From Lachnospiraceae bacterium (lineage in GTDB: Bacteria > Bacillota > Clostridia > Lachnospirales > Lachnospiraceae): a DNA stretch of 64,000 nucleotides. Position 1 is the stretch's first letter. The number at the start of each line of letters is the position of its first letter. The notes under the pieces are model-generated. The model was not told the origin of the DNA. It did no database searches and saw nothing but the letters and a program-made list of their open reading frames with translations. Shown here in pieces: positions 1-64,000 of the stretch. Both the position numbers and the translations under genes were made by a program. Location: NCBI GenBank assembly GCA_910575255.1, contig CAJTEM010000003.1, positions 62,001-126,000 on the forward strand. The letters run 5' to 3'.

Positions 1-352
1 GTGCGATCTCCGGCTTCAGCTCATACAGCTCTCCGTCGTGGCCTTCCATCTCGTTCAGAAGCAGGTCGTACTCCTCAGCCGCCTCCCCTTGAAACTCGAA
101 TTCCTTATCCACGATATCGCCTTCCATCACTGCCTCCTGGAGCGCATCATACAAGGATGCCCGATCCAGGCGGAACAGGAAGCTTCCGCTGATGCTTTCC
201 TCAGCCGCAAATGCCAGATTCGCCGCATTTCCCACGATCATACTGACACACAAGGCAACCGCACAGCACCTTCTTCCTTCCCGGCGCAGCCAGTTCGCAA
301 GCCCTGAAGGTTTCTTCTCTGCCCTCCGGATTCTTCTTGTCTCTTTCTCCAT
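1..352 (-). CDS. Secreted protein, N-terminal part only
   Basis: The reading frame starts with ATG at 352 and runs off the left edge, so only the first 117 residues are visible. A GGAGAGG-like ribosome binding site lies just upstream. The protein begins with a basic stretch (MEKETRRIRRAEKK), then a hydrophobic segment with AVALCVSMIVGNAANLAFA and an AFA-A cleavage-like site near residue 49: a signal peptide for export. The visible mature part is acidic and helical, with no recognised domain. This arrangement is common at the start of large clostridial surface proteins, but the family cannot be named from the part seen. Export is well supported; function is unknown. Confidence 0.7.
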   Translation of the reverse strand, partial: MEKETRRIRRAEKKPSGLANWLRREGRRCCAVALCVSMIVGNAANLAFAAEESISGSFLFRLDRASLYDALQEAVMEGDIVDKEFEFQGEAAEEYDLLLNEMEGHDGELYELKPEIA

Positions 353-488
353 CACGTTTCCCTCTCCTCTCTGCCTTTATTCCTCTATCTCTGACCATTT
401 TCTGTTGTCCGCATCTGATTGCCCGGATATCCGTCTGTTCCCTTCTCCGTCCTTTTCCTTATGATACCCGGTCTTTTTTCAACCGCCG

Positions 489-962
489 CTAACTGCCCTC
501 ACTCTGCGCCTCCTCCGCCTCATCCAGGGCGCTGTCCATCAGCTTGATCAGTTCCAGGGCGCTGCGGAAATACTGCCGTTTTCTTTTTTCCGCCCACATG
601 ACCTCTCCCTGCCAGGTGGAATTCTGCCGATATTTCACATGAACCAGGAATGTTCCGATGTCTCCATGCTTATCCTGTATACGACCCGCATCCATCTCCC
701 TTTGCGCCCCTTTCCTGCTTATTTTCTGAACCGGTTCCTGAGGGCTTATAAAAGAACGGCTCTGGGTAGAGCTCTGCGGAAAATTCCACTCGTCGTATAA
801 AGCATCCATCTTCCTGATCAAATCCATCATTCCCAGATAGCTTATCGGCCGGTCTTCATACTGATGCCAAAGCCTGCCTCCGTATTCTTCCCCTGTCCTG
901 GTATCCACACAGATACAGATCAAATTGGGTGAATGCATTCCCCAGCTTGCTTTGTTCACCAT
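489..962 (-). CDS. Small hypothetical protein, 157 aa
   Basis: ATG at 962 follows GAGGTGAAGAG. The product is soluble, with no signal peptide or membrane segment. The N-terminal part (ICICVDTRTGEEYGGRL) and the C-terminal part (YRQNSTWQGEVMWAEKRK followed by FRSALELIKLMDSAL) look like conserved blocks joined by a polar linker of about 35 residues. I recall similar short proteins scattered through Lachnospiraceae genomes, without a known function. It sits alone between a secreted-protein gene and a gene-poor region. That it is a gene is well supported by codon pattern and ribosome binding site; its function is unknown. Confidence 0.6.
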   Translation of the reverse strand: MVNKASWGMHSPNLICICVDTRTGEEYGGRLWHQYEDRPISYLGMMDLIRKMDALYDEWNFPQSSTQSRSFISPQEPVQKISRKGAQREMDAGRIQDKHGDIGTFLVHVKYRQNSTWQGEVMWAEKRKRQYFRSALELIKLMDSALDEAEEAQSEGS

Positions 963-1345
963 CTCTTCACCTCTTGGTGCCTATTTTAGCAAATGACCTA
1001 TCATACGAATTATCAAAAAAATGGATATTTTTGATATTTTTGAAATTTGCAACTGAAAATTTAAAACTGTACCCTTTGTCAAGGACAAATTTTTTGACCC
1101 CATGGACAGGGAGTCATATCTCCTGTCCATAGGTGTGGTATTCGGTTGTCTTCTGGTTCTCCGAATTCCGGAATGGGTGGAATGTTATCCACCGACAATG
1201 GGTATACGCCTGTCTGTAGCTATTTGATATAAAAGTAAAGACTTTTTTTAAAAATAACAGGGTAGGAGCAGCGGCTTGATTCCGCAATACTCCTGCCCTA
1301 TCAATATCAAATGCCTATAACTGTTTAGAACTCATGTAATTTCAA

Positions 1346-1549
1346 TCAGGCGCAATCACTGACATACTCTTTTGCGCACTGAATAAGCATCCATTCCATA
1401 TAAGGAAGTCTGCTCCCGGTTTTGGCTCTGTATTCCTCGTCTGCTCTGCACTCCGGGCAGATAAATATCCGGCCTCCCTCCATGCTGGGTGTAAAATATG
1501 CCAAATATGCAATCATGGCAAAATCATTTTCCTTTTCAATGGCGTCCAT
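1346..1549 (-). CDS. Possible small protein with a CPEC motif, 67 aa
   Basis: A 67-codon frame from ATG at 1549 contains FICPECRADEEYRAKTG and a second cysteine-containing tail. It reads like protein rather than noise, but no convincing ribosome binding site is present and the family is not recognised. A competing plus-strand frame overlaps its start. It may be a fragment of a mobile-element gene. Confidence 0.3.
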   Translation of the reverse strand: MDAIEKENDFAMIAYLAYFTPSMEGGRIFICPECRADEEYRAKTGSRLPYMEWMLIQCAKEYVSDCA

Positions 1550-1553
1550 AAGG

Positions 1554-1673
1554 GCTGCTGCTGGCGGAGAGGATTTCCAGATTCTGTCGGAAGAAGGAGC
1601 AAGGGAGTGGGCAGAGAAAAAACTGTCTGCTGAGGAATACTGTAAAATATTTGGTGAACCAGAAGAAGGGTAG
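1554..1673 (+). pseudogene. Possible C-terminal gene fragment
   Basis: The plus-strand frame ending at 1673 encodes ILSEEGAREWAEKKLSAEEY followed by CKIFGEPEEG, which has the composition of a real helical protein tail. Upstream of about 1554 the frame loses that character, suggesting that only the 3' end of a gene survives. No start codon with a ribosome binding site was found. The family is not recognised. Confidence 0.25.
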
Positions 1674-1742
1674 AAATTTCTATTGGCTCGCCCTATCGCA
1701 AAATTGCTCCTGGCTTTGCTTATCGGGAAATGAATTTCCCTA

Positions 1743-1771
1743 TTGACTTCAACCTGACAAAATGCTACTAT
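1743..1771 (+). promoter_or_regulatory. Sigma-A promoter for the antisense RNA
   Basis: TTGACT at 1743-1748 and TACTAT at 1766-1771 are separated by exactly 17 bases, a near-consensus housekeeping promoter. The predicted start is near 1778, directly upstream of three compact hairpins and a terminator. No open reading frame with a ribosome binding site follows, which points to a non-coding transcript. Confidence 0.6.
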
Positions 1772-1777
1772 GGAATT

Positions 1778-1884
1778 GTAATAAAAAGGGCGGCGATGTA
1801 GCTGCCGCCCACGAGATTAACGATTGCTTACGCAATCGCCACTCGACCCATCAGATGCCGCCAAGCCTGCTGATGGGTCTTTTT
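1778..1884 (+). ncRNA. Candidate antisense antitoxin RNA, about 107 nt
   Basis: From the promoter at 1743-1771 the transcript would fold into three hairpins: GGGCGGC/GCCGCCC (1788-1810), CGATTGC/GCAATCG (about 1830-1848), and a terminator stem GACCCATCAG/CTGATGGGTC (1845-1879) followed by five T. It is complementary to the 3' end of the minus-strand small-peptide mRNA, covering the last part of its coding region and its terminator. Convergent 3'-overlapping RNAs of this size are the layout of type I systems such as bsrG/SR4 and the C. difficile RCd antitoxins. The RNA itself is inferred, not observed. Confidence 0.5.
1783..1810 (-). terminator. Terminator of the small-peptide mRNA
   Basis: Read on the minus strand, GGGCGGC pairs with GCCGCCC over a 9-base loop and is followed by TTTTTATT. 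It lies directly after the stop codon of the 64-residue peptide gene. Confidence 0.6.
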
Positions 1885-2011
1885 CTGTCTCTGCCTTATC
1901 CCGCTTTATGTAAGGTTTACACTTCTGGACTAATGAAACCAGCCCGTTAAGGCCGCCCACAATGCCCGCAAAGATACTCACAACACGGCTCAGGACTTCT
2001 AAGAAGAACAT
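1817..2011 (-). CDS. Small membrane peptide, candidate type I toxin (64 aa)
   Basis: The start is ATG at 2011, with AGGAGG at 2021-2026 spaced nine bases away; the ATG at 2020 touches the ribosome binding site and cannot be used. The peptide begins MFFLEVLSRVVSIFAGIVGG, a single hydrophobic segment of about 25 residues, followed by a basic patch (KCKPYIKRDKAETEK) and a polar tail. A short membrane helix plus a charged tail is typical of type I toxins, as are the long leader of about 120 bases from the TATAAT at 2138-2143, the terminator right after the stop, and the convergent antisense RNA at 1778-1884. I do not recognise the peptide family. A small holin-like or phage remnant protein is the main alternative. 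Confidence 0.5.
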   Translation of the reverse strand: MFFLEVLSRVVSIFAGIVGGLNGLVSLVQKCKPYIKRDKAETEKDPSAGLAASDGSSGDCVSNR

Positions 2012-2137
2012 AGACCACATCCTCCTTTCTCTGGTGTTTGCACACCTGCGGCACGAACCTAAACTGCTTTAAGTCCGTCCCGAAGGTGCGCATTCTCCAA
2101 ATAGGGAGTGCTGCACGCTTTTCTCTGATGTAAGGCT

Positions 2138-2143
2138 ATTATA
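2138..2143 (-). promoter_or_regulatory. -10 box of the small-peptide gene
   Basis: A perfect TATAAT lies on the minus strand, about 127 bases upstream of the peptide start codon. No strong -35 box is visible. The implied 5' leader has the potential to fold, including pairing between GGTGTGCA-like segments, as in other type I toxin leaders. Confidence 0.4.
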
Positions 2144-2332
2144 AGGGATTTAGGAAAAGAACGGAATATCTAAAAGAATGAAATTTGCCGAAAATAAAAA
2201 ACCCACCGGAATCTCTTCCGATGAGTTTAAAGTTAATTACTACAAGGTTCACCATTTAGTGTCAAACTACATCAATAGTCACTGGACCATACATAACCTT
2301 GAATTCCAGGGTAAACCGGATGGAGCTGTTGC

Positions 2333-2401
2333 TTACAAATGCTGTGTATTTATTTTTCCTAAAATTTTCACTTTTTCATCGGTGAACGCCTGCGCTCTCA
2401 T
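2333..2401 (-). CDS. Possible 22-residue peptide or gene remnant
   Basis: ATG at 2401 is preceded by AAAGGAGG and, at 2425-2430, by a TATAAT box. The frame encodes MRAQAFTDEKVKILGKINTQ plus two residues and then stops. The expression signals are good, but the product is tiny and unlike any family I know. It may be the surviving 5' end of a gene removed by rearrangement, or a leader peptide. Confidence 0.3.
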   Translation of the reverse strand: MRAQAFTDEKVKILGKINTQHL

Positions 2402-2783
2402 AAAAACCTCCTTTGCCACAGATCATTATACACCTATGGAAGGAAAATTTCGATTCCCGGCAGTCGGATGGTGGACAGCGAAGCTGGAAACATGAGCCAC
2501 AGTTAGCCAGAGGGGCAGGGAATGTGTCCACAATAAGGGATTTGCCATAACAGAGGTACTGTTTGGTGTCAACGAATTGGGATTAGGGTATTTTCCAGTG
2601 TCCATAAGATGGGATTGGGGTCAAAATTTATGTCCAACATCTAGCCCAACTATTCTATCTGTTTTCTTTCTTCATATTTTACATTATTTCTCACGGGGCG
2701 TTTTTCGAGATCAACAGACATCAGCTCTGGAAAAAGGGTTCCCCTCGGAACTCATAAAAGTCACCAATTCCTCTATGTAACTG

Positions 2784-4007
2784 CTACCTCACCGCATTCT
2801 CGATCTCCGCCAGCGAGGATACCATATACTGCAGCCCTGCCCGGTTCCCCTCCCGCTCTCTGAGATTGCGCTGGATGCGGCGGAAAATAATCTCGCACTC
2901 CTCCTGCTTGGCTCCGATCAGAAGAATCAGGTACTGCGCCGCGTGATACTGGGTATAGACATCTCCCTTGCGCAGGCTGTACTGGATCACATCTCCGAGA
3001 ACCTTTGCCCGCTCCTTCAGCTTCTCCGGATTGCGGATCATCTTCCCCTCATAATCGACCAGGGTGCAGAGCATCAGAAAGATCGAATTCCCGCTGCGTT
3101 CCATGTTGCGGCTCAAAGTCCGGTACACATCTACAAAACTCAGATATGCACAATGGTAAGCGCCGGTATCCGGCACCCCGGAATCTCCCTGCTCCAGCAG
3201 GCTCTTGCGAACTTCATTCATCCCGCCCGGCATATGCTGGCTCTCCCGGCTGATCCGCTCATAACACTTCATCATCTCGTCAGACGGCGGAATGCCCATT
3301 TCATCCATGTAGCGCTGAACCGTGTCATTATATACCTGATTGGCTCTCTTCGCGTCTCCCATGGCCAGAAGGCTGTCGATCTGACAGATCTGCCAGTCGT
3401 CATAGGGATAAATGCCGGCGGCGCGGGTGTACACATAATACATGGTATCATAATCATTGCAATTCCTGCAGTACTCGCCCAGCCAGTCTACGCATTCCAC
3501 ATACAGCTCCTTTAAACGCAGGCTTTCCATCATCACCCACATCTCTGTGGAAATCGACGGCAGAAGCTCACCCTGGTACAGATCAAAGGCCTCATAATAG
3601 CAGCGGTACTTCTCCTCCTCTGTCTCAGCCTCCCCGGCATCCTGAAGCAATCTCTCAAACTCAAGCACATCCACCCGCACCGGAAAGTTTTCGTCGGTAA
3701 TGAACATGCTGCCCTTCCGGGAGATATAATTCCCCTTGGGGAGCTGCTCCTTGGCCATCCGCTGGCGCACCTGGTAGAGCAGATTATTCAGGCTGTTCCC
3801 GGAATTGGAAAGCTCCTCCCTGTCATACAGGGTACGCATCAGGTAATCTCTGGTAACACCCTGATCTCCGTGAAGCCAGACCAGCTGAAGCAGCTGAATA
3901 TATTTTAATGTATTATTTCTCCCCAGAACCACCTTCTGCCCGTTATGCCTGACCGAGAACTCCCCCATCATCCGGACCTCGAAAAAGATTTGCTTTTTAC
4001 CTCTCAT
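2784..4007 (-). CDS. SARP/BTAD-type transcriptional regulator
   Basis: This is a cytoplasmic protein of about 407 residues. The first 100 residues (VRMMGEFSVRHNGQKVVLGR, then NNLLYQVRQRM) look like the winged-helix DNA-binding domain of the AfsR/SARP group. Residues of about 110-270 form the bacterial transcriptional activation domain with TPR-like helices (FERLLQDAGEAETEEEKYRC through YPYDDWQICQIDSLLAMGDA). The last 120 residues are helical and not assigned. ATG at 4007 is preferred over GTG at 4016 because of ribosome binding site spacing. It lies 95 bases downstream of the chemoreceptor gene on the same strand, so it may belong to the same sensory unit. Targets are unknown; outside Streptomyces such regulators control varied functions. 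Confidence 0.75.
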   Translation of the reverse strand: MRGKKQIFFEVRMMGEFSVRHNGQKVVLGRNNTLKYIQLLQLVWLHGDQGVTRDYLMRTLYDREELSNSGNSLNNLLYQVRQRMAKEQLPKGNYISRKGSMFITDENFPVRVDVLEFERLLQDAGEAETEEEKYRCYYEAFDLYQGELLPSISTEMWVMMESLRLKELYVECVDWLGEYCRNCNDYDTMYYVYTRAAGIYPYDDWQICQIDSLLAMGDAKRANQVYNDTVQRYMDEMGIPPSDEMMKCYERISRESQHMPGGMNEVRKSLLEQGDSGVPDTGAYHCAYLSFVDVYRTLSRNMERSGNSIFLMLCTLVDYEGKMIRNPEKLKERAKVLGDVIQYSLRKGDVYTQYHAAQYLILLIGAKQEECEIIFRRIQRNLREREGNRAGLQYMVSSLAEIENAVR

Positions 4008-4111
4008 AAACCCCACTGCTCCCTACAGTTCCGCCCCCGGCCCTCATATCCATTCTCATATGGATTGAGTATAACTCGTTAATCTGTGATTTTCAACACC
4101 TTTTTACCCTC

Positions 4112-5053
4112 TCATTTGCCATCTGTCTCAATAATCGGCGGAATCTGAGACATCATATTGTCAATATCTTCGAACATGGCGCTCTTCGTGGTCCCAAGAT
4201 CACTGGCATGCCGGATATGTTTTACCACCTCCTGGTATTGATCCCGAATCTTGTCAAAGAACCCGCAAAGCACCTGCAGCGCTGTCCGGGAATTCCCGAT
4301 CACTCCGGAAATCTCCGACTGTACGGCAGACGCCCCTTCTGCCGCCTGAGTGATCCGGTCAAACATCTCATAGGTCTCATTAACCTTATCCATACTGTGT
4401 CCCAGCGCCTCCCGCGAATCATTCATGCTCGCGCTCAGCTTATCTGTTCCCTGCTCCACATCGCCAATACTGGAATCTACCATACCTGCCAGATCTTTGA
4501 TCTCGTCCGCCAGCTTCTTCACCTCGGCCGCTACCACAGCAAAGCCCTTGCCCTGCGAACCTGCCCTTGCCGCTTCAATCGAAGCATTCAATGCCAGGAT
4601 ATTCGTCTGATTGGCAATGGAAACGATCTCGCTCATGCAGCTCTTGATCTTATCCACGGAATCCTGCAGCGTATCAAAGGTATTCTTCATCTCTACGAAG
4701 TGCTCCTCCACCTTAAGAGAGCTGGTTTTCAGCTGTGCCACCTCGTCCTGCGCCTGTACCACAGAATCATTAATCTTATCCTTCACTGCCGCAAACTCGC
4801 CGGATACCTGCTCGATATCAGAAAAAGTCTGCCCGAAATCCTGCAGCTTTTCCTGGAAGCTTGTCGCCTCCTGCAGCACATGGTTAAAAGAACTCTTCAC
4901 CAGACTCAGCTCGTGCAAAGAATCCACTTCCTTCTGCACCAGATCCTTGCGGTAGCCATTCAAGGTATCCATCACAAACAGAATCGGATAAAGACTCCTT
5001 TTCTCTTCCGGATTCTGCCGGTTCCCCTTTGAGGATTTTCTCCACAATGCCAT
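4112..5053 (-). CDS. Cytoplasmic methyl-accepting chemotaxis protein
   Basis: This 313-residue protein has no membrane segment. Residues 40-140 are coiled coil, and residues 142-184 form the highly conserved chemoreceptor signalling tip (SIANQTNILALNASIEAARA, then GKGFAVVAAEVKKLADE), which binds CheA and CheW. The C-terminal part is coiled coil again. There is no periplasmic sensor, so the input is probably the FIST protein encoded 14 bases upstream in the same operon or another cytoplasmic signal. An AGGAGG site sits eight bases from ATG 5053. No flagellar or chemotaxis kinase genes are in the window. Family assignment is secure; the ligand is unknown. Confidence 0.9.
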   Translation of the reverse strand: MALWRKSSKGNRQNPEEKRSLYPILFVMDTLNGYRKDLVQKEVDSLHELSLVKSSFNHVLQEATSFQEKLQDFGQTFSDIEQVSGEFAAVKDKINDSVVQAQDEVAQLKTSSLKVEEHFVEMKNTFDTLQDSVDKIKSCMSEIVSIANQTNILALNASIEAARAGSQGKGFAVVAAEVKKLADEIKDLAGMVDSSIGDVEQGTDKLSASMNDSREALGHSMDKVNETYEMFDRITQAAEGASAVQSEISGVIGNSRTALQVLCGFFDKIRDQYQEVVKHIRHASDLGTTKSAMFEDIDNMMSQIPPIIETDGK

Positions 5054-5067
5054 CTTCCATTCCTCCT

Positions 5068-6123
5068 TTATTCAAACACCACACAGGCCATCGACTGATT
5101 GACAAAGCGGTTATTGTAATGCTCTCCATACCCTACCAGACCACCATGGCTTCCCAGGGCGCTCATCTCCTGCAAATACTCCTGCATATAGCCGTTATCA
5201 CTGAACAGCTTATAACGGAACAGGCAATTGACAGAAAACACTCCCGAAATCCGTGGAAAATCCCTCCGGATCTCAGCAATCGTCTCCTTCACAATCGCCC
5301 GGTAATCCCCCAGCTCCAGCAGCATCAGTACGTCAGAATCGTTCACCTGCCGGAAGCAGACCAGAGAATCCCCTGCTACTTCCTTGATGGAAATGATACA
5401 GACATCATCCCCATTGATCTTGCCGAATGGATTCTTAAAGGTCTGGGTCGGAATCTGCTGCTCCGTCACCTTAAGAATCTTCTGATACACATCTCTGGCC
5501 GGCATCCCATTCAGCGCCCCAAGAACGTATCTGGACTTATCGGTCCGGGAAGCGATAAACCTCTGGTTCCCTCTTGTATGGTAAATATTCTCCTTATATG
5601 CCTTGACTCTCCCGTTCGCATTCCGTATCAGTGCATAAGCCACCCCGTCCGGATAGATCCTGCCGTTGGCGGAAACCTTGCCCTTGTCGCCGGTCCCTCC
5701 CACCAAAGAGATCCCTCTCCGCTTCAGCACACTGTAGATCGTCGTCAGGGCACACGCATCATTGCCGGAGCAAAAATCAATACAGATGGTATCCTTCTGC
5801 GAACCCTTTACCTGGTTCACATCCCTCTCCAGGCGTTGGATATCGCGCACCGGCATCACCGACACCTGCTCGAGCACATTTGCCGCCGCAACCACTCCAT
5901 CCAGAAAAGCAACCACTCCGACCCCGTCCTCCACCACCTGGGTGTCATAGCTCATCCCGATACATCCGATACTGGGCACTCCGGGAAAAAGCGCCTCCAG
6001 TTCCCTTACATGTTCCTCAAACTGCCTTTCATTGGACATCAAAAGAAGCATCTGAGGCATCACAAGCCCGCTTACAGCCTCACGCAGGTTCCCTCTTCTG
6101 CTCATACCAAAAAACTGTCTCAT
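5068..6123 (-). CDS. FIST-domain sensory protein
   Basis: The 351-residue protein contains the FIST N-terminal region (SIGCIGMSYDTQVVEDGVGV, then a GGTGDKGKVSANGRIYPDGV-type loop near residue 155-175) and the FIST_C domain (QRFIASRTDKSRYVLGALNG, and the C-terminal ...LGSHGGLVGYGE segment). FIST proteins are cytoplasmic sensors, proposed to bind small ligands and usually coupled to chemoreceptors, kinases or cyclic-di-GMP enzymes. Here the gene is followed after 14 bases by a soluble chemoreceptor, matching that pattern. The start ATG at 6123 has GAGGGGA upstream. The upstream 6124-6420 region holds only short inverted repeats and no gene. Confidence 0.85.
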   Translation of the reverse strand: MRQFFGMSRRGNLREAVSGLVMPQMLLLMSNERQFEEHVRELEALFPGVPSIGCIGMSYDTQVVEDGVGVVAFLDGVVAAANVLEQVSVMPVRDIQRLERDVNQVKGSQKDTICIDFCSGNDACALTTIYSVLKRRGISLVGGTGDKGKVSANGRIYPDGVAYALIRNANGRVKAYKENIYHTRGNQRFIASRTDKSRYVLGALNGMPARDVYQKILKVTEQQIPTQTFKNPFGKINGDDVCIISIKEVAGDSLVCFRQVNDSDVLMLLELGDYRAIVKETIAEIRRDFPRISGVFSVNCLFRYKLFSDNGYMQEYLQEMSALGSHGGLVGYGEHYNNRFVNQSMACVVFE

Positions 6124-6420
6124 AAAATCCCCTCTTCACTATGTATTTGCCCTCACGGAATAATAGCCGGGAAGTCCCTTCTCTGCCCGGCCGCACTCTG
6201 TCATAAAGCATATCAGACTCATGCTTTGATTCTAAATAAGAGGCACAACAGGAAAAGCATTTGATTTCCTGTATTATCCATTATTATACTTTATTATTCC
6301 GGGAAGCGTCAACCGTTATTTCCCGGTTCTTCACGGCAAACGCAAACTTCATTCCTTTTCATGGGGTACCTTCTTCGAGACCGACAGTGAATTATGATTA
6401 GCCATATCTGATATGTCAGA

Positions 6421-6447
6421 TAAAAAGCTGCAGTCAGAACTGCAGCC
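6421..6447 (-). terminator. Terminator after the manA-ROK gene
   Basis: On the minus strand GCTGCAG pairs with CTGCAGC across a six-base loop and is followed by TTTTTAT. It lies about 100 bases after the stop codon and closes the epimerase-GH130-mutase-isomerase/kinase operon. Confidence 0.7.
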
Positions 6448-6543
6448 CATACAAAATAATATCCGGGATATCAGGCTGATCATCGAGCATACTCTCAGCC
6501 CATTCTTCCCATACCAGGCTTGCCGCACCGGCCGGCGCAAATC

Positions 6544-8409
6544 TCACACCAGACTCGCCGCGCCGATTACCGCCGCATCCTTTCCCAGAGCTGCCGGCTC
6601 CAGATCCGGAATCTCTCCGGATTCTGCCCCAAAGCAGTTCTCCCTCATCATCCTGCGCAGCGGCTCCAGGATCATTCGTTCTCTCTCCCTGCCAAGCCTG
6701 CATACTCCTCCGCCCAGCAGAATCAGCTGCGGGCGGAAAATATTTACAATATTCACCAGGCCGGTTCCCAGCTTCTTCACAAAATCATCCAGTATTTTCC
6801 GCGCACGTTCATCCCCGGCAAGAGCCATAGCAAGCAGCTCCTCAAGAGGCATAGCCGTGCCAAAGACCGCCTTTGTCCTTTTGTCAAGCGCGGTCTCGGA
6901 CACATACGCCTCCAGACATCCCCGCCTGCCGCAGGTACAGACCTCCCCGTCCTCCACGATCACCATATGGCCGAATTCCATTCCGCCTGTTCCCCTGCCG
7001 TCGTAGATTTTCCCCTCCAGAATCACTCCGCCGCCCACGCCGGCGCCCAGAGTCAGCATAACCACGTCCTGATGATCCCGTCCGGCGCCGACTAAAGCCT
7101 CCCCCAACGCCGCACAGTCCGCGTCATTGGCAGCCCTTACCGGCACAGGCAAAGATTCGCTCATTCTTTTCGTCAGTTCTACCTCTTTCCAGCAGATATT
7201 ATTGGAATACCGCACGATTCCCCGTCTCCGGTCTACCGTCCCGGCGACTCCCACGCCCACGCCGGCACAGCGATCCATGGGAATCTCTTCCTGCGCCAGC
7301 AGCCCGGATATCTCCTTTGCCGTCTCCGCAATCACTGCCGCGGCTCCCTTCTCCTTCCGGGTTGGGATGGTTTTTACAGCAAGGATCTTTTGATGTTCAT
7401 CCACCAGTCCGATACGGATCTCTTTCCCGCTTATCCATGCGCCCACACGTACAGAGCCTGCCTTTTCCCGAATGGTGGTGATCAGCACGTCGCAGCTTCC
7501 CTCGATCTCATAGGCCCCGCTGCCTGCTGCCAGAAAAAAGCTGTCTCCCTTTTTGTACCCCAGCGTTTCTCCTCCGCAGGTGATCTCCCCGGCTCCGTCC
7601 AGAAACAAGAGGCTTACAAAGGACTGGTCTGTCACATTTCCCTCCACCCGCCGTATCATATTGCCATCCAGATTCAGCTTATCCACCGTGAAATAATCGC
7701 AGTCTGCCACATGGGGATAGCTGCTCTTGCTCTTGATAATAGGCACCCGGTTAGTCACTGCCAGAGCCTTCTCGATATGCAGATCCCGCTTTCTCCCATC
7801 CTTTCCCACCCGTCCGTAGTCATAAACCCGGTAAGTGACATTGGAATTCTGCTGAATCTCCGCAATGAGAATATCCCTGCCAATGGCATGAATCGTTCCG
7901 GACTCAATAAAAAGCACATCTCCCTTCTGCACCGGCACAGCATGGAGCACTTCCAGCAGAGTATCCTCCCGGATCCTCTGGGCGAATTCCTCCCTGGATA
8001 TCTCCCTCTGAAAGCCGTAATAAAGGTATGCCTCCTCCCCGGCCTCCATCACATACCACATCTCGGTCTTGCCATACTGTCCCTCATTCTGCAAGGCATA
8101 CCTGTTATCCGGATGAACCTGAATCGACAGATTATCCTTAGCGTCAATAAATTTGGTCAGAATAGGGAAATCCCGGAAACGTCTGCAGTTCTTACCCAGC
8201 ACCTGTTTTCCTTCTGCATCAATATATTCCTGCAGGGTTTTCCCCTTATAAGCTCCGTTTTCGATATAAGAAGGCCCTGCAGGATGGCAGGAAAGCTCCC
8301 ACGTCTCGGCAAGTACTTCCCCCGGATACTCTTTTCCGTATTCCTCCACCAGACGGTGGCCGCCCCACAGATAATCCTTACAGCTGGGTTTCAGCTTTAA
8401 TATACTCAT
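6544..8409 (-). CDS. Mannose-6-phosphate isomerase fused to a ROK sugar kinase
   Basis: The start is ATG at 8409 (MSILKLKPSCKDYLWGG) with GGAAAGGAAA upstream; an in-frame extension to 8481 has no matching signal. Residues 1 to about 315 form a class I ManA: the YLWGG start, the zinc-site QVHPDN, KTEMWYVME, and AIGRDILIAEIQQNSN. From about residue 325 a complete ROK kinase follows: VGVGVAGTVD, the phosphate/sugar loop ANDADCAALGEA, LGAGVGGGVI, and the zinc motif CTCGRRGCLEAY. One polypeptide could thus phosphorylate mannose or glucose and convert mannose-6-phosphate to fructose-6-phosphate. It is the last gene of the mannan operon, 156 bases after the phosphohexomutase. The frame is continuous, so the fusion is not an artefact of reading. 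Sugar specificity of the ROK half is inferred. Confidence 0.9.
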   Translation of the reverse strand: MSILKLKPSCKDYLWGGHRLVEEYGKEYPGEVLAETWELSCHPAGPSYIENGAYKGKTLQEYIDAEGKQVLGKNCRRFRDFPILTKFIDAKDNLSIQVHPDNRYALQNEGQYGKTEMWYVMEAGEEAYLYYGFQREISREEFAQRIREDTLLEVLHAVPVQKGDVLFIESGTIHAIGRDILIAEIQQNSNVTYRVYDYGRVGKDGRKRDLHIEKALAVTNRVPIIKSKSSYPHVADCDYFTVDKLNLDGNMIRRVEGNVTDQSFVSLLFLDGAGEITCGGETLGYKKGDSFFLAAGSGAYEIEGSCDVLITTIREKAGSVRVGAWISGKEIRIGLVDEHQKILAVKTIPTRKEKGAAAVIAETAKEISGLLAQEEIPMDRCAGVGVGVAGTVDRRRGIVRYSNNICWKEVELTKRMSESLPVPVRAANDADCAALGEALVGAGRDHQDVVMLTLGAGVGGGVILEGKIYDGRGTGGMEFGHMVIVEDGEVCTCGRRGCLEAYVSETALDKRTKAVFGTAMPLEELLAMALAGDERARKILDDFVKKLGTGLVNIVNIFRPQLILLGGGVCRLGRERERMILEPLRRMMRENCFGAESGEIPDLEPAALGKDAAVIGAASLV

Positions 8410-8523
8410 AGCTCGCCTGTTTCCTTTCCTTTCTGTCTGGCATTCCAATGCCCTTTCTTTTCCGAATATGTCTCCCCGCAAAACCCGTTTTCCCGCAGAT
8501 ACTGCCGGCCTTTCCGCCCATCC

Positions 8524-8595
8524 TTTTCACTCCCCTGCCAGTTCCCGGACAGCCGCTTCAGCCTTTCACTCTCCCGCCAGTTCCCGGACAGCCGC
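8524..8595 (-). repeat. 39-bp tandem duplication at the 3' end of the mutase gene
   Basis: The segment with GTTCCCGGACAGCCGC occurs at 8541 and again at 8580, a 39-base period. On the minus strand the gene ends ...AVRELAGE-stop, and the next 13 codons repeat AVRELAGE-stop. The duplication is in frame (13 codons) but follows the stop codon, so the protein is unchanged. Confidence 0.7.
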
Positions 8596-10308
8596 CGTCA
8601 GTTTCTCCAGTTTTTCTCCTGCCTCTTCCCGGCTCCCGCCCTTAACCCCCATATAAAACTTCACCTTGGGTTCCGTCCCTGACGGGCGGATACAGCACCA
8701 GTTATCCCCCTCCAAGTCAAAATACAGCACATTGGACTCCGGAAGCCCGGAAGGCGTCTCCTCCCCGGTTCCATAATCCAGGATCCTTCCTTTTTTGTAA
8801 TCCCGAAACCATTTCACCCGATACCCACCGATCCTGTCCGGCGGCTCCTTCCGGATTCTTTCCAGAAGTTCACGGATTTTCTGCGCTCCTTCCTGCCCCT
8901 TCCTGGCAATGGTGCAGAGTCCCTCCTGAAAGTATCCATATTTTTCATACAGGCACTCCATCTGCTGACACAGAGTCAGCCCCTGAGACCGGTAGTACGC
9001 AGCCGCCTCGCACAGAGCCATCACGGCCGCCACGGCATCTTTGTCCCTGGCATGGGTTCCCACCAGGCATCCGTAACTCTCCTCATATCCGAATAGAAAC
9101 TCACGGCTGTGATCCTGTTCAAAAAACTTAATCTGCTCCCCGATATACTTAAAGCCTGTCAGAGTCTCGATTCTCTCCACCCCATAGGCCCTGGCAATCC
9201 CGCAGGACATTTTCCCGGAAACAATCGTCGTCACCACAGCCCCGTTCACCGGTATAGCCTTAAGCTCCCGCTTCTGAGAAAGGATATACTCCAGAATGAT
9301 CATTCCCGACATATTTCCGGTAAATGCCTCATACTCCCCGGTTTCCCGGTTCTTCGCATAAATGCCCAGCCGGTCTGCGTCCGGATCTGTGGCAAGCACT
9401 ATATCCGCGTCCACCTGTCCGGCCAGCTTTAATGCCAGGGCAAACGCATTCTTATCCTCCGGATTGGGATAACTGACGGTGGGAAAATCCCCGTCCGGCA
9501 GTTCCTGTTCCGGCACCACATAGATGTGCGCAAATCCCAGCTCCCGCAAAATACGCCGCACCGGAAGATTTCCAGTCCCATGCAAAGGCGTATAGACGAT
9601 CCTCATATCCCTGCCCTGTTCCCGGATAGTCTCCGGATGAATCACCAGCTTTTTCAGCTCCTCCATATAGGCGTCGTCGATCTCTGTACCGACCACCTGG
9701 TACAGCCCTCCGGCCTGCGCCTCTTCCTGCTCCATGGTACGCGTCTGGACAAAATCCGTAATGGCATTAACCTCCCCGATGATCTCCTTATCCCTGGGTG
9801 CCGTGATCTGGGCTCCATCCTCCCAGTAAACCTTGTAGCCGTTATATTCCGGCGGATTATGGCTGGCCGTCACCACAATCCCTGCAATACATTTCAGATG
9901 ACGCAGGGCAAAGGACAGCATGGGTGTCGGACGCAGCGACTCGAAAATGTAAACACGGATTCCGTTCGCCGCCAGGCACAGCGCCGCCTCCTTTGCAAAT
10001 TCCGGCGACATCCGGCGGGAATCAAAGGCAATGGCAACGCCCCGCTCCTCCCCCTGATTCTTTCTGATATAATTGGCAAGGCCCTGGGTGGCCTTCCTCA
10101 CCGTATACACATTCATCCGGTTTGTACCCGCTCCCAGCACACCCCGCAGCCCGCCGGTCCCGAATTCCAGATCCCGGTAAAACCGGTCTGTAAGCTCTGC
10201 TTCATTTCCCTCCAGAGCCCGCAGTTCTGCCTTTGTCCCTTCATCAAATACCGGCGACTCCAGCCACAACCGGCAGCGTTCTGCCACCTGCTTCTTCATC
10301 TCCGCCAT
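8566..10308 (-). CDS. Phosphohexomutase (phosphomannomutase/phosphoglucomutase)
   Basis: The start is ATG at 10308, with AGGAGG nine bases before it; the longer upstream frame is not used. The product of about 580 residues has all alpha-D-phosphohexomutase signatures: active-site serine loop TASHNPPEYNGYKVYW, metal loop DPDADRLG, sugar-specificity loop GYEESYG and phosphate loop RPSGTEPK. In this operon its likely job is converting mannose-1-phosphate, released by the two GH130 phosphorylases, to mannose-6-phosphate for ManA. A close paralogue lies at 58270-60006, outside the locus. Intergenic spacing to GH130_1 is 53 bases, in one transcription unit. Glucose-1-phosphate may also be a substrate. 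Confidence 0.9.
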   Translation of the reverse strand: MAEMKKQVAERCRLWLESPVFDEGTKAELRALEGNEAELTDRFYRDLEFGTGGLRGVLGAGTNRMNVYTVRKATQGLANYIRKNQGEERGVAIAFDSRRMSPEFAKEAALCLAANGIRVYIFESLRPTPMLSFALRHLKCIAGIVVTASHNPPEYNGYKVYWEDGAQITAPRDKEIIGEVNAITDFVQTRTMEQEEAQAGGLYQVVGTEIDDAYMEELKKLVIHPETIREQGRDMRIVYTPLHGTGNLPVRRILRELGFAHIYVVPEQELPDGDFPTVSYPNPEDKNAFALALKLAGQVDADIVLATDPDADRLGIYAKNRETGEYEAFTGNMSGMIILEYILSQKRELKAIPVNGAVVTTIVSGKMSCGIARAYGVERIETLTGFKYIGEQIKFFEQDHSREFLFGYEESYGCLVGTHARDKDAVAAVMALCEAAAYYRSQGLTLCQQMECLYEKYGYFQEGLCTIARKGQEGAQKIRELLERIRKEPPDRIGGYRVKWFRDYKKGRILDYGTGEETPSGLPESNVLYFDLEGDNWCCIRPSGTEPKVKFYMGVKGGSREEAGEKLEKLTAAVRELAGE

Positions 10309-10361
10309 ATTAATAACCTCCTGTTTTTCTCCCGCAATTCTCCCCCGGCCCGTTTCCTGCC

Positions 10362-11537
10362 TTATTCCTGCTCTTCCAGCAGTTTCCGGTTCTTCCGGAT
10401 CAGTTCCGCCCGCTGCCGCACACAATCCGCGCTTCTCCCCGGATCCCGCGGCGTTTCAAACACATAGTCCGCCAGCTTCTCCAGTGTCGTTTCTGCCACA
10501 TGCATCCGCGTATCCGACGACGCATAATAGATCAGCACCTGCCCATTCTCCCGGACAACGGCACCGTTGGTAAACACCACATTTGACACATCCCCCACCC
10601 GCTCCCAGCCTCTGGGCGCAATCAAAAACCCCGACGGCTCCGCGATCACCTGCTCCGGGTGGTCCAAATCCGTGGCAAAAGCATAGATCACATACCGCAG
10701 GCCGGCCGCCGTATTGCGGACGCCATGGGCAATATGAATCCATCCCCTTTCTGTCCGAATCGGCACCGCACCGGCGCCGTTTTTCGACTCTGTAATCGTA
10801 TGATATTTGCGCAGACTGGTCATGATCTCCTCATCAATCACCGCATGTGTGATATCCTCACACAGCCCAAAGCCCACACCGCCGCCGCTTCCCGTATCAA
10901 TAAAATCATCCATAGGCCGGGTATAAAAAGCATACTTTCCGTTCACAAACTCCGGGTGCAGCACCACATTCCTCTGCTGAGGCGAGCGCAGTGTCACCAG
11001 GTTGGGAAGCCGTTCCCAGTTCTTCAAATCCTTTGTCCGCACAATCCCCGCCGCTGCCACTGCCGCTGAAAGGTCTTTCACTGAAGTATCCTTGCTCTCC
11101 GAACAGAACACCCCATAAATATATCCGTCCTCATGCTTTGTCAGCCGCATATCATACACATTGGTCTCCTCCGGACAGGTATCCGGCAGCACTGCCGGCT
11201 CCTCCCAGAAGCGAAAACCATCCACCCCGCTCTCACTCTCTGCCACGGCAAAGAAGGACTTTCTGTCATTCCCCTCCACCCGCACCACCAGGCAGATCTT
11301 CCCGTCCAGTTCCACCGCGCCGGAATTCATCACCGCATTCACCCCCAGCCGCTCCATAAAATACGGGTTCGTTGTCTCATCCAGATCATACCGCCACTCC
11401 ACCGGAATATGCTCTCTGGTCAGTACCGGGTCCACATAACGTTCATAAATCCCGTTATAAAAATCCGCCTTCTCATTTTTCCTCGCAATCAGCCTCTCCA
11501 GCTTATCCTTCTCTGCCTGATATCTCTCATGAACCAT
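10362..11537 (-). CDS. GH130_1 4-O-beta-D-mannosyl-D-glucose phosphorylase
   Basis: The 391-residue cytoplasmic protein has the five-bladed propeller features of GH130: the N-terminal [20 protein letters not shown], the proposed proton donor Asp129 in [13 protein letters not shown], then [20 protein letters not shown] and GGAGAV-like [22 protein letters not shown] helical N-terminal extension of about 35 residues is typical of subfamily 1. It should phosphorolyse mannosyl-beta-1,4-glucose to mannose-1-phosphate and glucose. The epimerase that makes this substrate from mannobiose is encoded immediately upstream, and the mutase for mannose-1-phosphate downstream. Subfamily assignment is by recall of family features and context. 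Confidence 0.88.
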
Positions 11538-11732
11538 CTCTGCACCTCATTCTTTCTTCTTGCTTACCCTACAGCTTCCTTTTCCCAAAGTCAAATCCTT
11601 CCGTTCCTCGCGTCCAAAAACATCTGCGTCAGATCCCTTTCCCGGGTGTACCCGAAAACGTCTCATTCCTTTTTTCATGTCACGTCCAAAAAAATCCTCA
11701 TTTCCTCTTTCCCTGGCACCTCCGGAAATTTC

Positions 11733-12899
11733 TCATTTCTTCATCCTCCGGATCACCTCCATGCACATTCTTCCGTTATGGTAGGGACATTTCCAGGGCT
11801 CCACAATCGGCTCCCCCTCAACCGGCCTGCCGATCTCATCCACCCGCCAGTACCACTCCGATCCCTCTCTCTTGTCAACCATCACCTGGTCAATATACTC
11901 CCAGATGTCCCTGGCCGCCTCCAAAAAATATTCTTTTTCCGGCCACTTCTCCCATGCATTCAGAAATCCCACAACCGCCTCTGCCTGCACCCACCAGATT
12001 CGATCCGTATTGTCCGCGCCGTTTTCACACTCATTCATCACACTGTGATCCCGATACGCCCGCTCACAGATCTCCTCCGCCAGATCCAGAATAACCGGCT
12101 CCATCTTCCTCGTACAGCGCTCATCCCCCAGCACCCGGCAGCCCCGGTCCAAAAGCCACGACGACTCAATATCATGTCCATAGGAATGAAGGTCAATCAG
12201 CGAATTCCATTCCCCGTCAAAAAACACCTCCTGCCGTCTTTTCTCCGGGTTATAGACCTTATCTGCAAACACATCCAGAATCTCCCGAAGCTTCTGCGCC
12301 ACATCCGCCCTGTGATCCACCCGGTAAAGCTCCGTATAAGCCTCAAACACATGAAGCAGCGTATTCATGGTCCGCGTCGCCGTCACCCCGTTCTCCGAAA
12401 GCTTCTCATTAGATACCGGCACAAAATCCCGGCTAAATGCTTCCCCATATCCCCCCTCATCTCTGCACCGGGTCTCAATCAACTCATACAGGTCATAAGC
12501 CAGCTTCAGCGCCTCTTTATTTTTGCTGGCTGCATAGTAGGAGGACAATGCATACACCGCAAACGCCTGATTGTAGGTATGCTTTGTGTCATCCTCTGTC
12601 TTCCCGCCGCATCCCAGAGACCAGTATACCCCTCCGAAATCTCTGTCCACACAAAAATCCCGCAAAAACAAATAGGCATGCTCCCCGTATTTCAGCAGTT
12701 CCGGATCCTTCAATGTCAGATAAGCATTAGAAAAAAACCATAAAATACGGCTGTTTAAGATAACCCCCTTCACCGCCTCCCTGTCCGGTTCCAGGTTATA
12801 GCCCACATACCCATAGAACCCTCCTCTATGCCAGTCCGCCAGCCCCTCCCAAAAGGGAATCAGCTTTTTCCTCAAATGCTCCTCAATCTGCTGTACCAT
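11733..12899 (-). CDS. AGE-family cellobiose/mannobiose 2-epimerase
   Basis: The start is ATG at 12899 (MVQQIEEHLRKKLIPFWEGL) after GAGGAGAGAAGG; the ATG at 12920 has a poor site. The protein of about 388 residues matches the N-acylglucosamine/cellobiose 2-epimerase fold, an (alpha/alpha)6 barrel. It has GGFYGYVG near the N-terminus, RILWFFSNAY, the catalytic-His segment SYGHDIESSWLL, DRIWWVQAEAVVGF, and the C-terminal KCPYHNGRMCME with a second conserved His. In mannan loci this enzyme converts beta-1,4-mannobiose to mannosyl-glucose, the substrate of the next gene. It is the first gene of the four-gene operon ending at 6544. The 195-base gap to GH130_1 shows nothing notable. Confidence 0.9.
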   Translation of the reverse strand: MVQQIEEHLRKKLIPFWEGLADWHRGGFYGYVGYNLEPDREAVKGVILNSRILWFFSNAYLTLKDPELLKYGEHAYLFLRDFCVDRDFGGVYWSLGCGGKTEDDTKHTYNQAFAVYALSSYYAASKNKEALKLAYDLYELIETRCRDEGGYGEAFSRDFVPVSNEKLSENGVTATRTMNTLLHVFEAYTELYRVDHRADVAQKLREILDVFADKVYNPEKRRQEVFFDGEWNSLIDLHSYGHDIESSWLLDRGCRVLGDERCTRKMEPVILDLAEEICERAYRDHSVMNECENGADNTDRIWWVQAEAVVGFLNAWEKWPEKEYFLEAARDIWEYIDQVMVDKREGSEWYWRVDEIGRPVEGEPIVEPWKCPYHNGRMCMEVIRRMKK

Positions 12900-12984
12900 C
12901 CTTCTCTCCTCTTCTTTCATGTAAATAATAAATTTTCATTACTTTCAGACTACGTTTTCCTTTTGCTATACACAAAGTCATATC

Positions 12985-13110
12985 CCAGATTTTTATTCTT
13001 TTAAGCTTATATTTTAAGCTTAATTTCTCCCTTTTACTAATTAATTTAATTATATATCTACGATTAAAATTAATCAAGCTTTTTTTGATTTAATCTGTAA
13101 TTAATTTATG
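12985..13110 (-). promoter_or_regulatory. AT-rich promoter/operator region of the epimerase operon
   Basis: The region is almost pure A/T, with overlapping palindrome-like motifs: ACTAATTAATTTAATTA near 13037 and GATTAAAATTAATC near 13065. Similar TTAATTTAATTA-type motifs stand upstream of GH36 (17485-17665), the importer genes (36325-36540) and the LacI gene (37755-37785). They are candidate binding sites for the locus regulator. No exact consensus or -10/-35 pair could be fixed. Confidence 0.4.
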
Positions 13111-13175
13111 AAAAATTTCAAAATGACCTTGATATAGCTATCCCGCCCGGTTAAAATACCAATATAATGATACCA

Positions 13176-13238
13176 GGGTCTAAAGTTCAAAAATCCGATG
13201 CAAGCTTGCTTGCAAGAGGATTTTTGAACTTGGGACCC
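13176..13238 (+). repeat. Leader hairpin upstream of the sce7726-like gene
   Basis: A 21-base stem (19 pairs matching) flanks a 21-base loop that itself contains TGCAAGCTTGCTTGCA. The arm includes AAGTTCAAAAATCC and its complement. It lies between a TATAAT box (13163-13168) and the start codon at 13302, so it would sit in the 5' leader. There is no T-run after it. Its build (variable stem around a palindromic loop) resembles the palindromes at 32-33 and 52-53 kb. Confidence 0.6.
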
Positions 13239-13301
13239 GCCAAAAATATATCAAACCTTCTTACCCTCCGTGTACAAGGGGACACAGACAGGAGAAAACA
13301 C

Positions 13302-13886
13302 ATGCTATACGACAAAGATATCCGGGAACCATTGTTTGATTTTCTTGAAGAACGATACGGAAAAACCCGCATCATAGAAGAAAAACAGGTAGGCAGATCC
13401 CGCGCCGACGTGATTCTGGTGCGGCCCTCTGACCTTACGGGAATCGAGATTAAAAGCGACGCTGATACCTACGCACGCTTAGAAAGACAGATCAAAGATT
13501 ACGACCAGTATTTTGACTTTAACTATGTGGCCGCAGGCTCCCGCCATGGAATCCATATTGCTGAACATGTACCGCCATGGTGGGGCATTATCACCATCGA
13601 GCAGGAAGAAACAGGGGTAGACTTTTACATGCTGCGAGAGGCCGCCCCGAATCCCAACCGCCGTCTCCGGGCCAAGCTGAGCCTTTTGTGGAGGCCGGAA
13701 CTTGCCCATATTCAGGAAATCAATCAAATGCCCAAATACCGGGAAAAAAGCAAAGTCTTTGTCATAGATAAGATTCTGTCAAAGGTCCCCGAGCCTCTTC
13801 TCCATGAGCAGATCAGCCAGGAACTGTTTGAGCGAGACTATACCACCATTGAGGAAACCATCCGGCAATACAAAAGAAGCCGGTAG
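13302..13886 (+). CDS. sce7726-family nuclease-like protein
   Basis: The start is ATG at 13302 with AGGAG seven bases before. The 194-residue protein begins MLYDKDIREPLFDFLEERYG and carries EEKQVGRSRADVILV and GIEIKSDADTYARLERQIKD. The D...ExK spacing (RADVILV...IEIKSD) is the PD-(D/E)XK nuclease pattern of the sce7726 group. The remainder (PPWWGIITIE, then NPNRRLRAKLSLLWRPELA) fits that family. It is on the opposite strand inside the mannan locus, with a strong hairpin in its leader and nuclease-gene remnants nearby, so it is probably an accessory gene. Family members are common in Firmicutes without an established role. Activity is inferred from the motif. Confidence 0.75.
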   Translation: MLYDKDIREPLFDFLEERYGKTRIIEEKQVGRSRADVILVRPSDLTGIEIKSDADTYARLERQIKDYDQYFDFNYVAAGSRHGIHIAEHVPPWWGIITIEQEETGVDFYMLREAAPNPNRRLRAKLSLLWRPELAHIQEINQMPKYREKSKVFVIDKILSKVPEPLLHEQISQELFERDYTTIEETIRQYKRSR

Positions 13887-13914
13887 CTGCTGCTTATCTG
13901 CCTCCTGTCAGCAC

Positions 13915-14017
13915 AGTCTTCCCCCTGAATGCAAATCCATACCAACAGAGCTTTGATAAAATCATTATAGTCATCAACTGATTCCGCAAACCACTCCTGC
14001 ACCAAAGTTTCAAACAT
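13915..14017 (-). pseudogene. Fragment of an AAA-ATPase-like/PDDEXK_9 family gene
   Basis: The minus-strand frame MFETLVQEWFAESVDDYNDF followed by IKALLV resembles an internal segment of the abundant Lachnospiraceae family with an N-terminal AAA-ATPase-like domain and a C-terminal PDDEXK_9 nuclease domain. The flanks do not continue the family. A larger remnant of the same family is at 17914-18575. This is recognition by recall, so confidence is limited. Confidence 0.35.
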
Positions 14018-14055
14018 TAAATGCACTTCTCTGTTGGCACAAACATTTCTTTCCG

Positions 14056-14090
14056 ACAAAAAGAAAGCACTCCGTCTGTGGAATGCTTTC
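14056..14090 (-). terminator. Terminator after GH130_2
   Basis: On the minus strand GAAAGCA...TGCTTTC forms a stem extended by TCC/GGA, followed by TTTTTG. It begins about a dozen bases after the stop codon and closes the GH36-GH130_2 operon. Confidence 0.7.
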
Positions 14091-14101
14091 CATGCTTTCT
14101 C

Positions 14102-15115
14102 CTACCGAATCCCGATCTCCTTATCACTCTCCGTCAGCCTGCTGTGCTCCTTAATATAAGCCCCGATCTCATCCGCCCTGGTAAAGGCCAGCCCGATATA
14201 ACTGTCCGCCGCCCCATAATAAATGGCAATCCGCCCGTCCGCCGGGTCGCAGACCGTGGCGCAGGGGAAACACACATTGGGCACAAACCCCCGCTCCTCA
14301 TACCACTCCTCCGGAGCCAGAAGGAAATTCTCACAACGGTATTTCACCACCGAAGGATTCTCAATATCCAGAATCGCCCCGCCGATGCTGTACACATACC
14401 CATTGCAGGTCCCTGTCACCCCGTGGTAGAACAACAGCCAGCCCTCATCCGTCTCAATGGGCGCGGCCCCGCCGCCGATCTTTAACACCTGCCACCACTC
14501 TTCCCCTTTGCCCATCACATGACGGTGCTTCCCCCAGTACACCAGATCCGGGCTCTCGCTGAGGAAAATATCCCCGAAAGGCGTATGGCCGCTGTCACTG
14601 GGCCGGGACAGCATCATAAAGTTCCCGTTCACCTTTCTGGGAAACAGCACCGCATTCCGGTTAAAGGGCAGGAAAGGATTCTCCAGCCGCTCAAACACCT
14701 TGAAATCCTTCGTCTTTGCCATCCCAATAGCCGCCCCGTAAAAGTCCTGGCACCAGATCACATAGTAGGTATCCTCCACCTTCACCAGCCTCGGGTCATA
14801 GGCATACTTCGGCATGAATTCCTTACCGTCCTTATTCACAAAACGAATCTTCTCCTCCTCAAAATCCCAGTGGATTCCGTCCCCGCTTCTCCCCAGATAA
14901 ATGTAGGGAACTCCGTTGACCTGCTCCCCCCGGAACACACCGATAAACCCGTCCTCATAGGGCACTACCGCGGAATTGAATATCCTGGCAACCCCCTTTA
15001 CCGGATTCCTCCCGATAATCGGGTTCTCCCGATAACGCCACACCGGCGCGTCCTTATGAATTGCCTCCGGCTCCTGCCACGGCATATTTTTGATTGCTGG
15101 CGCAATAATCTTCAT
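14102..15115 (-). CDS. GH130_2 beta-1,4-mannooligosaccharide phosphorylase
   Basis: The 337-residue cytoplasmic protein is a GH130 propeller. It shows NPIIGRNPVKGVARIFNSAV, YAYDPRLVKVEDTYYVIWCQ with the proposed proton donor near Asp107, PFNRNAVLFPRKVNGNFMML, SRPSDSGHTPFGDIF, and GGGAAPIETDEGWLLFYHGV. The short N-terminus without the helical extension and the sequence pattern fit subfamily 2. That subfamily removes mannose from the non-reducing end of mannooligosaccharides as mannose-1-phosphate. It follows GH36 by 40 bases, so debranching and phosphorolysis are co-expressed. The paralogue at 10362 is the mannosyl-glucose enzyme. Confidence 0.88.
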   Translation of the reverse strand: MKIIAPAIKNMPWQEPEAIHKDAPVWRYRENPIIGRNPVKGVARIFNSAVVPYEDGFIGVFRGEQVNGVPYIYLGRSGDGIHWDFEEEKIRFVNKDGKEFMPKYAYDPRLVKVEDTYYVIWCQDFYGAAIGMAKTKDFKVFERLENPFLPFNRNAVLFPRKVNGNFMMLSRPSDSGHTPFGDIFLSESPDLVYWGKHRHVMGKGEEWWQVLKIGGGAAPIETDEGWLLFYHGVTGTCNGYVYSIGGAILDIENPSVVKYRCENFLLAPEEWYEERGFVPNVCFPCATVCDPADGRIAIYYGAADSYIGLAFTRADEIGAYIKEHSRLTESDKEIGIR

Positions 15116-15155
15116 CCTGATATCCTCCGATTTAATCCTTCTTTCATTTGTTCCT

Positions 15156-17396
15156 TCACATCCGTGTAAAATGAATCATCTTACTCATAAAATCCCCCTC
15201 CATCCGGGGAACCAGCAGACCTCCGTACATCAAAAACGCTCCCTTATAAACTTTTCCGGTCATGGTCTTTCCTTCCCTTGCCTGCCGGTCCGCCTCCGGC
15301 CCGATCTCCTCCAGCCAATACTCCGCCTCCGGATCCAGCCCCTTCAGCCGCAGCTTCCGGCTGTGCCAGTTGGGTTCCGCCAGCACCTGCACATAGGTCA
15401 TCAGAGCCTCCCTCTTATCCTTAGAGACCACCTGCCAGCAGTCATACTTATGATTCTCCCCCCAGGAGGCAATCCGGTAATAATCCCCCTCCCGGACAAG
15501 AGGCTGGAACCGATGGTACATTTTCACCTGCTCCTCAACCTGTCTCTTCTCCTCCTCCGTCAGCTTCGTAATATCCAGTTCATACCCGAATGTCCCTGCC
15601 ATGGCCACATGCCCCCGGGTTCTAAAAGGCGTCACCCGCCCCACAATGTGGTTGGGACAGGCGCTCACATGAGCCCCCATGGTACTCAACGGATACAAAA
15701 GGGCTGTTCCCTCCTGAATCGCCAGACGCTCCACCGCATCCGTGTCATCGGAACACCAGATCTGAGGGCTGTAATACAGCATCCCCGGATCAAAACGGGC
15801 GCCGCCGCTGGCACAATTTTCCAAAAGCAGTTCCGGGAATTCCCTCGTCAGCCGCTCCTGCAATTCATACACTCCCATCACATACCGATGGAACAACTCC
15901 CCCTGACGCTCCCGCCCCAGGCAGGCGCTTCCCACATCCGTCATCTGCCGGTTCATATCCCATTTCACATAGGATATGGGAGCGCTCCGCAGAATCCCGG
16001 CCACAGACTCATACACATAGTCCACCACCTCCGGCCTGGACAAATCCAGCACATACTGGGCACGGCTCTGCACCGGCTCCCTTCCCGGAATCTGAATGGC
16101 CCAGTCCGGCCTGGCCCGGTACAGCTTGGAATCCGGCGACACCATCTCCGGCTCAAACCAGATGCCGAATTCCATCCCCAAAGCCCTCACCTGCTCTGCC
16201 AAGTACGAAAGGCCTCCCGGCAGCTTCTTCTCATTGACCTCCCAGTCTCCCAGAGAACCCTCGTCGATATTCCGGTCTCCAAACCAGCCGTCATCCATGA
16301 CCAGCATCTCAATGCCCCGCTGCTTCGCCTCCCTGGCAATCTCCAAAAGTTTCTCCGTATCAAAGTCAAAATAGGTTGCCTCCCAGTTGTTGATGAGAAT
16401 CGGCCGTTTCCGGTGAAGATAAGGACTGCGGATCAGATGCCCCCGGTACAAGTCATGGAAAATACGGCTCATTTTCCCCAACCCCTCATCCGAGTAAACA
16501 CACACCACCTCCGGCGTCACAAAGGTCTCTCCCGGCTTTAAGACCCACTCAAAGCCCTCCGGGTGAATCCCCATCAGAAGCCTTACACTGCCGAACTGGC
16601 TGACCTCCGCCTCTGCCACGAAATTCCCGGAATAGACAAAATGCATGGCCCAGACCTCTCCCTGATCCTGCCCCGCATTCCGCCCCATCACTGCCAGAAA
16701 GGGATGATCCTGGTGCCCCGATTCTCCCCGGAAAGAAGACACCAGCTGCTTTCCAAAGGCCAGAGGCCGCCGCACCATATGGCGCTCCCTGGCCCAGGAG
16801 CCCGCCAAAGTCAGCAGCTCCCCCTCCTCCATGTCCATATCCATGCAGGCCGACAAGGCCCGCTCCAGATACAAAGACTTCTCCCCCTCATTGACCAGGC
16901 TGGCGCTTCGTATCACCGCCTCGCTGTCAGCAAACACACTGTACCGCAAGGTCACCTTCAGCCCCAGAACTTTGTCCCTGCAGTCCAGTTCCAAGGTCAT
17001 CCCGGCTCCCTTCTCCCCCTCCCCGCAGAAGGTAGCAGGCAATCCCGGAAGTTCCGGCTTTCCCTCCAGAATCCGGCATCCCTCATAATGAAGTTCACAG
17101 CCCCGAAAGCCCTCCTCGTTTCTCACATTCAGACAGCTGTCCCGGTAATCCCCCACTCCCCAGGTAGAATATTCCGCCGGAAAGGCATCCGCAAAAGAAC
17201 ATTTCTCCCTCAGATTCTTTGAGGGCACAAAGGGCGCCTCCTCTGTCCGCATCAGACAGCCGCACCGGTTATCCCCGATCTGCCGCCCAAAATATACATG
17301 CCCCACATACTTCCCGTCTGCAATCCCAATCACATATTCCGCATCCCCAGCTGTCAGCCGAAACAGTCCTTCCTTCTCCAAATACCCAATTCCCAT
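15156..17396 (-). CDS. GH36 alpha-galactosidase
   Basis: The start is ATG at 17396, because AGGAGGGGAG lies just before it; the frame extends to 17432 without a signal. The product of about 746 residues has no signal peptide. It has the N-terminal beta-sandwich (SLVNEGEKSLYLERALSACM), then the GH36 barrel: PILINNWEATYFDFDTEKLL, MLVMDDGWFGDRNID, the nucleophile near Asp480 in SYVKWDMNRQM, LLLENCASGGARFDPGML, and the acid/base near Asp550 in WCSDDTDAVERL. The length and residue spacing match the well-studied GH36 galactosidases. Its role here is removing galactose branches from imported galactomannan oligosaccharides. It is the first gene of the operon with GH130_2. Confidence 0.93.
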   Translation of the reverse strand: MGIGYLEKEGLFRLTAGDAEYVIGIADGKYVGHVYFGRQIGDNRCGCLMRTEEAPFVPSKNLREKCSFADAFPAEYSTWGVGDYRDSCLNVRNEEGFRGCELHYEGCRILEGKPELPGLPATFCGEGEKGAGMTLELDCRDKVLGLKVTLRYSVFADSEAVIRSASLVNEGEKSLYLERALSACMDMDMEEGELLTLAGSWARERHMVRRPLAFGKQLVSSFRGESGHQDHPFLAVMGRNAGQDQGEVWAMHFVYSGNFVAEAEVSQFGSVRLLMGIHPEGFEWVLKPGETFVTPEVVCVYSDEGLGKMSRIFHDLYRGHLIRSPYLHRKRPILINNWEATYFDFDTEKLLEIAREAKQRGIEMLVMDDGWFGDRNIDEGSLGDWEVNEKKLPGGLSYLAEQVRALGMEFGIWFEPEMVSPDSKLYRARPDWAIQIPGREPVQSRAQYVLDLSRPEVVDYVYESVAGILRSAPISYVKWDMNRQMTDVGSACLGRERQGELFHRYVMGVYELQERLTREFPELLLENCASGGARFDPGMLYYSPQIWCSDDTDAVERLAIQEGTALLYPLSTMGAHVSACPNHIVGRVTPFRTRGHVAMAGTFGYELDITKLTEEEKRQVEEQVKMYHRFQPLVREGDYYRIASWGENHKYDCWQVVSKDKREALMTYVQVLAEPNWHSRKLRLKGLDPEAEYWLEEIGPEADRQAREGKTMTGKVYKGAFLMYGGLLVPRMEGDFMSKMIHFTRM

Positions 17397-17479
17397 GTTA
17401 TCTCCCCTCCTGGTTTCCCTGGTTACTTCCATCAGCTATTCTTCTGACATCCCTATTTATCAAGATGTTGTGGCCTTCT

Positions 17480-17670
17480 TTTATTTAGTTTAATTATATC
17501 CTTAAATTAAATTAATTTCAACATAATTTTAAACCATTTTTGCATTTTTGTTAATTTTATACTATTTTTTACGGATTTTATAGCCACTATGGCCAATTTT
17601 ATACTCGAATTTTCTTCCCACCCATTCCATAGGCAGCTAATTAAATTAATTGATAATTTAATTGAATAAA
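17480..17670 (-). promoter_or_regulatory. AT-rich promoter/operator region of the GH36 operon
   Basis: It contains TTTAGTTTAATTA near 17490, TTAAATTAAATTAATTT near 17503 and CTAATTAAATTAATTG near 17638. The same kind of motif is upstream of the other mannan operons and of the LacI gene. The sites are candidate operators. The long spacing (up to 250 bases before the gene) leaves the promoter position open. Confidence 0.4.
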
Positions 17671-17737
17671 GAGTCCGGCAAGCGAGACTCTCGCGCCGGA
17701 GCGCGGCTGCGACAGCAGCCATCTTCCTTTGCACGGA

Positions 17738-17893
17738 GGCATTGGCTCACTTAGCGAATACAATAAGCTTAGTGAACAAGCCCACACCGTGTTGCGGTCT
17801 ATGTTCCACTTCGGTCGCTGCGAAACGAGTGCCACTGGCACTCAGCAACCTCGCGGAGCGTTTTTGTTTCATAGGACGCAATTTCCTATGAAA
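17738..17893 (+). repeat. Dispersed intergenic repeat, copy 1
   Basis: This segment matches 57405-57511 over its two ends: TCACTTAGC...ACACCGT and GTTTTTGT-TCATAGGACGCA. Copy 1 has about 45 extra bases in the middle, including GAGTGCC-ACTG-GGCACTC-like pairing. The 3' part forms a TTTCATAGGA/TCCTATGAAA stem. In copy 2 the stem second base pair is changed on both sides (TATCAT/ATGATA), which suggests that pairing is conserved. Confidence 0.7.
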
Positions 17894-17913
17894 AAAGACC
17901 CCAGGCAGGGGTC
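17891..17913 (-). terminator. Terminator after the AAA-ATPase-like remnant
   Basis: On the minus strand GACCCC-TGCC-GGGGTC is followed by TTTTTTC. It directly follows the last stop codon of the remnant and would end read-through from the HSP90 cassette. Confidence 0.65.
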
Positions 17914-18575
17914 ATTCTTTTATGCCGTCGATATCTGCAGGCTTCACACCCAGGCTGTTCAGCAAGGCCCTCCAGTAAAGGTATTTCTTTTTCTGCACCA
18001 GATTCCGGTGTCAAGGATCCGAAGCTCCGATCAGCACCTGTTTCCCGCTGAACGCGAATCCATATTTACGAATCCGGTGTGCCGGAAAGCCTTTTTCCGG
18101 CAGAACATCATACCGCCCAAATCCGCTCTCCCGGTTGGATGTAATGCTGTATTTATCTGCTAAATCTACCATCAGGCCCAGCACAAAGCCGTGATAAACA
18201 CAGACACTTGAGTCTGGTTCTTTCAGACTCTTAGTGGTCGCTTTCACACCGTGAAAGCGTTCCGGCTCCGCTTCCTCCGACGGTTTCCCCCTGCGTCAAA
18301 GCTGCTCAATGTAGCCAGCGCCACCTTGTTCATATAAAGGTTCATAGCATCCACGTCCCCCATGGAAATGCTCTTTCTGCGGAAGGTATCCTTTTCCTGT
18401 TCCGTCAGATGCTCCCCTCCAGCAGAAAAGCGCGCCGTGCATATTCGTCTGCCGGTAGTCTGTCTCCTTTCTATTGGCAAAGGAAAGACTGATGACCGGA
18501 TATGTCCCTTGTAGCTGCCGGTATTTATATCTTCCCTCCGAGAACCGGATAGTCGCCGGAAAAGCACTCCTCATG
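17914..18575 (-). pseudogene. Broken AAA-ATPase-like/PDDEXK_9 family gene
   Basis: Three pieces of one family occur in order but in different frames. They are YRQLQGTYPVISLSFANRKE (about 18470-18510), then DAMNLYMNKVALATLSSF (about 18300-18360), then VCVYHGFVLGLMVDLADKYS with ITSNRESGFGRYDV (about 18110-18210) and IRKYGFAFSGKQVLIG. The last block is the start and end of the PDDEXK_9 nuclease domain, with its middle deleted. After an in-frame stop at 18011 the frame continues (LVQKKKYLYWRALLNSLGV) to a stop near 17919. The family is very abundant in Lachnospiraceae, often as remnants. Its 5' end overlaps the end of the upstream helical-protein gene, so the deletion may have fused the two. Confidence 0.65.
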
Positions 18576-19736
18576 CGTCCTTTTCACACTCTCATAATCA
18601 AAGCGCCTCCTCGCCTGGTTCATCTGTGCCCCCAGCAAATCCGCCTGCTCCTCAAAATAGGCTGCCGCCTCCAGGCAAGTCCGCTCCCTGCTCCCATCCT
18701 CCCCCAGCTTCATCCATACCGTCCCTGTTCCCCGCCTTTCCAGCATCTGAAAGTAGCAATACCAGCAAAGAGACCAGTACAGGCAGTCCAGAGGCGTCTC
18801 CTTCCCCTCCCGCCTGTCCCGGTCGTCCTTTTCCGCCAGGCGGAGCCGTTCCTCGAAGTCCGACCAATCCCCGGCCAGAGAATGAAAAAGCACCCGGTAG
18901 GTAACCTTCTCCCCACCGGTTTCCGGCGCCTCATACAGATGCCGCCATTTGGCAAAAAACCGGGCAAACATCCGGCTGCGCCCGATCTTTAAGCAATCCA
19001 AAAGAGCCTCGTATACCAGTTCCCCCTCCTTTGCCGACTCACACAGGTGAAAGCACCAACGGTATTTGACCGGAATTGCCTGCTCACAGAGCCTTGCAAT
19101 CAGTTCCTCCACCCCTTCCGGATCCTCACAAAGCACATAATATCCGATCATCTGCAGTCCGTAATAACAGACATAACACCAGTTCTCATAATCCCCCCGC
19201 TCCAGCTTCCTCTTCGCTTCCTCTGCCAGTTCCTTATCCCGGTTCAGCTTTGCCAGGCACATGATCTTCTGGTAATCCCCATTGTTCCATTCACTCCCAT
19301 ACCTTTCATGGAACTCCCGGAAAATATCCAGCATATGCTGGATTTTCCCGTCATCAATCTGCGGATATTCCAGATAGAATCCCAGAATCTGGGCCGTGAC
19401 CTGAACCCGCCACTCCTGAGCAGACTTCCCTGCCTCCTCCCCCAGATGGAGGGCATTGTCCCGATGGAAAAGTTCTGCCAGCTGAAAGGCCCGCCGAAGG
19501 TCATTCACCCCGTTCCGGCGAATCAGCCAGAAAAGCCTGGACATGTCAAAAAAATACACCAGCCAGTCTTCCTTCTCCCTGGCACGCACCAGGATCCGCT
19601 CCATCAACGGCACCAGAACCGGCGCATTATTTTCCCAGCTTTCATAGCTTCCCTCAGTCAGATGATTGGCCCGCTTCACCAGTTCCCACAGCCTGTCGTC
19701 CTCCACAAGGTTTCTCTTCAGACCTCCCAGAATCAT
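18525..19736 (-). CDS. Helical partner of the HSP90-like ATPase, second paralogue
   Basis: The start is ATG at 19736 (MILGGLKRNLVEDDRLWELV) after AGGAGG, matching the paralogue start; the ATG at 19751 lies inside the ribosome binding site. This soluble protein of 403 residues is almost entirely alpha-helical by composition and rich in Trp, Tyr and Cys, suggesting TPR-like repeats. It is clearly paralogous to the upstream gene: both share YESWxxN near the start, RDKELAEEAK, SLAGDWS, then RLRLAEKxDRDRREG and ETPLDCLYWSL. It is the third gene after the HSP90-like ATPase, with a 28-base gap. I do not recognise the family. The C-terminus runs into a degraded nuclease gene and differs from the paralogue. 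The likely role is a client or adaptor of the ATPase, by inference. Confidence 0.7.
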   Translation of the reverse strand: MILGGLKRNLVEDDRLWELVKRANHLTEGSYESWENNAPVLVPLMERILVRAREKEDWLVYFFDMSRLFWLIRRNGVNDLRRAFQLAELFHRDNALHLGEEAGKSAQEWRVQVTAQILGFYLEYPQIDDGKIQHMLDIFREFHERYGSEWNNGDYQKIMCLAKLNRDKELAEEAKRKLERGDYENWCYVCYYGLQMIGYYVLCEDPEGVEELIARLCEQAIPVKYRWCFHLCESAKEGELVYEALLDCLKIGRSRMFARFFAKWRHLYEAPETGGEKVTYRVLFHSLAGDWSDFEERLRLAEKDDRDRREGKETPLDCLYWSLCWYCYFQMLERRGTGTVWMKLGEDGSRERTCLEAAAYFEEQADLLGAQMNQARRRFDYESVKRTHEECFSGDYPVLGGKI

Positions 19737-19764
19737 AACTTTCCTCCTCATTCATCCCATCCGA

Positions 19765-21033
19765 TCACTTCCCGTTCCCGCTACTTTGCGCTCCTGACAG
19801 ACAATTCCCACCCACAAAGTCTCTCTCCCCAACAGACGCTTCCTGCTCCCGAAACACCAGACATTCCTCATATGCCCTTTTCACCCTGGCATAATCAAAC
19901 CGCTTCCGCGCCCGGTCCATTCTCTCTCCCAGCAAATCCGCCTGCTCCTCAAAATATTCCGCCGTTTCCCGGCAAGCCCATTCCCGGCGCTCCTTATCCT
20001 CCCCCAGCCTCATCTCCACTGCCTTGATTCCCTGCGCATCCAGCATCCGGAAATAACAATGCCAGCCAAGCGACCAATACAAACAATCCAGCGGCGTCTC
20101 CCTTCCTTCCCTTCTGTCCCGGTCATTCTTCTCAGCCAGGCGCAGCCGCTCCTCCTGCCTTGACCAGTCCCCGGCAAGAGAATGAAACAGCACCTTTTTC
20201 GCATCCCTGCCCTCACCAGTCTCCGGTTCTTCAAACACTTGCCTCCACCCTTTCCACAACCGGGCAAACATCCGGCCCTCCCCCGTATTCAGACAATCCT
20301 GGAGTACCAGGGACTTCAGTTCTTCCTCATTTGCCTGTGAACATTTATCAAAACACCAGTGGTATTTTACCGGAATTGATCTCTCGCAGATCTTTGCGGC
20401 CATTTCCAGGATCCCTTCCTCATCCTCATGCAGCACGCAATATTGCAGCATTGGCTTCCCATAAAAACAGACATAGCAGTTAAACCTGCCGTCCATCTTT
20501 TCAACCTCTTTCTTCGCCTCTTCTGCCAGTTCCTTATCCCGGTTCAAAAACGCCAGCCTCATTATCTGGGCATAATTCGCATAATTTCTGCCGCCCTTCC
20601 ATTCCCGCAGATTCCGGAAAATCTCCAGCAAAATCTCAATCTTTTCATCGTCAATCTGGGGATACTCCCGATAAAAATCCAGAATCTGCGCTGCCATATC
20701 CACCCGTCTGAATCCGGATCCGTCATCCTTTTTTTCCAGGCCCAGAGCATAGTCACGGTGAAAAAGTTCTGCCAGCTTAAACGCCCTGGGAATATCGCTC
20801 ACCCTCTCCCGGCGAACCATCCAAAAAAGCTGCGCCATATCACCAAAATAGATCTCCCATTCCTCCTTCTCCCGTGCGTACAGCAGAATCTTCTCCATCA
20901 GCGGCGCCAACGCCCCTATATTGTCATCCCAGCTTTCATAGCTGCTCCCCGCAGTCAGCTTATTGGCCTGGTCAATCATCTCCCACAGCCTGCCGTCTTT
21001 CACCCGCTCTCTCTTCAGTTCTCTCAGAATCAT
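19765..21033 (-). CDS. Helical partner of the HSP90-like ATPase, first paralogue
   Basis: ATG at 21033 overlaps the stop codon of the HSP90-like gene (ATGA, four bases), so translation is coupled and the two proteins are probably made in fixed ratio. The 422-residue product is soluble and helical. It has a conserved core shared with the next gene: SSYESWDDNIGALAPLMEKI, RVSDIPRAFKLAELFHRD, REYPQIDDEKIEI, LNRDKELAEEAKK, FHSLAGDWSRQEERLRLAE and TPLDCLYWSLGWHCYFRML. The C-terminal 40 residues are unlike the paralogue. No catalytic motif or membrane segment was found. The family is not recognised; its genetic coupling to the ATPase is the best clue to its role. Confidence 0.72.
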   Translation of the reverse strand: MILRELKRERVKDGRLWEMIDQANKLTAGSSYESWDDNIGALAPLMEKILLYAREKEEWEIYFGDMAQLFWMVRRERVSDIPRAFKLAELFHRDYALGLEKKDDGSGFRRVDMAAQILDFYREYPQIDDEKIEILLEIFRNLREWKGGRNYANYAQIMRLAFLNRDKELAEEAKKEVEKMDGRFNCYVCFYGKPMLQYCVLHEDEEGILEMAAKICERSIPVKYHWCFDKCSQANEEELKSLVLQDCLNTGEGRMFARLWKGWRQVFEEPETGEGRDAKKVLFHSLAGDWSRQEERLRLAEKNDRDRREGRETPLDCLYWSLGWHCYFRMLDAQGIKAVEMRLGEDKERREWACRETAEYFEEQADLLGERMDRARKRFDYARVKRAYEECLVFREQEASVGERDFVGGNCLSGAQSSGNGK

Positions 21034-22892
21034 ACATTCCCTCCCAGTCCATACTCCATCAGCCGGATTAATCCCGTATTCAAAACCTCCGTCTCCTTCT
21101 CCCCCAGGGTATAATGCCCCGCCAGCATGGCATGGACATACAAAACCTGCACCATATTTGCCGCCAGTTCCTCATCCTCAACAGCCGCCAGCCGCCGAAT
21201 CAGGGGATTTCCGCCGTTTATATACAGCTTCGTCCCATACCCCGGTTCAAAGTTCCCCATCATCCCGATCTCCCCAAGGTCAAAACCCTCCAAAAACCCG
21301 GAAAAGCCTCCCTCCCCCAGGGCATGGTCCAGAAATCCCTCCCCGCCCGGCACATATAAGGCAGGAACTTCTGCCGGTTCAAACTGCTTTAACACCGCCC
21401 CGCAATGAAACGTCCCCAGGGCACGCCCCGCCTTTGCCATAAGCGGCTCCATTTCCCTCTTTGTAGCAGGTGTGGGCTCCTCCAGAAGTTCCCCGTAAGA
21501 AGCTTCGTCAAACACCTCCACCCGGATTCCCCGCTGATAACGCTTCAGAAGCTGCAAAAGCTTGGTATCATAAATATATCCCGCATTAATCAATACCCCA
21601 TTCCCGTTTCCCACCAGCGGGCAGGCCCGCCGGTAATCATCCAACTCCGTGCAGTAATACACCGGCATCCTTTTCGCCGCCTCCGTCACCTGGAATCCCG
21701 TCAGCCTCCCCTTGCTGGTCACAAACGTCAAAAAGGGGAAAAACAGCTGATAGATCTGCTCATTTTCCACTGCCAGGGACTTGATGGCCACATTATGTGT
21801 CATGGTAAGCTGCTTCAGCTTATTCACATCATACTGGGAAAGAGCCACGAAATAATCAAAGATACATTTCTCAATCTCGTTCCTGGCCCTGGCCAGCCGG
21901 TGATCCGACACAAACCCCTCCCGGGAGGCCATGGGCGTCAGATTCTCTGCATTCAGGATACACCTGGTAAAAAACGCCCATTTGGGAATCAGTTCCTTCC
22001 CCTCCTCCGTGATCAGCATATCCTTGAGAAAGATCTTATGCCTTCCCTCCGCCGCCGCGCTGGTCTGCCTCTGGGAGATAAACGCATACCCCTTAAGCCC
22101 CTCCCCGGAGACAGGAACCACGCCGAAAAACTCCTCCCCGAACATCTGCTCCCCGAACCGCAGAATCTCCTCATTGCTGCAAAAAGACTGCCGCCAGGGG
22201 ACAAAACTGTCATTCACCCTCCTGACTCCCCCGGCCCCCTCAAAATCCACCGGAACCTGAATCAAAAAGCCGTACTCCTTCAAAAGGCCAAGCACCCTCT
22301 CCTCACTGTACCGAGACGCCGTCCGGCCTTTCAAAACCAGAGTCACCTCCGTCCCCGGCTTATCTTCTCCCGCCTCACAGCCTCCCGGTTCCTCCGTCAC
22401 CTGATACGTCCCGTCACTGCGCCCCAGCCACCGATATGCCTGCTCCTCATGAACCGAACGGCTTCTCACCACGATCTCATCCGCCACCAGAAAGCAGGAC
22501 AAAAGCCCGATTCCAAACTGCCCGATAAAGCTTCCCCGCCTCATCTCCCCCCGCTTGGAGGACTGCCCGATCACGGACAAAAAGGTATGGATCTCCTCCC
22601 TCGTAAGCCCGATCCCATTGTCTGCAAACACCAGCCTGGCCTGGCGGTTTTCCATCTGCTGATACCGGATCCGGATTCTGCCCTCAGCAAACCCCGGCTC
22701 CTCCCCCCGTCTGGCTTCGATGGCATCCACCCCGTTCTGCAGAAGTTCCCGCAGAAACACATCCCCGCTGGAATACAGATTCTCACTGAGCAGGCGGATG
22801 ATTCCCTTCAAATCCACCTGGAAGCTGTAATTGCCTGCATTGCTTTCCTTTGTCATGTTTTCCTTTGTCATGCCTTCCCTTTCCCCTCTCAT
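21030..22892 (-). CDS. HSP90-like (HtpG-type) GHKL ATPase
   Basis: The 620-residue protein has the N-terminal GHKL ATP site of HSP90: FLRELLQNGVDAIEARR with Asn53, FADNGIGLTREEI with Asp91, and FIGQFGIGLLSCFLVADEI, then the third motif PGTEVTLVLKG. The middle domain keeps ASREGFVSDHRLARARNEIE. The C-terminal third differs from HtpG and ends with LAANMVQVLYVHAMLAGHYT, so this is a divergent paralogue rather than the housekeeping chaperone. It heads a three-gene unit with two paralogous helical proteins. Start choice is open: ATGs at 22892, 22871 and 22856 each have weak sites. Nuclease remnants flank the unit. A role in protein folding of its own partners, or a stress or defence function, is inference. 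Confidence 0.85.
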   Translation of the reverse strand: MRGEREGMTKENMTKESNAGNYSFQVDLKGIIRLLSENLYSSGDVFLRELLQNGVDAIEARRGEEPGFAEGRIRIRYQQMENRQARLVFADNGIGLTREEIHTFLSVIGQSSKRGEMRRGSFIGQFGIGLLSCFLVADEIVVRSRSVHEEQAYRWLGRSDGTYQVTEEPGGCEAGEDKPGTEVTLVLKGRTASRYSEERVLGLLKEYGFLIQVPVDFEGAGGVRRVNDSFVPWRQSFCSNEEILRFGEQMFGEEFFGVVPVSGEGLKGYAFISQRQTSAAAEGRHKIFLKDMLITEEGKELIPKWAFFTRCILNAENLTPMASREGFVSDHRLARARNEIEKCIFDYFVALSQYDVNKLKQLTMTHNVAIKSLAVENEQIYQLFFPFLTFVTSKGRLTGFQVTEAAKRMPVYYCTELDDYRRACPLVGNGNGVLINAGYIYDTKLLQLLKRYQRGIRVEVFDEASYGELLEEPTPATKREMEPLMAKAGRALGTFHCGAVLKQFEPAEVPALYVPGGEGFLDHALGEGGFSGFLEGFDLGEIGMMGNFEPGYGTKLYINGGNPLIRRLAAVEDEELAANMVQVLYVHAMLAGHYTLGEKETEVLNTGLIRLMEYGLGGNV

Positions 22893-23019
22893 TTTCCCTT
22901 CTTATAACCATACTGCCTCTCATATTCGACCTTCATCCCATCCATAGTACAGGCTCTGCCGGCTGATATTTCTATTTTATAATAGCAGTCCCTCCCTTGC
23001 AACCCTGTTCTGAAGTTAC

Positions 23020-23304
23020 TTGTGTATTCTTCTGTTATGTGCTATAATCAACTCTCACAGAAAGAAAAAACCGACTGCTTCCAACCAGCCGCTGGAGGAT
23101 CGCGCATTGAAAGCCGCTGCACAATTTATGGGCAATGAACTTCTCCCATTGATGGGTATCAGCGGCACAATCAGACGAATCGCTCCCACTGAGCAGGTCT
23201 GGCTGCAGATCAAAGACTTTCAGCAGGATTTCAACTATGAGATGGAAGACAATACCTGGACTCATCCGGGAATTGGAGCAAAAGCAGACAGAAGACCGAC
23301 TTAA
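23020..23304 (+). pseudogene. Truncated PD-(D/E)XK nuclease/transposase-family gene
   Basis: The frame contains LEDRALKAAAQFMGNELLPL followed by MGISGTIRRIAPTEQVWLQI and DFNYEMEDNTWTH, the recognisable N-terminal block of a Lachnospiraceae family annotated as PD-(D/E)XK nuclease family transposases. After EDNTWTH the expected nuclease core is missing and the frame ends within 15 codons. A TATAAT box lies near 23041. The remnant is divergent from the HSP90-like gene and is one of several nuclease-type fragments around this cassette. Confidence 0.55.
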
Positions 23305-23356
23305 CCGATTTCATCTGTAGACTGACAAGGTGCTTTGCCCTCCCGGGGTCCAGACT

Positions 23357-23390
23357 GGAAGTGGGCGCTGCAATCGCAGCGCCCACTTCC
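23357..23390. terminator. 15-bp perfect hairpin after the giant surface-protein gene
   Basis: GGAAGTGGGCGCTGC and its exact complement flank a four-base loop. The hairpin is six bases beyond the stop codon of the 1923-residue protein (minus strand). No T-run follows on either strand, so it may act in mRNA 3'-end protection as much as in termination. Confidence 0.5.
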
Positions 23391-23396
23391 AATCAT

Positions 23397-26300
23397 TCAG
23401 ATACCACTTGAATTGTTATCTTCCGGATCCGTTTTGGAATCATCCGGCTCATTCACATAAGCAGCTTCCTGCTCAATCCGGATATCATTCCCTTCCGGTT
23501 CTGCTTCCTGCCCCTTCTTCTCTGCCGCTTCCTCCGGTTCATTGTCCGAAGCTGCCGGGTCCTCCGACTCTCCGGGAAGCTTTGCTGCCTCCGGTGTCTC
23601 TGGACTATCCGGCTCAGCCGTATCCGAATCGCCTCCTGTTTCCTCCTCTGTCAGCTCCTCTTCCTTCTTCGCTGGTTCCTGATCCAGGGAAAGCTTCTCA
23701 TCCTCCGAACCTGCAGCCTGATTCGGAAAATTTTCTGCTGCCATCTTTCTGGCTGCTTCGATAAAGGCATTCTTCTCGGATATGGCTCCTGCCTTCTCCT
23801 TTACCTCCAGACTGTCGATATTGACCTGCGTCCCATCCATCTCCAGGATTGTGACGGCAATGGTTCCGGACTGCGGGTTGCCTTCCCACTGAATATTCAG
23901 CACACCCTCCTCGTCGCTCTCATATACGTCTGCCTCCTCCGGATCATATTCTCCGGCATTGGAAGGCGTTGCGTTGGACGGGCTTGCCTTGGCTGCTGCC
24001 ATCTTCTCAAGCATCTCCGTCACCGGTCTGGCATTGGAAGCTGTCGCAATCTCAAAATCCTCTGTCAGTTCTGCGTCCTCCACGATGGCGTAGAAGATTC
24101 CATCCGAGAACAGATTCATCTCTACTGCAACACCCTGTCCTGACTCATAATTGTCATAGTAGTCCGCCAGATCCACGAAGATGGTCTCCGGCTCGGTGAA
24201 GATGTGGATGGGGTCATCGTCGAGGATGAAATCCTTGAGAAAGAATGTATCAACGGATCTTTCCACATCAATACTGTCAATATCCACTCCTGATGAACCA
24301 TCTGCCATCCACCAGATCGATACGCTGATCGCATCTCCGCTTGGCATCACGGTCCAGGTAAAGGTCGCTGTATGCTTACCTTCGCTTTCCGCAGAGCCAA
24401 AAGGATTTCCTCCATTTGCCTTTTCCCAGCTATATCCGGATGCTGCTTCCGAATTCACCACATTTCCTTCCAGTATCCCGTTGAATCCGGCATCTGAGCT
24501 TAACTCTACGGTCACTGTCACCGGATCTGCTCCCGCTTGATAATCCGGCAGATATTCCTGCAGTTCCAGGGAGTAGCTGTCATATCCATTCCCTTCATTT
24601 TTCTGATTCAGGAATGTGTGAATCTTCCCAGGCGCCGGTTTTGATGATTTTTCCACATCAATACTGTCAATATCCACTCCTGGAGAATCATCTGCCATCC
24701 ACCAGATCGATACGCTGATATCCTCTCCGCTCGGCATCACATCCCAGATAAAGATTGCTCTTTGTCTCCCTTCGCTTTCCGCAGAGCCAAAAGAATTTCC
24801 TTCATTTGCCTTTTCCCAGCTGTATCCGGATGCTGCTTCCGAATTCACTGCATTTCCTTCCAGTATCCCGTTGAACCCCGCATCTGAGCTTAACTCTACG
24901 GTCACTGTCACCTGGTCTTCCCCGGCTTTATAATCCGGCAGATATTCCCCTAATTTCAAGGAGTAGCTGTCATATCCGCCATTTTCATTTTTCTGATTCA
25001 GGAATGTGTGGATCTTTCCGGGTGTTGGATCTTCCTTCTGTTCCACCTCCACCTTCAACAGATTCACCTCTGAATACCCATTCATATCCATAATCTGGAT
25101 ATTCAGGTAATCATTGGCCGGAGTAATCGTTTTTGTCAGCGTTTTGCTGAATTCCGTGCCTTCTGCATTCGTAAATCCGCCTGCTTCATTATATCCGATC
25201 TGCGCCTTCACTTCCTTATCAAAAGTCAAGATCACCGTGGTTTCCTTCCCTGCTTCAAACGCACGATCATATTCGCTGAATTTCGTCTCAAATCCGGTCC
25301 ACGCCGCCATAAACCGATGCAGTCCTTCAACCGGCGGCGCCTTCTCCACAACCTCCGCCGTCACTTCCAGAAGCCCCAGCGGCAGCCTGCTGTCATCTCC
25401 TGCCTGAATACTGAATCCGTCACCGCCCGGCTTAGCAGTGAAATCCACCCTTCTTCCGGTCACAGTCTTATCGCTTCCGGTCACCATCATCTTCACCTGA
25501 GACTCTTTATCAAAGACGGCTGTAATCTTTACCTTATCTCCCTGTTCAAATGCACAGAGATCCGACAGCTTTCCGCTGTAGGTGTCACCATTTCCGCCCC
25601 AGGAATGGGTAAACACATAGATCGGCGGAACATTTTCCTGCACCACTTCGACATCCAGCAGCTTCACGGCAGAGTTCCCCTTCATATCGGCAATCCACAC
25701 GCTCAGCTCGTCATTTCCCGGCGTGAATTCCATCGTCAGGACCTTACCCGCTGTGCTTTTGGAATCCGTAACCTCATCCAGCGTTCCCATCGCATAATAG
25801 CGGATGCCTCCCGTAACCTCCTGATCAAAAGTCAGCTTCAGCGTGATCGGATATCCCTTGACAAATCCCTCATTGTAAGCACTGAAAGAGGTCGCATACT
25901 TCTGGTCAATTGCCGTGAATTCCATGATCTTTTCCGCATCCTGCTCCACCTTGACGCTCATCAGCTTCACGACACCATTTCCGTTCATATCGGCAATCCC
26001 GATCCCTAAGCTGTCATCGCTGGGCTTGATTGCGGTCGTAAAGGTCCTGCCCGTGCTGCTTCCCTCTGCTCTCGTCCATTCCGGCTTGTTGTAATCCACA
26101 AAGGCCCTTACGTCCTTATCAAAAGTCAGAGTCACTTTTGTTTCCTTGCCCGGCTTATACCGTCCATAGAATCTGGTAAAATCCGTATTCCATGTACTCC
26201 AGGCACCTCGGAATATCTTGACTGCCCCGCTCAGTCCGTCAAATACCCCCGCTTCTCCGTATACCACCGCAAATTTTGAGAATCTGCTGCTGGCGAATGT

Positions 26301-29168
26301 GACCGTATCCGGATTTCCATCCAAATCCTCTAAGCAGGAAAGCTCTCCATTGTGTTCCCGCACCACAGCAAAATCATAATTCTTATTCTTCAGCTCATCC
26401 GGCACCGGAATCTTGAAGCTGACCGGCTCATCGGTCTCTGAAACCTTCGTCCGCCTTGTTCCCTCTACCTTATATACTGTGATATCAGAAACCTTGGCAA
26501 ACCCTATCCCCTCGGCCTGATCCCCGAATAATGCCTGCACTTTTTCTGTCTCTGCCTCTGACAGCTCCCCTTTATCGACGACAAAGTCTACCTTCACGCC
26601 TCGGTTGATCTCTTCGCTGCTGAGGACTGCGGTTGCTGCCTCCTTCTTGCTCGAAGCCAGGATTCCTGCGCTGCGGTTTCCCGTCACCTGAACATAATCG
26701 TTAAAATTCGGTTTTCCGGCAATCTCCACTTTAATGTCCATGATCTTGGCAAAACGTTTGGTTTCCGGCATCGCTCCCAGCTGAATCCCTACATAATCAT
26801 CACTGGGCCGTTCTGTCCGGCTGATCTTGACCGCCTCGCTGTATGGACCGCAATTCCACACTCCGCCTATATTAAATGCGATTGCTCCCGGCATTCTCTT
26901 ATCAAAGGTTGCGGTAACCGTCACGGTATCTCCCACCTGATAGTCCGAATGCCACTTGCTGATCTGGGTGCCGAATCCGCTCCAGGAGCTTGTGAGAACC
27001 GCGATCGGCTCCTCCTCCAGCTCCTTATTATTGGTCACGACCCTCAGATTCGTGATCCTCATGGAACCGTCTCCGGAGCTGATCTGGATATAATCAATCT
27101 CCTCCGGAATCAGATAATCCGGCAAAAAGTTCTGGATATCGTGATACGAGAATATGGCCTGCTTCACCTTCTTTTGGTCAGAGGACCCGCTCTGCTCCTC
27201 TGTGATATAAGCAGGCGTCACTCCCTGCCGTTTTCCGTCAACCATGGTAAACTGCAAAGACGGCTCAATATCCTCCTCAGTCTCAAATTCCACCACAAGA
27301 TATGCGCCTGCCTTTATCTTCTGCCGGATCTCCCCGATCTTTTCAATATCTCCCCACTGCCAGGATCCCAGCGAAATATCCTGCGGATAGTTAAATCCCT
27401 CCTCATTCGCCACATCCTTATAGGTGGGCCGGTTCGGTGAAGAGTATCCGCCCTCCTTTTCCAGCTTATCCTTCTTCGAGTCCCCCGGATCCTCAACCTT
27501 ATCCTCGCTGAACCAGATATCCATAATCTGCGCATCGTTGTACGCCGAAAGCTGCAGCGAATCCACCTTGGCATCCCAGCTTAAATGCAGCATATTCCGG
27601 AAGGAATCCATCCGCATGCTGAACACATGGGTTCGGGTCGCTTCCCGGTTCGACACCTTATAGCTCTTTCCGTTTTTCCACTCTCCGTTCACCGAAGCGC
27701 CCCAGCTCAGCACGGTCCACCCCTCATAATCCGGGGTCGCGCACTTATACTGCACACACAGATACAGATCGTCCGGAGCATCCAGAATACGCTCGATATC
27801 CGTACAGATCCAAGGCTCGTTCGGCGCTCCGTCCTTAAACAGGGATGCCTCCCGCGGGATCTCCGAACCCACATGCAGTGTCAGCTCCTCGATCCGGCCG
27901 TCACTGTAACAGCCCAGATTCAGATAGCTCACATCACTCTCCGGCGTGATCTTCATCATCCTCCGCAGGTATTTGACGCTAAAGGTCTGTGTAACCTCCT
28001 TCGTCGAATCCGAACTGTCGGCACTGTATCCCGGGCCGTCCACCCACTGTCCGTCCACCGTAGCGCCCCATCCCATGATGCCCCAGTTCTCACGATCCGG
28101 CACACAGGAATATTTCAGGGTGATCCAGTCCGTATCCGCGCAATCCAGCAGCCAGCCGTCATTCGTCTCATATTTCTCATTGGCATCTCCGGAGAACAGC
28201 ACATAATCTCCCGGCGCCGTATACTGGGTAGCCTTTAACCGACCGCCTCCGCCATAGCCCGATACTCCCGGGCCCTTCTTTAAAATATCCACACCGATGG
28301 AAATGATTCCGACCTTATAATTCGCCCACATATCCGTGATCTGGATATTCAGATAATCATTATCCGGCGTCATCTCCTTTACCAGCTCTTTGCCTTCTCC
28401 GGTCAGAGTGCTCCACTCGCCTCCGATATTCATCCCAAACTGACTGGACACATATTTGCTGTAATTGACGGTCACCCGGATCTCATCTCCCGGTTCATAA
28501 TCCGGATTATAGTCTGAGAATTTTGTCTCAAATCCCTGCCACAGCCCGGTAAACTTGTGAAGATAATTCCCGTTATCTGCTTCACCCTTGCGCACGATCT
28601 CTGCCGAAACTTCGGTCAGATTCACGCCGGCCTGGCCTTTCATATCCGAAATCTGAATATTCAGATAATCGCTGTCCGGCACCAGAGTGATATTTCTTTT
28701 CTTTCCCTCTCCGCGGAAAGAATTCCACACTCCGTCGATATACAAACCGATCTGGCTGGTGACTGCTTTATTAAAGGACACGGAGATCCTTACTTCATCG
28801 CCCGGCTCGTAGCCTTCCACAAAATCCGTCAGCTTACACTCATACCCCACCCAGGCTGCCGTAAACTCATGGATGCAGCGTGTATCCTCCGGCTCCTCCT
28901 CTGCCTTTGTATCATCCTCCAGAATTTCCCCTTCCATCCTTGCCGTTTCGGATGGATGCTCTGTCTCCCTTTGGATGCCGGCTGTTTCTGCCTCTGTCTC
29001 GCCTTCCGGCTGTCCTTCCTTCTCCCCAGCAGCCCGGGTTTCACGGACCAGATTATTGGCGGATGCGATACACACTCCTCCGGAGGTAACTGCCAGAGCC
29101 AGGCAAAGCGCCACAGATAAAGCCCTCTTTGCCAGCATATTTTCCCAAAGCCTCGCAATATGCTTCAT
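23397..29168 (-). CDS. Giant secreted repeat protein, probable carbohydrate-binding surface protein
   Basis: The 1923-residue product starts at ATG 29168 after TAGGAGGG. A signal peptide (ALSVALCLALAVTSGGVCIA) is followed by an acidic Glu/Pro linker. Then come at least seven divergent modules of about 95 residues built on F..W.G(F/Y)E.K, Y.PGDE(I/V)..(T/S)V.F.K, and DYLNIQI.DM (residues about 100-300, 740-840, 1010-1400). Two non-homologous blocks sit between 300 and 740 (GYSADSSDS...). Two nearly identical 130-residue modules follow, then an Ala-Ser-Pro-Ser-Asn segment and an acidic tail. There is no LPXTG motif or C-terminal membrane helix. It lies 29 bases after the GH26 mannanase gene, in one unit. 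Aromatic-rich beta modules next to a mannanase suggest glycan binding; this is inference, as no CBM family was recognised. Confidence 0.8.
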   Translation of the reverse strand: MKHIARLWENMLAKRALSVALCLALAVTSGGVCIASANNLVRETRAAGEKEGQPEGETEAETAGIQRETEHPSETARMEGEILEDDTKAEEEPEDTRCIHEFTAAWVGYECKLTDFVEGYEPGDEVRISVSFNKAVTSQIGLYIDGVWNSFRGEGKKRNITLVPDSDYLNIQISDMKGQAGVNLTEVSAEIVRKGEADNGNYLHKFTGLWQGFETKFSDYNPDYEPGDEIRVTVNYSKYVSSQFGMNIGGEWSTLTGEGKELVKEMTPDNDYLNIQITDMWANYKVGIISIGVDILKKGPGVSGYGGGGRLKATQYTAPGDYVLFSGDANEKYETNDGWLLDCADTDWITLKYSCVPDRENWGIMGWGATVDGQWVDGPGYSADSSDSTKEVTQTFSVKYLRRMMKITPESDVSYLNLGCYSDGRIEELTLHVGSEIPREASLFKDGAPNEPWICTDIERILDAPDDLYLCVQYKCATPDYEGWTVLSWGASVNGEWKNGKSYKVSNREATRTHVFSMRMDSFRNMLHLSWDAKVDSLQLSAYNDAQIMDIWFSEDKVEDPGDSKKDKLEKEGGYSSPNRPTYKDVANEEGFNYPQDISLGSWQWGDIEKIGEIRQKIKAGAYLVVEFETEEDIEPSLQFTMVDGKRQGVTPAYITEEQSGSSDQKKVKQAIFSYHDIQNFLPDYLIPEEIDYIQISSGDGSMRITNLRVVTNNKELEEEPIAVLTSSWSGFGTQISKWHSDYQVGDTVTVTATFDKRMPGAIAFNIGGVWNCGPYSEAVKISRTERPSDDYVGIQLGAMPETKRFAKIMDIKVEIAGKPNFNDYVQVTGNRSAGILASSKKEAATAVLSSEEINRGVKVDFVVDKGELSEAETEKVQALFGDQAEGIGFAKVSDITVYKVEGTRRTKVSETDEPVSFKIPVPDELKNKNYDFAVVREHNGELSCLEDLDGNPDTVTFASSRFSKFAVVYGEAGVFDGLSGAVKIFRGAWSTWNTDFTRFYGRYKPGKETKVTLTFDKDVRAFVDYNKPEWTRAEGSSTGRTFTTAIKPSDDSLGIGIADMNGNGVVKLMSVKVEQDAEKIMEFTAIDQKYATSFSAYNEGFVKGYPITLKLTFDQEVTGGIRYYAMGTLDEVTDSKSTAGKVLTMEFTPGNDELSVWIADMKGNSAVKLLDVEVVQENVPPIYVFTHSWGGNGDTYSGKLSDLCAFEQGDKVKITAVFDKESQVKMMVTGSDKTVTGRRVDFTAKPGGDGFSIQAGDDSRLPLGLLEVTAEVVEKAPPVEGLHRFMAAWTGFETKFSEYDRAFEAGKETTVILTFDKEVKAQIGYNEAGGFTNAEGTEFSKTLTKTITPANDYLNIQIMDMNGYSEVNLLKVEVEQKEDPTPGKIHTFLNQKNENGGYDSYSLKLGEYLPDYKAGEDQVTVTVELSSDAGFNGILEGNAVNSEAASGYSWEKANEGNSFGSAESEGRQRAIFIWDVMPSGEDISVSIWWMADDSPGVDIDSIDVEKSSKPAPGKIHTFLNQKNEGNGYDSYSLELQEYLPDYQAGADPVTVTVELSSDAGFNGILEGNVVNSEAASGYSWEKANGGNPFGSAESEGKHTATFTWTVMPSGDAISVSIWWMADGSSGVDIDSIDVERSVDTFFLKDFILDDDPIHIFTEPETIFVDLADYYDNYESGQGVAVEMNLFSDGIFYAIVEDAELTEDFEIATASNARPVTEMLEKMAAAKASPSNATPSNAGEYDPEEADVYESDEEGVLNIQWEGNPQSGTIAVTILEMDGTQVNIDSLEVKEKAGAISEKNAFIEAARKMAAENFPNQAAGSEDEKLSLDQEPAKKEEELTEEETGGDSDTAEPDSPETPEAAKLPGESEDPAASDNEPEEAAEKKGQEAEPEGNDIRIEQEAAYVNEPDDSKTDPEDNNSSGI
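24251..25040 (-). repeat. Tandem 390-bp repeat inside the giant surface protein
   Basis: Two copies with a period of exactly 390 bases (for example TTCCACATCAATACTGTCAA at 24261 and 24651) encode two 130-residue modules beginning GKIHTFLNQKNE and containing DYSLxLxEYLPDY-like and WWMADxSxGVDIDSIDVE segments. High DNA identity points to recent duplication or gene conversion. Confidence 0.85.
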
Positions 29169-29197
29169 ATTCCTTCCCTCCTACAACTCTGTCACGT

Positions 29198-32100
29198 CTA
29201 TCTTTTCTTTTTCATCATTAAAGCCGCCAGACATCCTGTCGCCGCCAGAGCAATCAGACCTGAAATAACCGGCAATCCATACATGGCCCAGGAAACATTT
29301 CCGGCCGCCTCCGAAGCTGCACTGCCATTATCCACACCGTCTGCCAATCCGCCGTCCGCTGTACTGCCGCCCACGACTTCTGACATGCCGTCCTCTCCTT
29401 CCACATGCTCCGTCACCTCAAATGCCGGCGCCGTTTTTCCGGAAGCCACTGCCCTTATATCATCATAGTACAGCACGCCGCGCACCTCTCCGTTCTCGTC
29501 GATGGCCGGTGAATCCCCGATAGCATTGACCCACAAACCGAATCCGGAGATATCCGATGCTGTCTCCGGGGACAGAGCCCCCCTGCCGTTCTTATCCCGG
29601 AACTCGCCAAAGGGCAGTGTCACCAGCATCGGATCCGTGGCGGACGCATATTCCGGATACTCCTGCAGATATGCCTCATAGGAACCGCCGCTGGCAGTAC
29701 TGATCTGCACCACCGTCTTCTGATTGTTTCCATCCGGCTTCACCCACAGCTGCAGCGCGTCACAATCCGACCAGTCCGCCTCCTTGGGGAACTCACAGCC
29801 CGCCCAGCCGTTGCGCGTCTCCATGTAGTCAAATTTCAGGGCATATTCCCCGCCATGCTTCCATTCGTCCGAGAGGCTGACAGTTAACTCACAGCCGCTG
29901 TCCTTGTTGCTGCTCCAGCTGTCCAGCAAAAGATTCATGAGCCCGGCATAGGACTCAAAATCATCGATCAGCAGCGGGTCATCCGAACGGGGATCGATAT
30001 TGAAGATCACCCGCACCTCCTGCAGCTTCTCGCCGCCGGCATACAGTCCGACCCTTCCGTCTGCCACCTCTCCCAGCTCTGCCAGCGTATCGCCGTCCAG
30101 CACTGCCTCAGCTTTTTTTCCGTTCATTTCTGCCGGAATCACCACCGGTTCTTTGCTGCCCTCCAGCCGGAATTCCACATTTTCTGCTTCTTCATTCAGC
30201 CGCGCCGTTATCGTCTGCTCCTCCAGGATCTGCATCCCGGCCACCGGAGCTGTGATATATCCGGTCACCTTTCCATAGGGCAGGCTCTCCGCCTTTGCCA
30301 GCTTCCCGGCAAGGATATCCTTCATCACCTCTGCCTGATCCTGGGCAAACACGCTGTTCTTATCGTTGTACATCGAGATAAAGGAATCTAAAAGCTCATG
30401 CCCGAACAGCTTTCCGCCCTCCCGTTTCTCCACCACAAAGGGGGAATAATAGCCGCCGCTCCTGGCATAGTTTGACCACAGCATAAAATAGCAGCAGTCA
30501 TATTCCGGCCTGGCCATGATATCCAGTATTTCCGTGTACCACTCCGGCCTCCGGTTCCCGGTCTCCGGGATTCCGCCTGTCTTCATGGACGACATCCCCG
30601 TCTCCGTCACTGCCATCAGCTTCCCGTGCTCCTTGGCAAAGGCATCCGTCAGCTTCAGCGTATTCTCAAAGCTCTGCCGGAAGGTATAGCCCTCCGAATC
30701 CGGCACCGGATTATTGTCATAGGTATCAAACCCTACCAGATCCACATATTCATCTCCCGGATAACGTTCCTCATATTCCTCTAAGCTCGCCGCCTCCGAG
30801 CCAGGCCCGTACAGGTACAGCAGATTGTGAATCCCCTTCTCATCTCTCAGATACTCCACCGTATATTTATAATTACTCTTGTAGGTCTGGGCGTCACAAA
30901 ACGCCTTGCCCCACCAGAACCAGCTTCCCGTATTCTCATGAAGCGGGCGGAACAGCACCGGCCCCTTCACCTGCTTTACATAATCCGCAATCACATCCAG
31001 ATGAGCCTTATATGCCTCGTGAAACGCCCCGCCCGGCAGAATCTGATTCGCACAATTCCCGGTCAGCACATAAGAATCCGCCGGTGTAAAATCAAACCCG
31101 TCATAGCTGTGGGCAAAATTCCCCTCCCGTTTCACAGATGCGGAGAAATTCGGCATATGGCTTGACAGCGTAACAATCGCTCCCCTCTCAATCGCCTCAT
31201 TGGAAAACAATGCCGCCGCCCGGATATTGCCTTCATTGGTATCCGGGATCTCCGCTCCCGGATGTCTTTCATTGTACTTGCCGGCAAACCCGCCAAACAG
31301 CCCGCCGCAGTCCATTCCCACAATCGCTGCCAGGGAACCCGTTACATCCTCCGTATCCGAATCCGACAGCTCTGCCGCGCCCGCCTTCAGCACCGTATCC
31401 TCCATGTGTCCGTAAAGCGTGGCGTCCGACTCCCCGACTGCCTTCAAATATTGATAGAGCGCCACGGTCTGCGCATCCGCATTCGGATCCGCCAGCTTTA
31501 CCTCCTTTGCATAAGCAAAAGAGGTTCCATTCACATTCAGCGCTCCCTCACTGCCAGAAATCACGGTCTTTGTCTTCACCGGCACCGTGGTTTCCTTCAG
31601 AAATTTTTCCTTCTTTACATTGCTCAGTGTGATATTATCCAGCCACACATACCCATGATAATCCGTATATTCGCCAATGATCAGAAGCATCATCTTTCCT
31701 GGTCTCTCCCTCTGCGCATACTTCTCGTCACAGCTCAGGGATACATTCACCAGCTTCAGCCCATCCACATCCTCTGCGGGCGTCTCCATGACCCTGCAGC
31801 TCTGATCTCCGAAAATATTATCGGAAAATGCTTTCACCGCCAGCTGTCCGGTCGTAAAAGCCTCCGGTTCATAATACACATCAAAATTCAGCACCTTATA
31901 AGGAGAAAAATCAATCCCTTCCTCCTCTGCCAGACAGACGCCGGTCTGACTGTAGCTGTTATCCGTATTCAGAGAATAATCCAGGTTCAGCCGCAGCATC
32001 CCCTTTTCTCTGTCATACTCACAGCCCCCGCCGCCCTGAAAACTGTCACCGGACCAGCTGTCATCATACACCCATCCCTGGTCCCCATCCTCAAAATCCC

Positions 32101-32221
32101 ATATCCTTGTCACCTCTCCCGCCTCCGGCTCCCCAAAAGCAGTCACCGAACACACAGGCGTTCCCGCTAAAATCACCGCAGCCGCCAGAGCCACCGCCCC
32201 CCGGCCTCTCTGGCCTCCCAT
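29198..32221 (-). CDS. Secreted GH26 beta-mannanase with carbohydrate-binding modules
   Basis: The preferred start is ATG at 32221 after GAGGAGAGG; a GTG at 32236 is the alternative. The protein of about 1007 residues has a signal peptide and a CBM27-like domain (about 35-200: WDFEDGDQGWVYDDSW through YVWLDNITLSNV). The GH26 barrel (about 250-625) follows, with acid/base Glu429 in FRPLHENTGSWFWWG and nucleophile Glu540 in VTETGMSS. After it come an Ig-like segment and a CBM23-like domain (LLIDDFESYAGLMNLLLDSW through GVLYYDDIRA). A C-terminal membrane helix ends in MMKKKR. The order CBM27-GH26-CBM23 is that of the mannanase of Roseburia intestinalis, from memory. It cuts beta-mannan at the cell surface. 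There is no LPXTG motif, so anchoring is by the helix. Confidence 0.92.
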   Translation of the reverse strand: MGGQRGRGAVALAAAVILAGTPVCSVTAFGEPEAGEVTRIWDFEDGDQGWVYDDSWSGDSFQGGGGCEYDREKGMLRLNLDYSLNTDNSYSQTGVCLAEEEGIDFSPYKVLNFDVYYEPEAFTTGQLAVKAFSDNIFGDQSCRVMETPAEDVDGLKLVNVSLSCDEKYAQRERPGKMMLLIIGEYTDYHGYVWLDNITLSNVKKEKFLKETTVPVKTKTVISGSEGALNVNGTSFAYAKEVKLADPNADAQTVALYQYLKAVGESDATLYGHMEDTVLKAGAAELSDSDTEDVTGSLAAIVGMDCGGLFGGFAGKYNERHPGAEIPDTNEGNIRAAALFSNEAIERGAIVTLSSHMPNFSASVKREGNFAHSYDGFDFTPADSYVLTGNCANQILPGGAFHEAYKAHLDVIADYVKQVKGPVLFRPLHENTGSWFWWGKAFCDAQTYKSNYKYTVEYLRDEKGIHNLLYLYGPGSEAASLEEYEERYPGDEYVDLVGFDTYDNNPVPDSEGYTFRQSFENTLKLTDAFAKEHGKLMAVTETGMSSMKTGGIPETGNRRPEWYTEILDIMARPEYDCCYFMLWSNYARSGGYYSPFVVEKREGGKLFGHELLDSFISMYNDKNSVFAQDQAEVMKDILAGKLAKAESLPYGKVTGYITAPVAGMQILEEQTITARLNEEAENVEFRLEGSKEPVVIPAEMNGKKAEAVLDGDTLAELGEVADGRVGLYAGGEKLQEVRVIFNIDPRSDDPLLIDDFESYAGLMNLLLDSWSSNKDSGCELTVSLSDEWKHGGEYALKFDYMETRNGWAGCEFPKEADWSDCDALQLWVKPDGNNQKTVVQISTASGGSYEAYLQEYPEYASATDPMLVTLPFGEFRDKNGRGALSPETASDISGFGLWVNAIGDSPAIDENGEVRGVLYYDDIRAVASGKTAPAFEVTEHVEGEDGMSEVVGGSTADGGLADGVDNGSAASEAAGNVSWAMYGLPVISGLIALAATGCLAALMMKKKR

Positions 32222-32296
32222 CAATCCTCTCCTCACCCCTGCACACCTCCAAACTTTGTTTATTTGCTTGTTTATCTATCTCCGGGAGGTACGCTC

Positions 32297-32427
32297 CCGC
32301 GAGTCTGCCTTTCTGCTCCGGACCCGCTCTCGCTTCGGTCTGCACGTAGCGGTACTAAGGCGCTTGAAAGACAGCGCCTAAGTGCCGACGTGCAGAGAGA
32401 GTCCGGAGCAGAAAGGCAGACTCGCGG
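32297..32427. repeat. Long palindrome A (27-bp perfect arms, shared core)
   Basis: Arms at 32297-32323 and 32401-32427 are perfect complements. Inside lies a 50-base core (32343-32392) that is itself palindromic, with GGCGCT/AGCGCC around a TGAAAGAC loop. The identical core, inverted, is in palindrome C at 32870-32919, although the outer arms of A and C are unrelated. There is no open reading frame. It lies directly upstream of the GH26 gene. Confidence 0.9.
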
Positions 32428-32478
32428 AAGCTGACATTCGCTGACACTACCAAAACACACAGAAATCTGTTTCCTCTC

Positions 32479-32511
32479 AGTAACAGTTCAGATAACCCCT
32501 GAACTGTTACT
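32479..32511. repeat. 13-bp hairpin
   Basis: AGTAACAGTTCAG and its exact complement flank a seven-base loop. There is no T-run. It sits between long palindromes A and B. Confidence 0.7.
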
Positions 32512-32648
32512 CCTCCCAGCTTTACTTTTTACCAAAACTATGCTTCAAACCATACGCAAAGATCGGGTCCTGAGCAATCCCTTATTCTTCAAACTTCCCG
32601 CCAGTACCCCAAATCACTATCCTATATCCCGGGCATGGCGTTTAACTC

Positions 32649-32814
32649 CTAGTATAACCCGTTTTAAATACCTTTCTGTTTCGGCAAGGATACTTTTCCG
32701 AGAGTGCAGAGGGAAAAGCGGAGGCGTAGTGGGGCTACGTTGAGCATTTTCCCTCTGTGCTATCGGGAAAGCAGACTGGCGAAACGGAAGGTTATTTAAA
32801 ACGGGTTATACTAG
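32649..32814. repeat. Long palindrome B (22-bp perfect outer arms)
   Basis: Outer arms begin CTAGTATAACCCG (32649-32670) and close at 32793-32814. Pairing continues imperfectly through GTTTCG/CGAAAC, then a second stem GCAGAGGGAAAA/ATTTTCCCTCTGTGC, to a small inner stem CGTAG-TGGGG-CTACG. The core differs from that of A and C. Confidence 0.9.
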
Positions 32815-32830
32815 CTCACGGAAATAACCA

Positions 32831-32969
32831 GCTCCGGCGTGGACAGGGTTCTTCGCCGGACCCTCTCCCCACGTCGGCACTTAGGCGCTGTCTTTCAAGC
32901 GCCTTAGTACCGCTACGTGGGGAACGGAGCGAGAGCGCGTCCGGCGAAGAACCCTGTCCACGCCGGAGC
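32831..32969. repeat. Long palindrome C (31-bp perfect arms, core identical to A)
   Basis: Arms at 32831-32861 and 32939-32969 are perfect complements. The 50-base core at 32870-32919 is the exact reverse complement of the core of palindrome A. The sequences between core and arms are also related between A and C (CGCTCTCGCT-like). It lies between the GH26 gene and the ABC permease stop codon. Confidence 0.9.
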
Positions 32970-33002
32970 GTCCCCCTCGCGACTCCCATACAAGCGTACC
33001 AC

Positions 33003-33848
33003 TCACCCTTTGACAGCCCCCGCCGCCATACCTCCGTACACCCGCTTCTGGAACACCAGAAACAGGATCAGAATCGGCGCAATCGTTATCAGCACCCCCG
33101 CACAGATATAATTATACTGATTCCCATAAGGTCCTGTAAATGTATAAAGCGCGGTAGAAATGGTCTTAAGCTTCGGAGCCTGCAGATACAGATTAGAAGC
33201 ATAATACTCATTATAAACACTCACTCCCTTAAGCAGCAGCGAAGTCATGATCGCCGGCTTTAAAAGCGGAAACAGAATCTTGAAAAACACGCCAAAATAC
33301 GTACATCCGTCCATAATCGCTGACTCATCCAGAGACACCGGCAGGTTCTCAAAAAACTGCAGGAATATGTAGATCGAGATGATATCCGTGCCCATCAGCA
33401 CGATCATATATCCATACAGATGATTCACCAGACCCAGAGAATACATAATCTGATAAATGGTAACCTGCATGGCAATGCCCGGAAGAAGCGCCGCAAACAT
33501 GAACAGATTCTGAATCAGTCCCCGCCCCGGGAACTTAAACCGGTTCAATACATATGCCAGCATGGAACCCATAAAGATCGAAGCTGTCAGAACCACCACC
33601 AGCACCAGTCCCGTATTCAGAAATCCCCGCAGCATATTGGCCTTCTGAAAGGCAGTCACAAAATTATCAAAATTCAGGAACGACTGAGGCAAATCCAGAA
33701 CCGAGGTAGCGGCATACTCCTCATTGGTCTTAAATGCAGTCAATATGCACACACAGACCGGAATCAACGCACACAGCGCCGCAAACACCAGTGAGATATA
33801 CTTTAATATTTCAAATACCAGCGAAAGCCCTTTCTTTTTCCTCATCAC
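33003..33848 (-). CDS. ABC sugar permease, MalG/MsmG type
   Basis: The 281-residue protein has six predicted membrane helices (from YISLVFAALCALIPVCVCIL to IAPILILFLVFQKRVYGG). It has the EAA loop of carbohydrate-uptake permeases near residue 170-195 (NLPVSLDESAIMDGCTYFGV, then FFKILFPLLKPA), which contacts the ATPase. The stop-start overlap with the upstream permease is four bases. It is the last gene of the importer, which probably takes up mannooligosaccharides. No ATPase gene is in this operon, so a shared MsmK-type ATPase encoded elsewhere must energise it, as is usual in this family. Substrate is inferred from context. Confidence 0.9.
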   Translation of the reverse strand: MMRKKKGLSLVFEILKYISLVFAALCALIPVCVCILTAFKTNEEYAATSVLDLPQSFLNFDNFVTAFQKANMLRGFLNTGLVLVVVLTASIFMGSMLAYVLNRFKFPGRGLIQNLFMFAALLPGIAMQVTIYQIMYSLGLVNHLYGYMIVLMGTDIISIYIFLQFFENLPVSLDESAIMDGCTYFGVFFKILFPLLKPAIMTSLLLKGVSVYNEYYASNLYLQAPKLKTISTALYTFTGPYGNQYNYICAGVLITIAPILILFLVFQKRVYGGMAAGAVKG

Positions 33849-34852
33849 ACGGCTGCTCCTTTCTGCGCCCTTTTCTTCTGCTCTGCCTTTTTCCTCTTTC
33901 TCACCGCTGCCTTCGACTCATCGTCCGTCCCGTTGTCAAACACATAGGCAAAGAACAGCTTCTGAGCAACCGTACAGAGTATAATGATCGCCAGCAGCAC
34001 AATTGCCATGGCACAGGCCAGGCCAACCTTCTGATTCTCATGAGCCAGACGGTTCATGATTACGAAATACGTACCGGTTCCCATGGTGCCGTTGGTGATA
34101 ACATACGGCGGTTCGAATGCGCTTAAGGAACCGCTGATCGAAAGAATCAGATTCAAAACAATGATTGACTTAATGCTCGGCAGGATAATGTAACGGAACC
34201 GATGCCAGTTGTTTGCCCCGTCCAAGGCCGCCGCCTCATAAAGATCCGTATCCACTGACATCATGGCGCCCAGGAACATGATCATGTTCTGCCCCGTATA
34301 CCGCCATACAGACGTTGCCGCCAGAGCCACATTATTAATTCTCTGATCCTGCAGCCAGTAAGGAATATCCTCCAGCTTCATCCCGAATATCTGCAGCAGA
34401 GAGTCAAACACAAACCCACGGGCATAGAAAAACTTGAAAATAAATCCCACCGCAATCCCGCAGATCAGATAAGGGAAGAATAACGCTGCCTTAAATACGG
34501 ATTCTCCCTTTACCTTAAATACCATCAGGGTGGCAAAGAACAATGCCAGCGCCAGCTGCACCACCGCACCTCCCATATAATACACGCTTACCAGCAAAGC
34601 ACGGAAGATCTCCGTCCTGTGAAACACATCGATATAGTTGGCCAGCCCCACGAACTTCTTCGGCCCGATGTATTTCATATTGTAAAAGCTGAACTGCACC
34701 ATTCTCATAAACGGCAGATAGGTAAACACGATCAGCAGCAAAAGCGGCGCAAACAAAAAGGTCACGATCACGAAAAACTGCTGCGCCTCCCTGCTTTTCA
34801 TCTTCTCTGCAAATGTCTTCTTTGTTGCTACAGCACCTCCACCTTTACCCAT
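33845..34852 (-). CDS. ABC sugar permease, MalF/MsmF type
   Basis: The start is ATG at 34852 after AGGAGG; the frame to 34873 is not used. The product of 335 residues has a cytoplasmic basic N-terminus, then about six membrane helices (FFVIVTFLFAPLLLLIVFTY onward). It carries the EAA loop (VDTDLYEAAALDGANNWHRF, then RYIILPSIK) that docks the ATPase. It forms the heterodimeric channel with the following gene, with which it overlaps by four bases. A gap of about 85 bases separates it from the binding-protein gene. It belongs to the probable mannooligosaccharide importer. Confidence 0.9.
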   Translation of the reverse strand: MGKGGGAVATKKTFAEKMKSREAQQFFVIVTFLFAPLLLLIVFTYLPFMRMVQFSFYNMKYIGPKKFVGLANYIDVFHRTEIFRALLVSVYYMGGAVVQLALALFFATLMVFKVKGESVFKAALFFPYLICGIAVGFIFKFFYARGFVFDSLLQIFGMKLEDIPYWLQDQRINNVALAATSVWRYTGQNMIMFLGAMMSVDTDLYEAAALDGANNWHRFRYIILPSIKSIIVLNLILSISGSLSAFEPPYVITNGTMGTGTYFVIMNRLAHENQKVGLACAMAIVLLAIIILCTVAQKLFFAYVFDNGTDDESKAAVRKRKKAEQKKRAQKGAAV

Positions 34853-34937
34853 GTTATATCCTCCTTGTATCATAATGTATTTCCCCTCACAGCTCCCAAA
34901 AGCTCTTTATGGAGGAATCTGCAGAAGCGTTCTTTTC

Positions 34938-36308
34938 TCAATATTTCAAAATATCCACACCCAGGCTTTCCTGCGCCGCTGACCATTTGGCATTCCATTC
35001 TCCCATCAGGGTATCCAGATCCTTGGTTCCATAAAGCGCGCACTCCAGTATCTCACAATCCGGATAATCGTTGTTATTGATGCCAACTTCACTCTCATTA
35101 TTCACATCGTCAAACAAGGTTTCCTCCCCCTCAATTGCCGGATTGTTGCTGATAATCTCCACACCGTCAAACTCAGACAGAGAATCCGGAAGCGGCTCGG
35201 ACTTTAAGGCCGGGATGGTTCCCTCATCCTCAAAGATCGTTGACTCCTCCAACAACCATTTCAGATAAACCATGGCTGCGATCTGATTGTCCTCTGTGGC
35301 CTTGTTATTAATGGCATAAGAATAATTTCCGTCACCGGAAGCATACCGCTTGCCGTCTACCGTAATCGGGAATGGCATATACCCCACATCCTCCGGTGTG
35401 GCTCCGGACTCCCGGCACTGCTCCACAGCCCAGGATCCCAGCACCATGGTAGCAATCTCGCCCTTGTTAATCATACCCTTGGAAGCCTCCCAGTCACTGC
35501 TGGCCGGATCATCCTCCACCAGCTTCCTGCTGACTGCCTCGTAAAGCACATAATAAACAGCATAAGGACCTGACATATCATCCCTTTTCGCAAACGGATC
35601 CTTGGTATGAGCCAGATTGTTCAGCATGAAATCCGGATCTCCGGTAGCCGTAACTCCGATGTACTGATCCCATGCTCCCATAGGCCAGCCTGCCGCAAAA
35701 TTCGTATACAGCGGAATCGCGTCTGTATTATCCCTGATCTTCTGCAGACAATCCAAAAACTCATCCGGTGTTGCCGGCAGCTCTGTAATACCTGCCTCCT
35801 TCCAGATCCGTTTGTTGTAAATCACCCCTCCTGCTGTCCCTCCATTAGGAATTCCGTACTGAATTCCGCCATAATTCTTGTCGGACAGGAAATTATAGAT
35901 CTCGTTCAGCGACCCATAATCTCCCAAAGGAGAAAAATACTCTGACATTTCACTTTTCGCCACAGATGTGGGTATGTAGCAGATATCTCCCCAGTCCCCG
36001 GTAGGCAGCCGCAGATTCAAAGACTCCTCATAATCTGTGACCGCCTCATACTCCACCGTGATATTGGGATAAAGCTGCATGAACTGTTCTGCATATCCTT
36101 TGTAAACCGTATCCACGATATCAGTCCGGTTCGTCAGAATCTTGATGCTTGCCGTGATATCCTGATAGTCCGTTCCCAGTTCAATCATATCAATACCGGG
36201 AAGATTTGCAGCCACAACACCGCCGCTGTCATCCGAACCCCCACATGCTGCCAACGAAAATGTCATCGCCAGCGCGGTTCCTAAAGCAACCATTTCCTTA
36301 GCTTTCAT
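34938..36308 (-). CDS. Sugar ABC transporter substrate-binding lipoprotein
   Basis: The 456-residue protein starts with a lipoprotein signal (MVALGTALAMTFSLAACGGS; lipobox LAAC), placing it on the outer face of the membrane. The mature part has the cluster B, family 1 binding-protein pattern: ASIKILTNRTDIVDTVYKGY, FMQLYPNITVEYEAVTDYEE, GDWGDICYIPTS, GIPNGGTAGGVIYNKRIWKE and IATMVLGSWAVEQC. It captures oligosaccharides for the two permeases encoded next. By position between the LacI gene and the GH26 mannanase, the ligand is probably mannooligosaccharides. A strongly AT-rich promoter region of 400 bases precedes it. Confidence 0.9.
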   Translation of the reverse strand: MKAKEMVALGTALAMTFSLAACGGSDDSGGVVAANLPGIDMIELGTDYQDITASIKILTNRTDIVDTVYKGYAEQFMQLYPNITVEYEAVTDYEESLNLRLPTGDWGDICYIPTSVAKSEMSEYFSPLGDYGSLNEIYNFLSDKNYGGIQYGIPNGGTAGGVIYNKRIWKEAGITELPATPDEFLDCLQKIRDNTDAIPLYTNFAAGWPMGAWDQYIGVTATGDPDFMLNNLAHTKDPFAKRDDMSGPYAVYYVLYEAVSRKLVEDDPASSDWEASKGMINKGEIATMVLGSWAVEQCRESGATPEDVGYMPFPITVDGKRYASGDGNYSYAINNKATEDNQIAAMVYLKWLLEESTIFEDEGTIPALKSEPLPDSLSEFDGVEIISNNPAIEGEETLFDDVNNESEVGINNNDYPDCEILECALYGTKDLDTLMGEWNAKWSAAQESLGVDILKY

Positions 36309-36319
36309 AAGTTTATCCG

Positions 36320-36560
36320 CCCCTTCTTATTTTAATTTTAAATTAATTATAATATTGATTTAATTTAATTTCAATAGAAAAGTAAGGGGTTTTGCATTTT
36401 TGTTGAATTCATACTATTTAATATCTGTTTTTTATGCATAACATCCAATTTAATTGCCGTATTTCAATTTATTAGTTTAATATTTTTCGATTATCTCTCT
36501 ATTTTTAATTAATTTTAGTTTAATTAACATTATATAAACCCTGCTGTCTCCTCTTTTTCC
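36320..36560 (-). promoter_or_regulatory. AT-rich promoter/operator region of the importer operon
   Basis: Contains TTTTAAATTAATTATAAT and TTGATTTAATTTAATTTCAA near 36335-36375, TTAGTTTAATATT near 36471 and TTTTAGTTTAATTAAC near 36520. It is the densest group of the motif found at all mannan operons. Operator function is inferred from recurrence. Confidence 0.4.
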
Positions 36561-36613
36561 TTCTCTGCTCTCCTTTTTTCCTTTTTCTTTTCTGCCTCCC
36601 GAGTCAAAAACGC

Positions 36614-36648
36614 ACAAAAAAAGAAGTCTTTTTTCATCAAAGACTTCC
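36614..36648 (-). terminator. Terminator after the mannan LacI gene
   Basis: On the minus strand GAAGTCTTT and AAAGACTTC pair and are followed by seven T. It separates the regulator gene from the importer operon. Confidence 0.8.
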
Positions 36649-36715
36649 CATTTTGTCTGACTGTCTCAGACAGCCCGAAGCGACATACGCTTAAATTCCT
36701 TCCCGGAACATGCCC

Positions 36716-37726
36716 CTACTCCATCCGGCGCACGCTCTCCTTCACCACTACGGTTCCGGAAACCAGCCTCATATCTGCCGGCACACTTCCATGCTCTGCC
36801 AGTGAGACCACAATCTTAATCGCACACCGTACCATCTCCTTGATATCCACTTCATAGCTGGTAATGCTGATATCACACAGCCCTTCATAAAGATAATTAT
36901 CAAAACCCACGATCGAGATATCCTCCGGAATCCGGTATCCCCGGCTTTCCAGAAGGTTCACCAGCTCACTGGCCGTCAGGTCACAGTTACAGGCAAATGC
37001 CGTGGGCATTCTCTCCGGCAGCCGGATATTCCCGATCTGTCCCTCCATGGTACGGTCCTGGATCACCCAGTCCGGATTCACCTCCAGTCCATTTTCTAAA
37101 AGCGCTTTCCGATACCCGAAATACCGGTCTGTGATGCTGTTGCTGGCCAGCAGCGTCCCCACATAAGCGATTTCTTTATGCCCCTGCTCAATCAGATAAT
37201 TCACCATCTTGTACATGCCATAATAATTATCCGCCATCACCGAAGGGCAGGAAAGCCCCTGCATCATAAAATCCACCATCACAATGGGAAACTCTGTCTG
37301 CCTGTCCAGAAACTCCATGTACTCCCTGCTGATCTCCCCAATCACAATCAGCCCCTGGATCTGCTGTTCCACCGCAAACAACGGCAGCTCCTGAGCAGTC
37401 TCCCTCTCATGGCGCAGCACCTCAAACAAGATCACACAGCTGTGAAGGCCCGCGATCAGCGACAGCTCCTGATAGACCTTCCAGTAATACGAGGGATACG
37501 CCCCCAGATACTTCTCCCCGATAATCACCCCTACGTTCAGAATCTTCTTGCCCCCGGACAGGGAAGCATTCCCCCTGGCCTGATACCCCATCTCTGCAGC
37601 CACCTGTTTAATCCTGGTCCGCAGCTCCTCGCTGACCCCCTTCTGCCCTGCCAGTGCATTCGAGACCGTTACTGTACTGACCTGCAGCTTTTCTGCTATA
37701 TCCGACAACCGCACTGTCTTTTTCAT
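36716..37726 (-). CDS. LacI-family regulator of the mannan locus
   Basis: The start is ATG at 37726 (MKKTVRLSDIAEKLQVSTVT), with GGGTGGG upstream. The product of 336 residues has the LacI helix-turn-helix at residues 4-25 and a hinge segment (GYQARGNASLSGGKK) that departs from the usual PN..A..L helix. A periplasmic-binding-protein-like sugar domain follows (ILNVGVIIGEKYLGAYPSYY, VMVDFMMQGLSCPSVMADNY, DISIVGFDNYLYEGLCDIS). It sits at the head of the importer genes, followed by a terminator. The recurrent AT-only motifs at the locus promoters, including TTTAATTTAACTAAA at about 37765 before this gene, are candidate operators. The absence of the common central CG would agree with the unusual hinge. 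Effector is probably a mannose oligosaccharide, by inference. Confidence 0.88.
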   Translation of the reverse strand: MKKTVRLSDIAEKLQVSTVTVSNALAGQKGVSEELRTRIKQVAAEMGYQARGNASLSGGKKILNVGVIIGEKYLGAYPSYYWKVYQELSLIAGLHSCVILFEVLRHERETAQELPLFAVEQQIQGLIVIGEISREYMEFLDRQTEFPIVMVDFMMQGLSCPSVMADNYYGMYKMVNYLIEQGHKEIAYVGTLLASNSITDRYFGYRKALLENGLEVNPDWVIQDRTMEGQIGNIRLPERMPTAFACNCDLTASELVNLLESRGYRIPEDISIVGFDNYLYEGLCDISITSYEVDIKEMVRCAIKIVVSLAEHGSVPADMRLVSGTVVVKESVRRME

Positions 37727-37905
37727 CTTAATTGCCCACCCATTTTTAATGTTTTTTAACTTTATTATATTTAATTTAACTAAAGATGTCAATGATGGGT
37801 TTGCATTACTTCACGGTAAACACAAGCTTTTGACTATCGGCCATTGGTACCCTCAGTGGACAAGGGGACACACGGCATTTGGCGCTTCACTCCATTCATC
37901 CCAAA

Positions 37906-38829
37906 TTATGATCTCAGCATCCCCAGAATCAGCTTCTGGGCGCTGATCCCGTCACGCTTTGCCACTACCTCATCGATTTTCTCAACCCCCAGCTCGTCCA
38001 CAATCGACAGGTATTTCTCGAATGCGTCAATATTCGCCTGGGTCTCCTGATCCGCCGCCTCGCGGATCGGGAACGTGTCAAAGAACACCACCCCCTGATA
38101 ATTATATTTTCTCAGGTAATACACAAACTCCAGAGACTGGGCATGGTGGACAGAACCGAAGATCAGGCCGCTGTCCTGCTGACTGTAGCCGTCATTCATG
38201 TGAAGGCCAAACAACTTCCCCTGGCTGGCCGCCAATGCCAGTCCATAGCTGGGATTGTCACGTTTCATCAGCATATGGCAAAAATCAAAGGTCACCCCCA
38301 CATTCGGACGGTCAATGGCATTGACCATCAAAAGCGTCATTCCGGCTGAATCCATCAAAGCAAAGTTACGTTCCTCAAAGGGCTTATACTCAATGCTGAT
38401 TTTCATATCCGGAGCATAGTCCGCCACCTCCCTCATAGCCTCTGTAATCTGATCCCACGCCGTTTTATAATCCATCTGGAATGCATAATCAAAACCATCG
38501 TTTTCCAGCCACAGGGTAATGACGCTGCCTCCCAGCGAACGGCAGATGTCGGAAGCCTCCTTTGTCATATCAATGGCCTGCTGCCTCAGCTTCGGATCCG
38601 GATTGGTAAAATCGCCGTTTTTCCACAGGTTTCTCCAACGGACGGCAAAGCCATTTACCTTCAGCGGTCCCATCGCTTTCCGAATTTCTTCCACATCATA
38701 TCCCTCTATATGCTCCGGATAATTAAATTCCAGATGAGTAATGCCATTCATTTTGCGATAAGCAGCAATCGCGTCAAATACATTTTCCCCTTTAAAAATG
38801 AAGGAATTCATTCTTCCTGCATAATTCAT
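37906..38829 (-). CDS. Sugar phosphate isomerase/epimerase, TIM barrel
   Basis: ATG at 38829 (MNYAGRMNSFIFKGENVFDA) follows AAGGAAAGAG; the frame to 39006 overlaps the kinase gene and is not used. The 307-residue protein belongs to the xylose-isomerase-like/AP endonuclease 2 barrel group: SVITLWLENDGFDY, KISIEYKPFEERNFALMDSA (metal Glu), NVGVTFDFCHMLMKR (Asp/His ligands), KLFGLHMNDGY and VVFFDTFPIRE. Such enzymes isomerise or epimerise free or phosphorylated sugars with a divalent metal. It is the last gene of the second sugar operon. Substrate is unknown. The 37727-37905 gap shows no other gene. Confidence 0.85.
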   Translation of the reverse strand: MNYAGRMNSFIFKGENVFDAIAAYRKMNGITHLEFNYPEHIEGYDVEEIRKAMGPLKVNGFAVRWRNLWKNGDFTNPDPKLRQQAIDMTKEASDICRSLGGSVITLWLENDGFDYAFQMDYKTAWDQITEAMREVADYAPDMKISIEYKPFEERNFALMDSAGMTLLMVNAIDRPNVGVTFDFCHMLMKRDNPSYGLALAASQGKLFGLHMNDGYSQQDSGLIFGSVHHAQSLEFVYYLRKYNYQGVVFFDTFPIREAADQETQANIDAFEKYLSIVDELGVEKIDEVVAKRDGISAQKLILGMLRS

Positions 38830-38854
38830 CTCTTTCCTTTCCCCTTTCTTACTA

Positions 38855-39766
38855 TTACGAAACCTCAGTACCAACTTCTCCCAAAACCGGCATGGCCGGC
38901 TGGCCTCCAATCCTGCATACCGTCCTCGCGCTGCAGCAGGTCGCAAACCGCGCCGCTTCAAAAATATCCATATTATGGACAATCCCATAACACAGTCCGC
39001 CGACAAATGAATCCCCGGCCCCTGTAGACTCTATTGCCTGCACCTTTTTAGAAGGAATAAACTCACATTTCCCGGCCTCGCACACCACAGATCCGGCCTT
39101 TCCCAGGGTATAAATACAAACATTACCCAGGTTTTCTGCCATCTTCCGGATTTCCTCTTTGGCCGTCTCTTCCGATAAGATCTCATGTCCGCAATAGAAA
39201 CCAGCTTCCACCTCATTGACAATAAACAGATTCACCTGCTTTAAAACCCTCTCCTCCAAAGGCGCAGCCGGCGCACCGTTCAAGATCACGTAACAGCCAT
39301 GCGCCTTGCAGAAAGAAATGCCATACTCCACGACAGGGATCGGGATCTCCAGCTGAAATACCGCAATATCTCCTGGCTTTAGAAAGCCCTCCAGGGCGTC
39401 CACATCCTCCTTCCGCACCCGGTCATTGGCCCCCCTTACCACAGAAGCCCTTACTCCGCCGTCATAGAGAGAGTGGGCCACGGACATACCGCTGTTCCCC
39501 TCCACCTCCCTCAGATAATCCGTGCGGACTCCGTATTGCTCGATATTAGCTTTTAAGAACTGTCCCTGGCTGTCTGAACCGATACATCCAACCATATAAG
39601 TCGGCACCCCAAGCTTGGCCGCCTGCACTGCCTGATTGGCACCTTTGCCGCCGCTGCAGTACTCTACCCGATCTGCAAAGCAGGTTTCGCCCTCCTGCGG
39701 AATCCGCTCTTGCTTGAGACAGACATCATAATTCAGGCTGCCGATTACCACTACCTTTCTCTCCAT
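38855..39766 (-). CDS. PfkB-family carbohydrate kinase, ribokinase-like
   Basis: ATG at 39766 (MERKVVVIGSLNYDVCLKQE) lies inside the end of the DUF4867 gene, a 16-base overlap that couples translation. The product of 303 residues has the ribokinase signatures: the first motif YCSGGKGANQAVQAAKLGVP, then MVGCIGSDSQGQFLKANIE, and the catalytic second motif ESTGAGDSFVGGLCYGI with the base Asp. It would phosphorylate a sugar imported by the adjacent RbsABC-type transporter. Specificity cannot be read from the motifs. The following TIM-barrel isomerase and the nearby SIS protein would act on the product or its isomer. Confidence 0.88.
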   Translation of the reverse strand: MERKVVVIGSLNYDVCLKQERIPQEGETCFADRVEYCSGGKGANQAVQAAKLGVPTYMVGCIGSDSQGQFLKANIEQYGVRTDYLREVEGNSGMSVAHSLYDGGVRASVVRGANDRVRKEDVDALEGFLKPGDIAVFQLEIPIPVVEYGISFCKAHGCYVILNGAPAAPLEERVLKQVNLFIVNEVEAGFYCGHEILSEETAKEEIRKMAENLGNVCIYTLGKAGSVVCEAGKCEFIPSKKVQAIESTGAGDSFVGGLCYGIVHNMDIFEAARFATCCSARTVCRIGGQPAMPVLGEVGTEVS

Positions 39767-40413
39767 CTTTCCCTCACCTTCCAGTCTGCCTGACATATCA
39801 TAAGATTTTCCCCCTTCAGCTTAACGGGAAATGTCCTGTCAAAACCACCGTCTTTATGTACCAGCATCCATTTATTCCTGGCCGCAAGAAGCTGTTCTTC
39901 TTCCGTCCCGGGTATAAATCCCTCCTTCAGCGGGCAATTGGTCCCCTTCGGCAGAAAGGTGGCATGGCTGTATCCGCTTTCCTGTACATGACAGGCGCAA
40001 TAATGAAGAGTCGTGGCATAAAATTCCACTGCCAGCCCTGCAGGAATATAAAAAGCCTCCACCTTTGCCGTATCATAGTAAAAATGCTTCTCCAGATCCT
40101 GCAAACATCCGACCAGCACAATATAATCCGTCACTGAAACGTTTACCTCAGAGCCTCTGTGATACTCCAGAGCATTCAGCTTCTGATTATGCCCCATACA
40201 GTATCCCAGCTCCACCGGCATTCCACCGTAAAACCCGTCCGCAAACCTTTTAAAGACCGGCAGCTTTTCCAGCAAAGGATCACTGGCAACATATTCCACC
40301 TTCTCCGGAATCGGTTTTTCCTTCATAACCGCCAGAAGCTCAGAACAATCATATCCCTCTACAATCGCCCCATATCTGTCAAAAGCAGGGGCCGTAATAT
40401 CATAAATCCTCAT
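39751..40413 (-). CDS. DUF4867-family protein
   Basis: The start is ATG at 40413 (MRIYDITAPAFDRYGAIVEG). The 220-residue cytoplasmic protein matches what I recall of DUF4867, a family found in sugar operons of Firmicutes. ELGYCMGHNQKLNALEYHRG followed by SEVNVSVTDYIVLVG, then KVEAFYIPAGLAVEFYATTL and HATFLPKG, has the His/Glu and beta pattern of cupin-like folds. An isomerase role on free sugar, before the kinase encoded next, is an inference. It lies between the importer permease (29 bases) and the PfkB kinase (overlap). Family assignment is moderately sure; chemistry is not established. Confidence 0.7.
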   Translation of the reverse strand: MRIYDITAPAFDRYGAIVEGYDCSELLAVMKEKPIPEKVEYVASDPLLEKLPVFKRFADGFYGGMPVELGYCMGHNQKLNALEYHRGSEVNVSVTDYIVLVGCLQDLEKHFYYDTAKVEAFYIPAGLAVEFYATTLHYCACHVQESGYSHATFLPKGTNCPLKEGFIPGTEEEQLLAARNKWMLVHKDGGFDRTFPVKLKGENLMICQADWKVRERWRER

Positions 40414-40442
40414 CTCATCCCGCCATTCTTGCCGTTCACACC

Positions 40443-41453
40443 TCAATGGCGTTTCGAACGGTTATTCACTACATAGTTAAAAATCATAACCACCAGCAGC
40501 AATCCTCCCCAGATAATCTGGCGGCAGGCTGTCGGAATATTGTTGAACATATTCAGCACACTGGATACCATCTGAATGATCAGAACAGCCAGCACAACGC
40601 CCTGAATATTGCCTTTGCCGCCATTCGGGCTGACACCTCCCATAACCGCAATCAGTATCGCCTGCATGGTATAGCTGGAGCCGTTATCCGCCTTGCAGGA
40701 GCTGTAACGCCCCCACATGATAATTCCGGATAAAGAAGCCAGAATACCCGCGATTACATGGGTCGTAACCACCAGCTTCCTGTTATTGAGGCCCGCATAG
40801 GTGGTAGCCTTGTTGTTTGTGCCATACATCTTCATCTGTCTCCCCAGAACCATCCTGGATACCACAAGTCCTGCAAGAAGCGAAGCCGCAATGAACAAAA
40901 TCACCGTAACCGGTACTGCGCCTATGGATTTATTAATCATGGAAGCAAGAGGCTTGGGAAAACCACTCATGCTGGATCCTCCGGTAATCACCACCCCAAG
41001 CCCCCAGAACAAAGACTGGGTCCCCAGGGTAGCCAGCATAGCCGGAATGCCAAATCCGGAAATCAGATAACCATTCAGCCCTCCTGCCGCCGCCCCCACA
41101 AGCACCGCCACACCGAAGCTGGCAAAAATCATTACATGAACTGTGCCGTCCGCCGTATCCGCGCCCGCCATGGACAACAGGAATTTGCCTGCAATAATGG
41201 CGCTTAAATTCGCTATGTAAACTGCGCTTAAGTCAATCCCTCCGATCAAAAGGGCCAGAGAAATTGCCACTGCCAGAAGGCCATACTCCGGAAACTGCTT
41301 CATCATGGACTGAAAATTCCCAAGATTCAAAAACTGAGTTCCCTTCAGTGCTGTACAGATTATAAACACTGCAATAAATACTATAAAGAGCCTGATGAAA
41401 TTGGCGTCCCTTGTAAACATTCTCATATCAATCGATGACTTTCCCTTATTCAT
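40443..41453 (-). CDS. ABC monosaccharide permease, RbsC type (second)
   Basis: The 336-residue membrane protein has about eight to ten hydrophobic segments (FIRLFIVFIAVFIICTALKG onward). The RbsC-family signatures are ISLALLIGGIDLSAVYIANL, AAAGGLNGYLISGFGIPAML with ATLGTQSLFWGLG, and AVMGGVSPNGGKGNIQGVVL. It overlaps the preceding permease by four bases, so the channel is a heterodimer, as in Lsr-type importers. It belongs to the second sugar locus. Confidence 0.9.
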   Translation of the reverse strand: MNKGKSSIDMRMFTRDANFIRLFIVFIAVFIICTALKGTQFLNLGNFQSMMKQFPEYGLLAVAISLALLIGGIDLSAVYIANLSAIIAGKFLLSMAGADTADGTVHVMIFASFGVAVLVGAAAGGLNGYLISGFGIPAMLATLGTQSLFWGLGVVITGGSSMSGFPKPLASMINKSIGAVPVTVILFIAASLLAGLVVSRMVLGRQMKMYGTNNKATTYAGLNNRKLVVTTHVIAGILASLSGIIMWGRYSSCKADNGSSYTMQAILIAVMGGVSPNGGKGNIQGVVLAVLIIQMVSSVLNMFNNIPTACRQIIWGGLLLVVMIFNYVVNNRSKRH

Positions 41454-42469
41454 CCTTTCACCTCCGCCTTGTCAGAGATCGTAACAAACAGCTTTTTCTT
41501 TCTCTGCTGTTCCTGGATTGCAGAAACCGCAGTGCCGACGATAATAATCAGACCCGTAAACACACGGGACCATTGCGTGGAAACTCCCAGAAGAATCAGG
41601 CTGTTGGAAACAATCGTCATCAGCGCTGTTCCAAGAACCGCCCCCACAATACCTCCCCGACCTCCGATCAGCGATACTCCGCCAAGCACGCAGGCAGCAA
41701 TCACATCCATCTCCATGCCGATCATATTGTTAGGGCTCACAGTCAGAAGCATGCTGGATCGGCACACCCCGATAAATCCAGCAAGCGCGCCGGACAAACA
41801 GAAGATAAACATTCTGGTGCCGAATACATGAAATCCTGCCCTGGCGGCTGCTACCTCATCGCCGCCTACCGCATAGATTGCGCGCCCCAGCATGGTCTTG
41901 TTCATCAAAAGCCAGGCGAGAATCACAAGAATAATCATAAAGGCAAAATGTACCGGCAAATCTGAAGTCAGGCCCGATTTGGCGTTCACCGCAGTCAGCA
42001 GCTTCGTGGATCCAAGGGAATAGAGGCCGCTGGTCAGAGGATACTCACTGGATCCTAAGATTCCCTGCATAATCCCCAAAAACAGGGAACTGGTGCCCAG
42101 TGTCACAATCATGGCCGGGAACTTAAATTTTGCCACAATGAATCCATTGACCGCCCCCATGCACAAGCCCAAAAGCATAGCCACCAGAAAATATGGCAGC
42201 GGATTGTCAAACATCCCATCCATCTTTGTACAGACAAAATACATAGACAGAGAAGCAATGGCCGGGAAAGAGCAATCCACGCCCCCGGATATCAGCACCA
42301 TCATCTCGCCAACGCAGAACATCATGGGGATTGTCATGGAACGGAGCAGATCTACAATATTATTCCCTGTAAAAAACTGTCCGCTCCGCACCTGAACCAA
42401 TAAACAGAACGCCAGGATAATGACTGCTATATAAAATTCTGTTTTCTTCGTTAATCTTTTGAAATTCAT
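41450..42469 (-). CDS. ABC monosaccharide permease, RbsC type (first)
   Basis: ATG at 42469 (MNFKRLTKKTEFYIAVIILA) follows AGGAGG; the longer frame to 42523 is discarded. The 339-residue membrane protein shows VLISGGVDCSFPAIASLSMY, FKFPAMIVTLGTSSLFLGIM, GRAIYAVGGDEVAAARAGF and CVLGGVSLIGGRGGIVGAVL, all conserved in RbsC/LsrC permeases. It pairs with the next permease and the ATPase encoded upstream (90-base gap). The substrate is a monosaccharide or small sugar derivative, not further defined. Confidence 0.9.
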   Translation of the reverse strand: MNFKRLTKKTEFYIAVIILAFCLLVQVRSGQFFTGNNIVDLLRSMTIPMMFCVGEMMVLISGGVDCSFPAIASLSMYFVCTKMDGMFDNPLPYFLVAMLLGLCMGAVNGFIVAKFKFPAMIVTLGTSSLFLGIMQGILGSSEYPLTSGLYSLGSTKLLTAVNAKSGLTSDLPVHFAFMIILVILAWLLMNKTMLGRAIYAVGGDEVAAARAGFHVFGTRMFIFCLSGALAGFIGVCRSSMLLTVSPNNMIGMEMDVIAACVLGGVSLIGGRGGIVGAVLGTALMTIVSNSLILLGVSTQWSRVFTGLIIIVGTAVSAIQEQQRKKKLFVTISDKAEVKG

Positions 42470-42559
42470 AACCCATCCTCCTAAAATTATCGGGTATCGC
42501 CGCCTGCCGTTTCGCCGGAACACATTCCGATTGCGAACTTCGCTTCGCAGGCATTCCTG

Positions 42560-44050
42560 CTACTCAACCGAGAGGGCTGAGAGGGAGGCTTCATCCAGCT
42601 CACTGGTCATACGCTCCTCTGCCAGCCGCCCCTGCCTCATGACAAGAACACGGTTGCAGTTGGACAGAACCTCCCGGATATCATCCGATATAATGATGAC
42701 CGCCAGGCCATTCTCCGCCAGCTTCTTTGTCAGCTTGTATATGTCATACTTTGCGCCAATGTCCACGCCCACAGTAGGCCCGTTGAGAATCAACACCTTC
42801 AGATCCAGCGAAAGCCACTTGGCAAGCACACATTTCTGCGCATTTCCTCCGGAAAGGGTCTTCATGTTGTCCTGCGGATCATTGATCTTGATGGACAGTT
42901 CCTTCACCCAGTGAGCCACCGAATCCTCGATCGATTTCTCATTGACAAAACCAAGCCGGTCGGCATGGTCCTTCCATCGGGTAATTGAAATATTGTCCGC
43001 GATCGACTGTTCCATAAACAATCCCTGCACATTCCGCTCCGGCGGCACATAACCGATACCATTGGCAATGCCGTCCTTGACACTTCCGATTTCCACCTTT
43101 TTGCCGTGAATCAGGATTTCTCCGGAATCCGCCTTATGATACCCGAAGATCGTTTCTGCCAGTTCCGTACGTCCGGAGCCGAGAAGACCAGTAATCCCCA
43201 GGATCTCCCCTTCCTTCAGAGAAAAACTGCAGTCTGCAAATCCGTTGGCCAGGCTTAAATCTCTGACCTCCAGAACCGTCTTTGCATCCGGTCTTTTTTC
43301 ATACCGAAATGCTTCCTCCTGAATCTCCCGGCCCGTCATATAATAAGTGAACTTTTGCTCATCCAGCTCCTCTGTCCTGCCGGAAAACACATTTTTTCCA
43401 CTGCGGAATATGGTAAAATGTTCCGCAATTTCAAACACCTCATCCAGTTTATGAGAGACAAAAAGAATGGCGATTCCCTGCTTCTGAAGATCACGGATCA
43501 CCCGAAACAGGTTCTTTACCTCTTTCTGCGTAATGGCAGTCGTCGGCTCATCCATGATAATCAGCTTTGCATTATTTAAAAGAGCACGGCTGATAGCAAT
43601 CAGCTGCTTATCTGCAACTGTCAGATTCTCAACCATCTCGTCCAGGTCTGCTTTAAAATTGATCTTTGATATGGCCTCCAGGGCGATTTCCTGAAAACGT
43701 TTTTTGCTGACAAACTTTTTCCCGCTGGCCACCTCCATATTAAGAGCAAGATTCTCCCGAACTGTCAGATTAGGAAATACAGACAGATCCTGATAGATCA
43801 CCTGCACGCCGGCATCGATTGCCATCTGTGTGGTAAGCTTCGAATATTCCTTGCCGTCAATCTCAATCGTGCCGGCATCCGGTGTGTAAAATCCGGAAAT
43901 TACGTTGATGATCGTAGACTTCCCACAGCCGTTTTCCCCGGCCAGACAATGTACTTCTCCCTTTTTGATCACAAGATCCACGCCATCCAACGCTTTCACG
44001 CCGCCGAAGTATTTTTTTACCCCTGTAATTTTAATAATATTTTCAGACAC
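42560..44050 (-). CDS. ABC sugar importer ATPase, RbsA type
   Basis: The 496-residue protein carries two ABC cassettes in one chain. The first has Walker A AGENGCGKST, signature VENLTVADKQLIAISRAL and Walker B LIIMDEPTT. The second has GLLGSGRTELAE, signature TLSGGNAQKCVLAKWL and a changed Walker B VLILNGPTVGVDIG, in which Glu is replaced as usual for the inactive second site of this family. It energises the two RbsC-type permeases encoded downstream and works with the binding protein encoded 97 bases upstream. Cytoplasmic, membrane-attached. Confidence 0.93.
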   Translation of the reverse strand: MSENIIKITGVKKYFGGVKALDGVDLVIKKGEVHCLAGENGCGKSTIINVISGFYTPDAGTIEIDGKEYSKLTTQMAIDAGVQVIYQDLSVFPNLTVRENLALNMEVASGKKFVSKKRFQEIALEAISKINFKADLDEMVENLTVADKQLIAISRALLNNAKLIIMDEPTTAITQKEVKNLFRVIRDLQKQGIAILFVSHKLDEVFEIAEHFTIFRSGKNVFSGRTEELDEQKFTYYMTGREIQEEAFRYEKRPDAKTVLEVRDLSLANGFADCSFSLKEGEILGITGLLGSGRTELAETIFGYHKADSGEILIHGKKVEIGSVKDGIANGIGYVPPERNVQGLFMEQSIADNISITRWKDHADRLGFVNEKSIEDSVAHWVKELSIKINDPQDNMKTLSGGNAQKCVLAKWLSLDLKVLILNGPTVGVDIGAKYDIYKLTKKLAENGLAVIIISDDIREVLSNCNRVLVMRQGRLAEERMTSELDEASLSALSVE

Positions 44051-44147
44051 GCCTATCCCTCCGCATTCGTAACAGCATGTTGTCTTCTATAAAGAAATCC
44101 GGCAAAGCGTCTTATCCTCCTGTTTGCCGGATTTCCTGTTTCACACT

Positions 44148-45245
44148 TTAAAAATCATAATCATCCACATTATCTGCAGTTACAGAAATAAATCCATTGC
44201 CCATCAGCAGTCTCTCATTGCTCTCATCCACCTGAAGACTGTCATAAGCCGGCAGACCAAGATCTGTGCCATTGCCGATCTCTTCCCCATCCAGGCATTT
44301 GCGGGCCAGTTCGCACATCGCATAGCCGGCGTCTGCCGGATCCCACAGAGTAATGCAGGTCAGAGAGCCATTCTTTAACAGTTCCCGACACTCATTCGGC
44401 ATACCCGTTCCCACTACATGCACCTTATCCGCCAGTCCCAGCTCATTGATCGCACGTGCGATTCCAGGAGTGTCATCTGAACAGGAACCGGTAAAACCGG
44501 TAAGCTCAGGATACTTCTTCAGGACCTCTTTTGCCTTCTCATAAGCAGTCTCCGTATTGTTCTCCGACTCCACACGTGGCAGATCCGCAAGCAGCGTCAT
44601 GTCCGGATATTGCGCTTCCTGCTGTGCAACCGCGCCGTCTGCCCACTCATTATGAGAAGCTGTAGTCAGGAAACCAACCATTGTGGTATAGGTCCCTTTC
44701 TTCCCCATCAGCTCTGCAAGATTGTCCATAATAAATGCTCCATAACCGGCATTGTTGAAGGCCTCGATATCATAATCACAGTTTTCCACATTGGACCCCT
44801 CATGGCAGATTACCACAATCCCCTTGTCTTTCGCCTCCTGCAGAACAGGCTCACAAGCTGCCGGATCAACCGGAACCACACACAGAGCGTCAATATCCTG
44901 ATTGATAATGTCCTGAATAATCTGAATCTGCTGAGCAGAATCCGTATCCGTAGGACCTGTCATCCAGGCGTTGATTCCCGTCTCGCCAGCCCACTTTTCA
45001 ATCCCCTCATTCATACGGATGAACCAGCCGTTCGTATTTCCCTTTACCACCACGGCAATTTTATAATCCTTGCCGCCCTCTGCCGGCGCCGCTGCCTCAG
45101 AGCCTCCGCCGGCGTTGTCCGCAGGTGCTGCTGCCGGCGCCGCAGTCGTGGAATTCCCGGCCGAACCAGAAGAGCCTCCGCAGCCCGCCAACGCCGTAGC
45201 TGCCATAACCGCCGTCATTAAAGTTGCCAGTAATTTCTTTTTCAT
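44148..45245 (-). CDS. Sugar-binding lipoprotein, RbsB/LsrB type
   Basis: ATG at 45245 (MKKKLLATLMTAVMAATALA) opens a lipoprotein signal with lipobox ALAGC. An Ala/Pro/Gly-rich tether of about 40 residues follows. The mature domain is a Peripla_BP_4 fold: YKIAVVVKGNTNGWFIRMNE, WMTGPTDTDSAQQIQIIQDI, INQDIDALCVVPVDPAACEP, VVICHEGSN, FTGSCSDDTPGIARAINELG and WDPADAGYAM. The GPTDTDSAQQIQ segment resembles LsrB and rhamnose-binding proteins, but specificity cannot be concluded. It belongs with the RbsA/RbsC genes that follow. Confidence 0.9.
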   Translation of the reverse strand: MKKKLLATLMTAVMAATALAGCGGSSGSAGNSTTAAPAAAPADNAGGGSEAAAPAEGGKDYKIAVVVKGNTNGWFIRMNEGIEKWAGETGINAWMTGPTDTDSAQQIQIIQDIINQDIDALCVVPVDPAACEPVLQEAKDKGIVVICHEGSNVENCDYDIEAFNNAGYGAFIMDNLAELMGKKGTYTTMVGFLTTASHNEWADGAVAQQEAQYPDMTLLADLPRVESENNTETAYEKAKEVLKKYPELTGFTGSCSDDTPGIARAINELGLADKVHVVGTGMPNECRELLKNGSLTCITLWDPADAGYAMCELARKCLDGEEIGNGTDLGLPAYDSLQVDESNERLLMGNGFISVTADNVDDYDF

Positions 45246-45377
45246 TTCCCTTTTCCTCCATATACATTTTTTTGATTTTTCCCGAAAAGCTTCTGTGTAA
45301 GAAAGCCCTCCTTTATCCAAAAGCGTCTCCGCTCCTGAAGCAAAGAAATCCGTGTGGTTGTGCCTCCCCCATGTTGC

Positions 45378-45950
45378 TCACTCAATATTTCGATGGCGGT
45401 TCTCCATCTGCTCATAAGAAAGTCCCATTTCCTCCCGAAGAAGCATAACCATAATGTCAAAAAGCAAAAACAAATGCTGTTCAAAAAGATTCCCCATAGG
45501 CTGGAGGGATTTCACCACTCTGGGGTCCGTCCCCTTATACACCGCCGCCGGAATAAAAAGGAGATCATCCGCTTTCTTCGGTATCCGTTCCCCTGGTGCG
45601 CCGGTGATTACCCCTGTCCTCGCTCCTGTATGGAAAGACTGCTCTAAAAGATAATCGATATGTCCGATCTTTCCTGACCCGTCAACTGCCAGAAAAAAAT
45701 CTCCCTCCTTCATCCCCGGCGTCGTGTCATCCCACAGCCAGTAGGTCTCCTTCCCCAAATGCATAATCCGCATAGCAAAGCTTCTCGCCGCAATCCCCTC
45801 TCGGCCCGCGCCGACTACAAACACCCGTTTTGCATCCATAATCGAGCGGATAAATTTCTCCAGCTCTTCTATATTCTGAGCCGAAAATACTGCTTCGTGC
45901 TCTTTGAGCACAATGTTAACGTAGCTGTTGTAACGCTCTGCAAATGTCAT
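45378..45950 (-). CDS. SIS-domain isomerase, 6-phospho-3-hexuloisomerase-like
   Basis: The 190-residue protein is a single SIS domain: FVVGAGREGIAARSFAMRIM, HLGKETYWLWDDTTPGMKEG, AVDGSGKIGHIDYLLEQSFH, TGVITGAPG and SLQPMGNLFEQHLFLLFDIM. Size and the GNLFEQ block fit the HxlB group of ketose-phosphate isomerases, although other sugar-phosphate isomerisations are possible. It is the first structural gene of the second sugar operon. Its ribosome binding site (AGGAG) abuts nine 16-bp tandem repeats, and two LacI-type operators lie further upstream (46203, 46292). The position suggests an early step on the imported sugar after phosphorylation. Confidence 0.8.
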   Translation of the reverse strand: MTFAERYNSYVNIVLKEHEAVFSAQNIEELEKFIRSIMDAKRVFVVGAGREGIAARSFAMRIMHLGKETYWLWDDTTPGMKEGDFFLAVDGSGKIGHIDYLLEQSFHTGARTGVITGAPGERIPKKADDLLFIPAAVYKGTDPRVVKSLQPMGNLFEQHLFLLFDIMVMLLREEMGLSYEQMENRHRNIE

Positions 45951-45959
45951 AATGTTCTC

Positions 45960-46103
45960 CTGGTTCTTTAACTTTCTGGTTCTTTGATCTTCTGGTTCTT
46001 CGGTTTTCTGGTTCTTTGGTTTTCTGGTTCTTTGGTTTTCTGGTTCTTTGGTTTTCTGGTTCTTTGGTTTTCTGGTTCTTCGGTTTTCTGGTTCTTTGAT
46101 TTT
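45960..46103. repeat. Nine tandem copies of a 16-bp repeat
   Basis: CTGGTTCTT recurs at 45960, 45976, 45992, 46008, 46024, 46040, 46056, 46072 and 46088, exactly every 16 bases. The middle units are identical (CTGGTTCTTTGGTTTT) and the outer ones slightly decayed. The array fills the leader between the operators and the SIS gene and ends at its ribosome binding site. There are no spacers, so it is not CRISPR. A frame through it (45916-46179) is an artefact of the repeat. Confidence 0.95.
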
Positions 46104-46202
46104 CCTCTTTTCTGACTATCTGCCTTTGTGCTTTCTTCCTTTCCCCACTTTCCTGTTTTCCGGCTTTTATTTCAGCCAAGCATCTTTAGGTTTTATATTT
46201 TA

Positions 46203-46216
46203 TGTAACCGTTATCA
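46203..46216 (-). promoter_or_regulatory. LacI-type operator, site 1
   Basis: TGTAACCGTTATCA matches the 14-base consensus TGTAANCGNTTACA with its central CG at most positions. It lies between the LacI gene and the SIS operon. Confidence 0.45.
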
Positions 46217-46291
46217 TTATTTTTATGTTATATTTGCATTATAATTATTGCATATTTTTATGTTAAATCTTATATAATCACGTTATTTTAC

Positions 46292-46305
46292 TGCAACCGC
46301 TTACA
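46292..46305 (-). promoter_or_regulatory. LacI-type operator, site 2
   Basis: TGCAACCGCTTACA, 342 bases upstream of the SIS start codon, matches the same consensus. Together with sites at 46203, 47379 and 48674 it defines a probable regulon of the LacI protein encoded at 46358-47374. Confidence 0.55.
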
Positions 46306-46357
46306 TTTTGATTTGTAATAAAACCATTTCACAATTTGAAATGGTTTGTATAACGAT

Positions 46358-47374
46358 TCAATTCTTTCTCCGCAGTTTTTCTGACCCCCTTAAGGTCAGC
46401 TTTACCGGCATAACTACCGTCTCCCGTTCCGCCTCCGGAGCCTTCAGCCGGTCAAGCAACATCCTGACAGCAATCCGCCCCATCTCGGCTTCTGAGCGCT
46501 CCACCACAGAAAGCTTAAAATCAATTACCCGCAGCGCCTCAATATCATCAAAGCCAATCAAAGAAATATCCTGTCCAATCATAAGCCCCTGTTCTGTGAG
46601 ATATCGGAGACATCCTAAAGTCATCATGTTGTTACAGGTAAAAATCGCTGTCGGCGGCTCAGGAAGATTCATAAGCCGGCTGGTCATCCGATAAGCAAGA
46701 TCTGACTTCTGATTCCCTCTTACCATGTACTCTCCCCGAATGGGAATCTCATGATCATCCATCGCCCTGCGGTATCCCTTGGACCGTTCATATACTGACC
46801 GGATGGACGGACTGCCCTCAATGATTGCGATTCTCTCATGGCCTTCCAGAATCAGCTGACTGACAGCCTGGTACGCACCCTTTTCATTCTCAGCCATGAC
46901 ACTGCTGAACTTTCCGCCCCGGAGATCCCGATCTAAAAGCACCACCGGAACCCCCTTTTTCTCCAATTCATTCAAAAGCTCCCGGGTCTCTGCAGAGAAA
47001 TGATTAATCGGAGTAATGATAATACCAGCCAGATGCTGGCTCTCTACCATCTTTAAAAACTCCTGCTCCTTCCCCATATTCTCATCGGAATTAAAAAAGA
47101 GAACATGATACTGATTCTGCTCAGCAATCTTTGTAATCCCGTAAAACGCCCCGGAAAAAAATGGGTTCTCTATATCCGGAAAGATCACCCCGATGTTGGA
47201 GGTAGTCTGTATGCTCAATCCCCTCGCAATCGCACTGGGAACAAATCCGCTTTCCTCCACAACCTTCATGACCTTCTCCCGGGTCTTTGGCTTTACCAGG
47301 TTGCTGTTGTTGATCACCCTGGATACCGTCGCCGTTGACACTCCTGCTTTTCGTGCAACATCACTAATATTCAT
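46358..47374 (-). CDS. LacI-family regulator of the second sugar locus
   Basis: The 338-residue protein has a canonical LacI DNA-binding domain (MNISDVARKAGVSTATVSRV, then a hinge FVPSAIARGLSIQ with the lever Leu). Its sugar-binding core contains NIGVIFPDIENPFFSGAFYG, VVLLDRDLRGGKFSSVMAEN and QDISLIGFDDIEALRVIDFK. Canonical hinge residues predict operators with a central CG, and four such sites (TGTAANCGNTTACA type) lie at 46203, 46292, 47379 and 48674. One is immediately before its own start codon, indicating autoregulation. It should control the SIS-importer-kinase operon and the mutarotase-like gene. Confidence 0.92.
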   Translation of the reverse strand: MNISDVARKAGVSTATVSRVINNSNLVKPKTREKVMKVVEESGFVPSAIARGLSIQTTSNIGVIFPDIENPFFSGAFYGITKIAEQNQYHVLFFNSDENMGKEQEFLKMVESQHLAGIIITPINHFSAETRELLNELEKKGVPVVLLDRDLRGGKFSSVMAENEKGAYQAVSQLILEGHERIAIIEGSPSIRSVYERSKGYRRAMDDHEIPIRGEYMVRGNQKSDLAYRMTSRLMNLPEPPTAIFTCNNMMTLGCLRYLTEQGLMIGQDISLIGFDDIEALRVIDFKLSVVERSEAEMGRIAVRMLLDRLKAPEAERETVVMPVKLTLRGSEKLRRKN

Positions 47375-47378
47375 ATAA

Positions 47379-47392
47379 TGTAACCGCTTTCA
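47379..47392 (-). promoter_or_regulatory. LacI-type operator before the regulator gene
   Basis: TGTAACCGCTTTCA lies five bases before the LacI start codon, a position that would block initiation or its own leader. Confidence 0.5.
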
Positions 47393-47567
47393 CATCAATT
47401 ATGTTATCATGTATCTGTCATTGTGTCAATATCATTCATTGCTAAATATTTAATTCGTTATTTTTCACAAGTTCCATTGTGCACATTTCACAATTTCCGG
47501 CGGTGATTTTACAGAAATCGCTTGTTCGGCAAAGAGCCTGCTCTGGTATGATAAAATTGTGCTTTTG

Positions 47568-48620
47568 TCAGGCTTCAAAAGAATATCCCAGAAGCACATC
47601 CGCGATCCTTCCCAGGCATTCCCGCTTCCCGGTATAGATCCACTTTGCCACCCGATCCACAGAGCGGCTCAATCCGGTTGGACGGCCGACTGTCTGCATA
47701 TTGCATTCCATCTCCGCAAATCCTCCGGAATTGCCATCGTCATTATAGATATGGACCGAATATCCGGTATCTCCCTCCCTCAGAGGCGGCTCCTCTGAAT
47801 ACATGGCTGATGGATTATTGGGATAATTGATAATGATCAGATAGCTTTCTCCATTCTTCTCATCCGCCAGATAACCAAAACGTCCTGTCAGCACCGCTGA
47901 CTTATAGGCAATCTTATAACGGGAATCTCCCGTAATCCGCAAAGCTACCCCATGGCCTGCCAGATATTCATGATCACCTGCCGGTTCATAGTGATCCGTC
48001 CCCCTCACAGCCTGGTACATCGGAATATACAGACACCCCCTGGGCCTGATCTGGAGAAGATCCCAGCTCTCTGCATAAATCTGCTGACCGCTTTCCGCTG
48101 TCAGATCCAGCACCTGTTCAAATCCACAGTATGACACAGACTTCATTAGTATATCATAATCCGGAAGCTTCCGCAAAGGATTTAATGCTTTTAACAGAGT
48201 TCTTTCGAATTCTATATGAGCCTTGCCGGTTACCGTATTATAAGATTCCAGATCCAAAGACTGTTTCAAAATAATGCTTTCCCCATCCCGCTTCATAGAA
48301 AACTCACCCGGGTCAATTGTTTTCGGAGTATCGAGTGTCTCCCGAAAACGATACCGGTCTCTGATATTAAACTGAATTTCCGGCGCAATCCACACCCGGT
48401 CGCCCCCTGTATTCCAGATCTGATTCTCTATAAGCTTCTTATACTCTGCCGGATTCTTCACCGATTCCGGAATCCAGAACAAGCCGTCCGTATATTGTTC
48501 TGAAAACGGCCCGAAAACATGTCCTCCGTGCCGGGAGACCACGATTTTCCAGCCTTCTCCTATCTCCATAACCTCATACCTCATTCCACAATAGTTAAAC
48601 GTGTCTAGTATTTCCTGCAT
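47568..48620 (-). CDS. Mutarotase-like protein of the second sugar locus
   Basis: ATG at 48620 (MQEILDTFNYCGMRYEVMEI) follows GGAGAAGAGGG; the frame to 48671 is discarded. The 350-residue cytoplasmic protein is beta-rich and resembles galactose-mutarotase-like folds: VVSRHGGHVFGPFSEQYTDG near the start, GDRVWIAPEIQFNIRD, DLTAESGQQIYAESWDLLQI and RYKIAYKSAVLTGRFGYLAD. I cannot name the family with certainty (a DUF of the mutarotase clan). A LacI operator stands at 48674-48687, so it belongs to the regulon of the adjacent repressor. Anomer interconversion of the imported sugar is the most likely role, by fold and context. Confidence 0.65.
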   Translation of the reverse strand: MQEILDTFNYCGMRYEVMEIGEGWKIVVSRHGGHVFGPFSEQYTDGLFWIPESVKNPAEYKKLIENQIWNTGGDRVWIAPEIQFNIRDRYRFRETLDTPKTIDPGEFSMKRDGESIILKQSLDLESYNTVTGKAHIEFERTLLKALNPLRKLPDYDILMKSVSYCGFEQVLDLTAESGQQIYAESWDLLQIRPRGCLYIPMYQAVRGTDHYEPAGDHEYLAGHGVALRITGDSRYKIAYKSAVLTGRFGYLADEKNGESYLIIINYPNNPSAMYSEEPPLREGDTGYSVHIYNDDGNSGGFAEMECNMQTVGRPTGLSRSVDRVAKWIYTGKRECLGRIADVLLGYSFEA

Positions 48621-48673
48621 ACCCTCTTCTCCTTTCATTTTTCGCTTTAACAGCAAAAATATCTCCTCCAAAA

Positions 48674-48687
48674 TGTAACCGATTACA
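48674..48687 (-). promoter_or_regulatory. LacI-type operator before the mutarotase-like gene
   Basis: TGTAACCGATTACA is palindromic at 12 of 14 positions and is the best copy of the regulon motif. It lies 54 bases before the start codon. Confidence 0.65.
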
Positions 48688-48779
48688 TTTTATTGTAAAT
48701 GACAACCCAAAGTTTTGTCAATAAATAATACTGATATAAAGAAGAAAATATCTTCAGCAATTCATCCATTTATTTCCCA

Positions 48780-48813
48780 TACAAAACAATCCTGCAGGAT
48801 TCCTGCAGGATTG
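48780..48813 (-). terminator. Terminator after glnN
   Basis: On the minus strand CAATCCTGCAGGA and TCCTGCAGGATTG pair around a single base and are followed by TTTTGT. Confidence 0.8.
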
Positions 48814-48834
48814 TCTTACTTTCCCGATTCTCTC

Positions 48835-50952
48835 TTACACTTCAAAAATCAAATCCCCATAGCTCGGGAACGGCCACAGCTCCTTATCCACAATCATCTC
48901 CAGCCGGTCAGCCGGCGCCCGCAGCGCTTCCATCGCCGGTACTACTTCATCGTGGCAGGCATGTGCCTTGACCCTGCCGTCTTCCATCTTTGCACATTTC
49001 TCCGTAATATCCGTAAGTGCCGCCAGAGCCACCCTCATATCTGACAGCAATGCCGAGGTCTCTGTCAAAAGCTCTGCCTGAACGCTGCTGTCCGCCTCCG
49101 GGCACGCCTCCTTTACTGCGTTCAGGGAGTTTGCCAGCTCAGTCGTGTATTTGATCGCTGCCGGAATGATCTGTTTGCTTGCCATGTCAATCATGGTCCT
49201 GGCCTCAATATTCATCACCTTGGAATACGCCTCATACTCCACCTCCGCACGGGACTCCAGCTCTGCCCGGGTAAATACCCCGAACTCCTCATACAGCTTC
49301 ACAGCTTTCTCTGTGGTCAGAGACGGAATCGCATCCACCATGGAACGGATGTTGGGCAGTCCGCGCTTTTCGGCCTCCTCCACCCAGGCATCTGCATATC
49401 CGTTGCCGTTGAATATGATCCGCTTATGCTCTTTTAAAAGCTTCTTGATCAGATCATGGACAGCCATATCAAAATCCTCTGCTTTTTCCAGTTCATCGGC
49501 TGCTTCCTTAAATGCCTCTGCCACTATGGTATTCAATACCACGTTCGGCGGTGCAATGGAATCCGAAGAACCCACCATACGGAACTCAAATTTATTGCCC
49601 GTAAAAGCAAAGGGTGAAGTACGGTTCCGGTCTGTGGCATCCTTGTCAAGATCCGGCAAAGTCGCTACTCCGGTTCGTAAGGTTCCGCCCTTCTTGGAAT
49701 GTGTCGCCTCGCCGGTGCTGCACAGCTGATCGATCACATCCTCCAGCTGCTCCCCTAAAAATACGGAAATAATTGCCGGCGGCGCCTCATTCGCACCCAG
49801 ACGATGGTCATTCCCCACATCTGCTGCCGACTCTCTCAGCAGATCGGCATGAACGTCCACCGCTTTCAGAATACAGGCCAGCACCAGCAGAAACTGGACA
49901 TTCTCATGAGGAGTATCGCCGGGACTCAGCAGATTCACTCCGTCATCCGAAGTCAGTGACCAGTTATTATGCTTACCGGAGCCATTCACTCCTGCAAAAG
50001 GTTTCTCATGCAGCAGACAGGTCAGGCCATGACGCCCGGCTACCTTCTTTAAGGTCTCCATCACCATCTGGTTGTGATCCACTGCCAGGTTCGCCTGATC
50101 ATAAATCGGAGCCAGCTCATGCTGCGCCGGCGCCACCTCATTGTGCTGAGTCTTTGCCGTCACTCCCAGCTTCCACAGTTCCTCATTCACTTCCTTCATG
50201 TAGGAGCCGATTCTCTCACGAATCGCTCCAAAATAATGATCCTCCAGCTCCTGTCCCTTAGGAGGCATCGCTCCGAACAACGTGCGTCCTGCATAGATTA
50301 AATCCTTTCTCTGCAGATATTTCGCCCGATCCACCAGGAAATACTCCTGCTCCGGTCCCACGGAAGGACATACCCGCTTCGCTGTGGTATTGCCAAACAG
50401 CCGCAGGATTCTCAAAGCCTGGGTATCAATCGCCTGCATGGAACGCAAAAGCGGGGTTTTCTGATCCAGTGCCTCTCCCTTGTAAGAACAGAAGGCTGTC
50501 GGAATGCACAGTGTCACCCCGATCGCGTCCTGCCGCAAAAATGCCGGAGAGGTACAGTCCCATGCCGTATAGCCGCGCGCCTCAAAGGTTGCCCTCAGCC
50601 CCCCGGACGGGAACGACGAAGCATCCGGCTCCCCCTTGATCAGCTCCTTGCCGGAAAACTCCATGATCACCCGGCCTTCAGAATCCGGCGCTGAAATAAA
50701 GGAATCGTGCTTTTCCGCCGTCACACCGGTCAGCGGCTGAAACCAGTGGGTATAATGGGTGGCGCCTCTCTCAATCGCCCACTCCTTCATGGCATGAGCC
50801 ACCACATCCGCAATCGACGGATCCAGCTCCGCCCCGTCCTCAATGGTCTTCTTCATCTTCTTAAAGACACTCTTGGGCAGGCGCTCCTTCATCACTACTT
50901 CATTAAAGACATTCTTACCAAATAACTCTGTTATCTTTACAATCTCACTCAT
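48835..50952 (-). CDS. glnN: Glutamine synthetase type III
   Basis: The 705-residue length and sequence fit GlnN, the large dodecameric glutamine synthetase of Bacteroidetes and clostridia, which makes glutamine from glutamate, ammonia and ATP. Visible motifs: [53 protein letters not shown] (metal Glu), [36 protein letters not shown] (ammonia/ATP site) and [23 protein letters not shown] at 50952 has a good ribosome binding site. Two hairpins lie in the upstream region (51047-51115), suggesting leader-based control. The gene stands alone, with its own terminator. Confidence 0.96.
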
Positions 50953-51046
50953 AAGTTATCCCTTCCTCTCCTTTTGCTGTTCCGGCATTCCGTTCACACC
51001 GGAATCTGGCAAAACCGACAATCCCGCCGCAAAATTCATTCTCCGC

Positions 51047-51115
51047 CCTGCGGGGCATGCCCGTCCGCAGGAACGAAGAAGGCGCTCTCCCCTTTTCATA
51101 AAGGAAGAACGCCTT
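51047..51115 (-). promoter_or_regulatory. Two tandem hairpins in the glnN leader
   Basis: On the minus strand the first hairpin (51079-51115) pairs AAGGCG...CGCCTT over about 16 pairs with an ATGA loop. The second (51047-51071) pairs CCTGCGG with CCGCAGG. They lie 95-160 bases before the glnN start codon. No T-run follows either, so simple termination is unlikely. Paired hairpins before nitrogen genes recall ANTAR-type control, but the loops are not the hexaloops of that class. Confidence 0.4.
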
Positions 51116-51233
51116 TGTTCCCTACTAAAATAAACCATCTATCCTAAAAATGCAAGTGTTTTTTTCACTTTTTCTTCATTTTGTTTTGTTTGCCCTTTTT
51201 TCCTTCCGGCAGAAAGAAAAAAACAGCAATTTG

Positions 51234-51270
51234 TCAAAAAAAGGACATCCTCCCGCAGGATAATGTCCTT
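51234..51270 (-). terminator. Terminator after fba
   Basis: On the minus strand AAGGACAT and ATGTCCTT pair and are followed by seven T. Confidence 0.85.
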
Positions 51271-51352
51271 CTTTTCCAGGTATCCTCTCCGGAACTCTCT
51301 ATCCCTTTTACGGAAGAATTCACCGGAAAACTTTCTGCTATTCCTCTGCTTC

Positions 51353-52216
51353 TTAAGCCTTGCCTACAGAACCGAACAGCTCCATCTTCTCTTTCACAGT
51401 CTCCTTGATTGCCGCAGCGCCGGGAGCCAGCAGCTTACGCGGGTCGAAGCCCTTGCCCTGCTGATCCTTGCCTGCTTCAATATACTCGCGGGTAGCCGCT
51501 GCAAAGGACAGCTGGCACTCGGTGTTCACGTTGATCTTCGCCACGCCCAGATCAATCGCCTTCTTAATCATATCAGCCGGGATACCGGTACCGCCGTGCA
51601 GAACCAGAGGCATCTCACCGGTCTTCTCCTGAATCGCAGCCAGGGTGTCAAAGCTTAAGCCTTTCCAGTTCTCCGGATATTTGCCATGGATATTGCCGAT
51701 GCCTGCTGCCAGGAAATCAATCCCCAGGTCAGCAATCGCCTTACACTCGTTGGGATCCGCACACTCACCCATACCGACAACGCCGTCTTCCTCTCCGCCG
51801 ATCGAACCAACCTCGGCCTCGATGGACAGACCCATGGCATGGGCAACCTTTACCAGCTCCTTGGTCTTCTCCACGTTCTCCTCAATCGGATAATGAGAGC
51901 CGTCAAACATGATGGAAGAAAAGCCTGCTTTAATGCACTTATAGCAGCCCTCATAGCTGCCGTGATCCAGATGCAGGGCAACCGGAACCGTGATATTCAT
52001 CTCTTCGATCATCGCCTTCACCATAGCGGCTACGGTCTTGTACCCTGTCATATACTTGCCGGCGCCTTCTGACACACCCAGAATCACCGGAGAATTCAGC
52101 TCCTGAGCAGTAGCCAGAATGGACTTGGTCCACTCCAGATTGTTGATGTTGAACTGACCAACCGCATAATGTCCCGCTTTTGCCTTCTTCAGCATTTCTG
52201 TTGCAGATACTAACAT
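51353..52216 (-). CDS. fba: Fructose-bisphosphate aldolase, class II
   Basis: The 287-residue cytoplasmic enzyme has the class II aldolase pattern: GHYAVGQFNINNLEWTKSIL, zinc-site PVALHLDHGSYE, FSSIMFDGSHYPIEEN, EAEVGSIGGEEDGVVG, FLAAGIGNIHGKYPENW and PLVLHGGTGIPADMIKKAI, then the KINVNTECQ phosphate-binding segment. It cleaves fructose-1,6-bisphosphate in glycolysis; related aldolases act on tagatose or other ketose bisphosphates. It stands alone with its own terminator and is close to the second sugar locus, though not in it. Upstream 52217-52358 shows no other gene. Confidence 0.95.
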   Translation of the reverse strand: MLVSATEMLKKAKAGHYAVGQFNINNLEWTKSILATAQELNSPVILGVSEGAGKYMTGYKTVAAMVKAMIEEMNITVPVALHLDHGSYEGCYKCIKAGFSSIMFDGSHYPIEENVEKTKELVKVAHAMGLSIEAEVGSIGGEEDGVVGMGECADPNECKAIADLGIDFLAAGIGNIHGKYPENWKGLSFDTLAAIQEKTGEMPLVLHGGTGIPADMIKKAIDLGVAKINVNTECQLSFAAATREYIEAGKDQQGKGFDPRKLLAPGAAAIKETVKEKMELFGSVGKA

Positions 52217-52358
52217 TTCATACCCTCCGTTTCGTTATTTATACTCTCCTCCGCACCTCTGGTATCAGATGCGGACTGCAGCTTGTACTATTATAACGCA
52301 CTTTGTCCTGTTTGGGTAGTGGTAGTTTTCACAATCTTTCTGCAGAATTCCCGCCAGT

Positions 52359-52922
52359 GTTACTTTTCATCGGCAATGTCAGTTAGTTAAGCTGTTCCCG
52401 AAGGTACGCCTTGAAACAAGGGGAGGGCCGCAGCGGGAAATGGTCTGCGGATGTTTCCGGTTTCGAGATCAAGAATTCCTAAAATTTCCGATTTTTGCTA
52501 AAAACGAAACGAAAATTCAAAAACTCGCTACGCTCAAACAGTTTGAATTTTCGTTTCCACGCAAAACTCAGAAATTTAAGGACTTCTAAATCTCTGCAAA
52601 GTCAGCATCCGCAGACCATTTCCCGCTGCGGCCCTCCCCTTGTTCCAAGGCTGGATATCCCGTTCCCTGTTCTTTCAAGGCTGGTAGATACCAGCTCTGG
52701 AAAAAGGGTTCCCCGGATTGCGTTTGCAGGATGCATAGAAACTCTTAGCTCGCAGGAATCTGCGTCAGTGTCAAAAATACAGCTGTCTGAGCGAAGCGAG
52801 TTCTGTATTTTTGACACTGCTTTTAGCAGATTTCTGTAAGCTTAGAGTTTCTGCATCCGAAACCCGCAATCCGGGGAAGCATTTTTCCAGAGCGTACCTT
52901 TCGCCCCCCGTGAAAAGTAATC
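52359..52922. repeat. Composite palindromic element between fba and thrC
   Basis: The segment begins GTTACTTTTCATCGG and ends with the inverted form of TTACTTTTCACGG. Inside are two long palindromes. The first (52409-52650) has outer arms of about 44 bases with a single mismatch, diverged middles, and a 15-base inner stem AACGAAAATTCAAA-type. The second (52695-52892) has arms from CTCTGGAAAAA inward and a perfect inner stem GTGTCAAAAATACAG. The two 20-base loops, AACTCGCTACGCTCAAACAG and (inverted) AACTCGCTTCGCTCAGACAG, differ at two positions. No gene is present. Confidence 0.9.
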
Positions 52923-52940
52923 CGCCAGCTATAATTTTCC

Positions 52941-54437
52941 TTACATCCCCAGAATCTCCGCCACCGTACTTTCCATCGTCCCGGCATCGCACTCTCTTTT
53001 ATGCCGGACCTCGGCATTGCGGATCTCCTCTACTGCCCGCGGAACCGGAACACCGGTCACCCGGCACAAATCATCAATGATCTCGAACTCATCCTTTTCC
53101 CCCAGATCCCCGTATACCGCTTCCATGACACTGTGTGAGAACTTGTAGGGGCTGGCCGTGGAGGCAATCACCGTCGGTGTCTTGTCCCCGGTCTCGTCCG
53201 CATATTTCCGGTAAACCGCCGAAGCCACACCGGTATGGGTGTCGATCATATATCCTGTCGCATCAAACAACCTCTTGATCTCTGCCGCATTCTCCGCCTC
53301 AGTGGCATAACCGCCGATAAAATCCCCCATCTTTGCCCGCATCTCTTCGGTAACGGTGTAGGCTCCGTCTGTTCCCAGCTCTGCCATCCGCTTTTTGTTC
53401 GCCTCTGCGTCACAGCCGGTGCTTAAGTAGATCAGACGCTCCAGGTTGCTGGAAATCAGAATATCCATAGACGGAGAGCTGGTAAGAATAAATTCCCGCT
53501 TCTTATCATATGTTCCCGTCCGGAAGAAATCATACAGCACTTTATTATCATTGGAAGCACAGATCAGCTTTTTCACCGGAAGTCCGATCTGCATGGCAAA
53601 ATAAGCTGCCAGTATATTCCCGAAATTCCCTGTCGGCACAGTGATGTTGATCTTCTCACCGACTGTAATCTTTCCCATCCGCACCAGACTGGCATAGGCA
53701 TATACATAATACACCACCTGCGGCACCAGTCTGCCAATATTGATGGAGTTCGCTGAAGACAACTGAAAACCGTGTTCTGCCAGACGCTTCCCGAATGCCT
53801 GATCGCCAAAGATCTTCTTTACCCCGGTCTGGGCATCGTCAAAATTGCCATGGATGGCTACTACCGCCGTATTCTCCCCTTTCTGCGTCACCATCTGCAG
53901 CTCCTGCACCCGGCTGACGCCCCCCTTTGGATAAAAGACAATAATCCGCGTCCCCGGTACGTCGGCAAAGCCTGCCATGGCCGCCTTTCCCGTATCCCCG
54001 GAGGTGGCGGTCAGAATAACGATCTCATTCTCCACATGATTCTTTCTCGCCGCTGTTGTCATCAGGTAGGGAAGAATCGACAGCGCCATATCCTTAAACG
54101 CAATCGTGCTTCCGTGGAACAGCTCCAGATAATAAGCTCCGTCCGCCTCTCTTAAAGGAGCAATCTTTTCGGTATCAAACTTGCTGTCATAAGCGGAATT
54201 AATACAATATTTCAGCTCCTCCTCGGTATAATCCGTCAGAAACAGCCGCATCACTTCATAAGCCGTCTCCTGATAACTCATCCCCGCCAGCTTCTCCATC
54301 GGAATCTCCAGCTTCGGAAATTCAGAAGGCATATACAGCCCCCCATCCTCCGCCAGACCATTCAAAACCGCACGCGAAGCCGTCAGTCCGCTCTCCCCGC
54401 CTCTGGTACTCTGATAAGATAAATTCGCCATATTCAT
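52941..54437 (-). CDS. thrC: Threonine synthase
   Basis: ATG at 54437 (MNMANLSYQSTRGGESGLTA) follows GAGAGGA; the TTG-led frame to 54494 is not needed. The 498-residue PLP enzyme converts O-phosphohomoserine to threonine. Motifs: the N-terminal YQSTRGGE...GLAEDGGLYMP, PLP lysine in FHGSTIAFKDMALSILPYL, ATSGDTGKAAMAGFADVPG, QLSSANSINIGRLVPQVVYY and the phosphate-binding TVPTGNFGNILAAYFA. Length fits the longer class of threonine synthases. It is transcribed alone, flanked on both sides by repeat DNA (52359-52922 and 54496-54547). Confidence 0.95.
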   Translation of the reverse strand: MNMANLSYQSTRGGESGLTASRAVLNGLAEDGGLYMPSEFPKLEIPMEKLAGMSYQETAYEVMRLFLTDYTEEELKYCINSAYDSKFDTEKIAPLREADGAYYLELFHGSTIAFKDMALSILPYLMTTAARKNHVENEIVILTATSGDTGKAAMAGFADVPGTRIIVFYPKGGVSRVQELQMVTQKGENTAVVAIHGNFDDAQTGVKKIFGDQAFGKRLAEHGFQLSSANSINIGRLVPQVVYYVYAYASLVRMGKITVGEKINITVPTGNFGNILAAYFAMQIGLPVKKLICASNDNKVLYDFFRTGTYDKKREFILTSSPSMDILISSNLERLIYLSTGCDAEANKKRMAELGTDGAYTVTEEMRAKMGDFIGGYATEAENAAEIKRLFDATGYMIDTHTGVASAVYRKYADETGDKTPTVIASTASPYKFSHSVMEAVYGDLGEKDEFEIIDDLCRVTGVPVPRAVEEIRNAEVRHKRECDAGTMESTVAEILGM

Positions 54438-54495
54438 CCGATCCTCTCTGCTCTTTTTTCCGTAAATCATACCACACTTTGCTATCCCATGCAAG

Positions 54496-54547
54496 GTTAC
54501 TTTTCACCGGCAATATCCGTAAGTTAAGCCGTTCCAAAAGGTGCGCC
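54496..54547 (+). repeat. 52-bp dispersed repeat, second copy
   Basis: It matches 52359-52410 at about 44 of 52 positions without gaps (GTTACTTTTCACCGGCAATA start, AAGGTGCGCC end). The following bases (AACAAGGGTTCACCGGATTG) resemble the CTCTGGAAAAAGGGTTCCCC unit. The two copies flank thrC in the same orientation. Confidence 0.8.
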
Positions 54548-54681
54548 AAGGAAAAAACAAGGGTTCACCGGATTGTGTTTACCAGAGTGTGTTTTGCGTC
54601 GGTAATCCGGTCAAGAAACATCCCGGCCCACATTGTGTTACAGACCTTCAGCCAGTTAAAGGGAATAAATCTGTTATTTCC

Positions 54682-55752
54682 TCACGGAAACATCCGGATA
54701 CACACCGGCGAGCCCCAGTCACACCGGGATACCTCCTTAAGCCTCCCGTCCTCCAATATCCGAAACACCACGATATTGTCACTGTCCTGATTTCCCACCA
54801 AAACATATTTCCCCCGGGGATCGATGCAAAAATTCCTGGGCGTCCTCCCGCCGCTTTCCTGCCACCCCACAAGATCCAGGCTCCCGTCCTCCAGAATCCG
54901 GCAGCACGCCAGGCTGTCATGCCCCCGGTTGGAAGCATACAGATATCTGCCGTCCGGCGTAATATGCAGATCCGAACAGATATTTTCACCGGAAAATCCA
55001 TCCGGCAAAGTGCTCACCGTCTCCCTGGGAACCATTTTTCCATTATCATAATAAAAATGCATTACCTGGGAAGCGATCTCATGAATCAAATAGAAATGAT
55101 GCCCGTCCTTTCCGAATTCTCCGAACCTTGGACCGCTGCCTGCCGGAACCGCAAAATCCGATTCCGGCGCTGCCTCCACCTCTTTTCCCCGGCAGGTATA
55201 TGCCTTTACCAGATCCAGCCCCAAATCCGGCACATACAGATATCTCCCGTCCGGGGAAAAGACAGCGCTGTGGGCATGGGGGCCCTTCTGGCGGATCGGA
55301 TGTACGCTCCTTCCCTCATGCCGGAACACTTTCCTTTCCCCGGTCATTGCCCCGCTTTCCTCCAGTTCAAAAATACTGAGCGCCCCGGAAGCAAAATTCG
55401 CTATTGCCAGGAAGCTGCCATCCGGCGACAAGATGATATGGCACGGATCTGTCCCCTCCGTATTGTAGGTGGACTCCACCTTCATGCTCCCTTCCTCATT
55501 ATAGGATATTTCCGTAACCCCGCCCCCAAACCGGCCCAGATATTCCTTTCTTTCATTTACTGCATAGATCCGTTTTCTCTTTTCGTCAATACATACAAAG
55601 GAGGGATTGCATACCTCCAACTCCTTCCATTTCCGGATTTCCCCCTCTTCAAACACGCAGAGAGAAATCCCCTTTCCTTTCCCCTGAAACACCTCACCTG
55701 TTCCAAAAAGTATCGGTTCTGTATACGTTCCGATACACAGATATTGTTTCAT
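54682..55752 (-). CDS. Lactonase-family beta-propeller (6-phosphogluconolactonase-like)
   Basis: ATG at 55752 (MKQYLCIGTYTEPILFGTGE) has AAAGGA upstream. The 356-residue protein is a seven-bladed propeller of the Lactonase family (YbhE/Pgl type). Recurrent blade motifs are GTDPCHIILSPDGSFLAIAN, GPHAHSAVFSPDGRYLYVPD, GPRFGEFGKDGHHFYLIHEI, SDLHITPDGRYLYASNRGHD and PRNFCIDPRGKYVLVGNQDS. Members hydrolyse 6-phosphogluconolactone or related sugar lactones in the cytoplasm. It is followed downstream by repeat DNA, and the FadR-type regulator gene precedes it by 85 bases on the same strand, so it may be in that operon. The exact lactone is not known. Confidence 0.85.
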   Translation of the reverse strand: MKQYLCIGTYTEPILFGTGEVFQGKGKGISLCVFEEGEIRKWKELEVCNPSFVCIDEKRKRIYAVNERKEYLGRFGGGVTEISYNEEGSMKVESTYNTEGTDPCHIILSPDGSFLAIANFASGALSIFELEESGAMTGERKVFRHEGRSVHPIRQKGPHAHSAVFSPDGRYLYVPDLGLDLVKAYTCRGKEVEAAPESDFAVPAGSGPRFGEFGKDGHHFYLIHEIASQVMHFYYDNGKMVPRETVSTLPDGFSGENICSDLHITPDGRYLYASNRGHDSLACCRILEDGSLDLVGWQESGGRTPRNFCIDPRGKYVLVGNQDSDNIVVFRILEDGRLKEVSRCDWGSPVCIRMFP

Positions 55753-55837
55753 ATCCTTGCCATTCCTTTCACGCTTATACTCATATATCATTCCCTCATT
55801 ATTTTTCATGCCCTTCTGACGCAGCCTGTTTCTGCCG

Positions 55838-56554
55838 TCAGTCCGTCAAAGACTCACACCTGTCACAGTCTCCGCCTGCGGCCACGTATTTCTTTACCCG
55901 CTCAATAATCAACGCCATATGGCGCTCCATAAGATACGCCGCCTCATCGGACTTTCTTTCGGCAATACACCGGAACACCATATCATGATAGAAAAGGCTG
56001 TCTATCGTCTCCCCCTGAGCCACCAGGAAGTTCTTCATCTCCGACAGAATCATTACCCAAATAATCTCTGTAATCTTCTCTAACATCTTATTGCCTGACG
56101 CTTTGGCAATACAAGTGTGAAACTCTGTATCAGCGCTGGCAAACGCCGCCACATCCTCATTCAATTCCCTGCAGCGGTTCAAAAGCCCTCTTAATTGCTC
56201 AATATCTTCTGGCGTGGCCTCCTTTGCCGCCTGCCTCGCCGCCTCAACTTCAATCCCCTTTCTGAAACGCATCATCTCCAGCAGGCTTACATTGTGGGTC
56301 AAAAGCGCAGGAACAAAAAAGTTCAGATAAACATCACTGTCCACTACCTTCACATAAGTACCCCCGCCCTTTCTGGTTTCGGTAAAGCCCAGGGCGGCAA
56401 GCTTATTCAGCGCTGCCCGCAAAGTATTCCTGCTGACCTCAAACTCCTCGCACAATACCATCTCCGAGGGAAGCCTGTCCCCCGGCCGGTATTCCTTCTT
56501 AATTATCATATCCAGCAGACGGTTATAAGTCTGTTCTACCAATGAAGCTGCCAT
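55838..56554 (-). CDS. FadR/GntR-family regulator with FCD domain
   Basis: ATG at 56554 (MAASLVEQTYNRLLDMIIKK) follows CGGAGG. The 238-residue protein has the GntR winged helix (EYRPGDRLPSEMVLCEEFEV, SRNTLRAALNKLAALGFTET) and an FCD ligand domain (FRKGIEVEAARQAAKEATPE, DTEFHTCIAKASGNKML with metal-binding His and Asp, HDMVFRCIAERKSDEAAYLM). FCD regulators bind operators of the form TNGTNNNACNA. TTGTTCTACAA occurs at 56735-56745 and 56964-56974, with a near match at 56924. They lie between this gene and the divergent Dabb gene. Targets are probably both genes and the lactonase. Ligand is likely an organic or sugar acid, by family. Confidence 0.9.
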   Translation of the reverse strand: MAASLVEQTYNRLLDMIIKKEYRPGDRLPSEMVLCEEFEVSRNTLRAALNKLAALGFTETRKGGGTYVKVVDSDVYLNFFVPALLTHNVSLLEMMRFRKGIEVEAARQAAKEATPEDIEQLRGLLNRCRELNEDVAAFASADTEFHTCIAKASGNKMLEKITEIIWVMILSEMKNFLVAQGETIDSLFYHDMVFRCIAERKSDEAAYLMERHMALIIERVKKYVAAGGDCDRCESLTD

Positions 56555-56734
56555 TTCCAATCCTCCGTATCCATCAAATCTATGTATCCGCACCCAGTCA
56601 CCATGCGCCTTATATCAAAATTTGCTCCGCAAATTCTGATAAGTTATATTGTAACACACTTCCCCCTTTCCTACATGATTTCGATTTGATTTTACCGGAA
56701 GATACTTGTAGTGCATCTTTTTTCTTTTTCAAAG

Positions 56735-56745
56735 TTGTTCTACAA
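56735..56745. promoter_or_regulatory. FadR-type operator, proximal site
   Basis: TTGTTCTACAA is a perfect TTGT-N3-ACAA palindrome, the form bound by FCD-domain GntR regulators. It lies 180 bases before the regulator gene. Confidence 0.6.
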
Positions 56746-56923
56746 ATTTTATTATATCTGCTTTTTTTAAATTGTCAATATCCTTTCTGGAATTTCCCTC
56801 GTCTTTTTGACATATCCGTTAATTTTCTTTGTTTTTTTCTTTTGCCTTTTCACTATTTTATTTATTTTTTCATCACATCTTGACTTTCGCTTGGATGTTT
56901 TGTATACTTATTTATAAATTACA

Positions 56924-56974
56924 TGTAGAACAGCATCATGCATTTATTTGATATTATTCATTTTTGTTCTACAA
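56924..56974. promoter_or_regulatory. FadR-type operators before the Dabb gene
   Basis: TGTAGAACA at 56924-56932 and TTGTTCTACAA at 56964-56974 repeat the motif in inverted and direct orientation. The second site ends 23 bases before the Dabb start codon, where binding would block transcription or its start. Confidence 0.6.
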
Positions 56975-56997
56975 CTTTATTTTAAGGAGATTTTATT

Positions 56998-57297
56998 ATG
57001 ATCAAACACATTGTATTTTGGAAGATCCACAAAGGCGGGACACAAAAAGAACGTCAGCAGACCATTGATGCATTCCGCAGCAAAACAAATTATTTAAAAA
57101 CCGTCATCCCCCAGATCCGCCAAGCCACAGTCGGCAGCAATATCAATTCCGGCGATACCTTTCATGTATGTATTGATTCCCTTTTTGATTCCGCAGAGGA
57201 TCTTGAGAGCTATATCAACCATCCGGAACATCTGAAAGTACGCGAATTCATGAACCAGGTTTCTTATGAAAAAACCGTCTTTGACTATGAGTTTTAG
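56998..57297 (+). CDS. Dabb (stress-responsive A/B barrel) protein
   Basis: ATG at 56998 follows TTAAGGAG. The 99-residue protein matches the Dabb fold: MIKHIVFWKIHKGGTQKERQ, YLKTVIPQIRQATVGSNINS, DTFHVCIDSLFDSAEDLESY and NHPEHLKVREFM. These small dimeric alpha/beta barrels occur in many operons, with few known activities. It is divergent from the FadR-type regulator and separated from it by FCD-type operators, so it is probably a regulated target. Nothing in the sequence identifies a substrate. Confidence 0.88.
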   Translation: MIKHIVFWKIHKGGTQKERQQTIDAFRSKTNYLKTVIPQIRQATVGSNINSGDTFHVCIDSLFDSAEDLESYINHPEHLKVREFMNQVSYEKTVFDYEF

Positions 57298-57404
57298 AAC
57301 TTTTCCGGTATATTCTGTTAGAATTTTACCGTAAAAATATCCTGATCTGCATGATTCTCCGTTTGCGGCGGATCGTATCAGCGGCATGATTCTTTTCCGC
57401 CGCA

Positions 57405-57511
57405 GGCATTGATTCACTTAGCAAATGCAATGAACTTAGCGGACAGGAACACACCGTACCGCGATCATCGCAGAGTGTTTTTGTATCATAGGACGCACTT
57501 TCCCATGATAT
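57405..57511 (+). repeat. Dispersed intergenic repeat, copy 2
   Basis: It is homologous to 17738-17893, lacking about 45 central bases. The 3' stem (TATCATAGGA with TCCCATGATA) keeps pairing through a two-sided base change relative to copy 1. It is located after the Dabb gene. Confidence 0.7.
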
Positions 57512-57547
57512 AAAAAACGCCAGCTTCTCGCATTGAGAAACCGGCGT
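57511..57547 (-). terminator. Terminator-like hairpin, minus strand
   Basis: On the minus strand CGCCGGTTTCTC pairs with GAGAAGCTGGCG and is followed by six T. No minus-strand gene ends here, so it is orphaned or belongs to the adjoining repeat. Confidence 0.55.
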
Positions 57548-57569
57548 GGAAAAAGGCCGTGAGGGTGAA

Positions 57570-57655
57570 CAATCCGGGGAACCCTTTTCCGGAGCTGGTA
57601 TTTACCAACCTCGAAAGAACGGGGAGCGGGATATCCGGCCTTGAAACAAGGGGAG
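57570..57655 (-). repeat. 86-bp dispersed repeat, inverted copy
   Basis: Read on the minus strand it matches 52634-52720 at roughly 88 percent (CTCCCCTTGTTTCAAGGCCG start, GGGTTCCCCGGATTG end). The 52-kb copy spans the junction between the two palindromes there. A partial copy (GCTCTGGAAAAAGGGTTCCC) is at about 2725. Confidence 0.8.
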
Positions 57656-57772
57656 GTGTTCCGCAAAAGCAGCACCGATTCCCTTGCGCAATCCCCTTCC
57701 CTGTTATATAATGGTATTAAAACCCGGCTGGAGCGCCCGCCCCCACCGCAAAATCAAAGGAGAAACTACCCT

Positions 57773-58150
57773 ATGAAGATCATCAGCCATCGCTATGTAA
57801 GAATGGAACAAATGAACCATCACGGCTCTCTGTACTCCGGCGTTCTGACCGACTGGATGACAGAGACCGCCTTCTTCGGCGCCGTGCAGACCCTGGGCCG
57901 GAGAGATCATTTCGTCATGTGTGCTGTCCAGGACTTCCGTTTCGCGGCTCCGGTCGAGCTTGGCACTGTCCTCAGCCTTCAATATGAACTGACAAAGGTC
58001 GGAAGAACCAGCCTGACTATCGCCGTGGAAGCCCGCGACATGCTAAGTCCTGACATTCTGTATTCCTCCTGCCAGGTTGTATTCGTCAATACGGACGAGA
58101 ATGGAAAAAGTGCTCCTCACGGCATTTCTCAATCCCCCGCACATCGATAG
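57773..58150 (+). CDS. Hotdog-fold acyl-CoA thioesterase
   Basis: ATG at 57773 (MKIISHRYVRMEQMNHHGSL) follows AAAGGAG; the frame open to 57641 runs through repeat DNA and is not used. The 125-residue protein has the 4HBT/YciA hotdog pattern: NHHGSLYSGVLTDWMTETAF, then CAVQDFRFAAPVELGTVLSL and GRTSLTIAVEARD. Such proteins hydrolyse acyl-CoA thioesters in the cytoplasm. It is one of few plus-strand genes and has its own terminator. Substrate chain length is not predictable. Confidence 0.82.
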   Translation: MKIISHRYVRMEQMNHHGSLYSGVLTDWMTETAFFGAVQTLGRRDHFVMCAVQDFRFAAPVELGTVLSLQYELTKVGRTSLTIAVEARDMLSPDILYSSCQVVFVNTDENGKSAPHGISQSPAHR

Positions 58151-58208
58151 TACTTGACAGGAAATAGCAGTTCATTTTCCGTTTTCTATTAAAAGCATAA
58201 AACATCAG

Positions 58209-58258
58209 ACACCCCGCCGCAGGCAAGAGAATATCAGCCTGCAGCGGGGTGTTTTATT
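58209..58258. terminator. Terminator between thioesterase and mutase genes
   Basis: ACACCCCGCCGCAGGC and GCCTGCAGCGGGGTGT form a 16-bp stem (one mismatch), with TTTTATTT following on the plus strand. It sits between two convergent genes and probably serves both. Confidence 0.75.
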
Positions 58259-58269
58259 TCCTGTTCTGT

Positions 58270-60006
58270 TTACAGAAGCTTATTCACAACCTCCATCAGA
58301 GCCTCGCCCAGAGCTGCTGACTTCGCATCCGCATCCTCAAGAGAAGAGCCCTTCACACCGTAATAGAACTTGATCTTCGGCTCTGTTCCGGAAGGACGGA
58401 TACACAGCCAGGCATTATCGTTCATATCATAGTAGAGTACATTCGAAGACGGCAGGCCGGTGGGCTTCACCTCTCCGGTTGCCATATCCTTGACCGTATC
58501 CAGCTTATAATCGCGGGCATAGAGCACCTTATAATCCCCAAAGCCGGCCGGTGTATCGTTCCGGAAGGTCTCCATGATCGACTGAATCTTTGCCAGGCCT
58601 TCGATGCCGGACAGACCGATGGACTTCACGGCATCCTTATAATAGCCATACTTCTCATACATCGCTACCATGGCATCCCACAGAGTCATGTTCTTTGTCT
58701 TATAGTAGGCAGCCGCCTCGCACAGAGCCACGCTGGCAGACACCGCATCCTTGTCCCTCGCATACGTACCGATCAGACAGCCGTAGCTCTCCTCCATACC
58801 GAACATATAATGGCCGACACCGGTGTTCTCCTCCTTAAGGATCTGCTGTCCGATCCACTTAAAACCAGTCAGGCACTCTACCAGCTTGCAGTTGTAGGAA
58901 GCAGCCACCGCATCGATCAGGTTCGTGCTGACGATGGACTTTACTACCTCGCCGTCTGCCGGAATCGCATTCTGCGCTGCCTTCTGGCTCAATACATACT
59001 CGCAGAGCAGAGAACCGGACATGTTGCCCGTCAGAGAAATATACTCTCCGGACTTGCTGTCCTTCACATAAACTCCCAGACGGTCCGCATCGGGATCCGT
59101 GGCCAGAACCAGATCCGCATCCATCTCCTTTGCCATCTTCAGGCCCAGGGCAAACGCCTCTGCCGCCTCCGGATTCGGATAGCTGACAGTCGGGAATTCA
59201 CCATCCGGCAGCTCCTGCTCCGGAACCACATGGACATGGGTAAAACCGATCTCCTTCAGCACTCTGCGCACCGGAATATTGCCAGTGCCATGGAGAGGCG
59301 TATAAACAATCTTGATATTATCCTGCATCTGGTTGATGGCATCCTGATTCACCACCTGCGCTTTCACATTGGCAATGTATTTATTATCAATCTCCGCGCC
59401 GATCACGTCATACAGGCCTGCCGACTTGGCATCCGATGCGCTCATCGTCTTCACTGTGGACAGATCCTCGATCGCCAGCACCTCCTCGGTCACCCCTTTA
59501 TCATGGGGCGGAGTAAACTGGGCGCCATCCTCCCAATATACCTTGTAACCATTGTACTCCGGCGGATTATGGCTTGCTGTCACATTGATACCGGCGATGC
59601 ATCCCAGCTCCCGTACAGCAAAGGAAAGCTCCGGGGTCGGGCGCAGGGATTCGAATTTGTACGCCTTGATTCCGTTCGCAGCCAGCGTACGGGCCGCCTC
59701 ATCCGCAAACTCCGGCGACATCCGGCGGGAATCATAAGCAATGGCAACCCCCTTGTCAGCCTTGCCCTGCTTAATGATATAGTTAGCCAGCCCCTGGGTG
59801 GCCCGGCGCACGACATAGATATTCATCCGGTTGATTCCGGCTCCGATTATGCCCCGCAGCCCAGCGGTACCGAATTCCAGATCCATATAGAATCTTTCCT
59901 TGATCTCATTCTCGTCTCCTGCAATCGCCCGCAGCTCCGCTTTGGTCCCTTCATCAAAGTACGGATTGCTCAGCCACTCCTCATAGATCTTCATGTAATC
60001 CTTCAT
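58270..60006 (-). CDS. Phosphoglucomutase/phosphomannomutase (housekeeping paralogue)
   Basis: ATG at 60006 follows GGGAGGAG. The 578-residue enzyme has the full phosphohexomutase set: serine loop TASHNPPEYNGYKVYWEDGA, metal loop ATDPDADRLGVYVKD, sugar loop MEESYGCLIGT and phosphate loop RPSGTEPKIKFYYG. It is closely similar to the mutase of the mannan operon (8566-10308) throughout. Here it stands alone, so it probably interconverts glucose-1- and glucose-6-phosphate, or mannose phosphates, for general metabolism and cell-wall precursors. The two copies differ in context, not in visible active-site residues. Confidence 0.93.
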   Translation of the reverse strand: MKDYMKIYEEWLSNPYFDEGTKAELRAIAGDENEIKERFYMDLEFGTAGLRGIIGAGINRMNIYVVRRATQGLANYIIKQGKADKGVAIAYDSRRMSPEFADEAARTLAANGIKAYKFESLRPTPELSFAVRELGCIAGINVTASHNPPEYNGYKVYWEDGAQFTPPHDKGVTEEVLAIEDLSTVKTMSASDAKSAGLYDVIGAEIDNKYIANVKAQVVNQDAINQMQDNIKIVYTPLHGTGNIPVRRVLKEIGFTHVHVVPEQELPDGEFPTVSYPNPEAAEAFALGLKMAKEMDADLVLATDPDADRLGVYVKDSKSGEYISLTGNMSGSLLCEYVLSQKAAQNAIPADGEVVKSIVSTNLIDAVAASYNCKLVECLTGFKWIGQQILKEENTGVGHYMFGMEESYGCLIGTYARDKDAVSASVALCEAAAYYKTKNMTLWDAMVAMYEKYGYYKDAVKSIGLSGIEGLAKIQSIMETFRNDTPAGFGDYKVLYARDYKLDTVKDMATGEVKPTGLPSSNVLYYDMNDNAWLCIRPSGTEPKIKFYYGVKGSSLEDADAKSAALGEALMEVVNKLL

Positions 60007-60111
60007 AACTTAATACTCCCTCCTGTATTCTCTCCCGTCGGATACTCCCGCCGGGACTTCCTGAATCCATTATATAATAAGAAATTACACTCGTCAAAAG
60101 GTTTTTGGCTC

Positions 60112-61095
60112 TCAGCTGCTTTTTATCCTTTCCAGGAATCGGTTCCTGGCCTCCTGCTGCTGCTCCAGGTTCTGCAGCTTCTCCACATTCTTGGCCGGTG
60201 TCCACGCCTTGTTGGCATTATAATAATAATTCAGCTGCTTCCAGTATTTCTCCGGATACAAAAAAAGGTAATACAGGCATTCCCGATCCCGTCCGTCCAT
60301 GGGAACTATCTGGTTATAGGTATCGGTCATTGACTGCCCCAGCCGCTCGTCCCAGCCATGCTTTTCCATCACTTTTCTCATGAAATGATACAAATCTGCC
60401 ATCTGATTTCCCCGATGCATCTGATTAAACTCAATCACAGCCGCCTCTCCGTTTCCTATCAGCAGATGATGCTGATTTAAATCACCGTGGCAGAGAAACA
60501 GACGGTCTTGCTCCGCAGATGCCTCCAATGCTTCCAGTCCCTTCTGTGCCTCCAGAGCCTGGACGTAAAACTCGGAAAAATGCTGCATGACACACAGCTC
60601 AAATTCACTCTTTTTCCTCTTATTGCTGACAAAGGTCCGCACCCGCTTCATTTCCCTGGTATGACGCCTCATTTCCTCGCTCAGCCCCGGCGAGAGCATG
60701 GAAGCCAGATCCCACTCCTCCTGCCAGGCAATATTCCGAAATGCGCGATGCAGCCTTGCAATCCAGGATACTGCTGTCAGAATCTCCCGGCTGTCCTTCA
60801 GATTGCACTCCCGGCTCATAAACCATTCCTTTAAAATATATTTGGTTCCGTCCTCCGCGACCGTAATCAGCTCTTCCTCCCGGTTCCGCACATACTGGTC
60901 CACAGAGCAGATTCCCTGCCGCTTCAGCTCTCCCAGAACAGTCTCTTCAAATTCCAGACGCTTTAAGCTGCCCCGATACTCCTTCAAAAGTCTGAGCCCG
61001 TCAGAGCGCTCGCAGATCCAGGCGCCCCGCCCCCGCCGAACCTCCAGGGTCTCTCCCTCATATTGCTGCATTACATCCTGATAATTGTCATTCAA
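60112..61095 (-). CDS. CotS-family spore coat protein
   Basis: The best start is TTG at 61095 with GGAGGGG five bases before; the frame extends to another TTG at 61134 without a signal. The protein of about 327 residues has the kinase-like fold of the CotS/CotI/YutH group: ERSDGLRLLKEYRGSLKRLE, TKYILKEWFMSRECNLKDSR, and a catalytic-loop-like FLCHGDLNQHHLLIGNGEAA followed by VIEFNQMHRGNQMADLYHFM. It is presumably a spore coat or sporulation-linked protein, supporting a spore-forming Clostridia host. Kinase activity is not certain: HGDLNQHH keeps the Asp and the following metal position is IEFN. Confidence 0.82.
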   Translation of the reverse strand: MNDNYQDVMQQYEGETLEVRRGRGAWICERSDGLRLLKEYRGSLKRLEFEETVLGELKRQGICSVDQYVRNREEELITVAEDGTKYILKEWFMSRECNLKDSREILTAVSWIARLHRAFRNIAWQEEWDLASMLSPGLSEEMRRHTREMKRVRTFVSNKRKKSEFELCVMQHFSEFYVQALEAQKGLEALEASAEQDRLFLCHGDLNQHHLLIGNGEAAVIEFNQMHRGNQMADLYHFMRKVMEKHGWDERLGQSMTDTYNQIVPMDGRDRECLYYLFLYPEKYWKQLNYYYNANKAWTPAKNVEKLQNLEQQQEARNRFLERIKSS

Positions 61096-61163
61096 GCCTA
61101 CCCCTCCACTCGTTGCCCAACCGGCTACTTCCAAAGTATGAGTGAAAAGGATAAAATATACCC

Positions 61164-62516
61164 TTAAGGACGAAACTTATAATACGAGTTTCCGGGCGTC
61201 ATTCCTCCCCGATAGGATGCCAGCTCACTGACTGTCACCAGCTGATATCCACGTCGAATCAGCTCCGGGACAATCACATCGCTGGCATCTGCAGCTGTCT
61301 CATACAAATCATGCATCAGGATAATATCCCCGTCCTTCACATGGTCCAGCACAGCAGAGACCGTCTTTTCTGCATCTCTGGTCTTCCAGTCCAGGGTATC
61401 GATCGACCACAATACCGCCGGCATGGAAATTGCTCCTGCCACTCCCATCCCCGCCTCATTGGTATCGCCGCCGCAAGGTCTCATCAGCACCGGCGTAACT
61501 CCTCCTGCATCAGCTACCACCTGATTAGTCATCATCAGCTGCCGTTCCAGCTCCGCTGGATCTACCTTTGACATCAAAGTATGGTCATAGGTGTGATTGG
61601 CCACCTCGCAGCCCTGCTCTACCATCTGCCGAATCACTGCTCCGTTTTTCTCAGCCCGGTTGCCCACCATGAAAAAAGTTGCCCGTCCGCCGTTTGCCCT
61701 CAAGGTCTCCAGAATCCTGGATGTCGAATTTTTCGACGGCCCGTCGTCATAGGTCAGAGCTACCATTGGCTTTAGCGGATCGATCTCTCCGGCGCAGGAG
61801 GTACCGTCCTCCCGTTTTCTTGCCACAGAGATACGGACTCCGTCTATCCGCAGTCCCGCTCCTGCCCTTCCTGCCTCCTCGCCATTTTTCGCCCAGTCTG
61901 TCCAGGCATTATCCTGAAGCACACTGTAAAACACATCATAATACTCTGCCAGATCTCCCGTCAGACGCATACAGACCGCCTCCAGCGGCATCACCCCCAA
62001 AGCACTGCCTGCCTCGCCGGCATCCGCCTGCCAGTCCAGCCAGCCGCTTCCGCTCAGATTCACCTGATATTCGATCGTTCCGGTCATTCCGGACGGCTGA
62101 TTATGTAAGGTTGCACGAATTGCGGTAATATATCCGCCCGCAGGGGCCATTCCATAAGCATTATCCGCAAAATAGTTGCTCCAGCCCTTCCCCTGCACAT
62201 GGATCCCGTATAAAGCCCCCATCTCCGGAACCTCCACATATGGCCTTCTCACCTCAGCAGTCTGACGGACCTCCTCATCCGGCAGCAGCACTCCCGCACT
62301 GACAGCCGCCGCTCTCCTTCCCCGGTTACCGCCGCCCTCTTTTTCGCGATTCCCATTCAAAAAACCGGTTGCCAGTACTGCTGTTCCCACACACACCGTT
62401 ACCAGACACAGACCCATCATTCCCCGAAGCATCCTTGTCCTGTGCTGTTCTTCCTCTCTTCTCTTTTTCCGCTGCTTATTTTGTAAATATTCCTGCTTTA
62501 CTCTATCTTCCGACAT
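61164..62516 (-). CDS. Membrane-anchored polysaccharide deacetylase
   Basis: ATG at 62516 is chosen over 62522, which sits two bases from GGAG. The product of 450 residues has a basic N-terminus and one membrane helix (about 33-54), then a domain with Trp-rich clostridial hydrophobic repeats (GKGWSNYFADNAYG, SGSGWLDWQADAGEAGSALG, NAWTDWAKNGEEAG). A NodB deacetylase domain follows: TYDDGPS (257-263, metal Asp), HTYDHTLMSKV and RPCGGDTN, ILMHDLY. It would remove acetyl groups from peptidoglycan or a surface glycan outside the cell. The Trp-rich domain probably binds cell-wall sugars. In RPCGGD the Cys replaces the more usual Pro. Confidence 0.88.
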   Translation of the reverse strand: MSEDRVKQEYLQNKQRKKRREEEQHRTRMLRGMMGLCLVTVCVGTAVLATGFLNGNREKEGGGNRGRRAAAVSAGVLLPDEEVRQTAEVRRPYVEVPEMGALYGIHVQGKGWSNYFADNAYGMAPAGGYITAIRATLHNQPSGMTGTIEYQVNLSGSGWLDWQADAGEAGSALGVMPLEAVCMRLTGDLAEYYDVFYSVLQDNAWTDWAKNGEEAGRAGAGLRIDGVRISVARKREDGTSCAGEIDPLKPMVALTYDDGPSKNSTSRILETLRANGGRATFFMVGNRAEKNGAVIRQMVEQGCEVANHTYDHTLMSKVDPAELERQLMMTNQVVADAGGVTPVLMRPCGGDTNEAGMGVAGAISMPAVLWSIDTLDWKTRDAEKTVSAVLDHVKDGDIILMHDLYETAADASDVIVPELIRRGYQLVTVSELASYRGGMTPGNSYYKFRP

Positions 62517-62734
62517 TCCCATCTCTCCAATATAAAATATACTTTGCCTGAATCCATCCGGCCTCTCTATTGTATTCCGACCTGTTTCTCAATGTCAACA
62601 GGGATCTGAACCCACATCAGGAAAAACACATAATTCCCTGTGACTACAGCACCTGGAAAACGGCTACTATTTTATTATAACCCTGATCTGTAAAATAATT
62701 GCATCAAATATGACAATTTAAAAATTTTCATAAA

Positions 62735-62759
62735 AAGAAAGATCCGGCAGACCGGATCT
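62735..62759 (-). terminator. Terminator after the FeoB-associated peptide gene
   Basis: On the minus strand AGATCCGG and CCGGATCT pair around a four-base loop and are followed by TTCTTTTTA. Confidence 0.8.
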
Positions 62760-62767
62760 CTTTGTTC

Positions 62768-62932
62768 TCACTCGCTCCCTTTCCCGCTGCTGTCCCGGCC
62801 CCCACAACCGGAACACCCTGCACAGCCGGAACAGCCGCAGCCGCTCTTTCCTGTTCTGATATCTGATACCTTTTTCCTGGCAATCACAGCCAGAGCCCCA
62901 GCAATTACGATTAAAATAATACAGTCTGTCAT
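62768..62932 (-). CDS. FeoB-associated Cys-rich membrane protein (54 aa)
   Basis: ATG at 62932 with AGAGGGATAACC upstream opens a 54-codon frame: MTDCIILIVIAGALAVIARK, then KVSDIRTGKSGCGCSGCAGC and SGCGGRDSSGKGSE. One N-terminal membrane helix followed by a basic turn and six closely spaced cysteines is the pattern of the FeoB-associated family, usually encoded next to ferrous iron transporters. No feoA or feoB gene is in the window: the neighbours are rpoC and a deacetylase. The cysteines may bind iron or protect it. A terminator follows directly. Confidence 0.75.
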   Translation of the reverse strand: MTDCIILIVIAGALAVIARKKVSDIRTGKSGCGCSGCAGCSGCGGRDSSGKGSE

Positions 62933-63117
62933 CGGTTATCCCTCTTTTATGATCTCTTTTACCAGATTCTGTTCTCATTATACCAGATTTTTTACGTTTG
63001 TCAATGATTTTGATATTCATTATCATATTTGTTTTTCCCTTCCATTCCCTTTCACGGAGAATGTCAGTTCGTTCAGGAAGCGAGAAACACAGCCAGGAAA
63101 AAGGAGAGAGACGCAAC

Positions 63118-63154
63118 AGAAAAAATCCCCCCGCGGCTACAAAGCTGCGGGGAG
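63118..63154 (-). terminator. Terminator after rpoC
   Basis: On the minus strand CCCCGCAGC and TAGCCGCGGGG-like arms pair and are followed by GGATTTTTTC, just after the rpoC stop codon. Confidence 0.75.
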
Positions 63155-63166
63155 TCTCCCAGTCAC

Positions 63167-64000
63167 TCATTCTTCTTCAAAATCTTCCGCATCCTCAGAC
63201 TCACCTACATCCTCTGTTTCTTCCGAAACATCGTCCGTCAGCTCATCCTCTTCCTCCGGCTCCTCATTCTCATCAATGTCAAACACCTCCGGAGCCTCAT
63301 CCATCATCTCATCGTCATCCGCCAGGATAATCTCATCGTCGTCCTCCATCATGATCTCGTCATCCATAGCAAAATCCGTATCCAGCTTCACCGAACGGTA
63401 ACGCTTCATTCCCGTACCGGCCGGAATCAGCTTGCCGATCAGCACATTCTCCTTCAGCCCGATCAGATGGTCAACTTTTCCATTGATAGCCGCCTCAGTC
63501 AGAACCTTGGTGGTCTCCTGGAAGGATGCTGCCGACAGGAAGGAATCCGTAGCCAGGGAGGCCTTGGTGATCCCCAGCATTACCTGTTTGCCCTCTGCCG
63601 GAATCTTTCCGTCTGCAATCAGCGCCTCATTCATCTCATTGAAATCCAGCACATCCATGGAGGTGCCCGGCAGCACGTCACTGTCGCCGCTCTCCTCAAT
63701 CTTGATCTTCTTTAACATCTGGTGAACGATCATCTCCACGTGCTTGTCATTGATCTCCACCCCCTGAAGGCGGTAAACCCTCTGCACCTCGCGGATCATA
63801 TAATCCTGCACGGCACGGACACCCTTGATCTTTAAGATATCATGGGGATTGACACTTCCTTCGGTCAGTTCGTCACCCGCCTCGATCACCTGCTCATCCT
63901 GAACCTTCATCCGGGAACCGTAAGGAATCAGATAGGTCTTGGAATTGCCGGTCTCGGTATCCGTCACTACAATCTCGCGCTTTTTCTTGGTGTCCTTGAT
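63167..64000 (-). CDS. rpoC: RNA polymerase beta' subunit, C-terminal part
   Basis: The frame enters from the right edge (no start in the window) and ends at 63167. Visible are 277 C-terminal residues of Rpo[61 protein letters not shown], then [20 protein letters not shown] and [20 protein letters not shown], ending the conserved part at [14 protein letters not shown] tail of about 70 residues follows that is over half Asp and Glu ([20 protein letters not shown] and on). The catalytic core is outside the window. The acidic tail is longer than in the Bacillus and E. coli proteins I know. Confidence 0.97.

Follow-up and report, generated by a model that had tools for sequence, protein, structure and literature searches.

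The closest described systems to the elements studied here are the REP, REPIN and BIME sequences, which excerpts of two accounts (PMC3733652; PMC6006769) describe as dispersed, mostly intergenic and non-autonomous palindromes, often arranged as inverted pairs. Template switching acts at quasi-palindromes in E. coli (PMC7202029, in excerpt) and has been proposed to maintain hairpins (PMC8794818, in excerpt). A general question is how long stems can change their letters and still remain perfectly paired. We analysed a window of 64,000 nucleotides, the whole stretch of DNA from a Lachnospiraceae genome that was read, in which three palindromes, A, B and C, lie between the genes of an ABC-transporter permease and a GH26 protein. 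With a probability of about 55%, we read A and C as paired hairpins that belong together to a single copy of a non-autonomous, dispersed Lachnospiraceae family whose coupled arms drift in sequence yet stay paired. The features of the locus are as follows.

32293–32969, no strand assigned: likely composite element consisting of hairpin A, a spacer with nested MITE B, and hairpin C; the bounds are the limits of the paired arms.
32293–32431, minus (modelled GNRA strand): hairpin A; R1 match at 32309–32413, minus, 80.3 bits, with folds and repeats.
32326–32333, minus: side mini-hairpin of A, GC-GAGA-GC, from the sequence and the loop pattern in alignments A1 and A2.
32343–32392, minus: 50-nt core of A, the same as the core of C by sequence comparison.
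32480–32510, no strand assigned: small inverted repeat of 11 bp in the A–C spacer, GTAACAGTTCA...TGAACTGTTAC, outside both main hairpins, from the sequence.
32649–32814, no strand assigned: nested MITE B, 166 bp with CTAG ends, with at least 13 identical genome copies.
32831–32969, plus (modelled GNRA strand): hairpin C; R1 match at 32849–32953, plus, 83.5 bits.
32929–32936, plus: side mini-hairpin of C, GC-GAGA-GC, from the sequence and the loop pattern.
33003–33848, minus: upstream gene, ABC-transporter permease (PF00528, E 5.2e-12).
29198–32236, minus: downstream gene, GH26 protein, called a mannanase in the sequence-only reading (PF02156, E 1.2e-37, and PF03425).

The perfect arms measure 27 bp in A (32297–32323/32401–32427, around a loop of 77 nt), 22 bp in B (32649–32670/32793–32814) and 31 bp in C (32831–32861/32939–32969); in 100 simulated first-order Markov windows of equal length, the longest arm did not exceed 15 bp. 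The 50-nt core of A on the plus strand is that of C on the minus strand without a single difference, and both palindromes are thus as the sequence-only reading had described them. That reading had confined the likeness of A and C to the core; the identity of the core stands, but the homology extends over a gapless match of 103 nt at 88% that takes in the conserved side mini-hairpin. Similarity resumes outside the differing arms, so the arms occupy homologous positions. The stem of A continues to 32293–32431 across one C/A cell, which is G-T when read on the opposite strand.

Palindrome B had been taken to share this build with another core, and this part of the reading did not survive. All copies of B scored in its own genome, 13 of 61 candidates and therefore a lower bound, are identical over 166 bp with the arms included, and diverged copies are present elsewhere in the genus. 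No consistent target duplication was seen among the copies. B is a different MITE, separate from the A/C family.

Matches to A were obtained in 15 of 61 related genomes. The exact core pattern occurred in 8 of the 24 genomes of the genus, with a maximum of 38 copies in G020, and its reversed-pattern control had no match in these 24 genomes. A scan of GTDB contigs matched at least 117 stretches; among the 80 matches listed, 37 titles say Lachnospiraceae, and 16 further titles name genera that we take to be Lachnospiraceae. Of 398 genomes spread over the phylum, a covariance model found the element in 5, four of which (the source genome included) are from the same bacterial family and one from elsewhere. 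One copy lies in Roseburia inulinivorans (L125). The A/C core family is common in Lachnospiraceae. The phages and plasmids searched gave no match and a single viral contig matched, and a phage or plasmid origin was set aside. A known RNA family was also rejected, as Rfam yielded only sub-threshold matches for A–C in the window region and no convincing match at 18 other loci, where the hits were a T-box adjoining an element and two microRNA matches below threshold. The T-box leader (L314, 246–519) scores 93.8 against a Rfam gathering score of 93 and adjoins an element copy. Literature searches, some of them for the sequence letters of the family, retrieved no description, and those listed among the letter matches, 15 of 107 papers, looked unrelated by title. 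The A/C family appears to be an undescribed dispersed structured repeat of common gut bacteria.

Of 162 copies, 147 had enough flank to be tested, and good arm pairing was present in 132 and absent from 15 of them. When the longest perfect run was taken from each of the 122 copies kept for arm measurement (score of at least 12), the median was 18.5 and the range 6–64. Four held-out genomes from the model search, G202, G281, G305 and G420, contributed 33 copies, with self-pairing medians of 16, 13.5, 16 and 13.25 and cross-pairing medians of 5.5, 5.5, 5 and 5, respectively; only 6 of 242 cross scores reached the lowest self score of their own genome. Because the model itself holds five stem pairs, the test was redone with nucleotides outside it. 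Self-pairing then exceeded cross-pairing in three held-out genomes (13.5 vs 5, 10 vs 4, and 9 vs 4.75), and there was no excess in G420 (5.75 vs 5), which therefore does not support self-pairing beyond the model. A common loop with a copy-specific stem is accordingly a property of the family as a whole (self 13.25–16 vs cross 5–5.5), seen outside the model in three of the four genomes.

Genomes differ in how far arms are shared. In G000, G011 and G019 the arms of one copy differ from those of another. Copies in G023 have common arms with small paired changes, and in both G020 and G023 the shared arms vary gradually. The expectation that arms would always be self-complementary and always differ between loci was thus contradicted in part, by the 15 of 147 copies without good arms and the genomes in which loci share them.

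Changes in the two arms are coupled. Among 36 of the 37 copies in G020, 145 cells were paired and 29 unpaired, 11 of the latter at one inner-loop position; the paired changes comprise 77 transitions and 68 transversions, and at several arm positions each of the four Watson-Crick pairs occurs in one or another of the 36 copies. Paired and unpaired cells numbered 33 and 6 in G006 (9 of 16 copies) and 10 and 5 in G023 (17 of 17 copies). Comparison of 37 copies from G020 with 20 from G006 yielded three orthologous loci, with 1/0, 1/0 and 4/1 paired/unpaired changes, the last being the four paired changes and one unpaired change of L232/L256. Between C and its G005 orthologue the count is 8/3, and the four orthologous loci together have 14 paired and 4 unpaired changes. 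These changes demonstrate that the arms are inherited and alter in step at one locus. Some process that couples the arms, as had been postulated from A and C, is needed to explain the counts in G020.

One such process would be purely mutational, with template switching copying one arm onto the other while the stem needs no function and the core is kept for other reasons. It would fit the many transversions among the paired changes and has the precedents in E. coli quasi-palindromes and hairpin maintenance excerpted above (PMC7202029; PMC8794818). Under such a process the arms should drift at the neutral rate, yet at the G020/G006 orthologues divergence looks much greater in the intergenic flanks than in the arms, as judged by eye at few loci. 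MITE B, which is likewise a long palindrome and occurs in these genomes too, also speaks against it, with 14 paired vs 29 unpaired cells among 13 distinct copies; being less coupled, it indicates that long palindromes are not automatically coupled to the extent of the A/C family. We consider a purely mutational origin of the pairing unlikely.

The history of the locus was read from the permease–GH26 junction in nine genomes, including the source genome. Six of them (G004, G008, G010, G012, G013 and G017) have no element, only a short gap or overlap. The G000 junction carries C, B and A, that of G005 has a single hairpin with 21 of 31 positions identical to C in one arm, and that of G014 (L274) retains a small palindrome of outer-arm ends only, which is perhaps a remnant left by internal deletion of the composite or its excision footprint. 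At one G020/G006 orthologous locus, the second hairpin is present in G020 only. Presence and absence between related genomes, with six of nine lacking the element at the A/C junction, demonstrate insertion relative to these genomes, and from it we infer that the family is mobile.

In its strong form, the sequence-only reading would have new arms arise at every insertion, either copied from target DNA or produced through processing of a hairpin intermediate. The mutually different arms of G000, G011 and G019 would agree with this, as would the great length of perfect arms at a few loci, which reaches 64 bp in L142. Against it stand the gradually varying arms shared within G023 and G020, the paired changes made in place at orthologues, the 21/31 identity between the arms of C and G005, and the empty junction sites, where no matching arm was seen by eye. 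The claim that every insertion copies its arms from the target is not supported, given the G023 copies and the orthologues, and we regard arms made at insertion as very improbable.

The L142 hairpin (7655–7760 plus flanks) has perfect arms to about 64 bp, far past the usual stem, and could have undergone a recent fold-back extension.

Paired hairpins recur beyond this locus. The repeated unit of G023, aligned from 15 of 20 copies after dropping three that were short or at contig ends and two with a different right side, is an inverted hairpin pair, about 460 bp long and bounded by end repeats, and 15 of the 16 loci with hairpin 1 also have an inverted hairpin 2. Among 90 of the at least 117 loci, 10 of 13 close pairs (less than 800 bp apart, counted by eye) have this inverted arrangement. 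These two observations make it likely, by analogy, that A and C are two hairpins of one composite non-autonomous element and not independent palindromes. The single hairpin at the G005 site counts against A and C moving as one unit, and copies in G020 are mostly single.

No mobilising enzyme was found for the family among neighbouring genes, at Y1_Tnp loci or in a span between G023 end repeats. No recurrent neighbour emerged when open reading frames from the at least 117 loci were compared all against all; the genes beside the hairpins were those of the host, such as ABC transporters and two-component systems. Y1_Tnp occurs in 11 of the 16 genomes searched and is absent from the hairpin carriers G005, G019 and G025, and no hairpin match lies beside any of 29 Y1 loci; a Y1/RAYT mobiliser as a demonstrated link was therefore rejected, though one may act in trans. 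An autonomous version defined by the G023 end repeats was also discarded, since the 4-kb stretch that inverted end repeats enclose there appears, from its open reading frames, to carry agr-like genes. At this locus (L342, G023:C42:25093–29099), the end repeat is doubled on either side of an apparent agr-like operon, as inverted copies separated by 72 bp. In L153 (3928–5121), two hairpins flank one gene, one per intergenic gap, in a run that reads like panB-panC-panD.

The architecture of the hairpin was derived from two alignments. A1 comprises 70 of the 122 kept copies, with odd-looking rows dropped by eye (L111, L119, L175, L194 and L204 among them), and A2 has 44 complete rows, including extra rows not picked by the exact pattern and counting A and C twice. 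Because searching with an exact pattern predetermined some of the core letters, the uniformity of the core in A1 is in part an ascertainment effect; copies found by model search vary in the core too. Read on the minus strand of A, the order is outer stem, GGACC-type inner pairs, second stem, CGGCACTTA and a variable inner hairpin, followed by TTAGTACCG with an unpaired CT, the return strand, a side mini-hairpin AGC-GNRA-GC and the outer stem. In A1, 17 of 24 predicted pairs have two-sided changes. The core is strand-specific, and the loop of the side mini-hairpin fits GNRA in 68 of 70 rows of A1 and 43 of 44 complete rows of A2. Stable DNA tetraloops are not known to require a purine at the third position, so we lean towards RNA, or a contact with protein, for this loop.

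Such a loop would also fit a transcribed structured RNA, either a cis element or a small RNA, encoded on the modelled strand, with the arms as a closing helix under compensatory selection. Selection of this type would favour G-U over A-C cells, and isolated arm mismatches were scored on the modelled strand as G-T or A-C. The ratio was 30:30 in the first set, 18:8 in the four held-out genomes and 4:1 in extra copies, or 52:39 overall (p 0.21). For core pairs, G-U:A-C was 26:10 in A2, which had been fitted to the model structure, and 38:46 in A1, as summed from the table. A control with 13 distinct tRNAs, a small sample, gave 5 G-T and no A-C. The 18:8 arms and the 26:10 core favour a structured RNA and weaken the argument for a pure DNA process that the absence of strand bias in the first set (30:30) had offered. 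The overall arm ratio and the A1 core count against RNA-type selection, and the lack of significant wobble bias in the arms fits pure template switching. One A1 pair passes from CG (40 rows) to UA (30 rows) with no intermediate, the orientation of the element to neighbouring tandem genes is random (24 same, 26 opposite), no consensus promoter or intrinsic terminator was found in 32200–33050, and the Rfam searches offered no family for A–C. A transcribed RNA, judged from sequence, is possible but not probable. RNA-level selection is possible in the core; none is demonstrated in the arms.

Our findings suggest the following course for the family. Each hairpin consists of an outer stem of about 15–35 bp, free in sequence with its pairing kept, a side mini-hairpin whose loop is of the GNRA type, and a conserved core of the CGGCACTTA...TTAGTACCG type that encloses an inner hairpin of variable sequence. 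Such a unit would spread through a genome singly, as in G020, or as an inverted pair, as in G023, and after insertion both arms alter together, so that copies diverge in arm sequence and remain paired. The coupling would arise from selection for a foldable strand, either RNA or single-stranded DNA, and would be reinforced by template-switch correction of mismatches in replication. Stem selection, template-switch correction or both are the candidates for what keeps the arms paired; we favour the combination, as MITE B is less coupled and correction alone is therefore less likely. It is also conceivable, though rather unlikely, that the unit is a mobile structured element, possibly travelling as folded RNA or single-stranded DNA, whose sequence-free outer stem is rewritten as a unit by drift and subsequent template-switch re-matching. 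If so, a fixed core with a different perfect stem at each locus would preserve, in bacterial genomes, a natural trace of one arm being copied onto the other.

The window contains a second high-copy family. At 52506–52878, two opposite hairpins share a 20-nt loop, AACTCGCTWCGCTCARACAG, and have different arms of 16 and 17 bp. The source genome has 129 occurrences of the loop pattern, frequently in inverted pairs about 260–430 bp apart, and the control has none. Among 25 distinct copies from the first 100 of the 129 places, the arms belong to a small number of types that recur from copy to copy, with a self median of 16 and a cross median of 11. The hairpins of this family also come in pairs with a common loop, and their arms are less diverse than those of the A/C family.

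The A/C family offers many copies per genome, orthologous loci in related species and MITE B for comparison, so selection and template-switch correction can be separated with existing genomes. Compared with structured RNA families, it has the covarying helices, the GNRA-type loop and conserved internal-loop letters, but its copies lie in either orientation to genes and have no convincing Rfam match. It resembles the cases of template-switch maintenance in keeping perfect stems through paired changes; those cases, as excerpted, come from RNA genes of eukaryotes and from reporters in E. coli (PMC8794818; PMC7202029), whereas A and C belong to a mobile bacterial repeat family. Like REP, REPIN and BIME sequences, the family is dispersed, mostly intergenic, non-autonomous and often present as inverted pairs. 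Unlike theirs, each of its hairpins spans 105–140 nt and has a long stem of variable sequence; the searches detected no association with RAYT/Y1, and the GTAG tag of REP and REPIN is not fixed, with GTA, GCA and ATA preceding GCGG at the core, which led us to reject the core as a GTAG REP. With MITEs it shares a short, gene-free, multicopy form with long inverted repeats, and the G023 units end in a shared repeat, ATACCTTNTCGTGC; no target duplication was recognised for the family. The arms of MITEs are common to their copies, as in B, whereas those of the A/C family differ around a conserved loop. The A/C family is a variant of the known dispersed palindromic repeats of the REPIN/MITE kind.
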